Shown here: positions 1 through 36,421 of the stretch, piece by piece
Position numbering within the stretch: the first letter of the stretch is position 1
Layout: every line of letters starts with the position of its first letter
DNA from: a virus
Direction: 5' to 3' (one strand)
Virus record (IMG/VR): IMGVR_UViG_3300043777_000418
Coordinates: 1 to 36,421 of that record
Length of the DNA: 36,421 nt
Program-made: the position numbers and the translations under genes
The notes under the pieces: model-generated
What the model saw: the letters and a program-made list of their open reading frames with translations, nothing else
Told to the model about the DNA's origin: nothing
Databases searched by the model: none

Positions 1-132
1 TCACACGAGCTTCCCCAGGATAAAGCCGACGACGAGCGCGACCCCGATCGCGATCAAGAGCGTACGGTGCGCCACAAACCAGGTTTTGCCGGCCGCCTCG
101 GCGCCCTGCAGCTCTTGCTTGAATTCGGACAT
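1..132 (-). CDS. small single-span membrane protein, 43 aa
   Basis: A short gene read from an ATG at 132 to a TGA at 1-3, the last gene of the late operon in this window. The N-terminal half (MSEFKQELQGAEAAGKTW) is polar and helical. The C-terminal half is one hydrophobic segment, about residues 24-41, ending in GKLV, with glycines spaced as G-x5-G-x3-G. This resembles the C-terminal anchor of small inner-membrane proteins of the ElaB/DUF883 kind, but that likeness is only a composition match. It lies 10 nt after the Rz-like gene, so a part in lysis or membrane function is possible. The function is not known. Confidence 0.6.
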   Translation of the reverse strand: MSEFKQELQGAEAAGKTWFVAHRTLLIAIGVALVVGFILGKLV

Positions 133-142
133 GGTCGTTACC

Positions 143-613
143 TCAGTGTGGCCATTGGTCGAGAACGGATCGGCACGAGCTCAGGGCGTCTTCGTACTTG
201 AGCTCGAAGGCGTTGAGCTCGGGTCGGATGTCGACTTGCGCGACGACACTATCCCCTCGAGGTCCCGTGTTAGGTCGCCCTGGGCTGGCAGGTTGACCTG
301 CGGCGCGGGCGGTGGGGCCTGACACGGCACGGGGGCCGGGGGCTGCAGGGCACAGCAGCACAGGAGCGGACTGAGAGCTGACAGCAGCAGCGGTAGCCGC
401 CATTTGCTGCGCGAGGGTTGACTGAGCATCGGAGGCCTCTTTCGAGTAGCGCGCCGCGGTGGCGGCGTTGGTGTTGAGTTGCTTTGTCACCGCCGTGAGA
501 TCGGCGACCTTAAAGGCATTCTCGTCGGCGCGGTGCACGTACCACAGCACGGCACCGAGCGCGAGGAGGATCACCAGGTCGCGGACCGCGGAGACGATTT
601 GCGCGGGAGTCAT
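143..613 (-). CDS. Rz-like inner-membrane spanin subunit (i-spanin)
   Basis: A 156-aa protein with an N-terminal signal anchor (about residues 11-26, DLVILLALGAVLWYV) followed by a polar, probably coiled-coil region and a Pro/Ala/Gly-rich periplasmic part. This is the layout of Rz-type i-spanins, which join the inner to the outer membrane and disrupt the outer membrane in the last step of lysis of Gram-negative hosts. Its start overlaps the holin stop by 4 nt. A lipoprotein-like Rz1 gene is nested in the +1 frame, which is the strongest evidence for the call, since sequence identity between spanins is usually low. Two cysteines near residues 87 and 147 could form disulfides. Confidence 0.72.
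   Translation of the reverse strand: MTPAQIVSAVRDLVILLALGAVLWYVHRADENAFKVADLTAVTKQLNTNAATAARYSKEASDAQSTLAQQMAATAAAVSSQSAPVLLCPAAPGPRAVSGPTARAAGQPASPGRPNTGPRGDSVVAQVDIRPELNAFELKYEDALSSCRSVLDQWPH
181..429 (-). CDS. Rz1-like outer-membrane lipoprotein spanin (o-spanin), nested in Rz
   Basis: An 82-aa reading frame lying wholly inside the Rz-like gene in a +1 register. It starts with a typical lipoprotein signal: basic n-region (SKWR), hydrophobic stretch (LPLLLSALSPLL), then a run of three cysteines at residues 24-26. The mature part is strongly proline-rich (ALQPPAPVPCQAPPPAP), as in lambda Rz1. The lipobox is not canonical (PLLC, LLCC or LCCC before the modified Cys), so the processed cysteine is uncertain. 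Together with the Rz-like protein it should form the envelope-spanning complex. The embedded arrangement is the lambda-type Rz/Rz1 overlap, so this frame is a real gene and not a shadow. Confidence 0.7.
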   Translation of the reverse strand: MLSQPSRSKWRLPLLLSALSPLLCCCALQPPAPVPCQAPPPAPQVNLPAQGDLTRDLEGIVSSRKSTSDPSSTPSSSSTKTP

Positions 614-816
614 TGGGCTAACCGCGCGCTATTGGTGAAGCCGCGCCGCACGATCGCGACGCCGAGGAGGATGACGACGCCCCAGATCGCTGCGTGCTTC
701 GGGTCGAGCTGCTGGATGTAGGTAAGAGCCTCGCCGGCGCCGCCGGCCGCGGCCGATGCGAGGCCGAGGATCTTGGTGCCGTGCGCGGCCCAGAAGTCTT
801 TCAGCCATTGGATCAT
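610..816 (-). CDS. putative holin
   Basis: A 68-aa protein with a polar N-terminus (MIQWLKDFWAAHGTK), a weakly hydrophobic Ala/Gly-rich helix (about residues 16-34) and a clear transmembrane helix (about residues 43-58, AAIWGVVILLGVAIV) followed by RRG. The size, the one or two membrane spans and the position between the endolysin-like gene and the spanins point to a holin, the protein that forms the timed inner-membrane lesion at lysis. The start overlaps the lysin stop by 4 nt and the stop overlaps the Rz start by 4 nt, so the cassette is translationally coupled. The family was not recognised, so the call rests on topology and context. Confidence 0.6.
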   Translation of the reverse strand: MIQWLKDFWAAHGTKILGLASAAAGGAGEALTYIQQLDPKHAAIWGVVILLGVAIVRRGFTNSARLAQ

Positions 817-1217
817 GACAATGCGACCCCCGCGTTGATGATGTCGTCCGGGTACGGCTGCTCCCCGTTCTCGTGCTGAATGATCGCCTTGACGAGCTCG
901 GGCATGACCTCATCGAGGTCGACCCTCTCGTCGGCGCCGACGCTGCAGTTAGCGCACACGGCCGCCACATAGGCGGCGGTGTCGTTCTCCGTGGTTGGCG
1001 CCCATCGACTAATCGCCTCGCGGATCGTCGCCACCCCGCGCGACTTGTAGGTCTGCATGATCTTCGCGATCGCGCGGATGCCGTACTCGGGAGATATGAA
1101 GCTGCAAAAGTTGGGGTCGGGTTGGTCGGGCGCGAGGCCGAGCCAGGGCGCGGTGCCTTTGCGGATGTTGCCGGGGTTGTTATTGCGCACCCCGCGGGGA
1201 ACTGAAAGGTCCGTCAT
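813..1217 (-). CDS. peptidoglycan hydrolase (lysozyme/transglycosylase-like endolysin)
   Basis: A 134-aa protein that opens with RGVRNNNPGNIR (residues 8-19), the signature of a phage family usually annotated as lytic transglycosylase, lysozyme-like protein or virion protein P5. Also family-typical are FISPEYGIRAIAKIMQTY (about residues 39-56), TIREAISRWAPTTEN and the C-terminal helix with AIIQHENG. Its role would be cleavage of host peptidoglycan at lysis. No signal peptide is evident, so it should depend on the adjacent holin for release. It overlaps the holin by 4 nt. Members of this family also occur as virion-associated lysins, but the neighbouring holin and spanins favour an endolysin. 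Confidence 0.68.
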   Translation of the reverse strand: MTDLSVPRGVRNNNPGNIRKGTAPWLGLAPDQPDPNFCSFISPEYGIRAIAKIMQTYKSRGVATIREAISRWAPTTENDTAAYVAAVCANCSVGADERVDLDEVMPELVKAIIQHENGEQPYPDDIINAGVALS

Positions 1218-1438
1218 GTGGCCTTCTTCGAGAATTTGAGCCCCTGGCCGAACCAGTAGCCCGCCTCCTGCAGGCGCTGCGCGGAGATCACGAAGCAGCG
1301 GCGCGCCTCGATTGCATCGAGCCCGCGCACCATCTCGACATCCTTCTGCATCTCATCAATGACCACGGAGAACCTGCGCAGCTCCTCGATCACGCGCGCG
1401 TATTGGTCCGATGGCATCGGCTCGTCCTGTTTGGTCAC
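1214..1438 (-). CDS. small helical-hairpin protein, Acb2/Tad1-like
   Basis: A 74-aa protein that seems to form two helices: VIEELRRFSVVIDEMQKDV (about 16-34) and a second (about 42-68) containing EARRCFVISAQRLQEAGYWF. The second helix has the pattern A..(T/S)..L(Q/K)EA...W that I associate with Acb2/Tad1 hairpin proteins, which phages use to sequester the cyclic nucleotide signals of CBASS and Thoeris defence. This is a match by eye to a short family, so it is tentative. The gene overlaps the lysin start and the preceding membrane-protein gene by 4 nt each, so it would be expressed late. The alternative is an unrelated small late-operon protein. Confidence 0.4.
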   Translation of the reverse strand: MTKQDEPMPSDQYARVIEELRRFSVVIDEMQKDVEMVRGLDAIEARRCFVISAQRLQEAGYWFGQGLKFSKKAT

Positions 1439-1791
1439 TGCGCCCCCCTCCTTGGCTTTTGGATCACGACCGGAGGTGTGCCCGCTTCATTCTTGGCGTC
1501 GTCCCAGTTTCTCTCCAAGCGCGTGAGGCGCTGCTCGTGCCCGGTGACGGTAGCTGCGAGCGAATCGACGCGACCCTCGTCCTTGATTACCGGCACGACG
1601 CGGGTCTCGAGCACCACGACTCGCGTCTTGAGGTTCACCGCCCACCCGCCGAGGATGCCGACGCCGGTCACCACCGTGACGAGCGAGGTCGTGCTCCATT
1701 GCCGGCGAAACCAGGCCCACCAGCGCCAGCGCTCGCCGAATTCGGCCTTGAGGATCCCGCTGCGCGCCGCGATGTCCTCACCGGGGATCAC
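1435..1791 (-). CDS. membrane-anchored coiled-coil protein
   Basis: A 118-aa protein with an aromatic and basic juxtamembrane stretch (ERWRWWAWFRRQW, about residues 20-32), one transmembrane helix (about 36-54, SLVTVVTGVGILGGWAV) and a heptad-like region (about 57-98, with LETRVV, VDSLAATV and RLTRLERN) that should form a coiled coil. A polar Pro-containing tail follows. Membrane anchor plus coiled coil is also the plan of spanins and some holin regulators. Since an Rz/Rz1 pair is present, an antiholin or lysis-regulator role is possible but unproven. It overlaps both neighbours by 4 nt. Confidence 0.6.
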   Translation of the reverse strand: MIPGEDIAARSGILKAEFGERWRWWAWFRRQWSTTSLVTVVTGVGILGGWAVNLKTRVVVLETRVVPVIKDEGRVDSLAATVTGHEQRLTRLERNWDDAKNEAGTPPVVIQKPRRGAQ

Positions 1792-2102
1792 TTGGCGGGA
1801 GGCTTGGCGAGTGCAGCGTCGATCTGTTCCTGCACCTGGCCCGCGATCTTGCCGTAAAGCACGCGGCCGAACTTGCCGGGGACCTCGTCGAGCGCGCCGT
1901 AAATGACCTGCAGCTCCTGGGCGCTCACGGTGAGGTGCGCGATCTTCGGGATGCGCGGATCCATATTGACGGGAACCCCGTCCACGGTAGGCGTTGCGGG
2001 CCGCGGCGCCTCTGATGGCGGCGGTTGTTCGGCCGGCGGAGTTGCCGCCGGCGGTCCGCCGTTTGCGGCCTTGGAAACTGCTCGTGCGATTTGCCTTGTC
2101 AT
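1788..2102 (-). CDS. hypothetical late protein with Pro/Ala-rich N-terminus
   Basis: A 104-aa protein of unknown family. Residues 15-40 are Pro/Ala-rich and probably disordered. The C-terminal half (from about residue 50) looks like a small helical domain containing LTVSAQELQVIYGALDEVP and GKIAGQVQEQIDAAL. The start is supported by an AGAGGT Shine-Dalgarno-like sequence about 8 nt upstream of the ATG. It sits between the glycine-rich tail-tip gene and the membrane coiled-coil gene, with a 4-nt overlap to the latter, so it is co-transcribed with the lysis block. No function is proposed. Confidence 0.6.
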   Translation of the reverse strand: MTRQIARAVSKAANGGPPAATPPAEQPPPSEAPRPATPTVDGVPVNMDPRIPKIAHLTVSAQELQVIYGALDEVPGKFGRVLYGKIAGQVQEQIDAALAKPPAK

Positions 2103-2113
2103 TCTGTCGACCT

Positions 2114-2854
2114 CTAGGTGTAGGAAAACACAGCGGCGCCCCCGCTGCCCGCGCTGCCGTTGCCGGTTAGGCCGTTACCGTGGCCGGCGCCCCCGCCACC
2201 ATACGGTGAGCCGTCGCCCGTCACATTGCCGGCCGTACCGGCAGCGCCGGCCCCGCCGCCACCGCCCGATCCGTTGCTGCCGGTGGCGCCGGTCGTGTTG
2301 GTTGCGCCGCTGTTGGTGTTGGTGGCCGTACCGCCTGCGCCACCCACCCCTGGGGCTGCCGTGGTCCCACCGACGCCCCCGTGGCAGGTGATCGTCGCGC
2401 TCAATGCGGTCGCGGTGCCGTTCGCGATCGTCGAGTTGCCGCCGGTATTGCCCGTGCCCGCCGTCCCCGTGCCGCCTGCGCCGACAGTGTAGGTGAAGGT
2501 CAATCCATTGCTGGCGCCGACGGCCACGGTGCACCGCGAGTAACCGCCGGCCCCGCCGCCGCCGCCAACATTTCCGCCATTGACACCGCCGCCACCGGCG
2601 CCCCCGCCGCCCCATGCCTCCAATTCGCAATTTGTCGCGCCGCTCGGGACGGTCTCGCTTGCTCCGGTACCCGCGGTGTAGATGTGCAGCGTCGCCGCGA
2701 AACCGCTGTTGGCGATGCCGACCAGGATGCCGCTCGCGCGAGCTCGCCGATGCCGCTGTTGCAGGCGCCGCACCGTGCGGCGAATGGTGGGCCGAAGTTC
2801 CGGCGGCACGTCCGCGACGCGGCGGACCAGGTTGCCGTCGAGATATATGCGCAT
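2114..2854 (-). CDS. glycine-rich tail-tip / receptor-binding protein
   Basis: A 246-aa protein with a short basic N-terminal part (residues 1-45) and a very glycine-rich domain from about residue 60. ETVPSGATNCELEAWGGGG marks the entry into the glycine-rich fold found at the C-terminus of many phage tail fibres and adhesins, where runs such as GGGGGAGG and GSGGGGGAG pack as polyglycine-type helices and expose variable loops. It directly follows the tail-fibre gene (TGATG overlap), which supports a role as fibre tip, adhesin or fibre-associated factor contacting the host surface. The many Gly/Asn/Thr-rich loops are the likely host-range determinants. The final residues AAVFSYT are typical of the fold's last strand. 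Confidence 0.68.
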   Translation of the reverse strand: MRIYLDGNLVRRVADVPPELRPTIRRTVRRLQQRHRRARASGILVGIANSGFAATLHIYTAGTGASETVPSGATNCELEAWGGGGAGGGGVNGGNVGGGGGAGGYSRCTVAVGASNGLTFTYTVGAGGTGTAGTGNTGGNSTIANGTATALSATITCHGGVGGTTAAPGVGGAGGTATNTNSGATNTTGATGSNGSGGGGGAGAAGTAGNVTGDGSPYGGGGAGHGNGLTGNGSAGSGGAAVFSYT

Positions 2855-4077
2855 CAGCTAATCCCGAAGCCCCAAATGAACCAGGTCGTGGCGCCGACCT
2901 TGAGCAGCGTCGCGATGCTGTGCGAGGCGAGCGTGCGCGTGCCGGTCGCGATCGACGGCAGCCAGTTGAGCGTGTCGGTCGTAATGCCGATCGTGATCGA
3001 GGAGCCCGTGCCCGCATATACCAGCATCGTGGTCCCGATCGGGAAGGGCACCGAGGAGTTGGCCGGGATCGTGACGTTGCCCGTGGCGTCGATGAACTTG
3101 CCGCGGTCGGTTAGTGCGAGCGTATAGGTCCCGACGTTGTTGTTCGGGATGTCCAGGTAGCCGACCTGCCAAAGGCTCGAGGTCTGCTCGGTGGCCGCCG
3201 GCGGGGTTCCTATGAGGAATTCGCCGTCGCCGTACATGCGCAGATAGGTCGCACTAATCGCCTGGTTGGTGATCTGCAGCGCGATATCGCTCGTGTTGCT
3301 GCCCGCTTCGATGTTGAGTCCGTAGGACTGCCCGCTCGTCGAGCTGCCAAGGATCGAAGCTGCGTAGTTGTTCGCTGCGCCGTTGGCCGTAAGCGAGATG
3401 GCGGCGTTAGCGGCTGCAATGTTCCACGCGCCCGCCGAGCTGATGCTGCCGCACGCCGTGGCGTTGGTCGAGAAACCGAGCGTGTTCGCCGAGGGGAGAT
3501 AGATGCCATTCGCCGGGACCGTGGCGCCGGTGACATTGATGCCGGCGATGCTCAAGGGCCCGGCGTTGGCGATGCCCCCGCTCGGCAGCGTGACCGCGCC
3601 CGAGCCTGCAAAAACGGTATTCGGGTTGTCGGTGGCGTTGCCGATCGTATAGGTGCCGGTCGCGATGCCGATCGCGGCATGGCCCGAGGGCGCGTTCACC
3701 GACAGCGCGCCGGTGCCAGAAAGCGCCAGGTACACGGTCCCGCCGATCGCCAGGGCGAGCTGCTGCGCGGTCGAGAGGTTGATCGTCGCGCCTACGGCGT
3801 CGGCGACTTTGAGCTGCAGCTGCGGATTGTTGACGCCACCGGTGCGGCCGGCCGCGATCACCGTCTCGTCCGAGCCGACATTGATCGTGAGCGGCTGCGC
3901 CCAGGTGAGGGGAGCTGTCGGGGCCCCCTGACTGTCGCGTGTCAGGCACAGCGACAGCCCGCTCGCGAAGTCGTTGTCCTCACCGTCAAAGCGGGATGCG
4001 CTTATCGGGATAGCATTGTTGGCGTCGGTGGTCCAGTTATAGAGCCTTACGAAGGTACCGGTTCCGTTGAAGGGCAT
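2854..4077 (-). CDS. tail fibre protein
   Basis: A 407-aa protein whose N-terminus (MPFNGTGTFVRLYNW, then SRFDGEDNDFASGLSLCLTRD to about residue 50) is the virion-attachment head widespread in short-tailed phage fibres. The middle (about 60-290) is a beta-rich, Gly/Ala/Thr/Asn-rich shaft of irregular repeats. The C-terminal portion (about 300-407) contains DRGKFIDATGNVTIPANS and ends in TTWFIWGFGIS, the type of segment that caps fibre trimers. Role: host recognition, with the N-terminus fixed to the tail hub. A GGAGG Shine-Dalgarno lies about 9 nt before the ATG, and the ATG directly follows the stop codon of a putative 35-aa leader gene. It forms a unit with the downstream glycine-rich protein. 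Confidence 0.85.
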   Translation of the reverse strand: MPFNGTGTFVRLYNWTTDANNAIPISASRFDGEDNDFASGLSLCLTRDSQGAPTAPLTWAQPLTINVGSDETVIAAGRTGGVNNPQLQLKVADAVGATINLSTAQQLALAIGGTVYLALSGTGALSVNAPSGHAAIGIATGTYTIGNATDNPNTVFAGSGAVTLPSGGIANAGPLSIAGINVTGATVPANGIYLPSANTLGFSTNATACGSISSAGAWNIAAANAAISLTANGAANNYAASILGSSTSGQSYGLNIEAGSNTSDIALQITNQAISATYLRMYGDGEFLIGTPPAATEQTSSLWQVGYLDIPNNNVGTYTLALTDRGKFIDATGNVTIPANSSVPFPIGTTMLVYAGTGSSITIGITTDTLNWLPSIATGTRTLASHSIATLLKVGATTWFIWGFGIS

Positions 4078-4185
4078 TTAGGTCGCCTCCGCTTTCAGGT
4101 ATCGCAGCGCTTTCGGAATCCAGGCCGCGAGCGCCTCACGCTTGTGTCGCGCCCGTGCTTTGGTCGCAGATTCCCGACTTAACAC
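4078..4185 (-). CDS. possible 35-aa basic peptide gene before the tail fibre
   Basis: An open frame from a GTG at 4185 to a TAA at 4078-4080, abutting the tail-fibre ATG. An AGGTGA Shine-Dalgarno-like sequence sits 7 nt before the GTG. The product, beginning VLSRESATKARARHK, is basic and ends AWIPKALRYLKAEAT. It could be a small protein in its own right, a translational-coupling leader for the fibre gene, or the decayed tail of a gene disrupted when the plus-strand cassette at 4229-4756 entered. The evidence is the start signal and the tight spacing only. Confidence 0.4.
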   Translation of the reverse strand: MLSRESATKARARHKREALAAWIPKALRYLKAEAT

Positions 4186-4228
4186 TGTTATGTCACCTCA
4201 AGCGTGGAAGTGAAGGGCGCCCAGGCGC

Positions 4229-4534
4229 ATGCTGGTTCCCATGGACGCAAGGAAAACCCTTGAATTACTGGTCCTGCTCGCCCTCGGGGGCTGTGTCACG
4301 GCGCGCCCCGTGGCGCTCCCGAACGGCACGCAGGGATATGCCATCCGCTGCCCTGGTGGCCACCGCGACATCGCCGACTGCATGAACAAGGCGGCCGAGG
4401 TGTGTGGCGGCAAGTACCAGGTGCTGAACGGTGACGCCATGGTCGCGGGCGGTGTTGTCGCCCCGGTCGGCAACGGAGCCGTGTTCGTTCCCGCGGTTCA
4501 CCGCAGCCTCATCGTGAGTTGCCAGGCGGGCTAG
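4229..4534 (+). CDS. small lipoprotein (moron gene)
   Basis: A 101-aa protein on the opposite strand to all surrounding late genes. A signal peptide with a lipobox (LLVLLALGGC, Cys 22) predicts lipid modification and membrane anchoring. The mature part has cysteines at about residues 46, 56, 63 and 99 and motifs GYAIRCPGGHRDIADCMNKA and VCGGKYQVL, a pattern seen in small bacterial lipoproteins of unknown function. GAAGGG lies 11 nt before the chosen ATG; a second ATG at 4241 is possible. Its reversed orientation is typical of a moron, a gene expressed from the prophage for lysogenic conversion or superinfection exclusion. That role is inferred from context only. Confidence 0.65.
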   Translation: MLVPMDARKTLELLVLLALGGCVTARPVALPNGTQGYAIRCPGGHRDIADCMNKAAEVCGGKYQVLNGDAMVAGGVVAPVGNGAVFVPAVHRSLIVSCQAG

Positions 4535-4549
4535 GAGTAAACTCCATGC

Positions 4550-4756
4550 GTGGCCACCGTCCTCACCGCGCTCGCGTTCTGTCTCGCCTGTAGCCTGCTG
4601 CTGCGAGCTCCTATGGCCATCCTCTACATCATCGGCATCCCGCTCCTGGTCGTCGCCGCGTGGCTGACGGTGGCAGCAGTCGCGCCGGTCCTTGCCGTGG
4701 GCGTCCTGGTCCTCGGTCTGACGGCGAGCCTTACCCGTCACTTCGAGCGCCGCTAG
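4550..4756 (+). CDS. small two-span membrane protein (moron gene)
   Basis: A 68-aa very hydrophobic protein starting at GTG, with AGGAG about 12 nt upstream. Two or three membrane segments are visible (residues about 4-18, 22-40 and 43-60), and it ends in a basic tail (TRHFERR), which by the positive-inside rule puts the C-terminus in the cytoplasm. It follows the lipoprotein gene by 15 nt in the same direction, so the two likely form one small unit acting at the envelope. Its stop codon overlaps the end of the convergent minus-strand internal-virion gene. An ATG at 4545 opens only a 15-codon frame and was not used. Confidence 0.55.
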   Translation: MATVLTALAFCLACSLLLRAPMAILYIIGIPLLVVAAWLTVAAVAPVLAVGVLVLGLTASLTRHFERR

Positions 4757-6480
4757 CGCTGCTGCGGCTGCTGCACGATGCCCGGCGAGCTCGTCAACGC
4801 CGCGGCGATCGCCCGCGGGTCGAGCTGCCCCGGCTGATACTGCACCGCCCCACTCTGCCCAGGCCCGAGCGCGTACGCGCGCGCGCCCATCCGCGCGCCC
4901 TGGTAGGCGAGCGGGATCGCGGCCGCCTCGAGTCCGCCGTGCTCGAGCGGCAGCTGGTGTCCGAGTTCCATCGCACCGAGCACGCTGCCCCAAAATCCGA
5001 GGTGGCTCGAGCCAGGTGTCGAGGTCGGCTCGGCGAAGGCCTTCGGCGCCTGCCCCGCAGCCTCGGCCGCGACGCGCAGCGGTGAGCCGTCGGGCCCGAT
5101 GTAGTCGCCGCCCTTGAGCGCAGCGGCGAGTTTCTGCGCCTGCACGTTGCCGGTCGTGGGGTTGCGCGCGTCCTCGACGGTGCCGATCGCGGCGAACTGC
5201 TGCCGCGAATCGCGAAAGTTCGCCACCGTGTCGGGCTGACCGTTCGCGCTTAAGTGCTGGTCGATCGCGTTCTCGAGCACGCCCGACACGCCCTTGTAAG
5301 CGCGCCCAGCGCTCGCATCGCCGGCGCGGTAGGCCTGGCTCGCCTTGTCGCGCAGCTCTGCCATCGTGTCTATGGCATCACCGGCGTCAAAGGTTTGATT
5401 GCTCGCGATCTCGGCGGTGAGGTTGTCGAGCTGCGTGTTGCGCAGTGAGGGCGCGAGGCGCGCAGCGCCAGATTGCTGTTTCAGTGCCGCGGCGAGCTGC
5501 GCGGCCATGTCGGGGGGCGCTGTGATCTGGCCGGCGGTACGCATCGCGTCATAGCCTGGCGCAGCTCTTGCTTTCGCCTCCGCGACCTCGGCATCCGACA
5601 CCGGCGAGCCATCACCTGGCGGCAGCCCCATCGCCGCGCGCGCCTGCTCATTGGTGACGGGCTGATTTTCGACCGTGGCGTGCTGGTCGAGCGAGCTCTT
5701 GCCCGCGATGCTCGAGACGAGCCGATTGCCGGCCGTGGGATTCGTGGCCCCTGGCGGGAACACGTAGCCGGCCTCCTGGCCGGCCTGCACTGCGTCGTTA
5801 GCCTGGCTCGCAACCGGTGCGCCGCGGGCTCGAGGCATCACCGCGGCGCCGAGCGCCTGCGTCAGGACGGTCGCCGCGTTGTTCGCGGTATCCGACTGGA
5901 AAGGCTTCGCCTCGCTCACGTACTGAGCGGCGAGCGCCGGCGGCACGGCCGTCGCGGTCGAGCGGGCGATCGAGGGGATCGAACCCTCCCCGCCCGCGGC
6001 GATCGCCGGCAGTACGCTCGCGCCGGTGTTGAGGTAGCGCGAGGCCGGATCGTCCGCGCGTGTTGGCTGCGTGGTCGTGATGGGCGACTTGTCAGCCTGG
6101 CTCGTGAGCCACGCGCCTACGGGCGACGGGCCGCTGTTGACCTCGAGCGCGCTCGGGATCGGATTGCCCGTGAGCGCGTGATAACCGGCGCCGAGGCCCG
6201 CAGCTCCCAGGTTCACGGCATTGATCGCGGTATCGAAGGGCAGCGCAAGTGTGTACGCCGCGCCCTTGATGATGCCGCCCTCGCCCGCCTGCAGGCGATC
6301 GGCAGCGCTCGCCGGCGGGCCCTCCTTTTTCGCAGGCGCCCCCGGTGGTGCGAGGTCAGCGTACAGGCTCGGCGCCGCCGCGGTGCCCTTGACGGCGTCC
6401 GCGATCGAGCCCGGCGTGACTGCGGTCGATGCCGCAGGCTGCGCGCCGGCGACCAGGTCGTCGTACAAGCCGCCGCTCAT
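4753..6480 (-). CDS. internal virion / DNA-ejection protein
   Basis: A 575-aa protein, starting at the ATG in a 4-nt overlap with the upstream gene (an in-frame ATG at 6501 lies inside that gene). The N-terminus (MSGGLYDDLVAGAQPAAST) and a second SLYADLAPPG repeat are short motifs common at the start of large internal proteins. A Gly/Ala-rich stretch at about 70-110 (KGAAYTLALPFDTAINAVNLGAAGLGAGYHAL) may interact with membrane. The central part (about 200-460) is helical, with many NQxxDAGDAIDTMAELRDKA-like segments. It is the last of four consecutive Ala/Gln/Pro-rich virion genes, which fits the injected core proteins of short-tailed phages. Assignment is by composition and gene order. Confidence 0.65.
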   Translation of the reverse strand: MSGGLYDDLVAGAQPAASTAVTPGSIADAVKGTAAAPSLYADLAPPGAPAKKEGPPASAADRLQAGEGGIIKGAAYTLALPFDTAINAVNLGAAGLGAGYHALTGNPIPSALEVNSGPSPVGAWLTSQADKSPITTTQPTRADDPASRYLNTGASVLPAIAAGGEGSIPSIARSTATAVPPALAAQYVSEAKPFQSDTANNAATVLTQALGAAVMPRARGAPVASQANDAVQAGQEAGYVFPPGATNPTAGNRLVSSIAGKSSLDQHATVENQPVTNEQARAAMGLPPGDGSPVSDAEVAEAKARAAPGYDAMRTAGQITAPPDMAAQLAAALKQQSGAARLAPSLRNTQLDNLTAEIASNQTFDAGDAIDTMAELRDKASQAYRAGDASAGRAYKGVSGVLENAIDQHLSANGQPDTVANFRDSRQQFAAIGTVEDARNPTTGNVQAQKLAAALKGGDYIGPDGSPLRVAAEAAGQAPKAFAEPTSTPGSSHLGFWGSVLGAMELGHQLPLEHGGLEAAAIPLAYQGARMGARAYALGPGQSGAVQYQPGQLDPRAIAAALTSSPGIVQQPQQR

Positions 6481-8243
6481 TGCCAGTTCACCGGATCCCA
6501 ACCGAGTGAGTTCTTGAAGTCAGCGCGCGAGCCCGGGTTTTGCTGGAAACGCTGCAACGCGACTTGCCGCTGCGCCGGTGACATCTGCTGCATCGCTGCG
6601 AATTCGCTCAACGGCCGTTGCTGCGAGTACCAGGCCTCAAACTGCTGCGGATCCCCGCCGCTGCGCTGGAATTGGTTGTAATCCGTGGCGCGCTGTTTCG
6701 AGTAGAGCGCCTGCACGTTGCCCTGGGCGACGAGCGAGCCGATCGCGTCCGCGGTCATGTGCGAGCTCGGGCTCATTTCCTCGGTCTGCAGCTTGACCTC
6801 GTTTTGCGTCATGCGGTTGCCGTAAATCTGGCGCGCACCCTGCAGGGCCGAGTTGAGCAGCTCCTTGTTGAGCTCCATGGTCGGCGTGACGGTGCCGGAG
6901 GACGGCAGGACCTTCGAGAGCGAGGGGAACGCCTCAGTGAGGCGCGCGCGATTCGTCGTGAGCCACTCGGACATCGGGCCGACCTCAGCGTTGGGCAGCG
7001 CCGCGAGCGCGCGGCGATTCAAGTCGAGCTGCTGGTCGGCGAGGGCCGACTGCTGGCCGTACTGCGTCGACAATTCGGCGTTTTTCGCCGACGCGGCTTG
7101 CAGGTTGGCCGTCGTGTACGTGTTGGAAGTCTGCCCGGGGGTTACGGGTATTTGCAGCTTGGGCATCGTCGACCACAGTCCGCCCTGGGGCGCCGGCGCG
7201 GCTTGCGGAGGACCTGGCGGCCGCGGCGGCCCTTGCGGGGAGGCGCCAGGGGGCACCGCGGCGCCAGGTGCTGCTGCGCCAGGTGCGGGACCAGCTACAG
7301 GTGCGGCACCAGGCGGGGCAGACATGCCGGCAGGGGACGGTGCAGCAGGGGAAGGTGGCTGCTGCGGTGCCTGCAATGCCGGCGGCGTCGGAGGATACCC
7401 GATTTTTGTCACGCCGCCACCCTGCGGAATATCCCGCGGCGTGTTGGCTTGCGTCGCGGCGGTCGTCAGCCCGGTGCGCAGCGCCTGCAGCTGCGCGTCA
7501 CCCTGGATCGGCTGCGCGATGACCTGACCGTTGGGGCCGACCACGTAATACTCGCCCCTGCTCGGATCGGCGCCGACGACGGTGCGCCCAGTGATCGGGT
7601 CGATCATCGTGCCGCCCGGGCGGATTTCCTGGGCGGTGTTTTTCGCGAGCAGCGCACGGGCCGCGGTGCCCGGATCCAGACCCGCGGCGCGCGCCTGCTG
7701 CGCCCACTCGGGGCCCTGCAGGTACGCGGCATATTTCGCGGGATCGCTCATTGCGAGCTGGCGCGCGACGTCGGCCGGCAGGCCGTACGGGTTGCGCGGA
7801 TTCACAGGCGCATTGGTCGGTTGCGTCTGCTGCACGGTGGTCTGCAGAGACTGCCCAGGAGCTCGCGCGATCGCCGGCTGCACGCTCTGCTCGTTGGGAT
7901 CGCTCGGCGGCGCCGCGGGCTGTAGCGGCGTCCCCGGGCTCGTTTGCTGGCCACCGGGCGCGTACGCCGCGTTGAGCTTTTGCTGCAGACTGACCTGCGA
8001 CTGCAGCGCCTGATTGGCGGCGCTCTTGCCCATCAAGGCCTCGGCGATCTTCGCGATCGGCTGCGCGATGCCCGTGCGCGGCTGCACGTACAGGCCCTTT
8101 ACCGGCGCGGTCTCGGGCTGTTGGATCGGGCTCATCGAGCCTTGCATCAACGCATTGGCCAGCATCTGCTGGCGCTGCGTGGTGATGAAGTCCGAGTAAT
8201 CCGCGGCCGGGACGCCGGCCGGGACCTGAGTCATGTCGGGCAT
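6477..8243 (-). CDS. internal virion protein with Pro/Gly/Ala-rich linker
   Basis: A 588-aa protein. The N-terminal third (to about 100) is Gln-rich and helical (FITTQRQQMLANALMQGSM, ANQALQSQVSLQQKL). Residues about 145-270 hold a small domain with DPITGRTVVGADPSRGEYYVV. A low-complexity linker of Pro/Gly/Ala (about 285-365) separates it from a helical C-terminal half rich in Gln (QQSALADQQLDLNRRALAAL, NRMTQNEVKLQTEEM). It is placed between other ejection-protein candidates and probably travels in the capsid core. No enzymatic motif such as a transglycosylase was seen. The 4-nt overlap with the next gene implies coupled expression. Confidence 0.62.
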   Translation of the reverse strand: MPDMTQVPAGVPAADYSDFITTQRQQMLANALMQGSMSPIQQPETAPVKGLYVQPRTGIAQPIAKIAEALMGKSAANQALQSQVSLQQKLNAAYAPGGQQTSPGTPLQPAAPPSDPNEQSVQPAIARAPGQSLQTTVQQTQPTNAPVNPRNPYGLPADVARQLAMSDPAKYAAYLQGPEWAQQARAAGLDPGTAARALLAKNTAQEIRPGGTMIDPITGRTVVGADPSRGEYYVVGPNGQVIAQPIQGDAQLQALRTGLTTAATQANTPRDIPQGGGVTKIGYPPTPPALQAPQQPPSPAAPSPAGMSAPPGAAPVAGPAPGAAAPGAAVPPGASPQGPPRPPGPPQAAPAPQGGLWSTMPKLQIPVTPGQTSNTYTTANLQAASAKNAELSTQYGQQSALADQQLDLNRRALAALPNAEVGPMSEWLTTNRARLTEAFPSLSKVLPSSGTVTPTMELNKELLNSALQGARQIYGNRMTQNEVKLQTEEMSPSSHMTADAIGSLVAQGNVQALYSKQRATDYNQFQRSGGDPQQFEAWYSQQRPLSEFAAMQQMSPAQRQVALQRFQQNPGSRADFKNSLGWDPVNWQ

Positions 8244-8252
8244 GTCGACCTC

Positions 8253-8675
8253 TTACGAGCCGGGCGTGAGCCCCGGTGTCGTCATCGCCAGGGGCGAGAC
8301 GGCCGCCTGCGGATTCGGTACCGGCATCCCGGGCGCCACGGCCGCACCCGGCGGCATCATCGGCGCGCCACTACCAGGCGGGGGCCCCATCGGCGCCGCG
8401 CCAGGCGCGCCCATGCCAGGGGCCGGCGGCCCGGTTTGCGGAACGGGCTGTTGTGCGACCGGCAGCGGCTGCTGCGCCTGACCGGGCCGACCGGCGAGGA
8501 GCGCCGCTTGCTTGCGCTTCGCCATCAAGGCCGCGGCGAGCTGAGCTGCGCCACCGGCGGCGCCGCCGCCTGGTGCGCTACCCGCGTAAGGCGTCATTGC
8601 CATGCGCTGCAGCCCTGCGAGCTGTTGCTGCTGCGGGGTTTGCGGCTGCTGTTGCTGCTGCTGGTTGATGCCCAT
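8253..8675 (-). CDS. low-complexity Gln/Pro/Gly-rich virion protein
   Basis: A 140-aa protein beginning MGINQQQQQQPQTPQQQQL and continuing as almost pure Pro/Gly/Ala/Met/Gln low complexity. A short helical island lies at about residues 38-60 (AAQLAAALMAKRKQAALLAG). The ATG at 8675 is chosen because AGGTGG lies 8 nt upstream; a TTG at 8693 is a weaker alternative. It overlaps the end of the preceding diiron-protein gene by 98 nt in another frame, unusual for this tightly packed but otherwise 4-nt-overlap operon. Its composition matches the neighbouring internal virion proteins. No specific function can be assigned. Confidence 0.55.
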   Translation of the reverse strand: MGINQQQQQQPQTPQQQQLAGLQRMAMTPYAGSAPGGGAAGGAAQLAAALMAKRKQAALLAGRPGQAQQPLPVAQQPVPQTGPPAPGMGAPGAAPMGPPPGSGAPMMPPGAAVAPGMPVPNPQAAVSPLAMTTPGLTPGS

Positions 8676-9192
8676 CTGTGCCACCTGTTGCAAAGTACGC
8701 GGCGGAGCGCCGCAGATAGTCGAAGGTCACGCCCCTGGTCTGCTCGACCAGGCGGCGCTCGTCATCGCTGAGCCGCGCGATCACGTCGCGCAGCTCCTCG
8801 AGGTGCCCGGGATCCTCCTGGGCATGGTGTCGGATCGTGCGCAGCAGCTCGCTCGGGTACTGACGCGACCAGCGCTCGAGGTTCGCCTTAAGTGGCGTGC
8901 CCTCGAGGACGCTCATGTAGCCGAGCAGCGCGCACGGGTGCGCGTGAAAAATCAGGTAATAGATCGAGCCGACCATTTCCATGACCTCGCGCGGGATCTT
9001 GGTGCGCGAGGCCTCGATGCCAACGGTGCGCAGATCCTCGGCGAGCCAGGCCGCGTGCCCGCGCTCCTCCTCGAGATGGCGCCGGAAGTAGTCGGCGAGG
9101 TCGCCTGAGCTCCTCGCGATCGCGCACTCGAGCAGCTGCTCGCTCGCGACCGTCACGTGCCACAGCCAAACGAGATTGCGCAGGAAGTCCAT
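8578..9192 (-). CDS. haem-oxygenase-like diiron (HDO) family protein
   Basis: A 204-aa all-helical protein with the marks of the haem-oxygenase-like fold. There are Glu residues in helix 1 (about 18 and 22), HLEEERGHAAW (39-49, with E42/E43 and H46), LGYMSVLEG (90-98, with E97) and HHAQEDPGHLEEL (122-134). In the last motif H123-x3-D127-x2-H130 has the spacing of the metal-binding helix of CADD/SznF-type diiron enzymes. These His and carboxylate residues could bind two irons for an O2-dependent oxidation or N-oxygenation; the substrate is unknown. Residues after about 168 are low complexity and overlap the next gene. It sits among virion core genes, so it may be packaged or may be a metabolic passenger. 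Fold call fairly secure, function open. Confidence 0.65.
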   Translation of the reverse strand: MDFLRNLVWLWHVTVASEQLLECAIARSSGDLADYFRRHLEEERGHAAWLAEDLRTVGIEASRTKIPREVMEMVGSIYYLIFHAHPCALLGYMSVLEGTPLKANLERWSRQYPSELLRTIRHHAQEDPGHLEELRDVIARLSDDERRLVEQTRGVTFDYLRRSAAYFATGGTDGHQPAAATAAANPAAATARRAAAHGNDALRG

Positions 9193-10184
9193 TAGTAATA
9201 CATGATCGCCGCGGCCGCGAGACTGGCGCCGGCGCCGATGTCAGCATTGCTCGAGGCCGTGTTGGCGTTGTAGCCGGCGAGCTGGCCCTGATACTGGTTT
9301 TGAAATGCGCTCATGATGTCGGGCGCACTGGTGCCCGCGCCGCCAGATCCGGTGAGCCCCATCGAGGGCAGGCTCGGATTGACGCCACTTTCGATCGCCC
9401 CGTACTCCTGCAGCGGCAGCTCCTGCAGCTGGATTTCCGAGCCGAGCCCTTGCTCCTCCTGGCCGAACTGCTGCCCGGCGGCCGCGTTCGCCGCCTGCTG
9501 CTCAGTCGTCGCCTCGCCGAATAGCTGCTGATTCGTGTTGGCGCTTTCACCGTACAGCGCCTGCTGCTCGGTGAGCCCTTGATTGACGGCCGTGTTTTCG
9601 ACGCCCTCCTGCTCCTGCTGCTGCTGCAGGCTGAGGTCCTCCATTGCGTTGTTATAGGCCTCGGACCCCGGCTGCGCGCCCTCGTTGCGCAGCGTCGCGT
9701 CCTCCTGCTGCTGCTGCTGCTGGATCTGCGGCTGCAGATACATTTCACCGGTGTTGTATGCGGCCTGCTGCGCTTCCCCGGTGAACCCTCCGAGATCGTC
9801 CGCGCCGGCGATCTGTGGGACGCCCGAGGTGTTGATCTGCGCCTGCACTGGAGTCGCCGCGGCGTTTTGCGGCACGCCAGACTCGAGCTGCCGCTGCGCT
9901 TCGCTTGCGAGCGCTTCCCCGGTGGCGCCGCTCGTGACCTGCCCGGCCTGCTGCTCGTTGAGGATCTGCTGCTGCGGCGCCGTGAGGCTTTCGGTTGTCG
10001 TGTAAACCGGCGCGCCGGTCTGCGGATTGACGCCGGTCTGCACCTGGCTCGTCGTGCCGGTCGGGGTGATCGTCGAGCCAGATCCTAGAGCCTTGTTGTA
10101 GGCCGCGGCCTCGGTGCCGTACTCGTACTGCGCGGCAGCCGACTGATACGGATCAGGCGCTGCGGGTGCGGAGCTCTTTCCCAT
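9192..10184 (-). CDS. Gln-rich internal virion / DNA-transfer protein
   Basis: A 330-aa protein starting MGKSSAPAAPDPYQSAAAQ, a start common to a class of short-tailed phage virion proteins encoded just after the tail hub. The middle is strongly Gln/Glu-rich (QIQQQQQQEDATLRNEG, LSLQQQQEQEGVENTA, LTEQQALYGESANTNQQL) and predicted helical. The C-terminus (about 300-330) is Ala/Gly-rich and hydrophobic (GAGASLAAAAIMYY), possibly membrane-active. These features suit a protein released from the capsid into the host envelope during DNA entry. It overlaps the acetyltransferase-like gene by 32 nt. The role is inferred from family resemblance and position. Confidence 0.65.
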   Translation of the reverse strand: MGKSSAPAAPDPYQSAAAQYEYGTEAAAYNKALGSGSTITPTGTTSQVQTGVNPQTGAPVYTTTESLTAPQQQILNEQQAGQVTSGATGEALASEAQRQLESGVPQNAAATPVQAQINTSGVPQIAGADDLGGFTGEAQQAAYNTGEMYLQPQIQQQQQQEDATLRNEGAQPGSEAYNNAMEDLSLQQQQEQEGVENTAVNQGLTEQQALYGESANTNQQLFGEATTEQQAANAAAGQQFGQEEQGLGSEIQLQELPLQEYGAIESGVNPSLPSMGLTGSGGAGTSAPDIMSAFQNQYQGQLAGYNANTASSNADIGAGASLAAAAIMYY

Positions 10185-10620
10185 TTTTCCCCACTCCTAA
10201 CCATCGGCACTCGCTTTTGAGCATGCCGAACAGGACCAAGTCCTCGCCGTTGGGCAGTGCCTTGCGGCAAAGGCCCTCCTCGAGAAACCCGAAATGTCTG
10301 CACAGCCGCCTCGAGGCCGCGTTGCTCGCAGCCACCTTGCAGGTGATGCGCGCGACCTTGAGCTGCAGAAACGGATACCGAAAAATCGCGCCCAGGAATT
10401 CGGGCGTCATCGCATGCCGGTGCGCGACCGCGATGTGTGCGTCGACGTTGATGCGCGTGAAGTTGTCATAGACCACGGCCGCGAGGATCGCCGGCATGGT
10501 GGCCTGCGAGTCCTTGACGAGCGCGACCGTGGTGAAAGGCGTCGAGCCGACGACAAAGTGCGGTATGCGCTCGGCGAGCCAGTGCGCGATGCGCTCGGCC
10601 GGCGCTCCAACGACTCTCAC
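10153..10620 (-). CDS. GNAT-like N-acetyltransferase
   Basis: A 155-aa protein with late GNAT features: a beta strand plus helix, KVAASNAASRRLCRHFGFLEEGLCRKAL (about residues 95-122), corresponding to the region where GNAT enzymes have N..S..L..K.GF..EG, followed by NGEDLVLFGMLKSECRWL. This compact form is found next to tail genes in many short-tailed phages, where its target is unknown (a virion protein or host factor is possible). The canonical pyrophosphate-binding R/Q-x-x-G-x-G/A loop is not obvious: VAHRHAMTPEFLGAIF stands in its place. Activity is therefore uncertain. It overlaps the tail-hub gene by 4 nt and the downstream gene by 32 nt. Confidence 0.62.
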   Translation of the reverse strand: MRVVGAPAERIAHWLAERIPHFVVGSTPFTTVALVKDSQATMPAILAAVVYDNFTRINVDAHIAVAHRHAMTPEFLGAIFRYPFLQLKVARITCKVAASNAASRRLCRHFGFLEEGLCRKALPNGEDLVLFGMLKSECRWLGVGKNGKELRTRSA

Positions 10621-12722
10621 ATTAGGCCGCCCGGCTCAAACTGGTAATCGGTGCTCTGCCACTGGATCGAGACATCCTTGGCGTTGACCTGCAGCGACAA
10701 CGAGCCGGCGTACCCGAGGCCCGAAATCCCGATCCACTCTTTCGAGATAATCGTCGCATCGCCCCACAAGGTCGTGTTCCACGGTGAGGTATTCCACGGC
10801 GCCGAGCTGCCCACCGTCGCCGGCACGGTGCCGCTCGGCACGGCCATCGCAAAGTCGACATTCATGGTCAGCCCGACCGCGAGGCTGCCGTTGACCGTGA
10901 AGATCGGTCGCGCCATCGTCCAGCGCTTGAGCCGCCCGGGCATGCCGAAATACGAAAACGCCGGGGTACACAGCCCCTGGATCGAGGCGCCGGCGTCATC
11001 CTCGCCGGTGTCGCACTGCTGCACGCTCCCGGTCGTTCCGTAGTACAGGGCATCGCCCAGGACCTCGAAACAGTAGGCATTCCAGGGCGAGGCGTACTTG
11101 CCGAAGGTGCACCAGCTCGCGTTGAGGGTGCTCATCACGTATTGGTAGCTCGTCGAGGCCTGGGTCGAGGGCACGTTGATGAGCAGCTTGTTTCCGGCGG
11201 GGTACAGCTGCGCCTGCCAGCCGAAATTGTTGCCGTAATTCAAAATGTCGGCGTTGATCGCGTTGCGGATCTTATCCGATACGGAGCCGCGGCTCTGCGA
11301 GCGATCGGTCAGCAGCGCCTGGCTCATCAGGATGACGCCGTCGACGCAGATCACCGCCGCATCGGATCCCATTTTCTGCCAGCAGCGCCGGCCGCGGCCG
11401 ATCGGGCGCCCGAGCCTAAAGTGCGCCGACAAAAACCACGTCGTCGTCGAGGCGGGGTTGTAACCCTGGAAAACGACGACCTCGCCGGTGCTGGAGATAA
11501 AGGCGATGTAGTCCTGCAGGCCTTCGGAATTGTCGATCGACACGGTGAGGATTGACACGAGAGAGCCGCCGAGCGAGAAGTACGCCCCGAGCGGCAGCTG
11601 ATTGAGCGCACCCGAGATCGCATCGACCGCGAGCCACCACACGTTGAAGCTGTTCGCCTGAATGAAAAACAGCGACCCGTGATACGAGCCGACCGCGCTT
11701 AGCGTGTTGGGACTGACGCCGCCGAGCGCATAGGGCGCGGTGACGCTCGTCACCTTGGCGGTGCCGGCGCCGCCCGTCACCGCGAAGCTGAGCGTATCCC
11801 CGACGAGATACCCGCCGGCGCCCGAGCTTGAGATCGTCACGCCCGTGACCACACCGCCGGCGACGGTGATCGTGCCCACCGCGCCCGCGCCAGTGCCCCC
11901 GGTCAACGCGGTGTTGGGATAGCTGCCGTTGGTGAGCGCGGCCGTGACGCTCGAGACAGTGCAGCCCGTGCCGGCGCCGCCGGTGACGACAAATGAGAGC
12001 ACGTTGCCGACGCCATAGCCGACGCCAGGCGTCGTGATGACGACCGCCGTCACGTTGCCGCCCGATACGGTGATTGTCGCGATCGCGCCGGTCCCGGTGC
12101 CTCCGGTCAGCGCGGTGTTGGGATACGTGCCGTTGGTGCCGGTGCCGGTGAGCGTCCCGACACCGGTGATCGCACCATCCTGCGAGGTGAAGGTCCCGAC
12201 GCCTAAGATCGCGCCGGCGAGCTCCGTCACCGACCACCAGGTCGTGCCGTCAAAGAGCAGCGGATTGTCGACACCGTTCACCAGGTACAAGGCCTCGACG
12301 GCGCCGGTCGAGCTCATCACCCAGTCATATTGCGTGGAGGTGATCGGTTGGATCGTGCCGCCCGCTCCTCCGACGACGGGCGCGCCAACAGGTCCGCCGG
12401 CGAGACCGTCGACGCGAAAGATCGAGCGCACGCCCGCGTTATTGACCGCGCCAAACAACATGTTGGCCAGCAGGCCCGGGTACGCGGCGAGCGTCTCGCA
12501 ATTCCCTGCGAAGGTCGCCGCCGTGAGCCGCCCATTGCGCAGCTGCACGTTGCTCGGGGTCGGCAGGAAATTGTCGCAAATGACCGCGTCCGTCTCGGGC
12601 ATGTTCGCGATCGCATCGCGAGCGTTGAGCCCACCGGTCGGCGCCGGAATCGACTTGCCAGCGACCGAGACCGCCTGCGGCTGCGGGATCTGCCGCTGCC
12701 CGATGGTGTAAGGCTGGAACAT
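10617..12722 (-). CDS. large tail hub/tube virion protein with two LTGG modules
   Basis: A 701-aa protein. The N-terminus (GKSIPAPTGGLNARDAIANMP, DNFLPTPSNVQLRNGR) is the conserved start of a large tail/virion protein of short-tailed phages, comparable in gene position to T7 tail tubular protein B. Two consecutive modules of about 63 residues (198-260 and 266-328) share YPNTALTGGTGxGA, a TITVxGGxVT strand pair, and GxxLSFxVTGGAG. Removing them leaves a standard-length protein, so they look inserted. The C-terminal half is beta-rich with aromatic motifs (NVWWLAVDAISGALNQLPLG, NAYCFEVLGDALYYG, FSYFGMPGRLKRW). It probably forms the nozzle or hub below the adaptor, to which fibres attach. Confidence 0.75.
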   Translation of the reverse strand: MFQPYTIGQRQIPQPQAVSVAGKSIPAPTGGLNARDAIANMPETDAVICDNFLPTPSNVQLRNGRLTAATFAGNCETLAAYPGLLANMLFGAVNNAGVRSIFRVDGLAGGPVGAPVVGGAGGTIQPITSTQYDWVMSSTGAVEALYLVNGVDNPLLFDGTTWWSVTELAGAILGVGTFTSQDGAITGVGTLTGTGTNGTYPNTALTGGTGTGAIATITVSGGNVTAVVITTPGVGYGVGNVLSFVVTGGAGTGCTVSSVTAALTNGSYPNTALTGGTGAGAVGTITVAGGVVTGVTISSSGAGGYLVGDTLSFAVTGGAGTAKVTSVTAPYALGGVSPNTLSAVGSYHGSLFFIQANSFNVWWLAVDAISGALNQLPLGAYFSLGGSLVSILTVSIDNSEGLQDYIAFISSTGEVVVFQGYNPASTTTWFLSAHFRLGRPIGRGRRCWQKMGSDAAVICVDGVILMSQALLTDRSQSRGSVSDKIRNAINADILNYGNNFGWQAQLYPAGNKLLINVPSTQASTSYQYVMSTLNASWCTFGKYASPWNAYCFEVLGDALYYGTTGSVQQCDTGEDDAGASIQGLCTPAFSYFGMPGRLKRWTMARPIFTVNGSLAVGLTMNVDFAMAVPSGTVPATVGSSAPWNTSPWNTTLWGDATIISKEWIGISGLGYAGSLSLQVNAKDVSIQWQSTDYQFEPGGLM
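11739..12131 (-). repeat. two LTGG modules in the tail hub gene
   Basis: Codons 198-260 and 266-328 encode two tandem modules with YPNTALTGGTG, a TITVxGG strand pair and LSFxVTGGAG. The DNA of the two copies is alike over tens of bases (for example a GCGGTGTTGGGATA segment occurs in both), suggesting recent duplication. Confidence 0.85.
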
Positions 12723-13748
12723 TTACCCCGGCTCGCCTGCGATCGGCCAGTTACCGCTCGGGACCATGATGCCGGGGTAAATGTCCTGCTGCGCGCCGGC
12801 CAGATCGAGCCGCGCCTTGACGCCGTCGCGCGATGTTAGGTCGGCGAAGCGTCGCTCGTACTTGTCCTGCGCCATCTGATACGGCAGCCCGTTCGCCTCT
12901 TTGAACCGCCAGATACCGCCCAGGACGTGCAGCACCTCATCGAGCAGCGATACGTCGGTGTCGGCCTGCAGGAAGGTCTGCAGCTGCGAGGCGCCGGCGT
13001 TGGTGCACCAGGTGTTCTGGATCCACTCGAAATAGATCAGGTCCCCAGGTGCTGGCGGCGGGATCATGAGGAGGTCGTTGCCGCGGATCGTGTACTGATA
13101 CCAGGGGCCTTGCATGAGCTGCGCTTGCAGCTGCTGCCATTGGAGCGGGGACTTCGGCCCGAACACTGGCCGGCGCGTCGAGCGGTCCCACATGGTCTCA
13201 TTGACGATAAAGCCGAAAATCTCGCTCGGGGTGCCGAGGATCGACTGCAACGTGCCCTGGTTGGTCTGTCCAACGATCCCGACCGTGAGCACCTGGATCG
13301 AGAAACCCGCGCCCGAGCCGCCGAGGTTCGCCGCGGTGGCCGAGAGCGTGTCGCCGGCCTGGTAGCCGCTGCCTTGCGTGTTGGTGACGAGCGTCACCGT
13401 TTTGACCACGCCACTGACGATCGACACGGTCGCGATGGCGCCTGCGCCGTGGCCACCGGTGAGCGGCACGAAACCGAAAACGCTCGAGTTGCCGCCGGCG
13501 TAGCCGGCGCCGCCGACGAGATTGCCGAGCGAGAGGATCCCGCCGGCGGCACCAGGGGTCGAGTAGCTCGCCTCGTTGCGAAGCGCCTGCCAGGTGTGCC
13601 GGCTCGCGAGCTCCTGGCCGTCCTCGTTTAAGAAACCGATGATGTCGAGGATGTTGGGGTCGGCACTGCTCACGGCGGAAACGATCGAGCTCGTCGGGAT
13701 CTTGAGGACCTTGAGCGCGACCTGTTGCACCATCGTGAGCAGCGACAT
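12723..13748 (-). CDS. head-tail adaptor, tail tubular protein A-like
   Basis: A 341-aa protein with the N-terminal helical signature of podoviral adaptor proteins: SLLTMVQQVALKVLKIP (2-18), ILDIIGFLNEDGQELASRHTWQAL (33-56). The C-terminal part has LMQGPWYQYTIRGNDLLMIPP, IYFEWIQNTW and LLDEVLHVLGGIWRFKEANGL, also typical. Between them an LTGG module (about 82-155) is inserted, related to those of the tail hub and of the 166-aa protein. Role: binds the portal ring and closes the capsid, giving a platform for the hub. It is 1 nt from the hub gene start. Family length is usually near 200-260 residues, and the insert accounts for most of the extra length. Confidence 0.78.
   Translation of the reverse strand: MSLLTMVQQVALKVLKIPTSSIVSAVSSADPNILDIIGFLNEDGQELASRHTWQALRNEASYSTPGAAGGILSLGNLVGGAGYAGGNSSVFGFVPLTGGHGAGAIATVSIVSGVVKTVTLVTNTQGSGYQAGDTLSATAANLGGSGAGFSIQVLTVGIVGQTNQGTLQSILGTPSEIFGFIVNETMWDRSTRRPVFGPKSPLQWQQLQAQLMQGPWYQYTIRGNDLLMIPPPAPGDLIYFEWIQNTWCTNAGASQLQTFLQADTDVSLLDEVLHVLGGIWRFKEANGLPYQMAQDKYERRFADLTSRDGVKARLDLAGAQQDIYPGIMVPSGNWPIAGEPG
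13284..13505 (-). repeat. LTGG module in the adaptor gene
   Basis: Codons about 82-155 encode FVPLTGGHGAGA, TVSIVSGVVKTVTL, GSGYQAGDTLSATAANLGGS. This is the same module as in the tail hub and the 166-aa gene, inserted within an otherwise normal adaptor. Confidence 0.8.
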
Positions 13749-13751
13749 CGT

Positions 13752-14435
13752 CTAGGCCTCCTGGGTCTGCCGCCGGCCACGGGGCCGTGCCGCGGCCGGC
13801 TCAGCCGCGACGGCCGCGTCCTGGTCGGCGTTGCGCTGCTCGAGCCGATCGAGCCGATCGCGCAGCGTGTTGATCGTCCCCTGCTGGCGCTCGGCCTGCT
13901 CGGTGAGGCGCACGTTGTCGGCCTTCACGTCGGCGAGCTCCTTGGCGCTCGAGCCGAGCTCGCGCGCCTCGCTCACCCATCCGCGGGCGAGATCGCGCAG
14001 ATACCGGCCATCGAGCCCGATGTTGCCCAGGCCCGAGTCGGGCACTGCGGCCAGGTCCTCGACCGTCGTGATGCCAAGGGCGATGAGCCGCGTGCGCTGC
14101 TCTTTCACGCCGATCATTTGCCAGGTAAAAATCGGTGTGCCCGAGCGCGGGAGCTCATTGCCCTTGCGCCAGGCGTCGTACTGCGCGCGGAACAGATTCG
14201 ACCACTCGAGGGGATATTCCCCACGCAGCGCCTTGGCGGCGATTTGATCGAGCCACTCCTCGGCGAATTTCTCGACAACGTCCTTAGAGCCGTGCGGCGT
14301 CACCAGGGCGAGCGCGCGCATGATCGGGATCGGCCGGCCCTCCGCTTTTGTGGCTTCCGCGTCGAGGCCGCACTCGCGGTCCTCGAAGCGCACGTATGGG
14401 GGGCGCTCTTTTGCAATGTGAGGTACTACTGACAC
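13752..14435 (-). CDS. virion-associated protein with C-terminal coiled coil, unknown role
   Basis: A 227-aa protein starting at a GTG preceded by AGGAAAA. Residues about 1-60 contain PPYVRFEDRECGLDAEATKAEGRPIP and the middle has WSNLFRAQYDAWRKGNELP. GITTVEDLAAVPDSGLGNIGLDG (about 121-143) resembles a helix-hairpin-helix-like turn. From about 155 to 205 there is a heptad pattern (VKADNVRLTEQAERQQ, INTLRDRLDRLEQR), a likely coiled coil, and then a basic Ala-rich tail. The same N-terminal block occurs beside capsid genes of other short-tailed phages, but no role is known to me. It is the first gene after an intrinsic terminator, and its 17-nt leader is identical to that of the small terminase gene. 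Confidence 0.6.
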   Translation of the reverse strand: MSVVPHIAKERPPYVRFEDRECGLDAEATKAEGRPIPIMRALALVTPHGSKDVVEKFAEEWLDQIAAKALRGEYPLEWSNLFRAQYDAWRKGNELPRSGTPIFTWQMIGVKEQRTRLIALGITTVEDLAAVPDSGLGNIGLDGRYLRDLARGWVSEARELGSSAKELADVKADNVRLTEQAERQQGTINTLRDRLDRLEQRNADQDAAVAAEPAAARPRGRRQTQEA

Positions 14436-14449
14436 GGGGGTTTTCCTCG
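14433..14449 (-). repeat. 17-nt leader shared with the small terminase gene (copy 1)
   Basis: CGAGGAAAACCCCCGTG, containing the Shine-Dalgarno and the GTG start codon of the coiled-coil virion gene. An identical 17-mer forms the leader and start of the terminase small-subunit gene at 24006-24022. The two coding regions are otherwise unrelated. Confidence 0.75.
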
Positions 14450-14459
14450 CGGTGTTGGG

Positions 14460-14490
14460 AAAAAGGAATGCGGGGCCGAGGGCGCCCCGC
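14460..14490 (-). terminator. intrinsic terminator inside the late operon
   Basis: On the minus strand GCGGGGC and GCCCCGC pair as a perfect 7-bp stem with a 7-nt loop, followed by ATTCC and a run of five T. It lies in the 72-nt gap after the 122-aa gene and before the 227-aa coiled-coil gene. The weak T-tract suggests partial termination, reducing tail-gene transcription relative to capsid genes. If the operon is Q-antiterminated it would be read through. Confidence 0.65.
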
Positions 14491-14507
14491 GAGTTTGAAG
14501 TGCTCGA

Positions 14508-14876
14508 CTAGGCCGCCTGGCTGGCGACGTACTGCGTCGGCGAGATGCAGACGATGTACGCGAGCGGGGTCGCGACCGCCAGCGAATAGCCGACATTCAC
14601 CCCAAGGCCCTTGATCTGCCCGCCCACTGGCGGATAGATCAGGAGCGCATTGGCGCCGCCGTTGTAGACGGTGATGTCGTCGCCGGGATTCATCTGCGGC
14701 AGCATGCAGCCCGTGCCCGCGGCGACCGTCGTGAACTGATTGTTGTCGGCCCCGAGCGGCAACGAATTCGCCTGCGTTGTGCCAAGGGCCGTCAGACCAG
14801 CTGCAACGGTGCCCTGCACGGCTGCGGCCTGATTCGCCGACAGCCCCGCCTGCACCAATCTCTGTTGGAGCGACAT
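14508..14876 (-). CDS. small structural protein, unknown role
   Basis: A 122-aa protein with a helical N-terminus (SLQQRLVQAGLSANQAAAVQG) and a beta-rich body including GCMLPQMNPGDDITVYNGGANALLIYPPVGGQI (about 57-89) and a final CISPTQYVA. The pattern of a strand ending in PGD, then VYNxGANALxIYPPxGG, recurs in small phage structural proteins that resemble decoration or fibre-base domains. The gene lies four genes below the major capsid gene and ends just before an intrinsic terminator, so it should be transcribed at the capsid level. A capsid-decoration or vertex role is possible but not shown. Confidence 0.6.
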   Translation of the reverse strand: MSLQQRLVQAGLSANQAAAVQGTVAAGLTALGTTQANSLPLGADNNQFTTVAAGTGCMLPQMNPGDDITVYNGGANALLIYPPVGGQIKGLGVNVGYSLAVATPLAYIVCISPTQYVASQAA

Positions 14877-15094
14877 TAGCCTTTACCTCCCGATGAGCCC
14901 TCGGCGTCCGGGTCCGCATCCTCATCGCCCGACTCATCGGCCGGCTCGAGCTCGCCCTTGTAGGCGGCGACGACTCGGTCGGCGTGCTCGTCGGGGTGTG
15001 AGTGACCGTTGGCGCGCGCAATCGCCCGCGCAAAGTCATGGACCAGGACGAGCTCGTGCTCGTCGATTACCTTCTGCTGTTTCCGTGTGGTCAT
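14876..15094 (-). CDS. hypothetical acidic-tailed protein, 72 aa
   Basis: A small protein with a His-containing helical N-terminal half (DEHELVLVHDFARAIARANGHSHPDEHADRVV) and a strongly acidic Gly/Ser tail (EPADESGDEDADPDAEGSS). An AGGGGAT Shine-Dalgarno precedes the ATG by about 6 nt, and the stop overlaps the next start. I do not recognise the family. The position within the capsid gene group suggests a minor capsid or assembly factor, but this is context only. Confidence 0.55.
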   Translation of the reverse strand: MTTRKQQKVIDEHELVLVHDFARAIARANGHSHPDEHADRVVAAYKGELEPADESGDEDADPDAEGSSGGKG

Positions 15095-15131
15095 CGAAAT
15101 CCCCTTGTTTTTGCGGGTTTTCCGCAGCGTG

Positions 15132-15947
15132 TTAGGTGATGCGTCCCTGCGCGAACGGCCGGTTGAGGTGCGCGATGTTGTAGAAGTTGGTGCCGTCGTT
15201 ATACGTACCGGTGAGGACGATGCCGCCCCCCGCCGTCGCGTTCACGTTGGCCCCACCTGCGCCCGGGCCCGCCGTCATGGTGAAGCGCCGACCATCGGGG
15301 TCGAGCGATCCGACCACAGTCGCTGCCGGGATGCCGGTGCCCGACACTGCAGCGCCGATAAAGAGCCCGTCGATCGTGTTATTTCCGGTGATCTGCACGA
15401 TCGGCGAACTGGCGACGAGCGTCGCATTTTTCGTGACCGTGGTCGTCGCCGGAGCGATGACGATCGCGTTCTCGACCTCCTTGCCGGCCGTGTCCGCACC
15501 GCCCTGCCCGGTCGCCGTCACCGCAAAGGGCGTGCCCGCGGCGATCGAAGCGCCGCACGCTACCGGGACCAGGCCGCCGACTGCGAACCAGCCGAAGGTG
15601 TTGGCCGCCATCTGCGCGATCGCCACGCACAGCGGGCGCACGGCATTCGCCGTCGACGGCCAGGGCGCCATCTGAAACTGCCACTTGCCCGAGACGAGCG
15701 CGGGCGTGATCCCGCAGATACTCCAGACCGGCGTCGTCGCCGAGGCCTGGCCGTAGATGAATTCCACGCCGCCCCAGTAGTTGTCAAACCCTGGGACGAT
15801 CGCGCCGGCGGGCATGAAGTTCGGCGCCGAGCCGGGCCCGGTGTAGTTGGTCATGCCCGTGACGCCGCCGCCTGGATCGTTCGCGGGCAGGAAATACTCC
15901 TGCAGCGGACGCGCGCCAGCGTAGGGGAAAAGTGCACCGTATCGCAT
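15132..15947 (-). CDS. capsid-associated structural protein (possible decoration protein)
   Basis: A 271-aa protein encoded immediately after the major capsid gene. The N-terminus (MRYGALFPYAGARPLQEYF) and middle segment (CVAIAQMAANTFGWFAVGGLVPVACGASIAAG, about 105-136) are typical of phage proteins with a capsid-decoration-like core in which Ala is made available after a 'GWF.vgG.v.v' strand. The C-terminal part holds a strand-rich insert, QITGNNTIDGLFIGAAVSGTGIP, a sequence type common in fibre and decoration proteins. It may stabilise or ornament the head. The start lies about 80 nt from the capsid stop, after a strong hairpin, with a GAGGAG ribosome-binding site 7 nt before the ATG. Confidence 0.62.
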   Translation of the reverse strand: MRYGALFPYAGARPLQEYFLPANDPGGGVTGMTNYTGPGSAPNFMPAGAIVPGFDNYWGGVEFIYGQASATTPVWSICGITPALVSGKWQFQMAPWPSTANAVRPLCVAIAQMAANTFGWFAVGGLVPVACGASIAAGTPFAVTATGQGGADTAGKEVENAIVIAPATTTVTKNATLVASSPIVQITGNNTIDGLFIGAAVSGTGIPAATVVGSLDPDGRRFTMTAGPGAGGANVNATAGGGIVLTGTYNDGTNFYNIAHLNRPFAQGRIT

Positions 15948-15980
15948 GAGAGACTCCTCGAGTTGAGCGCAGCCGAGGCA

Positions 15981-16005
15981 CCGGCGGCGCTCGAAGCGCC
16001 GCCGG
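15981..16005 (-). repeat. strong stem-loop just downstream of the major capsid gene
   Basis: A perfect 11-bp inverted repeat (CCGGCGGCGCT / AGCGCCGCCGG) with a 3-nt loop lies between the capsid gene and the next late gene. On the minus-strand transcript no T-run follows, so it is not a standard intrinsic terminator. It more likely stabilises the 3' end of capsid mRNA or marks an RNA processing site. Confidence 0.75.
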
Positions 16006-16026
16006 GCACGGATAGCGCGGAAGGGG

Positions 16027-17019
16027 TTACGGGTGCAGGGTCGCCTGCAGGAAGCGGTTCGAGCAGGCGAGGTTGCCCATCCACAGCACCGGGATGACGA
16101 CCGCGTCCTGATTCACCGACTTGAGCTCGTCCATCACCGTCATGTCGGCATCGCGGTGGACCACGAGCTCGAGGTAATCGGTGTTGAGCGAGTAGCCGGT
16201 GACGGCGGGGATGCCGCCGCTCGAATCGAAAAACACGTCGGCCTTTTTGTACTTGAGCGAGACAAAGCCGGCGTCGCCGTTCTCGCTACCGCGCTCCGAG
16301 GTGTATCGCTTGATCGAGGTCTGCGACTGCTCGAAGTAGGTAAAGAGATCATCCGAAAAGATGATGATGTCCGGCTGGTCCTCGCCGCGGGTCTGCTTGA
16401 TGTACATCGTGAGCATCAAGGCTTCGATCGTGGACGGCCCGAGGGTGAGTGCGGTGCCGCCCTGCAGCGGGGCTGCGGCGGATTGCACCTGGTTCTGCCA
16501 AAACACGAACGTCGAGGCGTTGATCTGGCCGACGGTCCCGGTGCCGGTGGCGGAGACCAGGGCCTGAAGGCCGTTGATCTGATTCGCGGCAGTGCCGTCC
16601 GAGTAGATGTCGCCGCTCATGCCATTTTTGAAGCTGTTGATGGCGTTGCGGATCTTCGCTTTGGTGAAGTTGATAATGCGCGAGTCGCCCATGTTGGTGC
16701 GCAGCTCGAGGCCGCTCGCGGCCACATTGACCGCCACCTGGCGCCAGGGGTACTCGGCCGCGGTCAGCACGTCGACCGCGTTGATGTTCAGCGCATCGAA
16801 TCCGCTGTAACGCTGGTACGTGCTGTTCGAGGCGTACTCGAGCGGCGTGACGATCGACAGGCCGCCGTCCTCGCGGCGGATCTTGCCTTTGGAGGTGAGG
16901 CGCCGGAACAGCGCGTTGTGCTTCGAGACGTTGTCGGCGACCTCGGACTCGTGCTTGCGGTAGGTCGTCGCCGCGAGCTCCGTCCAGGCGCCAAAAATAC
17001 TGGTGATGCCAGCAGGCAT
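16027..17019 (-). CDS. major capsid protein
   Basis: A 330-aa protein following the scaffold-like gene by 17 nt. It has the organisation of an HK97-fold capsid protein of short-tailed phages: an N-terminal arm (TTYRKHESEVADNVSKHNALFRRL, about 18-41), a beta/alpha P-domain and A-domain including GGLSIVTPLEYASNSTYQRYSG (52-73) and VLTAAEYPWRQVAVNVAASG, and a C-terminal end with DMTVMDELKSVNQDAVVIPVLWMGNLACSNRFLQATLHP. The last segment is characteristic of the family. Function: self-assembles into the icosahedral head around the scaffold. The gene order portal, small proteins, scaffold, capsid supports the call. Confidence 0.88.
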   Translation of the reverse strand: MPAGITSIFGAWTELAATTYRKHESEVADNVSKHNALFRRLTSKGKIRREDGGLSIVTPLEYASNSTYQRYSGFDALNINAVDVLTAAEYPWRQVAVNVAASGLELRTNMGDSRIINFTKAKIRNAINSFKNGMSGDIYSDGTAANQINGLQALVSATGTGTVGQINASTFVFWQNQVQSAAAPLQGGTALTLGPSTIEALMLTMYIKQTRGEDQPDIIIFSDDLFTYFEQSQTSIKRYTSERGSENGDAGFVSLKYKKADVFFDSSGGIPAVTGYSLNTDYLELVVHRDADMTVMDELKSVNQDAVVIPVLWMGNLACSNRFLQATLHP

Positions 17020-17036
17020 GGGGAGTTACTCCAATG

Positions 17037-18260
17037 TTAGGTTGAGATAAGGCCGAGTCGACGCGCCTCGTCCGCGATGGTGTCTTCCATCGAGCCGGTT
17101 TGCGGCTTCGGTGGCAGAGCTCCCCGTCGCGGGACGTTGACGCTAGCGCCCCGGCGCGCACTCGCGGCCCGCTGCTGGCTTTCAGAGCGGCGTTGTGCGT
17201 TGGCCGTGGTTTGCTGCGCTTGCTGCAGCAGTACGCGGATCTCGGGGTGTGCCCAAGTTGCGCGGTCATACGCAGCCTCGAGGGCCTGCGCATGCGTGAG
17301 TGTTGGGTCCGCCTCCTTAAGCTGCGGGATCAAGGCGGACATTTCGTTGATGACATCCCCGACGTACGGGCGCTTCGGCTGCCCCTGGGCGTCGGTCTCG
17401 CTCATCCAGCGCGTGACCATGCTCTCGGTCTCGGTGGTTTCCTGCACGACGCGCTGCTGCGCCTCGGTCTGCATGTTGCGCAGGAGCTCATCGACGCGCG
17501 GATCGCGGAATTGCTGCGGCTGTGGCGCGGGCTGCTGTGGCAGCGGCTGGCCGTTCGGGCCCACCTGGGGCCGCGGGGCGAACGCGCGCAAGTCGAGCCC
17601 GTATCGGTGCGCGATGTTGGCGAGCGTGCCGTACTTTTGCTGCGGCGTGCCGGTCCTCAGCACGTACACCGAGCGCAGGAGCTCATGCACGGCCTGCGCA
17701 GGTGTTGCGCCCTCGGACTCGATCAGCAGCTTGAACGGCTCGAGCGTTTTCGACATTTCCGCGCCGAAACGCGCGTCCGGCAGCAGCTGCGATTGGCCGG
17801 CCATGAAGTCCGCCTCGCGCCGGTGAATCGCGGCGCGCGCATCCGGCGGCACGTTGTCCCAGGCCGCGCGCTCTTTCGGCGACCAGGTCGAGGGCGGCTT
17901 CGTTACGTCGTGCGGGCGCGCCTGCGCGTTCGGCTGTTGGCCTGGCTCGGCGGCGCCGGCCGGCTGCGCGCCCTCAGCGCCCTCGGCGGCAGGCTTCGCG
18001 GCCGGTTTCGGCTCCTTGTAGCGCCGCTCCGGTTTGAATCGGCCGTGCTCGTCCCGCTCAAGAGTGCCCTCAGCTCCCTGCCGCTCGCCGGCCGGCGCGC
18101 CCTCGGCCGCTGGCTCACCTGGTGAGCCTGGCGCGCCCGCGTCGTCGCCCTCGGGCGCCGTTTCGGGGAGCTCAGCCGGGTCGTTGCCCTCGAGGATGCT
18201 CGCCCAGTCTTTCGCCATGTCATCGTCGACGGCCGAGTCAGCAAGTGTTGGGGTAGGCAC
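17037..18260 (-). CDS. scaffolding protein
   Basis: A 407-aa charged, largely helical protein directly before the major capsid gene. The N-terminus is acidic and disordered (EGNDPAELPETAPEGDD, residues about 23-40). The mid-part (about 120-230) has the conserved block WSPKERAAWDNVPPDARAAIHRREADF and LRSVYVLRTGTPQQKYGTL, seen in podoviral scaffolds. The C-terminal third has the helical, Gln-rich stretch FRDPRVDELLRNMQTEAQQRVV and then HAQALEAAYDRATWAHPEI, ending in basic residues. Role: drives procapsid assembly and leaves before or at packaging. No protease gene is evident nearby. Confidence 0.8.
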   Translation of the reverse strand: MPTPTLADSAVDDDMAKDWASILEGNDPAELPETAPEGDDAGAPGSPGEPAAEGAPAGERQGAEGTLERDEHGRFKPERRYKEPKPAAKPAAEGAEGAQPAGAAEPGQQPNAQARPHDVTKPPSTWSPKERAAWDNVPPDARAAIHRREADFMAGQSQLLPDARFGAEMSKTLEPFKLLIESEGATPAQAVHELLRSVYVLRTGTPQQKYGTLANIAHRYGLDLRAFAPRPQVGPNGQPLPQQPAPQPQQFRDPRVDELLRNMQTEAQQRVVQETTETESMVTRWMSETDAQGQPKRPYVGDVINEMSALIPQLKEADPTLTHAQALEAAYDRATWAHPEIRVLLQQAQQTTANAQRRSESQQRAASARRGASVNVPRRGALPPKPQTGSMEDTIADEARRLGLIST

Positions 18261-18287
18261 GGGTTTTCCGCTCCTGGTGGTGGGTGG

Positions 18288-18641
18288 TTACTCTTTGCCG
18301 CCGGTGAGAATCCGGCGCACGCGCGTCGGTGCCTCGGCCCAGGCGCGCCCGGCCATGCGCTCGGCGAGGGCGTCGGTCTGGCGCGCCTGTTCAGCTCGCA
18401 CGCGATCGGCGGCGCGCTGCTCACTCTCGCGGCCCTCGTACACACGGCAGCCGTGGCGCCTCAAGTCCTCGCGGTGAGCTCGACGCCCCTCGATCCACTC
18501 GCCCGTAACCGGCGAGCGGTAGCCCTCGAAATCGGCGTGGACGTTGGGCGCGTCGGGGCGGCGCTGCACTGAATCGAGCGGGACCTCGACGAGCTCGCGG
18601 CGCTTCGGATCCCATCGCATGCGAAGGCGGACACGACCCAT
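18288..18641 (-). CDS. small basic protein between portal and scaffold
   Basis: A 117-aa protein from the ATG at 18641. A much longer in-frame extension upstream overlaps the portal gene out of frame and is Arg/Ala-rich, so it is not real. The N-terminus (MGRVRLRMRWDPKRRELVEV) is basic. FEGYRSPVTGEWIEGRRAHREDLRRHGCRVYEG (38-70) matches a block commonly encoded between portal and scaffold in phages, in which the pattern Y.SP.tG..I..R..hrEdL.rhG.r resembles a nucleic-acid-binding fold. The C-terminal half is charged and helical. Role unknown; perhaps an assembly chaperone. Confidence 0.62.
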   Translation of the reverse strand: MGRVRLRMRWDPKRRELVEVPLDSVQRRPDAPNVHADFEGYRSPVTGEWIEGRRAHREDLRRHGCRVYEGRESEQRAADRVRAEQARQTDALAERMAGRAWAEAPTRVRRILTGGKE

Positions 18642-18642
18642 G

Positions 18643-18825
18643 TTAGAAATGCTCCTCAAAGAGCTGGCGCAGCTTGTCGGCGAGCGCGAGCCCGGCGACC
18701 TGACTGCCCTCCCCGCTCGGCGACTCGATGAAATACGTCCCGTCCGACCAGCGTTGCAGCGTCCAGTCGCCGACGCGGATCTCGACGCCCTCGGCGATGA
18801 GCTGCGAGATCGGCTTAAGGCCCAC
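18643..18825 (-). CDS. small protein overlapping the portal 3' end, 60 aa
   Basis: Starts at a GTG at 18825 with CAGGAG 9 nt upstream, and overlaps the last 11 nt of the portal gene. The product (VGLKPISQLIAEGVEIRVGDWTL, then RWSDGTYFIESPSGEG, ending LRQLFEEHF) has the look of a compact alpha/beta domain. Longer in-frame sequence upstream is Arg-rich and lies inside the portal gene, so it is rejected. It is likely a minor morphogenesis protein, since the position between portal and scaffold is conserved for such small genes. No specific function known. Confidence 0.58.
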   Translation of the reverse strand: MGLKPISQLIAEGVEIRVGDWTLQRWSDGTYFIESPSGEGSQVAGLALADKLRQLFEEHF

Positions 18826-21373
18826 TCGGCGGAGCTCCTGGCGGCGGTTGTGGTGGCGGCAGCGCCAGCGGCGGCGCGCCGGGTGCTCGCGATGGCGTGC
18901 CGGCCGGGCCCTGGTGCGCGCCCTCGAGCACGACCTGGTCGGCGGTTGGTTGCACAGCGGCATCCGGCGCCTTGGTCGCGGTGATCGTCGCGGTCACGAT
19001 CTTGACGAAAGCGTCGAAGCGCCGGTCGAGGTCCTCGCGCATGTTCTTCGCGATCTCGGCGGCCTGCTCGCGTTGGCTCTTGGCGTGCTCGGCGAGCGCC
19101 TGGCGTTGGTTCTCGCCCTGCTGACGCAGCTGCTCGAGCTGCTGCGCGGCGTTGCCCTTCGCCTGTGTCTCGGCGAGTCGCGCCTGGGCCTCGACCTGCC
19201 CCGGGGGCGGCGGCGGTTTCGGGTTCTGCAGCTTGTCGAAGGCATCCTCGACCGCGGTGCCCATGCGCGCGCGGCGGATCACCGACATGACGAGCTCCTT
19301 GGCAGCGTCGGCCGGCAGCGCGCCGGACTGCACGAGCGGCGCGAGGCCCTGCAGCGTGTCGGACACGGCCTTGAGTACCTGCGAGAGACCGGCCATGTCC
19401 GCCTGCATCGTGCCCGCGATCATCGAGAACGTCTCGACGTCGACGCGGAACTGGCGCAGCGCGGGCGATCGCAACATCGCGACGATGTCCTCCCAGGACG
19501 GCACCTTGAGCGCCATCTGCAGGTTCGCGATCGCCGGATTGACCGGCGGGGGACCTGGCGGCGCGCCAGGCGGTGCACCAGGCGGCGGCGCACCTGGTGG
19601 TGACGCGGGCGGCGCGAGCCCCGGCGGTGCGCCAGGAGGGCCCGGCGGCTGCGGCGGTACGGGCGCACCTGGTGGTAGCTGCGGCGGCGGCATGCCCTGC
19701 GGCACGCCCGGCGGTGGCAGTATCGGCGGCGGCTGCATCAGCATCTGCAGCTTGGCCAACATCGCGACCTTGTCCGCCTGCATCGGGAACTTGAGGTCGG
19801 TCATCGCCTGGAAGGTGTCGACGCCGAATTTCTGCGCCATCACCTGCGCAGCGAGACGCAGGAGGTCGCGCCCGTAGCGCTTGACCTCGTTTTGCAGCCG
19901 CCAGTGCCGAATCGAGAAATAACCGCTCTTGAGCTCCTGGGCGCCGAGCGTCTCGTCGGGGTCGGTCGTGCCGCGCACGATGTCGGCAATCCCGGTGAGC
20001 TCGTCGATGACCGCCTTTTGCCGCGTGCGCGCCTCGTACAGCGCCTCGAGCACCTTGACGGCCTGGTCGACCGGCATCCAGGTGATCGCCTTGTCGATGC
20101 CGCCCGCGTCTGCCCACTGCTGCGCGTTTTGCACCGGCGTGAGTTGGTTGTCCTCGCCGGCGAGCAGGTCCGGGATCTCGGCCAGCTTCGAGTCGTACAG
20201 GCCCCGTAGCCGCAGCGCCTTAATGATCTTGTCGATGCGATAGCTGAGCGCGTCGAGCGCGTTCGCCTGGTCCTCGTACAGGTGAAACATCGGCGTCGGG
20301 ATGAGCGAGCCGGTGTTAGGTACGAGAATCAGCGGTTTCGGTGTTGGGAAAAATCCCTCGAGCTGCAGCGGCGGCTCACCGTCCGGGGAATCGACCGGGT
20401 ACAGCCGGCGCTTAAGGTCCTCGTGCAGGAAAAACACGAGCTCGCCGGTCTTGTCCCAGATTTCCCAAAACTCCGCGACCTTCGAGACCGTCGCGGCCTC
20501 CTCGTGATATTTCTTGTCGTCGCTCACCTGCTCGGGCGAGAACTTGATCCCCTTGATCGCCTCCTTGCCGAGGAGCTTCTCGGCGTCTGTGCGCGTGAGC
20601 TCGTGGCGGAAGCCCTCCCACTCGACCTCATCCCACACGCGCCCGTAACCGTGCGCGAAGTCCTGCCAGTCGACATGCTCGAGCGCCACCTGCTCGTATT
20701 CGACCTGCTCGTAACTGCCCTCGTCGGGCTCGACTGGCTCGCTCCCGCCGCCCTCGTCGCTATCGCCCTCGAGGTCGACTGCGGCGGCGGCGTTCTCGTC
20801 GTCCTCCTCGTCCTCGTCGGTATCCTGGGGCGACTTAGTCGGCTCGGTCGAGCCCTGCTGCGCCAGTTTCGGCACGTAGCGCACGCGTGACACGCCGCGG
20901 CCGCCCAGGAGGGCGTCGAGTACGTCGGCCTTCAGCGAGTCATCGGTCGCATCGCCATCGCAGACCACGTACAGCGAGCGCTCGAGCACCTCGCCGACCG
21001 CCTTGCCGATGACATCCGAGTCGCGGAAGCGCCGGCGCACGTCCGGGTCAGGCTTCGAGTTATAGATCGCGGGCAGGAGGACATCGGTGTTGGCCCACAG
21101 CACGTTGTACCGGTTGCGCGAGGTCTCCTCGCCGCGGTAGCGCTTGACGATTTTCTCGGCCTCGAGGCGCCAGTCCTTTTCGCGCTTCCTGGCGAGTGCG
21201 AGCTCGCGCTTCCATTTGCGCGTCGCCTGCAGCTCCTTCGCGTCGACCGGAGCGGGCTCATCGGGGTCGACCTCGTCGGGGCCCTTATAGCGCTTGCGCG
21301 GAGCTCGAGCGGGACGAGCGGGCTCCGGCGGCTCCGGTGCGGTGCCGCCCTTGTAGGTCCGCCGGTTTGCCAT
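18815..21373 (-). CDS. portal protein
   Basis: An 852-aa protein, long for a portal. Residues 55-140 (ELALARKREKDWRLEAEKIVKRYRG, NVLWANTDVLLPAIYNSKPDPDVRRRF) are the conserved N-terminal wing of portals in this phage group. HVDWQDFAHGYGRVWDEVEWEG (around 230) and YEDQANALDALSYRIDKIIKAL (around 365) are further landmarks, and the stem/clip region is around 400-520. Two insertions are unusual: an acidic stretch (about 180-228, DEDEEDDENAAAA) and a Pro/Gly collagen-like stretch (about 546-609). The C-terminus is helical and Gln-rich and ends in another Pro-rich tail. Role: 12-mer DNA channel at one vertex, docking the terminase and then the adaptor. It overlaps the preceding gene by ATGA. Confidence 0.85.
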   Translation of the reverse strand: MANRRTYKGGTAPEPPEPARPARAPRKRYKGPDEVDPDEPAPVDAKELQATRKWKRELALARKREKDWRLEAEKIVKRYRGEETSRNRYNVLWANTDVLLPAIYNSKPDPDVRRRFRDSDVIGKAVGEVLERSLYVVCDGDATDDSLKADVLDALLGGRGVSRVRYVPKLAQQGSTEPTKSPQDTDEDEEDDENAAAAVDLEGDSDEGGGSEPVEPDEGSYEQVEYEQVALEHVDWQDFAHGYGRVWDEVEWEGFRHELTRTDAEKLLGKEAIKGIKFSPEQVSDDKKYHEEAATVSKVAEFWEIWDKTGELVFFLHEDLKRRLYPVDSPDGEPPLQLEGFFPTPKPLILVPNTGSLIPTPMFHLYEDQANALDALSYRIDKIIKALRLRGLYDSKLAEIPDLLAGEDNQLTPVQNAQQWADAGGIDKAITWMPVDQAVKVLEALYEARTRQKAVIDELTGIADIVRGTTDPDETLGAQELKSGYFSIRHWRLQNEVKRYGRDLLRLAAQVMAQKFGVDTFQAMTDLKFPMQADKVAMLAKLQMLMQPPPILPPPGVPQGMPPPQLPPGAPVPPQPPGPPGAPPGLAPPASPPGAPPPGAPPGAPPGPPPVNPAIANLQMALKVPSWEDIVAMLRSPALRQFRVDVETFSMIAGTMQADMAGLSQVLKAVSDTLQGLAPLVQSGALPADAAKELVMSVIRRARMGTAVEDAFDKLQNPKPPPPPGQVEAQARLAETQAKGNAAQQLEQLRQQGENQRQALAEHAKSQREQAAEIAKNMREDLDRRFDAFVKIVTATITATKAPDAAVQPTADQVVLEGAHQGPAGTPSRAPGAPPLALPPPQPPPGAPPSGP

Positions 21374-21534
21374 CAGCGGCGATTCTTCCGGCGCGACGCC
21401 TTCGCGATCGCGTTCAACCGGCGGCGTTTGTCACGGCGGCGCGCAAAGTCGACGGTCTCGAATGCGCCGACCTTGGTGCGCTCAGATCCGCGCGCCGGCT
21501 GCATTTCGCCGCGGATTTCGGGACAGTCGCCCAT
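21373..21534 (-). CDS. small basic protein, 53 aa, before the portal
   Basis: Reads from an ATG at 21534 to a TGA that overlaps the portal start codon (ATGA). The product is strongly basic (MGDCPEIRGEMQPARG, then FARRRDKRRRLNAIAKA, ending SRRKNRR). The start is only 1 nt past the stop of the upstream 166-aa gene. The coupling to the portal and the high positive charge suggest a nucleic-acid-binding minor protein or a packaging accessory, but nothing in the sequence identifies the family. Confidence 0.5.
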   Translation of the reverse strand: MGDCPEIRGEMQPARGSERTKVGAFETVDFARRRDKRRRLNAIAKASRRKNRR

Positions 21535-21535
21535 G

Positions 21536-22036
21536 TTAGGCGAGGAGCTCGTATACGCCGGCGCCGAGGCTCGAAATCAGGCCGCCGTTGAGCTCGATCG
21601 GCAGGATCTGCTCGGCGAGCATGGCGATCGTCGTTGCAGGCCCAGGGGATCCGATCGGGCCCTGCTGGTACGTGATGCTGCCGGCGGTCTGACACAAGAT
21701 CGCGCGGCAGTTGACGAGCCCGGTCGCGACGACCGTTGCTGTGATCGTAAAGCCGCTGCCGGTGCCGCCGATGTTGGCCGCGGCTGCGGAGAGTACGTCC
21801 CCGACCTGATAGCCGCTGCCAGGATTGACGAGCGTAACGGAGGTCACACCGCCGCCCGCGACGACAATGTTGGCGGTGGCCCCGGCACCGTGGCCGCCGG
21901 TGAGGGCAACGCCGTTATAGGTGCCGGTGGTGTAGAGCGTGCCCGCTACGAGCGAAGCGAGCGCCTGCAGCGCGCCTAGCACGGCGGAGATCGCCGGCTG
22001 CGAGCTCGAGTACGTACCTGACCAGGGACCCTGCAT
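21536..22036 (-). CDS. virion protein with an LTGG module, between terminase and portal
   Basis: A 166-aa protein. The first 30 residues are helical (SSQPAISAVLGALQALASLVAG). Residues about 40-103 are the LTGG module (YNGVALTGGHGAGA, GGGVTSVTLVNPGSGYQVGD, GGTGSGFTITATVV) also found in the adaptor and tail hub. The C-terminal 60 residues (CQTAGSITYQQGPIGSPGPATTIAMLAEQILPIE) may carry another small domain. The position between the large terminase and portal genes is common for short virion or head-completion proteins. I do not recognise its family outside the module. It may be displayed on the capsid or tail, as module-bearing proteins often are. Confidence 0.58.
   Translation of the reverse strand: MQGPWSGTYSSSQPAISAVLGALQALASLVAGTLYTTGTYNGVALTGGHGAGATANIVVAGGGVTSVTLVNPGSGYQVGDVLSAAAANIGGTGSGFTITATVVATGLVNCRAILCQTAGSITYQQGPIGSPGPATTIAMLAEQILPIELNGGLISSLGAGVYELLA
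21728..21919 (-). repeat. LTGG module in the 166-aa gene
   Basis: Codons about 40-103 encode VALTGGHGAGATANIVV, GGGVTSVTLVNPGSGYQVGD and ANIGGTGSGFTI. It is nearly as close to the adaptor copy (LTGGHGAGA, GSGYQ.GD.LSA.AAN.GG.G.GF) as the two tail-hub copies are to each other. Confidence 0.82.
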
Positions 22037-22039
22037 GTG

Positions 22040-23524
22040 TCACTCCTCGCGCAGCCGTCTCGCGGTCTGCCGTTGTATCAACTCGTTGATGCTCAGCTGC
22101 GCCGGGAAGCGCGGCGGCGGCGTGCCCGGCTTGTCGCGCACGTACGGCCGCGACATGCACCCATAGCGCAGCGCGTCGGGGGCGTGATCCTCGGCGTCGG
22201 TGTCAACATCCTCGGCGCGGTGCTTGTCGTGCGGAAGGGCCGGCAGCGTGCGGATCAAGTGATAACAGGTGTCGAAAATCAAAACGCCTGGACCGGCACT
22301 ATCGCCGCGCAGACGCTCGCGAACCTGGTCCCATCCGCCCATTGCACCCCGTCGAGCAACGCGCGCGTTATCCGCACGCCGCCAGCCCAAATCCATGCGC
22401 TCAGCGATCGAGGGGCCGCCATCGCGCGCGAACGCTGCGGGGTCGAGCACCTCGTCGTCGATCTTTTCGCGGACGATGATGTCGCCGTCTTTCCAGTTCT
22501 CGAGCTCGAGGATGCCCTGGCCGACCTGCTCGGCGGTGTACTGGCAGCCGACATTCGCCTTGCCGCTCCAGCCGTACCACTCGCGATAGACCACGAGGCA
22601 GCCGCGCGGGATCGCCGCGATCGAGCCGTCGGAGACCGCCATCCACAGCACCGCGAAAGGCTTCGCCGAGCCCCAGTCGCCGGCGCGGATGCGCGCCCAG
22701 TGCTTCGGGATCTCGAAGGGCGCGACCACGTGGCGGTCGGTGCGAAACTCGGGGAAGAAAGCGCCGGCGATGACCGACCAATCCCCATCGAGCCAGGCGC
22801 GCACGAGCTCGGTGCCGCCGACGAGATACAGCCGGTTGACGTAGTCAGGGTCCTTCGCGAGCAGGATTCGGTTTTGCGACACCTTGCTCGGGATGAACAC
22901 CGCGATATGCGTCGCGCCGTTGGGCAGCCTGCGCGTGATCCGACGCATGCCAAGCGGCGCCGGGTCGATGAAGCGCTGTTTGATCCACTGATGCCCCGCG
23001 CCGCCGGGGTTCGCGCTCTGCAGCATCTGCACCGGCACGCCGTGCGCGGATCGCAGGCACCCGAAAAGCATGTCGATCGGATCGGGCAGCGGGTAATTGC
23101 CGGATTCCTCGATCGCGGCGTCGGTGAGGTTTTGCCCCTGGTACTTGCTCGCGTCGAGGACGTTCTCGAGCGGGCGGAAACGCAAGCGGCCGCCGTGCGG
23201 CAGCAGGAACTGTCGACGCGACTCCTGGTAGGCCGCGCCCATGCGGCAGTAAATATCCTTGGCGCGGTCGATCAGGTCGTCCTGCTGCGGCATCTCCTGG
23301 CGGAAAAACACCGCGTTGAAGTGCCGGCCGTAGCGGCGCTCCTTGAGCGCGTACTTACCTAGGATCCCGTCGGTCTTGCCGCCCCCGCGCGCGCCGCCAA
23401 AAAGCACGTCGGGGTAAGGGCAGTCGATCAGGGCCTTTTGCGGCCCCTCCTGCGGTCGCCAGGCATACTCGACGGGCTCGTCAGTTCGCTCGGCCAGGCG
23501 TGCCGTACTGCTCATCCCACTCAT
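22040..23524 (-). CDS. terminase large subunit
   Basis: A 494-aa DNA-packaging motor. The N-terminal ATPase has a Walker A at residues 41-51 (LFGGARGGGKT), an adenine-binding Q-like region just before it, and an acidic Walker B-like segment LTDAAIEESG. The C-terminal nuclease has a family-typical Asp in RAGDWGSAKPFAVLWM and the terminal motif EDHAPDALRYG. Function: ATP-driven translocation of phage DNA into the procapsid and cutting of the concatemer. It overlaps the small subunit gene by 44 nt. Whether packaging is headful or site-specific (cos) cannot be read from sequence alone. Confidence 0.92.
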   Translation of the reverse strand: MSGMSSTARLAERTDEPVEYAWRPQEGPQKALIDCPYPDVLFGGARGGGKTDGILGKYALKERRYGRHFNAVFFRQEMPQQDDLIDRAKDIYCRMGAAYQESRRQFLLPHGGRLRFRPLENVLDASKYQGQNLTDAAIEESGNYPLPDPIDMLFGCLRSAHGVPVQMLQSANPGGAGHQWIKQRFIDPAPLGMRRITRRLPNGATHIAVFIPSKVSQNRILLAKDPDYVNRLYLVGGTELVRAWLDGDWSVIAGAFFPEFRTDRHVVAPFEIPKHWARIRAGDWGSAKPFAVLWMAVSDGSIAAIPRGCLVVYREWYGWSGKANVGCQYTAEQVGQGILELENWKDGDIIVREKIDDEVLDPAAFARDGGPSIAERMDLGWRRADNARVARRGAMGGWDQVRERLRGDSAGPGVLIFDTCYHLIRTLPALPHDKHRAEDVDTDAEDHAPDALRYGCMSRPYVRDKPGTPPPRFPAQLSINELIQRQTARRLREE

Positions 23525-24008
23525 CCGGTGACAGCGGCTGCGAGCTCACGTCGGCCGGTTTCAGCGTTGCCAACACGTCGACCTTGTCGCGCCACTGGTC
23601 GGGCCGTCGGTTGATGAGCCACTTGAACGCCGCCCACCCATCGGGCGGGACGTGCAGCGTGATCGGCACGCGCGTGACCTTGCCGCCCTCGCAGTAGACT
23701 TTCTCCGATTGGTAGTCGTAACCGGTGGCGCGCCGGCGCAGGCCCTCCTCGACCTGGTCATCCCACAGCGCTTTGCCAGCCTTGCACGCCGCGGCGAATT
23801 CGGGATACCGCATCCGCCATTTGCGGATGGTGCGATCGTTGACGTCGAAGGCCTCGGCGAGGTCGATGTCCGCGGCACCGAGCTCGCACAGCTTGACGGC
23901 GATCGGTGCGTATTTCGGCTCGTACTCGCGCTGGCGTTGCTGCGGCGGATTCGCCGCCGGCTCAGTTCCCGCGGCCGCCGTTGATTCGGGTGTCGGTTTG
24001 CGTGTCAC
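23481..24008 (-). CDS. terminase small subunit
   Basis: A 175-aa protein with a GTG start preceded by AGGAAAA. Residues about 48-72 form a helix-turn-helix (DIDLAEAFDVNDRTIRKWRMRYP), followed by the family's linker and domain: FAAACKAGKALWDDQVEEGLRRRATGYDY, then ITLHVPPDGWAAFKWLINRRPDQWRDK. Role: recognises the packaging start site on phage DNA and hands it to the large subunit. The order small then large, with a 44-nt overlap, is standard. The N-terminus is Pro/Gln-rich and probably disordered. The 17-nt leader sequence is identical to that before the gene at 13752-14435. Confidence 0.85.
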   Translation of the reverse strand: MTRKPTPESTAAAGTEPAANPPQQRQREYEPKYAPIAVKLCELGAADIDLAEAFDVNDRTIRKWRMRYPEFAAACKAGKALWDDQVEEGLRRRATGYDYQSEKVYCEGGKVTRVPITLHVPPDGWAAFKWLINRRPDQWRDKVDVLATLKPADVSSQPLSPDEWDEQYGTPGRAN

Positions 24009-24237
24009 GGGGGTTTTCCTCGTGTTGCCTGGGGAGCTCCTCGACCTCGATCGTGCGCAGCCGCACCTTGACGCGGATGCCGAACCGATCGCACCGCGCG
24101 GTCATGCATTTGCCGATCGCGAAGCCGCGCGTGTCGAGCTGGCAGCCGTGCGCCCCGGCGATCTCGAAGTGAATTGGCCGCAGGCACTCCGGGCAGTGAT
24201 AGCCGCCCTCCTGCACGACGAGCGTCGCGTTGCTCAT
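23962..24237 (-). CDS. putative zinc-binding protein before the terminase
   Basis: A 91-aa protein from the ATG at 24237, overlapping the preceding gene by ATGA and the small terminase start by 47 nt. Cys residues at YHCPECLRPIHFEIAGAHGC and GKCMTARC suggest a zinc-ribbon-like site (CxxC with later Cys pairs) in the first 50 residues. The rest is a polar C-terminal tail. A further upstream in-frame extension is out-of-frame shadow of neighbouring genes and was discarded. The function is unknown, but the position at the head of the packaging genes makes a packaging or regulatory DNA-binding accessory plausible. Confidence 0.58.
   Translation of the reverse strand: MSNATLVVQEGGYHCPECLRPIHFEIAGAHGCQLDTRGFAIGKCMTARCDRFGIRVKVRLRTIEVEELPRQHEENPRDTQTDTRINGGRGN
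24006..24022 (-). repeat. 17-nt leader shared with the coiled-coil virion gene (copy 2)
   Basis: CGAGGAAAACCCCCGTG, identical to 14433-14449, contains the Shine-Dalgarno and GTG start of the small terminase gene. The matched length includes both AGGAAAA and the start codon. Confidence 0.75.
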
Positions 24238-24443
24238 GAGCTCGCCGGCGGCGTGTAGCCGAGCGAGGCGAGCTGCGCCTGCACGGCGGTGAGCTGCGCC
24301 TGCAGATTGGCGAGATTGGCGGCCGCGTTCGACAGGTAGTCGATCTGACTTTGCAGCGAGCTCTGCATCGAGAGCAGCTGCGAGATCAGCTGATTGTTCA
24401 CGGTCTGGGCAGGGGTGACGGCAGTCGGGTTCGGTGTACTCAT
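24234..24443 (-). CDS. small coiled-coil protein, 69 aa
   Basis: Residues about 14-60 are a continuous amphipathic helix (VNNQLISQLLSMQSSLQSQIDYL, ANLANLQAQLTAVQAQLASLG) with leucines and glutamines at heptad positions, so the product should form a coiled-coil oligomer. Both ends overlap neighbouring genes by a few nt (1 nt upstream, ATGA downstream). Short coiled-coil proteins in the packaging region sometimes act as scaffold-like or head-associated factors. No stronger call is warranted. Confidence 0.6.
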   Translation of the reverse strand: MSTPNPTAVTPAQTVNNQLISQLLSMQSSLQSQIDYLSNAAANLANLQAQLTAVQAQLASLGYTPPASS

Positions 24444-24727
24444 CAGCGCATCCCCCTCGGTGGCGGTGGCATCGCACCAGGTCGGGCCGGCGGTGCACCG
24501 CCTCGCGGCGCCATCAACACGATCGCGAGCTTCTTCGCATGCTCGGGGCCGGCCTTGACCTTGCTGCCGCCAGGCTTCGCCGGCGCCTTCTTCGGCAGCC
24601 TCGGGTTGCCGGCAGCTTTATCGGCAGCAACGAAATCGGCGCCCACCTTGGGCGGGATGCCGAGCCTGCTGTTGCCCGCTTTCGCGGCGAACATCGCGCC
24701 GCGCTGTTTCTGTGAGACGTCAGGCAT
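24443..24727 (-). CDS. small conserved phage protein of unknown function
   Basis: A 94-aa protein. The first 60 residues contain QKQRGAMFAAKAGNSRLGIPPKVGADFV and AADKAAGNPRLPKKAP, a pattern (AMxAAxxGxSxLGIPxKVGxxFVxxD) known from small phage proteins of unknown role encoded near terminases. The C-terminal third is Pro/Arg-rich and disordered. It probably belongs to a packaging-region accessory family. No start alternative is needed, since the ATG abuts the upstream gene with a 15-nt gap. Confidence 0.6.
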   Translation of the reverse strand: MPDVSQKQRGAMFAAKAGNSRLGIPPKVGADFVAADKAAGNPRLPKKAPAKPGGSKVKAGPEHAKKLAIVLMAPRGGAPPARPGAMPPPPRGMR

Positions 24728-24742
24728 GGCGCTCGAGCTCCC

Positions 24743-24988
24743 CTACTTTGCCGGCGCCGGCGCAGCCGCCGGTTTCGGCGCGGCGACTTTCGAGTAACTC
24801 ACGCCGATTGAGCAGCTCACCGAGAACCCACTCGAGTCGGCCGGCGTCGCTTGCACGTGCTCGAGGATCGCGGCGATCACCTTGCCGCCGGTGCCCCCGA
24901 GGCCGTCCGCCTCGCTGGACTCTTGCAGTCGCGTCAGCTGCTCGATCGCCTGCTGTCGCGTGCCGCTTGCGCTGATTGTCAGGTTCAC
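24743..24988 (-). CDS. first gene of the late operon, unknown function
   Basis: An 81-aa protein (MNLTISASGTRQQAIEQLTRLQESSEADG at the N-terminus, then VIAAILEHVQA, FSVSCSIGVSYSKVAAPKP, and a Pro/Ala tail). A helix followed by two strands is likely. It is the first gene transcribed from the late promoter after the intrinsic terminator. GGAGG in the leader (about 10 nt before the ATG) serves as ribosome-binding site. The family was not recognised. Early position in the late transcript and small size make a regulatory or packaging accessory role possible. Confidence 0.55.
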   Translation of the reverse strand: MNLTISASGTRQQAIEQLTRLQESSEADGLGGTGGKVIAAILEHVQATPADSSGFSVSCSIGVSYSKVAAPKPAAAPAPAK

Positions 24989-25007
24989 CGTTGCGTCCTC
25001 CGGGCGT

Positions 25008-25030
25008 AAAAAAACCGCCTCGAGGGCGGC
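25008..25030 (-). terminator. intrinsic terminator just after the late promoter
   Basis: On the minus strand CCGCC and GGCGG pair across a short loop and are followed at once by seven T. It lies about 25-45 nt downstream of the predicted late start, before any gene. This is the position of the tR'-type terminator overcome by Q proteins. Confidence 0.78.
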
Positions 25031-25043
25031 TGCGGTGGCAGTG

Positions 25044-25088
25044 ATGCTAGTTTGCGCGTGTTTTAGGGGTGTCAGTCGAGACTGTCAA
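25044..25088 (-). promoter_or_regulatory. late promoter (PR'-like) with possible Q-type pause element
   Basis: On the minus strand a perfect -35 TTGACA (25088-25083), a 17-nt spacer and a -10 TAAAAC (25065-25060, 4 of 6 consensus). TAGCAT (25049-25044), a -10-like hexamer in the first transcribed bases, is where lambdoid phages hold a promoter-proximal pause. The -35 overlaps the stop of the Q-like gene, and a terminator follows. Together these give the layout of a Q-controlled late promoter. Transcription start is expected near 25053. Confidence 0.78.
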
Positions 25089-25546
25089 GCCCCTGGCTCC
25101 CACATAGCGAGCCGAATCCCGACGGCGGACAGGCGCCCGAGCAGATACGCGAGCACGACGCGCCGCTCGGTGAAAACCTTGTCGCGGCTCATCGCGAGCT
25201 CGCTAGCTAGTTGATCCACCGAGCAATCCGAGCGATACCACAGCACCACAAAGCGCCGCCAGTAGATCGGCGAACTCAGCACGACCTGGTCGGTGACGAT
25301 CGCCTCGCGCTCAGGTAACGGCGGCATGCTCGATTTGAGAAACAGCGCACGCGAGGCGTTGGGCAGTCCCGTCCCCTGCCCCGCCGCCCACCGCTGCATG
25401 TGCCGATCGGCTGGCAGCAGCCGCGGGTCGAGCGAATTCTGCCGCGTGATGCGCCGGATGACGTCGGCCGGTGTTGGATCGCGGAATAGCACCGAGCACT
25501 CATCCGACAGATCGAGCACGCGCTTGAGGCGATAGCTGCCCCTCAC
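25085..25546 (-). CDS. Q-like late antitermination protein
   Basis: A 153-aa protein starting at a GTG that overlaps the nuclease stop by GTGA. Residues 45-60 (RHMQRWAAGQG) and the block PPLPEREAIVTDQVVLSSPIYWRRFVVLWYRSDCSVDQLASELAMSRDKVFTERRVVLAYLLGRL follow the antiterminator-Q / DUF1133 plan. The plan is an early W-containing helix, a PPLxxxEA start, then a helix pair ending in a region-4-like helix-turn-helix and L.GRL. Such proteins bind near the late promoter and modify paused RNA polymerase to ignore terminators. The gene ends on the -35 of a strong promoter that is itself followed by an intrinsic terminator, which supports the call. Family similarity is by pattern. Confidence 0.72.
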   Translation of the reverse strand: MRGSYRLKRVLDLSDECSVLFRDPTPADVIRRITRQNSLDPRLLPADRHMQRWAAGQGTGLPNASRALFLKSSMPPLPEREAIVTDQVVLSSPIYWRRFVVLWYRSDCSVDQLASELAMSRDKVFTERRVVLAYLLGRLSAVGIRLAMWEPGA

Positions 25547-25968
25547 TGTTTCCAGCCTCGAGCCGCCAGCACGCGCATTGTCATTTCGACAGCATCGCGC
25601 GATCGCACGTACTTGACCGGGAAGCGCAGCACAGTCCAGCCAAGGAGCGCCGCGGTGTTGTATTTCTCCATATCGCCGATGATGCCTGCGACCGTGCCGT
25701 GCCGTCCGGTGACGACGAGCTGCCCGCCCAAGCGCTGGGGCACCAGGCCCTCGAGCTCGACCGCGAGCCAGTAGTCGCGGAAGGCGAAGTCGAAACGCCA
25801 CTGGCGGCCAATGTCCTTCGCGAAGCGGAGCTCGCGCACCCACTGCGGCAGATTGAACTGCCGACACTGGTAGTCGAAGTCCTCCTCGGGTCCGACTTTC
25901 ACCGGCGGGGCAGGCGTTGCGAGCTCGTCCCACTCCGACGGCAGCAGCGGTTGCTGGCGCGGGCTCAT
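25543..25968 (-). CDS. PD-(D/E)XK-like endonuclease
   Basis: A 141-aa protein in which RFDFAFRDYWLAVELEG places D60, E71 and E73 in the order of a restriction-like nuclease core, followed by GRHGTVAGIIGDMEKYNTAALLGWTVLRFP, with K102 and the GW.VLRF strand of VSR/DUF559-like nucleases. A His (GRHGT) precedes the Lys, as in related phage proteins. The likely role is nicking or resolving branched DNA during replication or recombination. It could equally act against host DNA. It is coupled to the Q-like gene and to the small Cys-containing gene upstream. Confidence 0.68.
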   Translation of the reverse strand: MSPRQQPLLPSEWDELATPAPPVKVGPEEDFDYQCRQFNLPQWVRELRFAKDIGRQWRFDFAFRDYWLAVELEGLVPQRLGGQLVVTGRHGTVAGIIGDMEKYNTAALLGWTVLRFPVKYVRSRDAVEMTMRVLAARGWKQ

Positions 25969-26183
25969 CGCGCCGGCCTGCGTTGGTCGCGTGCTATGTG
26001 CTCGCGGATCTCACGACGCGCGTGCATCAGCCGGCGAGCCGCCATCGAGCGCCACTTCAGCCGCGCATGCTCCGCAAGGCCGAGCGGCAGCGTTATCGTG
26101 TACTGGACAACCTCGCCGCATGGGCAGTATTGCCGCAGCTGCCAGCACGGCTCGCCCTGCAGGTCGCGTTTGCGCAGGATCAT
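25965..26183 (-). CDS. small basic Cys-containing protein, 72 aa
   Basis: Opens MILRKRDLQGEPCWQLRQYCPCGEVVQYTITLPLG. Cys residues at 13, 20 and 22 could form a partial metal site or disulfide. The rest is a helical, Arg-rich region (ARLKWRSMAARRLMHARREIREH), consistent with nucleic-acid binding. It overlaps both neighbours by 4 nt. No family recognised. Its place next to a nuclease suggests a DNA-metabolism accessory. Confidence 0.55.
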   Translation of the reverse strand: MILRKRDLQGEPCWQLRQYCPCGEVVQYTITLPLGLAEHARLKWRSMAARRLMHARREIREHIARDQRRPAR

Positions 26184-26371
26184 GCTCGCCCCCGCCCGCG
26201 TCGCAGCAGCTTGCGGATGGTCGGCGCGCTGTCGCTGATTGTTTCGACGAGGCGCGGCATTGCCCTGTCGATCGCGCGCTGGATGTCGCCGAGGCGGACA
26301 ACGCCAGTCGTGCCGTCCTTGAGCACGATCGCGACCTCGCGGTCATCGTCATACCGACAGCGTCGACTCAC
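26180..26371 (-). CDS. small protein, 63 aa, unknown
   Basis: Starts at a GTG overlapping the upstream stop by GTGA; a longer in-frame reading upstream is Ala/Arg/Gly-rich shadow. The product has a beta hairpin (REVAIVLKDGTTGVVRLGD) and helices (IQRAIDRAMPRLVETIS, APTIRKLLRRGRGRA), with a basic C-terminus. It resembles no family I can name. Tight overlaps on both sides show that it is translated as part of the early operon. Confidence 0.52.
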   Translation of the reverse strand: MSRRCRYDDDREVAIVLKDGTTGVVRLGDIQRAIDRAMPRLVETISDSAPTIRKLLRRGRGRA

Positions 26372-26583
26372 GCCCGCGTCCCCCGCGGCCGCACCGCCTC
26401 CGCCGCGAACTGCTGCACCCCGCGCGGGGTAAAGACGCACAGCGGATCCGCCAGCGTCTCGAGCGCCGCCTCGTACCTCTCGACGCGACACACCAGACAC
26501 TCCCCGCCGGCGCCGCGCTTGAGGTGCAGCGGGCACAGCGGCACCAGGAGCGATAGCGGGCGCGGCTCGTCGTCAGTCATCAC
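26368..26583 (-). CDS. small putative zinc-binding protein, 71 aa
   Basis: CPLHLKRGAGGECLVC (residues 17-32) is a CxxH-x8-CxxC pattern that could bind one zinc ion. It is followed by a helix (RVERYEAALETLADPL) and a C-terminal VFTPRGVQQFAAEAV segment. The gene overlaps its neighbours by 4 nt on both sides. The function is unknown. A DNA- or protein-binding adaptor is the usual role of such short ribbons. Confidence 0.56.
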   Translation of the reverse strand: MMTDDEPRPLSLLVPLCPLHLKRGAGGECLVCRVERYEAALETLADPLCVFTPRGVQQFAAEAVRPRGTRA

Positions 26584-26858
26584 TCACGCCTCGGCGGCAG
26601 GTCGCCATCGACGCCCGCCTCGCGCAGCGCCTTAACGACGCCCTCGTCGACTTGCACGATGAGCTGCCCAACACGCCGACCGTCGGGCCCATGCACCGGC
26701 GGCCCGATCATCGGCGCGCCAGGTGGTGCACGCAGGATCACCAGGCGCACGCCGAGCAGCAGCTCCTGCAGCTCAACGCGCGGACCGGTGAGCACCTGGC
26801 CGATCGAGATCATCGAGCGCCCCCACGGGCCCCGCGGCCATGTCTTGATGCGCGCCAC
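26580..26858 (-). CDS. small protein, 92 aa, unknown
   Basis: The N-terminus is basic with several Trp (MARIKTWPRGPWGRSMISIG). The middle has a strand-rich part (LQELLLGVRLVILRAPPG) and a short loop (IGPPVHGPDGRRVGQLIVQVDEGVVKALREAGV). A compact alpha/beta fold is possible. It overlaps the downstream gene by 4 nt and follows the upstream one by 1 nt. No homologous family recognised. Confidence 0.5.
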   Translation of the reverse strand: MARIKTWPRGPWGRSMISIGQVLTGPRVELQELLLGVRLVILRAPPGAPMIGPPVHGPDGRRVGQLIVQVDEGVVKALREAGVDGDLPPRRE

Positions 26859-26859
26859 G

Positions 26860-27162
26860 TCACGAGCGCGAGCCGACGCGAGCGATCAGCCCCTGGCCGA
26901 TGACGTTCGCGAAATAGCCCTCGATCTCGCGCTCGAGCGCCCCGAAGCGCCGCTCGCCGTCGAGCTCGCCGGCGTCGTATTCCTGCATCGCAGCGATCAC
27001 CTCGGTGAAGGCCGAACGCGCGCCGGCGTAGAACGCATGCTTGAGCGCGCGGCGGAACTTCGGCTCGATCAGCTTGGCGCCGATCGCGAGCTGCTCGAAG
27101 GCCTGCCAGGAGTCCTCAAGCGGGTGGTCGGCGCGCGCCGGGGCAGGTGCGTCCTCGGTCAC
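26860..27162 (-). CDS. helical protein, 100 aa, unknown
   Basis: A predicted mainly helical protein with WQAFEQLAIGAKLIEPKF, RALKHAFYAGARSAFTEVIAAM and LEREIEGYFANVIGQ. The segment 'RHAFYAGAxxxF' is recurrent in small proteins of phage early operons, but no function is known to me. It overlaps the preceding gene by 4 nt. Acidic residues are spread through the C-terminal half. Confidence 0.55.
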   Translation of the reverse strand: MTEDAPAPARADHPLEDSWQAFEQLAIGAKLIEPKFRRALKHAFYAGARSAFTEVIAAMQEYDAGELDGERRFGALEREIEGYFANVIGQGLIARVGSRS

Positions 27163-27506
27163 AGCCGCTCGAGCCGCTCGAGGATGCCGTGCAGCCAGCG
27201 TAGCCCGTCGGCGTAGTCACTGAGCCCCGATTCAACGCGCGCGATCTGGCAGTGCGCCGGCGGCGCGTTAGCCCCGTCGCGTGCCTCCGTCGGCACCGAG
27301 CCGACCACGCGATCGGCGATGACACCGAGCCGCTTGCAGACCGTCGCGAGTGAGGTGTTGTGCTGCTCGAGGCACTCGGCGAGGCGGGTGATGAGCGGCG
27401 TTTCCTTCGCTACGTTCGCGTCCTTCGCTACGTTCGCGTTCGCGTACCCCGCCGCTGCCTGCTGGCCCGCCGCGATGGCGATATTGTCCTGTCCTGCTCG
27501 CATCAT
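27159..27506 (-). CDS. protein of 115 aa with tandem N-terminal repeats, unknown
   Basis: Starts at the ATG at 27506 with GGGGAG 8-9 nt upstream; an in-frame upstream extension is Arg/Ala-rich and lacks a good ribosome-binding site. Residues about 20-36 include the direct repeat NVAKDANVAKE, encoded by an 18-bp tandem DNA repeat. The C-terminal part has helical segments (LAECLEQHNTSLATVCKRLGVIADRVVG, GLRWLHGILERLERL). Function unknown; a helical interaction protein is plausible. The gene overlaps the next by 4 nt. Confidence 0.52.
   Translation of the reverse strand: MMRAGQDNIAIAAGQQAAAGYANANVAKDANVAKETPLITRLAECLEQHNTSLATVCKRLGVIADRVVGSVPTEARDGANAPPAHCQIARVESGLSDYADGLRWLHGILERLERL
27403..27438 (-). 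repeat. 18-bp perfect tandem repeat inside the 115-aa gene
   Basis: The plus-strand unit TCCTTCGCTACGTTCGCG occurs twice in direct succession. Each unit encodes six residues (NVAKDA-like), so slippage could lengthen or shorten the protein without a frameshift. Confidence 0.8.
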
Positions 27507-27537
27507 GGTCGTGATCTCCCCTTGTGTTGGTGGTAGG

Positions 27538-28146
27538 TCAGTGTGTCGCGGCCGGCTCAGCGCCGCCGCCCGCATCGCCAAGCGGTAGCTGCGGCTGCCT
27601 CGAGGCTTTCTCGATCGGCGCCGCGTCGGTGAGCGTGATTTTGATCTCGCGGTGCTGGTGCTCCTGCAGCTGCAGGTTCGTCTTACCGAGCCCAGGGCGC
27701 AGCGTCAGCGAGAAGCGCAGCTCCGTGAGCCCACCTGGTTGCGGCCGCAGCACGATCGAGGACAGCACGCACGCCGGGCGGCCGACGTCATCCTCGTCGT
27801 CGGGATCGGGCTCGACCGGCTCGAAGGTGAGCTCGCGATCCCCGCTCATGGTCAGCATGAGATCGTCCGACTCGTACTTCGCCGACACCGAGAACTCCTC
27901 GCCGTGCCACCAGGGCATCGGCTCGACGAGCCCGCCCTTGCCGCCGGTGTTGTACCAGCTCGCGTGACAGTGCTTGTCGCGCATGAAGTCGTTGAGCTCC
28001 TCGCGGGTCAACATGACGCCGGTGATCGGAATCGTGAACGCCGACTCCCACTCCTCGGCGCCGTGATACTCGGTGTTGTTTGAGACCTTGCCCATGCGGC
28101 ACAGCTTGCCGGTGAGGTTGAGGATCTTCGGGTGTTGCTCGGCCAT
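27538..28146 (-). CDS. conserved early phage protein, possibly a recombination/DNA-binding factor
   Basis: A 202-aa protein from the ATG at 28146, with GGGAGAA about 9 nt upstream. The N-terminal domain (ILNLTGKLCRMGKVSNNTEYHG, WESAFTIPITGVMLTREELNDFM) is strand-rich, then WYNTGGKGGLVEPMPWWHGEEFSVSAKYESDDLML. A Pro/Asp linker (EPVEPDPDDEDDVGRP) leads to a C-terminal half with strands ending LRPGLGKTNLQLQEHQHREIKI. The mix is compatible with a beta-barrel DNA-binding protein, but I cannot place the family. Its position in the early operon, downstream of the likely replication gene, suggests DNA metabolism. Confidence 0.55.
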   Translation of the reverse strand: MAEQHPKILNLTGKLCRMGKVSNNTEYHGAEEWESAFTIPITGVMLTREELNDFMRDKHCHASWYNTGGKGGLVEPMPWWHGEEFSVSAKYESDDLMLTMSGDRELTFEPVEPDPDDEDDVGRPACVLSSIVLRPQPGGLTELRFSLTLRPGLGKTNLQLQEHQHREIKITLTDAAPIEKASRQPQLPLGDAGGGAEPAATH

Positions 28147-28147
28147 G

Positions 28148-28381
28148 TCAGGGTTCTCCCGGTCGGTGGTGGCTTGAGGTGACGGCGGCTGCCCGTTCGG
28201 TTGCAATGCGTTCCCAACACGCTTTGAGGCCGCGCAGCTCCACGATGTAACTGGCTATGTCGGCCCCGTACTTCGCGTGAATCTGAGCCGGCGTGAGCTC
28301 CGACAGCGGCGGATCCGGCACAGTCGGGTACCAGTGCAGCGGGCCGAGCGATACAACGTAAGACGGCCAGCTCCCACTCAT
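28148..28381 (-). CDS. small protein, 77 aa, unknown
   Basis: MSGSWPSYVVSLGPLHWYPTVPDPP at the start, then a helix (TPAQIHAKYGADIASYIVELRG) and a charged tail. It is overlapped by the upstream gene through ATGA and is followed by a 1-nt gap. The pattern 'ELTPAQIHAKYGADI' is seen in short phage proteins of early operons, without known role. Confidence 0.5.
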   Translation of the reverse strand: MSGSWPSYVVSLGPLHWYPTVPDPPLSELTPAQIHAKYGADIASYIVELRGLKACWERIATERAAAVTSSHHRPGEP

Positions 28382-28677
28382 AGCGGCTCCCCGAAGATGC
28401 GCTCGAAGGCTGCGCGATACGTGATCGGGCCCGCGCCATCACGGCCGCAGCGCACGTCCGCGACGTGACGGTCGACGATCGCCTGGCGCAAGCGGCGTTT
28501 CCGCTCGGCTGCATCGGTCACGCCGTGGAACAGGTCCTCGACCAGGACGCCGCGACGGCCGAGCCGACGTGCGAGCCACAGCTCGCGGTTGAGCGGGGCA
28601 AGCGAGCTCGCGATACCACCGGCCCTTACGCGCGCGCCCTCCCGCGTCGCCCTCGCCTGTCCTGTGCTGGCGGTCAC
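28378..28677 (-). CDS. small early-operon protein, 99 aa
   Basis: Basic N-terminus, then a helical region (LAPLNRELWLARRLGRRGVLVEDLF) and RRLRQAIVDRHVADVRC, ending TYRAAFERIFGEPL. The C-terminal motif TYR.AF.R.yGEPL recurs at the ends of short phage proteins near replication genes. No function known. Overlaps the upstream gene by 4 nt and the downstream gene by 4 nt. Confidence 0.52.
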   Translation of the reverse strand: MTASTGQARATREGARVRAGGIASSLAPLNRELWLARRLGRRGVLVEDLFHGVTDAAERKRRLRQAIVDRHVADVRCGRDGAGPITYRAAFERIFGEPL

Positions 28678-29453
28678 GGTTTGCGCTCGTGGCCGCGGGC
28701 GGTGCGGTCGGCGATTTCAGCGGCCTGCCGCCTGTTGCGCTCGATGCGCTGCTGGCGCTCGTCTTCGTCCTCGGAGGTGTGACGCGCCGCGAGGGGCCCG
28801 TCGGCCCTCGCGAGCGGCGCGCGTGAGAGCGCTGGATGCTCGCGCGCTCCGGCGGCCGGTCCCGGTAATGGTCTTACGGGAACGGGACCGGTACCGGTGT
28901 CGGGTGGACAGGCCTCGGACACATAAGTGGACAAGGTGGACTTTTTCGGTGGACGGTGGACACCGTTGTCAGCTCTACGCTTTAGGCGCTGCCTGCGCTT
29001 GTCGTCGCGCCACTTGACGCGCTTTAACTCCTTGTCCTCGCGGCGTTCTTCGTGGCCGGTGATCCCGTTTTTCGCTGTGTAGCCTGGCAGCTCCACGCCG
29101 CCGATCTCGGGCCTGTCCACCAACCAGTCGGCCGGAAACAGGTGGACAATCCAGTCAGGTAAGCGCATCACCTGGGCGAGTGCGGTGCGTGAAAGCGGTA
29201 GGGTGTCGTCGTTTCTGACGCGCATGTCCGCGTATGTCCACAAGCGGACAAGTCCACCGAGCATCGCGTTGCACAAGAGGGCTCGAGCATCGGTCTCACT
29301 GAAGCCGGTGAGTAGTACGTCGGAGTCCTGCGCGATGTCCGCCTGCGCGCCGTCGGCAAGCTCGATGTCCAGGTATCCCATGAGGCGATCGGCGAGCTCG
29401 AGCAGGCGTGGATCGGCCTCCGTATCCTTGTCGAGCTTGATGTAGCCGCTCAC
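28674..29453 (-). CDS. probable replication-associated DNA-binding protein
   Basis: A 259-aa protein. The N-terminus (SGYIKLDKDTEADPRLLELADRLMGYLDIEL, residues 2-32) resembles the start of phage replication proteins in which a winged-helix domain follows, and LLCNAMLGGLVRLWTYADMRVRND (58-81) and LSRTALAQVMRLPDWIVHLFPADWLV fit that fold. The C-terminal half (about 135-259) is charged, Arg/Lys/Glu-rich and presumably disordered. There is no ATPase motif, so it could be an origin-binding or helicase-loading factor of the lambda O/DnaT type. Start at a GTG overlapping the upstream stop. It is the largest early-operon gene. Assignment tentative. Confidence 0.5.
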   Translation of the reverse strand: MSGYIKLDKDTEADPRLLELADRLMGYLDIELADGAQADIAQDSDVLLTGFSETDARALLCNAMLGGLVRLWTYADMRVRNDDTLPLSRTALAQVMRLPDWIVHLFPADWLVDRPEIGGVELPGYTAKNGITGHEERREDKELKRVKWRDDKRRQRLKRRADNGVHRPPKKSTLSTYVSEACPPDTGTGPVPVRPLPGPAAGAREHPALSRAPLARADGPLAARHTSEDEDERQQRIERNRRQAAEIADRTARGHERKP

Positions 29454-29650
29454 TAGCGGCGCCTCGGGCCAACGGCCGCGGCGTAGACGAGTGCCTCCCG
29501 GTAGAGCTCAGCCCAGGCGACGCACGCCGGGCAAACGAGCTCCTCGAAATCGGACGGGAAATGTGAGCGGCAGCGCGTGCATTGGAGGATCCGCGTCGCG
29601 GGGGTAAAGGCCTGGGCCGGCGCGGCCATTTCTGCGCTGTCACGCTGCAC
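29453..29650 (-). CDS. small zinc-ribbon protein, 65 aa
   Basis: CTRCRSHFPSDFEELVCPAC (two CxxC pairs 13 residues apart) is a clear zinc-ribbon pattern in the middle of the protein, followed by a helix (AWAELYREALVYAAAV) and a basic tail. The GTG at 29650 is preferred because GCAGGGG lies 5 nt upstream; an earlier GTG at 29674 gives 73 aa but has no Shine-Dalgarno. It is the second gene of the early operon, separated from cro by about 120 nt. Role likely nucleic-acid or protein binding. Confidence 0.6.
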   Translation of the reverse strand: MQRDSAEMAAPAQAFTPATRILQCTRCRSHFPSDFEELVCPACVAWAELYREALVYAAAVGPRRR

Positions 29651-29769
29651 GACATCCCCTGCGGACCTCGACACCTAGGTTGGTGTTAGGTGTTGGATCC
29701 GGCCGTAATAAGTCGTCTCGCCACCCATGCGGGCGCGGCGAAGCCTATGCTCCCCCGACAGAACACGAA

Positions 29770-29982
29770 TTAAGCCTGGGCCCGAAGGGCGGACCGTTGA
29801 GACGGCTCGGGGCTGTAAATCCCCTCCCAGGTCACCGGCGAGTTATCGACGATCCGCTGAGCGATCTCGGGCCTGGGGCGCCGCGTGCCCTGCCTGTAGG
29901 AGATCGCGGCGCGCTCGGTAACGCCGAACTTCTCCGCAAATTCCTTGGTGCCGATCTTGTCGATGTAGTCCGGGAGCCTCAT
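29770..29982 (-). CDS. cro: Cro-like repressor
   Basis: A 70-aa protein (from the ATG at 29982) with a single helix-turn-helix (TKEFAEKFGVTERAAISYRQGTRRPRPEIAQRIVDN, about residues 13-48). The domain is similar to the Cro/YdaS-like repressors that switch lambdoid phages to lytic growth. It is the first gene of the minus-strand early operon and diverges from the longer repressor at 30080, with operator sites between them. An earlier in-frame GTG at 30000 is inside an operator and is not supported by a ribosome-binding site. The symbol reflects role and position only. Confidence 0.72.
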   Translation of the reverse strand: MRLPDYIDKIGTKEFAEKFGVTERAAISYRQGTRRPRPEIAQRIVDNSPVTWEGIYSPEPSQRSALRAQA

Positions 29983-29996
29983 GGTGCGTACGTGTA

Positions 29997-30009
29997 ACAC
30001 AAATTGTGT
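29997..30009. promoter_or_regulatory. operator O1
   Basis: ACACAAATTGTGT is a 13-bp palindrome 15 bp upstream of the Cro start. It would sit between a weak -35 (TTGCCT, 30020-30015) and -10 (TTACAC) of a minus-strand promoter for cro. Confidence 0.75.
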
Positions 30010-30029
30010 CGGCTAGGCAATGCAGCCGA

Positions 30030-30042
30030 GCACAATTCGTCC
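30030..30042. promoter_or_regulatory. operator O2 (degenerate)
   Basis: GCACAATTCGTCC keeps one half-site (CACAATT) of the operator consensus and lies midway between the other two copies. It is likely a low-affinity site. Confidence 0.5.
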
Positions 30043-30066
30043 ATCGCGGCAGCTCGCCCTTAAAAC

Positions 30067-30079
30067 GCACAATTTGTGT
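30067..30079. promoter_or_regulatory. operator O3 abutting the repressor start
   Basis: GCACAATTTGTGT ends at the base before the repressor ATG. A TAAAAC hexamer (30061-30066) just upstream could act as the -10 of a promoter giving a nearly leaderless repressor mRNA, as in lambda PRM. A repressor bound at this operator would shut its own gene off. Confidence 0.7.
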
Positions 30080-30496
30080 ATGGGGAAGCGGGACGCCGGC
30101 CAGAAGGTGACCGACGAGGGGCGCGTCGTGGCCGAGCGCATTCGGCGTGCGCTGCAGCTCGCTCGTGACGGTCCGATTACACAGGCCGAGCTCGCCAGGC
30201 GCACCGAGCTGCCTTATTCGAGGCTCGGTCATTACGCCCAGGGAACCCGCCGCCTGCCGATCCGGGAGGCGAAGCTCATCGGGGCAGCTACCGGAATCCC
30301 CGCGGCTTTCCTCATGGGGTTAGTCGACGAGCCGGATATGGAGCTCCTGCGCCTGCCGCGCGCCGCCAGGCTGGCGATGCTCCAAATGCACGCCTCAATG
30401 ACGGCCCAAGGCCCGAAGAACCAGCCCCAGGCCTCTCCTGAGCCACTATCCCCTTTCGAGAGCCGCCCGCCCGCCCCCCGACGCCGCGCCCGCTGA
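30080..30496 (+). CDS. CI-like prophage repressor without a cleavage domain
   Basis: A 138-aa protein starting at the ATG just after operator O3. An earlier in-frame ATG at 30020 was rejected because it lies in the control region. Residues about 32-66 form a helix-turn-helix (ITQAELARRTELPYSRLGHYAQGTRRLP). It is followed by AKLIGAATGIPAAFLMGL and a helical segment (LLRLPRAARLAMLQMHASM), then a Pro-rich tail. There is no LexA/S24-like Ser-Lys protease domain and no Ala-Gly cleavage site, unlike lambda CI. Induction would therefore need some other signal. Role: binds the five palindromes to keep lytic and recombination operons silent. Confidence 0.72.
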   Translation: MGKRDAGQKVTDEGRVVAERIRRALQLARDGPITQAELARRTELPYSRLGHYAQGTRRLPIREAKLIGAATGIPAAFLMGLVDEPDMELLRLPRAARLAMLQMHASMTAQGPKNQPQASPEPLSPFESRPPAPRRRAR

Positions 30497-30522
30497 CGCT
30501 GGACGAGGACCAAGTTCTGTTA

Positions 30523-30538
30523 CTTCTGGAGCCAGAAG
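30523..30538. repeat. perfect inverted repeat after the repressor
   Basis: CTTCTGG-AG-CCAGAAG, a 7-bp perfect stem with a 2-nt loop, 27 nt after the repressor stop. There is no T-run on either strand, so it may be a weak terminator or a binding site rather than an intrinsic terminator. Confidence 0.6.
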
Positions 30539-30570
30539 CCCCGGAATCTCACGCGACATAAGCGAGTCTG

Positions 30571-30583
30571 ACACAGTTTGTGT
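30571..30583. promoter_or_regulatory. operator O4
   Basis: ACACAGTTTGTGT, the same palindrome as O1 with one altered pair, located in the gap between the repressor gene and the plus-strand operon. It lies 23 bp (centre to centre) from O5. Confidence 0.75.
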
Positions 30584-30591
30584 TGACTGGA

Positions 30592-30608
30592 TGACACGTT
30601 TTGTGTCA
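30592..30608. promoter_or_regulatory. operator O5, extended palindrome
   Basis: TGACACGTTTTGTGTCA contains a 6-bp outer inverted repeat (TGACAC...GTGTCA) around the operator core. It ends 11 bp before the ATG of the first plus-strand operon gene. I did not find an unambiguous -10/-35 pair for this operon. Confidence 0.75.
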
Positions 30609-30619
30609 CGCTTCAGCTC

Positions 30620-30820
30620 ATGCAAACCCCCGACCTGTTCCCCGTTGAACTGGACGCTGCGCAGCGCGAGCTCGCCGCGAGTGCGCCGTACGAGCCTGAG
30701 CTCGATGACGCTACCTTCGACGACGACAAGCGCGAGACCGAGCTGCGCGGCGGCTACTGGCTCACCTGGGCGCACCAGTACGCGGACGATGTCGGCGTGC
30801 GCTGCGAGGGCCCGATATGA
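30620..30820 (+). CDS. small acidic protein, first gene of the plus-strand operon
   Basis: A 66-aa protein with about 16 acidic and 5 basic residues, strongly negative overall. MQTPDLFPVELDAAQREL and YEPELDDATFDDDKRETELRGG dominate it, and the C-terminal YWLTWAHQYADDVGVRCEG may be a short helix. It is the first open frame downstream of operators O4/O5, so it should be expressed immediately after derepression. High acidity is a feature of DNA-mimic inhibitors, but the protein is small and the idea is speculative. It overlaps the next gene by 4 nt. Confidence 0.55.
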   Translation: MQTPDLFPVELDAAQRELAASAPYEPELDDATFDDDKRETELRGGYWLTWAHQYADDVGVRCEGPI

Positions 30821-31053
30821 GCGCCGTGATCTCCGCGCGCGTGCTGCAGCGGCCCGCGTACGACAACACGCACGTGAGCTCGTTGCCCGCCTGGCTCGCT
30901 GACAATCGCCGCGCGCTGATTCGCTGGTGGTGGGACTGCGACGTTGCGCTGCGTGTCGGCGGCGGCGTGACAGCGGCCGACGATGACGAGTACGACCAGT
31001 TCTGCCGTGTGCAGTACGACCGCGAGCTCGCGGCTCTCGAGGTGACGCTGTGA
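30817..31053 (+). CDS. small early protein, 78 aa, unknown
   Basis: Contains a tryptophan-rich segment (LPAWLADNRRALIRWWWDCDVALRVG, about 23-48) and an acidic C-terminal third. The fold is probably helical. It overlaps the genes on either side by ATGA-type junctions, so it is translated with them. No family recognised. Confidence 0.55.
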   Translation: MSAVISARVLQRPAYDNTHVSSLPAWLADNRRALIRWWWDCDVALRVGGGVTAADDDEYDQFCRVQYDRELAALEVTL

Positions 31054-31250
31054 GCGCCGCCGTACTGGTGCCGCGTCCGGGCGCCCTGGTGGCGAAGTTT
31101 CGTGAGCGACGCGCGCATTGGTTCGCCCAGGCGCACGCCGAGTGCGATCCGCTGATGCGCCGGCTGTACGTCGATTTCGCCCGGGCGTGTCACACCGCGG
31201 TCATGCAGCAGCTGCGCCGCGATCGCGTGCGGTGGGGAGTGTGGTCGTGA
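31050..31250 (+). CDS. small basic helical protein, 66 aa, unknown
   Basis: Arg- and Ala-rich helices (ALVAKFRERRAHWFAQAHAE, RRLYVDFARACHTAVMQQLRRDRV). The GTG start overlaps the preceding stop. A nucleic-acid-binding helical hairpin is possible from its charge pattern. No stronger function can be given. Confidence 0.52.
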   Translation: MSAAVLVPRPGALVAKFRERRAHWFAQAHAECDPLMRRLYVDFARACHTAVMQQLRRDRVRWGVWS

Positions 31251-31393
31251 GGCTGCTCGACAAGGTTCTCGCCTGGCGCACGCGCCGGCGTCACGCAAAG
31301 CACCTCGCCCGGCTGCGCAAAAAGCGCGTCGTCATCGACGTGAAGCCCGATCCGCGCTGCGTCGTGCGCAACCTGCGGGAGCCGAACCGGTGA
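31247..31393 (+). CDS. small very basic protein, 48 aa
   Basis: Starts at a GTG overlapping the previous stop, with GGGGAG 7 nt upstream. The sequence is Arg/Lys-rich (LAWRTRRRHAKHLARLRKKR, about 9-28), then VVIDVKPDPRCVVRNLREPNR. It may bind DNA or RNA. A longer in-frame upstream sequence is out-of-frame shadow of the previous gene. Confidence 0.45.
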   Translation: MRLLDKVLAWRTRRRHAKHLARLRKKRVVIDVKPDPRCVVRNLREPNR

Positions 31394-32265
31394 GCGGCCA
31401 GATCCGCTCGCGTGTGCCGGCTGCGGAGTATCAGGCGCTCCCCGGTGTTGGGATCACGCGGCTCAAAGAACTGAAGCGCTCCGGCTTGCACTACCAGTAC
31501 CGGCTCGCGAATCCGAAAAGCACTGCCCCCCTCGTGCTCGGAGCCGCTGCCCATTGTGCTGTGCTCGAGCCGGAGCGCTTCCCCCGTCAGTACGCGGTGT
31601 GGCGCCGGCGAAGCGAGAACACCGGCAACCTGTGCCCGCGCAACGGCCAGCACTGGGAGGCCTTCAAGGGCAACGTCGCGCCCGGCCAGGAGATCATCAC
31701 CGAGGACGACGAGCTCGCCGCGCTCGCGATCGGGAAAACGGTGCGCGCGGATCCGCTCGCGATGCGCTACCTGGCCGCGGGCGACCCCGAGGTCACGATG
31801 CAGTGGGAGACCAGCATCGCGGCGACGATCGGCGCGCCGACGATCTTCAGCTGCAAGGGCCGGGTCGACTGGCTCACGCACCTCGATGGCGTGCCGTACC
31901 TGGTCGGCCTGAAGTCTGCGCGCGATGCGCGGCCGCTCATCTTCGGCACCGCTGCGGCGCGCCTGCAGTACCACCTGCAGTGGGCCTACTACCTGGATGG
32001 CTACGCGAGCATCACTAGCAAGGTCCCGAAGCTGCGCGAGATCGTGGTCGAGTCCGAGCCGCCGCACGACGTGGTCGTCTTCGACATCCCCGAGGACGTG
32101 GTTCACCAGGGCCGCGAGGAGTACCAGGCGCTGCTGCGCCATCTGCGCCAGTGCGAGGAGCGCGCCGAGTGGCTCGGCTGCGGCAACGGCACCGAGCAGG
32201 TGTTGACGCTGCCGACCTGGGTCTATCCGCAGGGCGATGACCTCACCGATTTAGGACTGGAGTAA
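31390..32265 (+). CDS. RecE/DUF3799-type PD-(D/E)XK exonuclease, D-x-K altered
   Basis: A 291-aa protein starting at a GTG overlapping the previous stop. It has the RecE-like exonuclease landmarks: LGAAAHCAVLEPERF (50-64), an acidic patch around E140, GRVDWLTHLDG (157-167, with D160), then YLVGLKSARDA (170-180), and the helix LQYHLQWAYYLDGYA. Related enzymes have D-x-K at the second block (DLKT or DLKS). Here residue 173 is Gly, encoded by GGC (31906-31908), one transition from GAC. Role in relatives: 5'-3' resection to feed single-strand annealing recombination. This copy may be inactive or may use another acid. Confidence 0.78.
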   Translation: MSGQIRSRVPAAEYQALPGVGITRLKELKRSGLHYQYRLANPKSTAPLVLGAAAHCAVLEPERFPRQYAVWRRRSENTGNLCPRNGQHWEAFKGNVAPGQEIITEDDELAALAIGKTVRADPLAMRYLAAGDPEVTMQWETSIAATIGAPTIFSCKGRVDWLTHLDGVPYLVGLKSARDARPLIFGTAAARLQYHLQWAYYLDGYASITSKVPKLREIVVESEPPHDVVVFDIPEDVVHQGREEYQALLRHLRQCEERAEWLGCGNGTEQVLTLPTWVYPQGDDLTDLGLE

Positions 32266-32272
32266 CACCAAC

Positions 32273-32911
32273 ATGCCCGAACGCACTGAAGAAAAACGCA
32301 AGCTGCCCAAGCCGGTCGATTTCGACCAGCTCTACCCGGGCCGCTTTCTCAAGGCCGGCGAGCTCCTCGGCAAAAAGGCCACGCTGACGATGACCTCGGT
32401 CGACATCGAGGAGCTCGAGGGCGAGGGCGGCAAGAAGGTCAAGGCAACGATCTCCTTCAAGGAGACCGAAAAGCAGCTGGTCTGCTGCAAGACCAACGGC
32501 ATCTGCATCAAGGCGATGTTTGGCAAAACGCTCGCAGCCTGGGTCGGCAAGCGCATCACGATCTTTCCCGACACCTGGAACGATGAGCCGTGCATTCGCA
32601 TATGGGGCTCGCCCGACATCACCCAGGAGCTCGAGGTCGAGATCGCGCTGCCTCGCCGGCGGCCGTTCAAGAAGACCATGCACAAGATGGTCCCGAAGGG
32701 CCCGGCCGCGACGAGCTCCTCGGGTCCGCCGGCGACTGCATCGGCGATCGCGCAGCTGCGCGCAGCCGAGAGCCTCGAGGCCTTCGACGGCGCGCGCAGA
32801 TCGGTGTGGGGGATGTACGCGGCTGCGGGCGCCGAGATTCCGCTCGATGTCGAGGCGGTCGCGAATGAGCGGCGGGAGCAGCTCGCGGAGGCGGACGAGC
32901 TCACGCTCTAA
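32273..32911 (+). CDS. exonuclease partner, possible OB-fold DNA-binding protein
   Basis: A 212-aa protein whose start, MPERTEEKRKLPKPVDFDQLYPGRFLKAGELLGKKATLTMTSVDIEEL, is followed by strand patterns (KVKATISFKETEKQLVCCKTNGICIKAMFG, GKRITIFPDTWNDEPCIRIWGSP) consistent with a beta-barrel. The C-terminal part (about 150-210) is helical and includes a DGARRSVWGMY region. Small proteins of this type commonly follow phage exonuclease genes and are candidates for binding single-stranded DNA or the exonuclease. The gene lies 7 nt after the exonuclease with TGGAGTAA as ribosome-binding region. Function inferred from context. Confidence 0.6.
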   Translation: MPERTEEKRKLPKPVDFDQLYPGRFLKAGELLGKKATLTMTSVDIEELEGEGGKKVKATISFKETEKQLVCCKTNGICIKAMFGKTLAAWVGKRITIFPDTWNDEPCIRIWGSPDITQELEVEIALPRRRPFKKTMHKMVPKGPAATSSSGPPATASAIAQLRAAESLEAFDGARRSVWGMYAAAGAEIPLDVEAVANERREQLAEADELTL

Positions 32912-32933
32912 CAATGGTTTCGAGGGGATAACG

Positions 32934-33083
32934 ATGAAAACGTGGAGCAAGGCCAAGCGCGATCGCCGGCTGCGGGTCGCGCGGTGGCTCGATCAATGGG
33001 CCGCGCGCATCCGCGCCGATGTCAAGGCCCACACGCCCAAGCGGCAGCTGGTGGCGCCCCCGCGCCTGGTGAAATCGGCGTGA
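32934..33083 (+). CDS. small basic protein, 49 aa
   Basis: Starts at an ATG with AGGGGAT about 6 nt upstream. The product is MKTWSKAKRDRRLRVARWL, then DQWAARIRADVKAHT, ending PPRLVKSA. It is strongly basic and probably helical, so RNA or DNA binding is likely. The end overlaps the next gene by GTGA. No family recognised. Confidence 0.5.
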   Translation: MKTWSKAKRDRRLRVARWLDQWAARIRADVKAHTPKRQLVAPPRLVKSA

Positions 33084-33475
33084 CCAGGGTGGTCCCGCTG
33101 CGCGCCGATCTGTTACGGCCGCCGCGGCGCCTTTCTCAGGACGAGAGGCTGCGCCTCCGGCAGGAGACCGAGGCGGCCGTGGCCGAGGCGCAGCGCCGGT
33201 ACTACGCCGCCAACAAGGACCGCGTGGCCGAGGCGCAGCGCCGGTACAGAGCCGCCAACAAGGACCGCGTGGCCGAGGCGCAGCGCCGGTACAGAGCCGC
33301 CAACAAGGACCGCATGGCCGAGGCGCAGCGCCGGTACTACGCCGCCAACAAGGACCGCGTGGCCGAGGCGCAGCGCCGGTACAGAGCCGCCAACAAACGG
33401 AAGATCAAAGCCATGGAGCAAAGAATCGAAGAGCTGCAGGCGGCTTTGCTCCGAGTGGAAAGGCGACGCGCGTGA
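33080..33475 (+). CDS. helical protein with five 15-aa tandem repeats
   Basis: A 131-aa protein starting at a GTG overlapping the previous stop. Residues 34-108 are five copies of the 15-residue motif VAEAQRRYxAANKDR (position 9 is Tyr or Arg), followed by a C-terminal coiled-coil-like segment (IKAMEQRIEELQAALL). Repeats of a Tyr/Ala/Asn/Lys-rich helical type with similar spacing occur in several phage proteins near nuclease or recombination genes, with no known function. The 45-bp DNA unit makes copy number changeable without frameshift. Probably an elongated helical rod. Confidence 0.65.
   Translation: MTRVVPLRADLLRPPRRLSQDERLRLRQETEAAVAEAQRRYYAANKDRVAEAQRRYRAANKDRVAEAQRRYRAANKDRMAEAQRRYYAANKDRVAEAQRRYRAANKRKIKAMEQRIEELQAALLRVERRRA
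33179..33403 (+). repeat. five 45-bp tandem repeats inside the helical-repeat gene
   Basis: Units start at 33179, 33224, 33269, 33314 and 33359. All keep reading frame. Copies 1 and 4 encode YYAANK and copies 2, 3 and 5 encode YRAANK, which hints at a duplicated multi-unit block. Confidence 0.9.
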
Positions 33476-33669
33476 GCCGCGAGCAGTCTGACGCACTCAC
33501 CTGCCGCGAGTGCGGTGCGGAGATCGTTTTCCTGCGCACCGCGAGCGGCAACACGATGCCGGTCAACGCCGACAGCGTCGAGCCAGGGGATACCGACTAC
33601 GAGCATGGGCGCCACGTGTCGCACTTCTCGACGTGCACCAACCCCGAGCGATTCAGGCGGCCGCGATGA
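33472..33669 (+). CDS. small zinc-binding protein, 65 aa
   Basis: CRECGAEIVFLRTASGNTMPVNAD opens the protein: CxxC-G, then an aromatic strand and MPV.AD, a pattern found in small phage proteins. HGRHVSHFSTCTNPERF follows, supplying a second Cys/His group, so one zinc may be bound by CxxC plus HxxxxC. Overlaps neighbours by 4 nt. Role unknown; similar proteins occur in recombination and early regions of many phages. Confidence 0.65.
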   Translation: MSREQSDALTCRECGAEIVFLRTASGNTMPVNADSVEPGDTDYEHGRHVSHFSTCTNPERFRRPR

Positions 33670-33998
33670 CTCAGATCATCCGCCCAGGCTTCGGCCCGTG
33701 CTGCTGCTGCGAGGGCGACATCGCGCACAACCCCGGGCTCATGATGTTGGAATTCGAGGGGCCGCCAGGCTTCACCGGTTGGGGCTGCGTGGTCTGCCAT
33801 CTGCCGAGCCGGGGCGCGATCGCGGTCATCTGCCAGGCCTGCATCAAGGCGCAGCGGTTGCCGATATTCATCGCCGCGGGCCGAAACGTCGGCGACAACA
33901 CGCGGCTGCGGCTCGACGATCAATTCCCGCAGAAGCCCTTCACACACCGGCTCGAGCTGCACCCGGAAATGTGGCTGACGAGCGGGAGGCCGTCATGA
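33666..33998 (+). CDS. cysteine-rich putative zinc protein, 110 aa
   Basis: CCCCEGDIAHNPGLMML (residues 12-28) begins with four consecutive Cys. GWGCVVCHLPS (about 39-49) and CQACIKAQRL (about 58-67) follow, giving at least three Cys pairs suitable for one or two zinc ions. The C-terminal part is polar (LRLDDQFPQKPFTHRLELHPEMWL). The ATG overlaps the previous stop. A related layout of GWGCVVC.LPS is recurrent in small phage proteins, function unknown. Confidence 0.58.
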   Translation: MTQIIRPGFGPCCCCEGDIAHNPGLMMLEFEGPPGFTGWGCVVCHLPSRGAIAVICQACIKAQRLPIFIAAGRNVGDNTRLRLDDQFPQKPFTHRLELHPEMWLTSGRPS

Positions 33999-34420
33999 CG
34001 ATCGAGATCGGCGAGCGGACCATCGCCATGTGGTCCGTCGAAATGCACCACGGCAATTTGCTCGCGCACCTGGGTTACATCGAGGAGGGCAAGCCGCGGC
34101 TGCGCCTCGACGGACGTTTCCGTTGGTATCGCGACGACGTCATCGACAGCCGCAAGAGCAACGACCGGCGCTCCTGGTGGAAGGTCGAGACCAACGACCC
34201 GCCGGCGCTCGCCATCGAGAAATTCCGCGACCTCATCGAGTCGCTGCGCCGGGCAGACGGCTGGAAGTCCTGGGAGCTGCTGCGCGGCTCGCGTACCGCG
34301 GCCGAGTTCGCCGAGGAGCTCGGCAAGATGCCCAACATGCACGTCGGCGAGCCGCTTACCGAGGAGCAGTACCGCGAGCAGTACGGTGGCGGCCCGCTCG
34401 AGCCGGAGGTAGTGCGATGA
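33995..34420 (+). CDS. protein of 141 aa, unknown
   Basis: TIEIGERTIAMWSVEMHHGNLLAHLGYIEEG is followed by RWYRDDVIDSRKSNDRRSWWKVETND and a helical C-terminal part (ALAIEKFRDLIESL, TAAEFAEELGKMP, LTEEQYREQYGGG). The fold is probably alpha/beta. Overlaps its neighbours by ATGA. I do not recognise the family. Confidence 0.55.
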   Translation: MTIEIGERTIAMWSVEMHHGNLLAHLGYIEEGKPRLRLDGRFRWYRDDVIDSRKSNDRRSWWKVETNDPPALAIEKFRDLIESLRRADGWKSWELLRGSRTAAEFAEELGKMPNMHVGEPLTEEQYREQYGGGPLEPEVVR

Positions 34421-34746
34421 GCTTGCGCGAAGGCGAGGTCTATCTCGGCGACGGCCTGTATGCCTCCGTCGATCCCCGCGGCGCGGTGGTCCTGCGCGCG
34501 CCGCGCATCCCGGTCGATCACTGGGTGGCGCTCGAGCCGGAAGTGCTCGAGGCCTTCGAGCTCTTTGTCGCCAGGCGCCTGCGCGCCGCGGATATGGACA
34601 CTGAGCTCGCGGCAGGCCTGGAGCGCGTCGAGGTCGAGGATCTGCGGAGGATCGCCGATGAGCTCGACAAACCGAGCGGCAACGGCAGTTTCGCGACGGC
34701 GATCCGCGACGCCGCCGACGAGCTCGAGCGACTGCGTGCGCGATGA
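34417..34746 (+). CDS. protein of 109 aa, unknown
   Basis: A beta hairpin at the start (YLGDGLYASVDPRGAVVLRAPRIP), then DHWVALEPEVLEAFELFVARRLRA and an acidic helical tail (VEDLRRIADELDKPS). The first segment resembles the N-terminus of small phage or host proteins of unknown function in which 'V.LGDGLYA..D..G.I.L..' is common. Coupled to both neighbours by ATGA. Confidence 0.55.
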   Translation: MSLREGEVYLGDGLYASVDPRGAVVLRAPRIPVDHWVALEPEVLEAFELFVARRLRAADMDTELAAGLERVEVEDLRRIADELDKPSGNGSFATAIRDAADELERLRAR

Positions 34747-34847
34747 GCGACCTGGCGCAGCTCATTTACGGCGTCGCCGCCCTGCTGTTTATCGCCGGGC
34801 TGCTCGTGCTCCTCTGCGTCATCGCTGCCAAGGTGTTTCGGCGATGA
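34743..34847 (+). CDS. tiny single-span membrane protein, 34 aa
   Basis: ATG at 34743 overlaps the previous stop, and the stop at 34845-34847 overlaps the next start. The product is MSDLAQLIYGVAALLFIAGL with LVLLCVIAAKVFRR, one long hydrophobic helix with a basic C-terminus. The reading frame is closely bracketed by the ATGA junctions of its neighbours, which supports it as a real gene. A small membrane regulator or toxin-like peptide are possible, but no evidence favours one. Confidence 0.5.
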   Translation: MSDLAQLIYGVAALLFIAGLLVLLCVIAAKVFRR

Positions 34848-35008
34848 GCGAGCCCGGCCGGCTGTGCTTTTGCCTGCGCGCGGGGTGCGGCAACTTCTTT
34901 CGCGCGCCGTCGCCGCCGAGCAATTACTGCCCCGAGCATCGGCCGGCGCGCGTAGTGCCGATCGAGGAACGCGGCAAAGTCCGTTACGTCATGGAGCCGC
35001 GGCGGTGA
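34844..35008 (+). CDS. small putative zinc protein, 54 aa
   Basis: CFCLRAGCGNFFRAPSPPSNYC (start at residue 8) and then CPEHRPARVV supply four to five Cys and a His for a zinc-ribbon-like site. The start ATG overlaps the previous stop. Probably an adaptor or DNA-binding minidomain; family not recognised. Confidence 0.5.
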   Translation: MSEPGRLCFCLRAGCGNFFRAPSPPSNYCPEHRPARVVPIEERGKVRYVMEPRR

Positions 35009-35238
35009 GCGAGCAGCCAACCTCAAAACCGAAGGTCTACGATTGCAAGTACTGTTCAACAGACTATGACGTTGAGGCGGGAGGCCGACATCGTTGCCCG
35101 GAAGCTAACGCAGAGATCGAGCGGCTGCGCAAGCTGTTCCTGAAGTGGTGCCGTCATACGAGCGACTGCCGGCTACTCGGGCCCGATCAATGCACCTGCG
35201 GGTTTAAGGCTGCGGTGCGAGGGCTTGAGGGACCATGA
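35005..35238 (+). CDS. small cysteine-rich protein, 77 aa
   Basis: Starts at GTG overlapping the previous stop. CKYCSTDYDVEAGGRHRC (with Cys pairs at about 14/17 and 31) and a later CRHTSDC and CTCGF cluster suggest two small metal sites. A helix (EANAEIERLRKLFLKW) separates them. Located immediately before the excisionase-like gene, and overlapped by it through ATGA. Function unknown. Confidence 0.52.
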   Translation: MSEQPTSKPKVYDCKYCSTDYDVEAGGRHRCPEANAEIERLRKLFLKWCRHTSDCRLLGPDQCTCGFKAAVRGLEGP

Positions 35239-35609
35239 CCACGCTCGGCCTCACTGACGCCGCTCGCCTGCTGCACCTCAGCGAGGATTGTTTGCTGCGC
35301 AAGGCGCGCGCGGGTAAGGTTCCGGGGGCGAAGATCGGCCGGCGGTGGGTGTTCGTCGAGGCCGACCTGGTCGAGCTCATCCGAGAACAAGCAAAGGCGC
35401 GTGCGTGCCGCTCTATCGCCAGCGAAAAAGCCGCAAGTGGTGGGTCCGAATCTCCGTCGCTGGCATCAAGACTCGCCGCTCGACGGGCACAACGGACCGC
35501 CGAGAGGCCGAAGAATTCGAGGAGCGAGAGCGCGCACGACTCTGGCGCCTGCACAAGCTCGGCGACCGTGGTGCACTTTCCTGGAAAGAGGCCGCCGAGC
35601 GCTACCTGA
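35235..35609 (+). CDS. excisionase-like HTH protein
   Basis: A 124-aa protein whose first about 55 residues (LTDAARLLHLSEDCLLRKARAGKVPGAKIGRRWVFVEADLVELI) form a MerR/excisionase-type winged helix, the fold of recombination directionality factors. The rest is Ser/Ala/Arg-rich and overlaps the integrase gene by about 205 nt in another frame, so it looks like readthrough rather than a folded domain. Role: promotes excision with the integrase, or regulates int. Gene order xis-int supports this. The long overlap could be a natural feature or a lost stop codon. Confidence 0.65.
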   Translation: MTTLGLTDAARLLHLSEDCLLRKARAGKVPGAKIGRRWVFVEADLVELIREQAKARACRSIASEKAASGGSESPSLASRLAARRAQRTAERPKNSRSESAHDSGACTSSATVVHFPGKRPPSAT

Positions 35610-36421
35610 CCGAGTCCGGCCGTGCGCGCCGGCGCGATCGCGAAGTGCTCGGCCGCCTGGCCGAAGATTTGAACCCGGAAGCGGTGAGAGCGATCGACGC
35701 GGATGCGATCGAGGAGCTGCGCAAGGGCCTCCTCGAGGACGGCATGGCGCGATCAACCGTCGACCGCTTCATGCGCACCGTGCGCGCGGTGCTGAGGAGC
35801 TGCGTGCGGTGGGGCGTGCTCGACGCCGCGCCACCGGTGCCGATGTACAACCCCGCGGCCAAGCCCCCGCGCTGGCTCACGCGCGCCGAGTACGCGCGGC
35901 TGCGGCGCGAGCTCGCCGAGGACTTACGTATCGCCGCGGACTTCGCGGTGTACACCGGCCTTCGCATGCGATCGCAGGCACAGCTCACCTGGGACCGGGT
36001 TGACCTCAAGGCGAAGCGGGCATGGATACCGGGCGCGCAGATGAAGGCCGGGCGGCATCATGGGGTGTGGCTGTCGAGCGCGGCGCTGACCGCGCTGCGC
36101 GCCGCCAAGAAGCGCCCCCAAGGGGAGCGGGTGTTCCGCTCAGCGCACGCGGACAACTTCAACACCAAGGCCTTTCGGAGCGCTGCGGCGCGCGCCGGCC
36201 TCAAGGGCCTGCGCTGGCATGACCTGCGTCATACGTTCGCGGCCTGGGCGGTGCAGGCGGGCGTCACGCTGCAGGAGCTCATGCAGCTCGGCGGGTGGGC
36301 CAGCTATGCCTCGGTGCTGGTGTACGCGCACCTGGCGCCCGATCACCTGGCCCAGGCGGCCGAGAAGATCGGGCGAAAAGGGCATACCAGGGGCGCGGCG
36401 CGCCGGCGTAGCGCGGCCTAA
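35405..36421 (+). CDS. int: tyrosine recombinase (phage integrase)
   Basis: A 338-aa protein from the GTG at 35405; an in-frame ATG at 35345 extends it into the excisionase gene without support. An Arg/Lys-rich N-terminal segment (VPLYRQRKSRKWWVRISVAG) binds arm-type sites, and residues about 57-135 form the core-binding helices. The catalytic domain has Arg 187 (TGLRMRSQAQLTW), Lys 214 (KAGRHHG), His 272 and Arg 275 (HDLRHTF), Trp 298 in GGWAS, and the nucleophile Tyr 307 (VYAHL). All active-site positions are present. It inserts the phage DNA at a host attachment site, which should lie close beyond the window end. It ends on the last base of the window. Confidence 0.9.
   Translation: MPLYRQRKSRKWWVRISVAGIKTRRSTGTTDRREAEEFEERERARLWRLHKLGDRGALSWKEAAERYLTESGRARRRDREVLGRLAEDLNPEAVRAIDADAIEELRKGLLEDGMARSTVDRFMRTVRAVLRSCVRWGVLDAAPPVPMYNPAAKPPRWLTRAEYARLRRELAEDLRIAADFAVYTGLRMRSQAQLTWDRVDLKAKRAWIPGAQMKAGRHHGVWLSSAALTALRAAKKRPQGERVFRSAHADNFNTKAFRSAAARAGLKGLRWHDLRHTFAAWAVQAGVTLQELMQLGGWASYASVLVYAHLAPDHLAQAAEKIGRKGHTRGAARRRSAA

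Follow-up and report, generated by a model that had tools for sequence, protein, structure and literature searches.

Haem-oxygenase-like dimetal oxidases/oxygenases (HDOs) have been described from bacteria, where they serve in the biosynthesis of natural products and cofactors. The superfamily, which includes UndA, CtCADD, SznF, BesC, HrmI and AetD, is characterised by the haem oxygenase (HO) fold, a metal helix with the spacing H-x3-D-x2-H and an E-H-X-H-D-H motif, reported for UndA, CADD, SznF and BesC (PMC11363339), and the majority ligand set consists of three His and three carboxylates (3H/3C; PMC13108848). Characterised HDOs act on amino-acid, acyl and peptide substrate classes, and ribosomal peptide modification is among their listed roles (PMC13108848). 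Among phages, the block that we compare here has detectable homology to the operon of Mx8-like podoviruses (Mx8 p52-p57, ppBjS10J-1 and ctMlz233), which has the same gp12-GNAT-gp14 order and carries no HDO gene in the slot that follows. We analysed a 36,421-nt stretch of viral DNA, hereafter the window (IMG/VR record IMGVR_UViG_3300043777_000418, positions 1 to 36,421), in which a predicted HDO occupies this slot. The protein has the HO fold by prediction, the ligand motif and the metal helix in common with the superfamily, but it is phage-encoded, coupled to a virion gene and without an adjoining biosynthetic partner gene.

The plus strand across the gene carries stop codons, and the 204-aa ORF is read from 9192 down to 8578. 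Pfam family PF14518 (Haem_oxygenas_2) matched residues 11-148 with an E-value of 2e-10 (41.2 bits, cut-off 28.9), and 36 of 49 HDO family members matched it at E<=0.01. PHROGs v4 assigned no family to the HDO, one family member matching phrog_8847 at 0.0017, and a PDB search with the single sequence returned weak matches only. A troponin I match of a four-sequence HDO profile was put down to chance. Relatives were gathered by scanning IMG/VR, giving an alignment of 60 sequences that comprises the window, 58 IMG/VR loci (designated by L numbers) and one bacterial protein.

Table 1. Features of the HDO gene and its neighbours in the window.
Feature	Position	Strand	Details
Large downstream protein, 582 aa, presumed internal virion	4753..6501	-	homologues in 11 loci; no significant family match
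Large downstream protein, 588 aa, presumed internal virion	6477..8243	-	homologues in 21 loci; no family match
Small Q-rich gene, 98 nt overlapped by HDO tail	8253..8675	-	
HDO-like gene	8578..9192	-	204 aa, ATG start, PF14518, AlphaFold2 model, fold matches
C-terminal tail, residues 169-204, low confidence, not in relatives; overprints next gene start	8581..8688	-	pLDDT 41-56
Conserved HDO domain, residues 1-168	8689..9192	-	AlphaFold2 pLDDT ~98
H123-x3-D127-x2-H130, predicted metal helix	8803..8826	-	each invariant 58/58
E97 codon, predicted metal ligand	8902..8904	-	invariant 59/59
H46 codon, predicted metal ligand	9055..9057	-	invariant 60/60
E43 codon, predicted metal ligand	9064..9066	-	invariant 60/60
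TAATG stop/start overlap, gp14-like gene to HDO gene	9190..9194	-	TGATG/TAATG in 36/56 loci
gp14-like virion structural protein (phrog_6121), adjacent coupled partner	9192..10184	-	E=2.5e-28
GNAT-like protein	10153..10620	-	PF13302 4.7e-5, just below cut-off; homologues in 55 loci
Tail-tube-B/stabilisation-like protein (phrog_5107)	10617..12722	-	E=4.3e-93

An AlphaFold2 model built from 49 aligned HDO sequences had a mean pLDDT of 89.6 and a pTM of 0.82, with most of residues 1-170 at about 98, and placed helices at residues 3-27, 30-43, 46-55, 68-83, 88-97, 102-111, 114-139 and 143-168. The best structural matches to this predicted structure in both Foldseek and VIA-align 2 were HO-fold proteins, as expected if the initial annotation was right to propose an HDO helix bundle. 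The closest was 3dde (Sden_3740 of Shewanella denitrificans; Z 19.3, 2.5 A over 180), followed by CtCADD (Z 17.2, 2.1 A over 169 residues), TenA (16.6), HrmI (16.3), UndA (15.5) and haem oxygenases (about 14.7), all of which exceed the Z of up to about 13 that unrelated helical bundles may score. The first of these, a non-phage protein deposited as a domain of unknown function, was the best solved match by profile as well as by fold (profile E=8.6e-5), and its metal positions coincide with those of the HDO in the HMM alignment. Sequence identity between phage and solved HDOs is only 12-17%, and a BFVD fold search with the model gave no match at E<=0.001. In the high-confidence part of the model the six predicted ligands fall within the expected helices or at their edges; from this placement and the fold match we infer that they would converge on one dimetal site.

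All seven residues singled out in the initial annotation (E42, E43, H46, E97, H123, D127 and H130) are present in the translation, the last three in the proposed H-x3-D-x2-H arrangement. Its pairing of E42 with E43 stood for E43 only, E42 being kept in 46 of 60 sequences and replaced by D or N in 14/60; H39 is likewise less conserved (54/60). The remaining six positions, which fit the E-H-X-H-D-H motif and the 3H/3C set, do not vary across the approximately 60 sequences wherever the alignment covers them (Table 1), and D53 is equally invariant (60/60). Positions 1-168 hold 34 H, E or D residues, seven of them invariant, and the predicted ligands are six of these seven; by a hypergeometric estimate, the chance that six random H/E/D positions would all be invariant is about 5e-6. 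Mean column identity, by comparison, is 38%, and outside the ligands the phage sequences diverge to approximately 30-50% identity. Fifteen bacterial relatives that we examined also keep the six ligands and D53. Neither the predicted fold nor the behaviour of the ligand positions contradicts the initial annotation. Conserved non-ligand residues include G91 and Y92, and pairwise dN/dS was 0.06-0.13 in most close pairs and up to 0.45 in others. Because the six predicted ligands are unchanged across about 60 phages, the protein is very probably a working enzyme.

Three neighbouring protein classes were considered and set aside. No proximal His of a canonical haem oxygenase is conserved at positions 7-18 (H at position 12 in 13/60 and at 11 in 28/60), ferritin-like families scored below their cut-offs (PF00210, 17.0 bits against 24.5; PF02915, 14.2 bits against 22.8), and an FlcD-type reading is ruled out by the invariance of H123, D127 and H130. 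Comparison with the SznF-type 3H/4C set revealed no extra invariant Glu, D53 being the only further invariant carboxylate. In the self-sacrificing pABA synthase CADD/PabS the sacrificial residues are Tyr27 and Lys152 of CtCADD; their presumed counterparts (positions 2 and 107, placed by alignment offsets) vary freely.

The gene lies in a block of the order gp11-gp12-GNAT-gp14-HDO-internal proteins, where the gp names are borrowed from T7 on the grounds of gene order and PHROG class and denote analogy, not tested homology. A gp14-like (phrog_6121) gene is recognisable in 56 loci, the window among them, and in 55 of these the HDO start lies 0-9 nt past the gp14-like stop. An enzyme of this kind had been considered unexpected in a virion operon, and this holds; the arrangement proves to be conserved and to recur in many tailed phages. 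Its description as lying between four structural genes is borne out upstream by the phrog_6121 virion protein, with the GNAT-like gene before it, but not downstream, where neither the small gene nor the two large proteins gave a significant match in Pfam or PHROGs; the label "internal virion" for these proteins therefore rests on position. Distances among the HDOs are correlated with those among the gp14 proteins (Mantel 0.476, p 0.001), which fits a largely common inheritance. The order deviates in L047 (gp12-HDO-GNAT), and the HDO slot is kept in L031 and L050 although the protein upstream of it cannot be recognised as gp14-like. At L063 (3269-4899) a gp14-like and HDO pair was found, gp12 and GNAT were not detected, and genes resembling an AlpA-type regulator and replication genes lie nearby; this locus is possibly a prophage remnant or satellite. 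The GNAT-like gene is present in nearly all relatives, including those that lack the HDO, and its product is homologous to Mx8 p53, annotated as an acyl-CoA N-acyltransferase and "potential holin".

At its other end the HDO gene runs into the next gene. The overlap is 98 nt when ATG 8675 is taken as the start of the latter, which agrees with the overlap first reported, or 116 nt when TTG 8693 is. The conserved domain stops at about 8689, 14 nt short of this ATG, and the window protein has 48 residues after T156 compared with a family median of 14. Since the tail is specific to the window and the overlap in L020 is 4 nt, the long overlap is probably a stop-loss or junction feature of the window phage and not of the family.

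The HDO is an accessory and not a core gene, the closest relatives being without it. The gp14 proteins of L003 and L004 share 83% identity with that of the window, yet both loci lack an HDO; as the more distant L020 has one, the simpler account is that the L003/L004 lineage lost it. Among 62 classified loci of a sample drawn by gp12, the slot behind the gp14-like gene held an HDO in 5, a PAPS_reduct-like gene in 13 and something else or nothing in 44, and never both enzymes, although these counts are not population frequencies since the seed alignment included HDO and PAPS carriers. PF01507 was confirmed for three of the PAPS_reduct-like slot proteins. Examples of PAPS_reduct (PF01507) genes with the SGGKDS motif in this slot are L085 (4965-5702), L087 (5004-5702), L126 (5561-6244) and L007 (from approximately 6828). 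A DUF7694 (PF24746) protein occupies the slot in L133 (5063-5374) and, by eye, a similar one in L165.

In a midpoint-rooted FastTree phylogeny the phage HDOs form one clade beside HDOs of Sinorhizobium fredii and Acidobacteria. These PF14518 proteins (L028, L083 and L184-L190), the nearest bacterial group in the tree, share with the phage HDOs the ligands, W49, D53 and R118, but are chromosomal or plasmid-borne rather than phage-encoded. In the Acidobacterial loci L028, L184 and L186-L190 the HDO is followed, as a conserved pair, by an apparent Ser/Thr protein kinase with TPR repeats, the kinase being confirmed by Pfam in L028 and assigned by sequence appearance in the others. On an S. fredii plasmid (L083, 5027-8582) the HDO relative adjoins YcaO and TfuA, next to which lies a class III cyclase-like gene. 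A more distant bacterial group is flanked by AMP-binding and SDR genes, and a plasmid operon with the order "thermostable hemolysin", AMP-binding, HDO, SDR and hypothetical gene was seen in Variovorax, Vibrio, Citrobacter and Pseudoalteromonas (L180-L183). Together the bacterial gene contexts point to no single shared substrate.

Tblastn searches of INPHARED with the HDOs of the window, L022, L024 and L041 gave no match or only matches at E 0.3-0.4; the gp14-like protein of the window matched no named phage in INPHARED, nor did L041 by megablast. A phage HDO was not found in open-access full-text literature, and the word "phage" is absent from the main text of a 2026 HDO review. The chemistry class of the HDO is known; as far as INPHARED, PHROGs v4, BFVD and open-access full text reach, the novelty lies in a clade of phage HDOs and in their coupling to a virion gene.

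The reading that best accounts for these observations, to which we give a probability of roughly 60%, is that the phage protein is an accessory HDO, competent in catalysis and translated together with the ejection protein. Its translation would directly follow that of the gp14-like ejection-apparatus protein through stop/start coupling, so that it is presumably made late. E43, H46, E97, H123, D127 and H130 would hold two Fe (or Fe/Mn), and this site would form a peroxo state on reaction with O2 and, in the infected cell, oxidise a substrate of the amino-acid, acyl or peptide type. What speaks against a metabolic role is the near-absolute link to gp14, since the enzyme could instead act on the virion.

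We regard it as possible, though clearly second to the metabolic role, that the HDO modifies a virion protein, be it the gp14-like one or a different one, or that it is packaged along with the internal core and injected. The adjacency in 55 of 56 loci, the slot kept in L031 and L050, the L063 locus where the gp14-HDO pair alone was detected, and the S. fredii relative beside the ribosomal-peptide modifiers YcaO and TfuA all speak for such a link. However, the HDO is missing from most phages that carry this gp14-like protein, the PAPS-reductase-like gene found elsewhere in the same slot fits a cargo site, L047 departs from the order, and the YcaO/TfuA context is confined to one bacterial lineage while the Acidobacterial relatives adjoin a protein kinase. 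That an HDO made in step with the gp14-like protein oxidises a virion protein or enters the host with the DNA is a tentative proposal, and a slightly more doubtful one.

Metal binding without substrate oxidation, serving iron sequestration or protection from reactive oxygen late in infection, appears improbable. It has an analogue in the HDO-domain protein DtpC of A. baumannii, which protects against oxidative stress and requires its metal residues, sequestration being one mechanism considered by its authors (PMC13232832), but the conserved non-ligand residues G91 and Y92 of the phage proteins look like parts of an active site. Less probable still is the suggestion that the fold was recruited as a non-catalytic structural protein of the virion: the position in a virion operon would suit it, but strict conservation of six ligands while the rest diverges disfavours a purely structural role, as does the absence of the gene from close relatives. 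A spurious or decaying ORF, which the 98-nt overlap and the disordered tail of the window copy might suggest, is already refuted at the level of sequence conservation by the low dN/dS of relatives, the conserved start coupling and an intact gene in about 60 phages.

The slot behind the gp14-like gene would mark a cargo site of a podovirus operon with interchanging enzymes. Next to the bacterial HDOs, the phage group would be a sizeable uncatalogued clade that combines strictly conserved predicted metal sites with near-absolute linkage to a virion gene. Phage HDOs offer a clear test of whether O2-activating enzymes are injected by phages or used in virion formation; if the HDO does act on the virion or is injected, it would represent a protein-modifying or injected dimetal oxygenase of phages.
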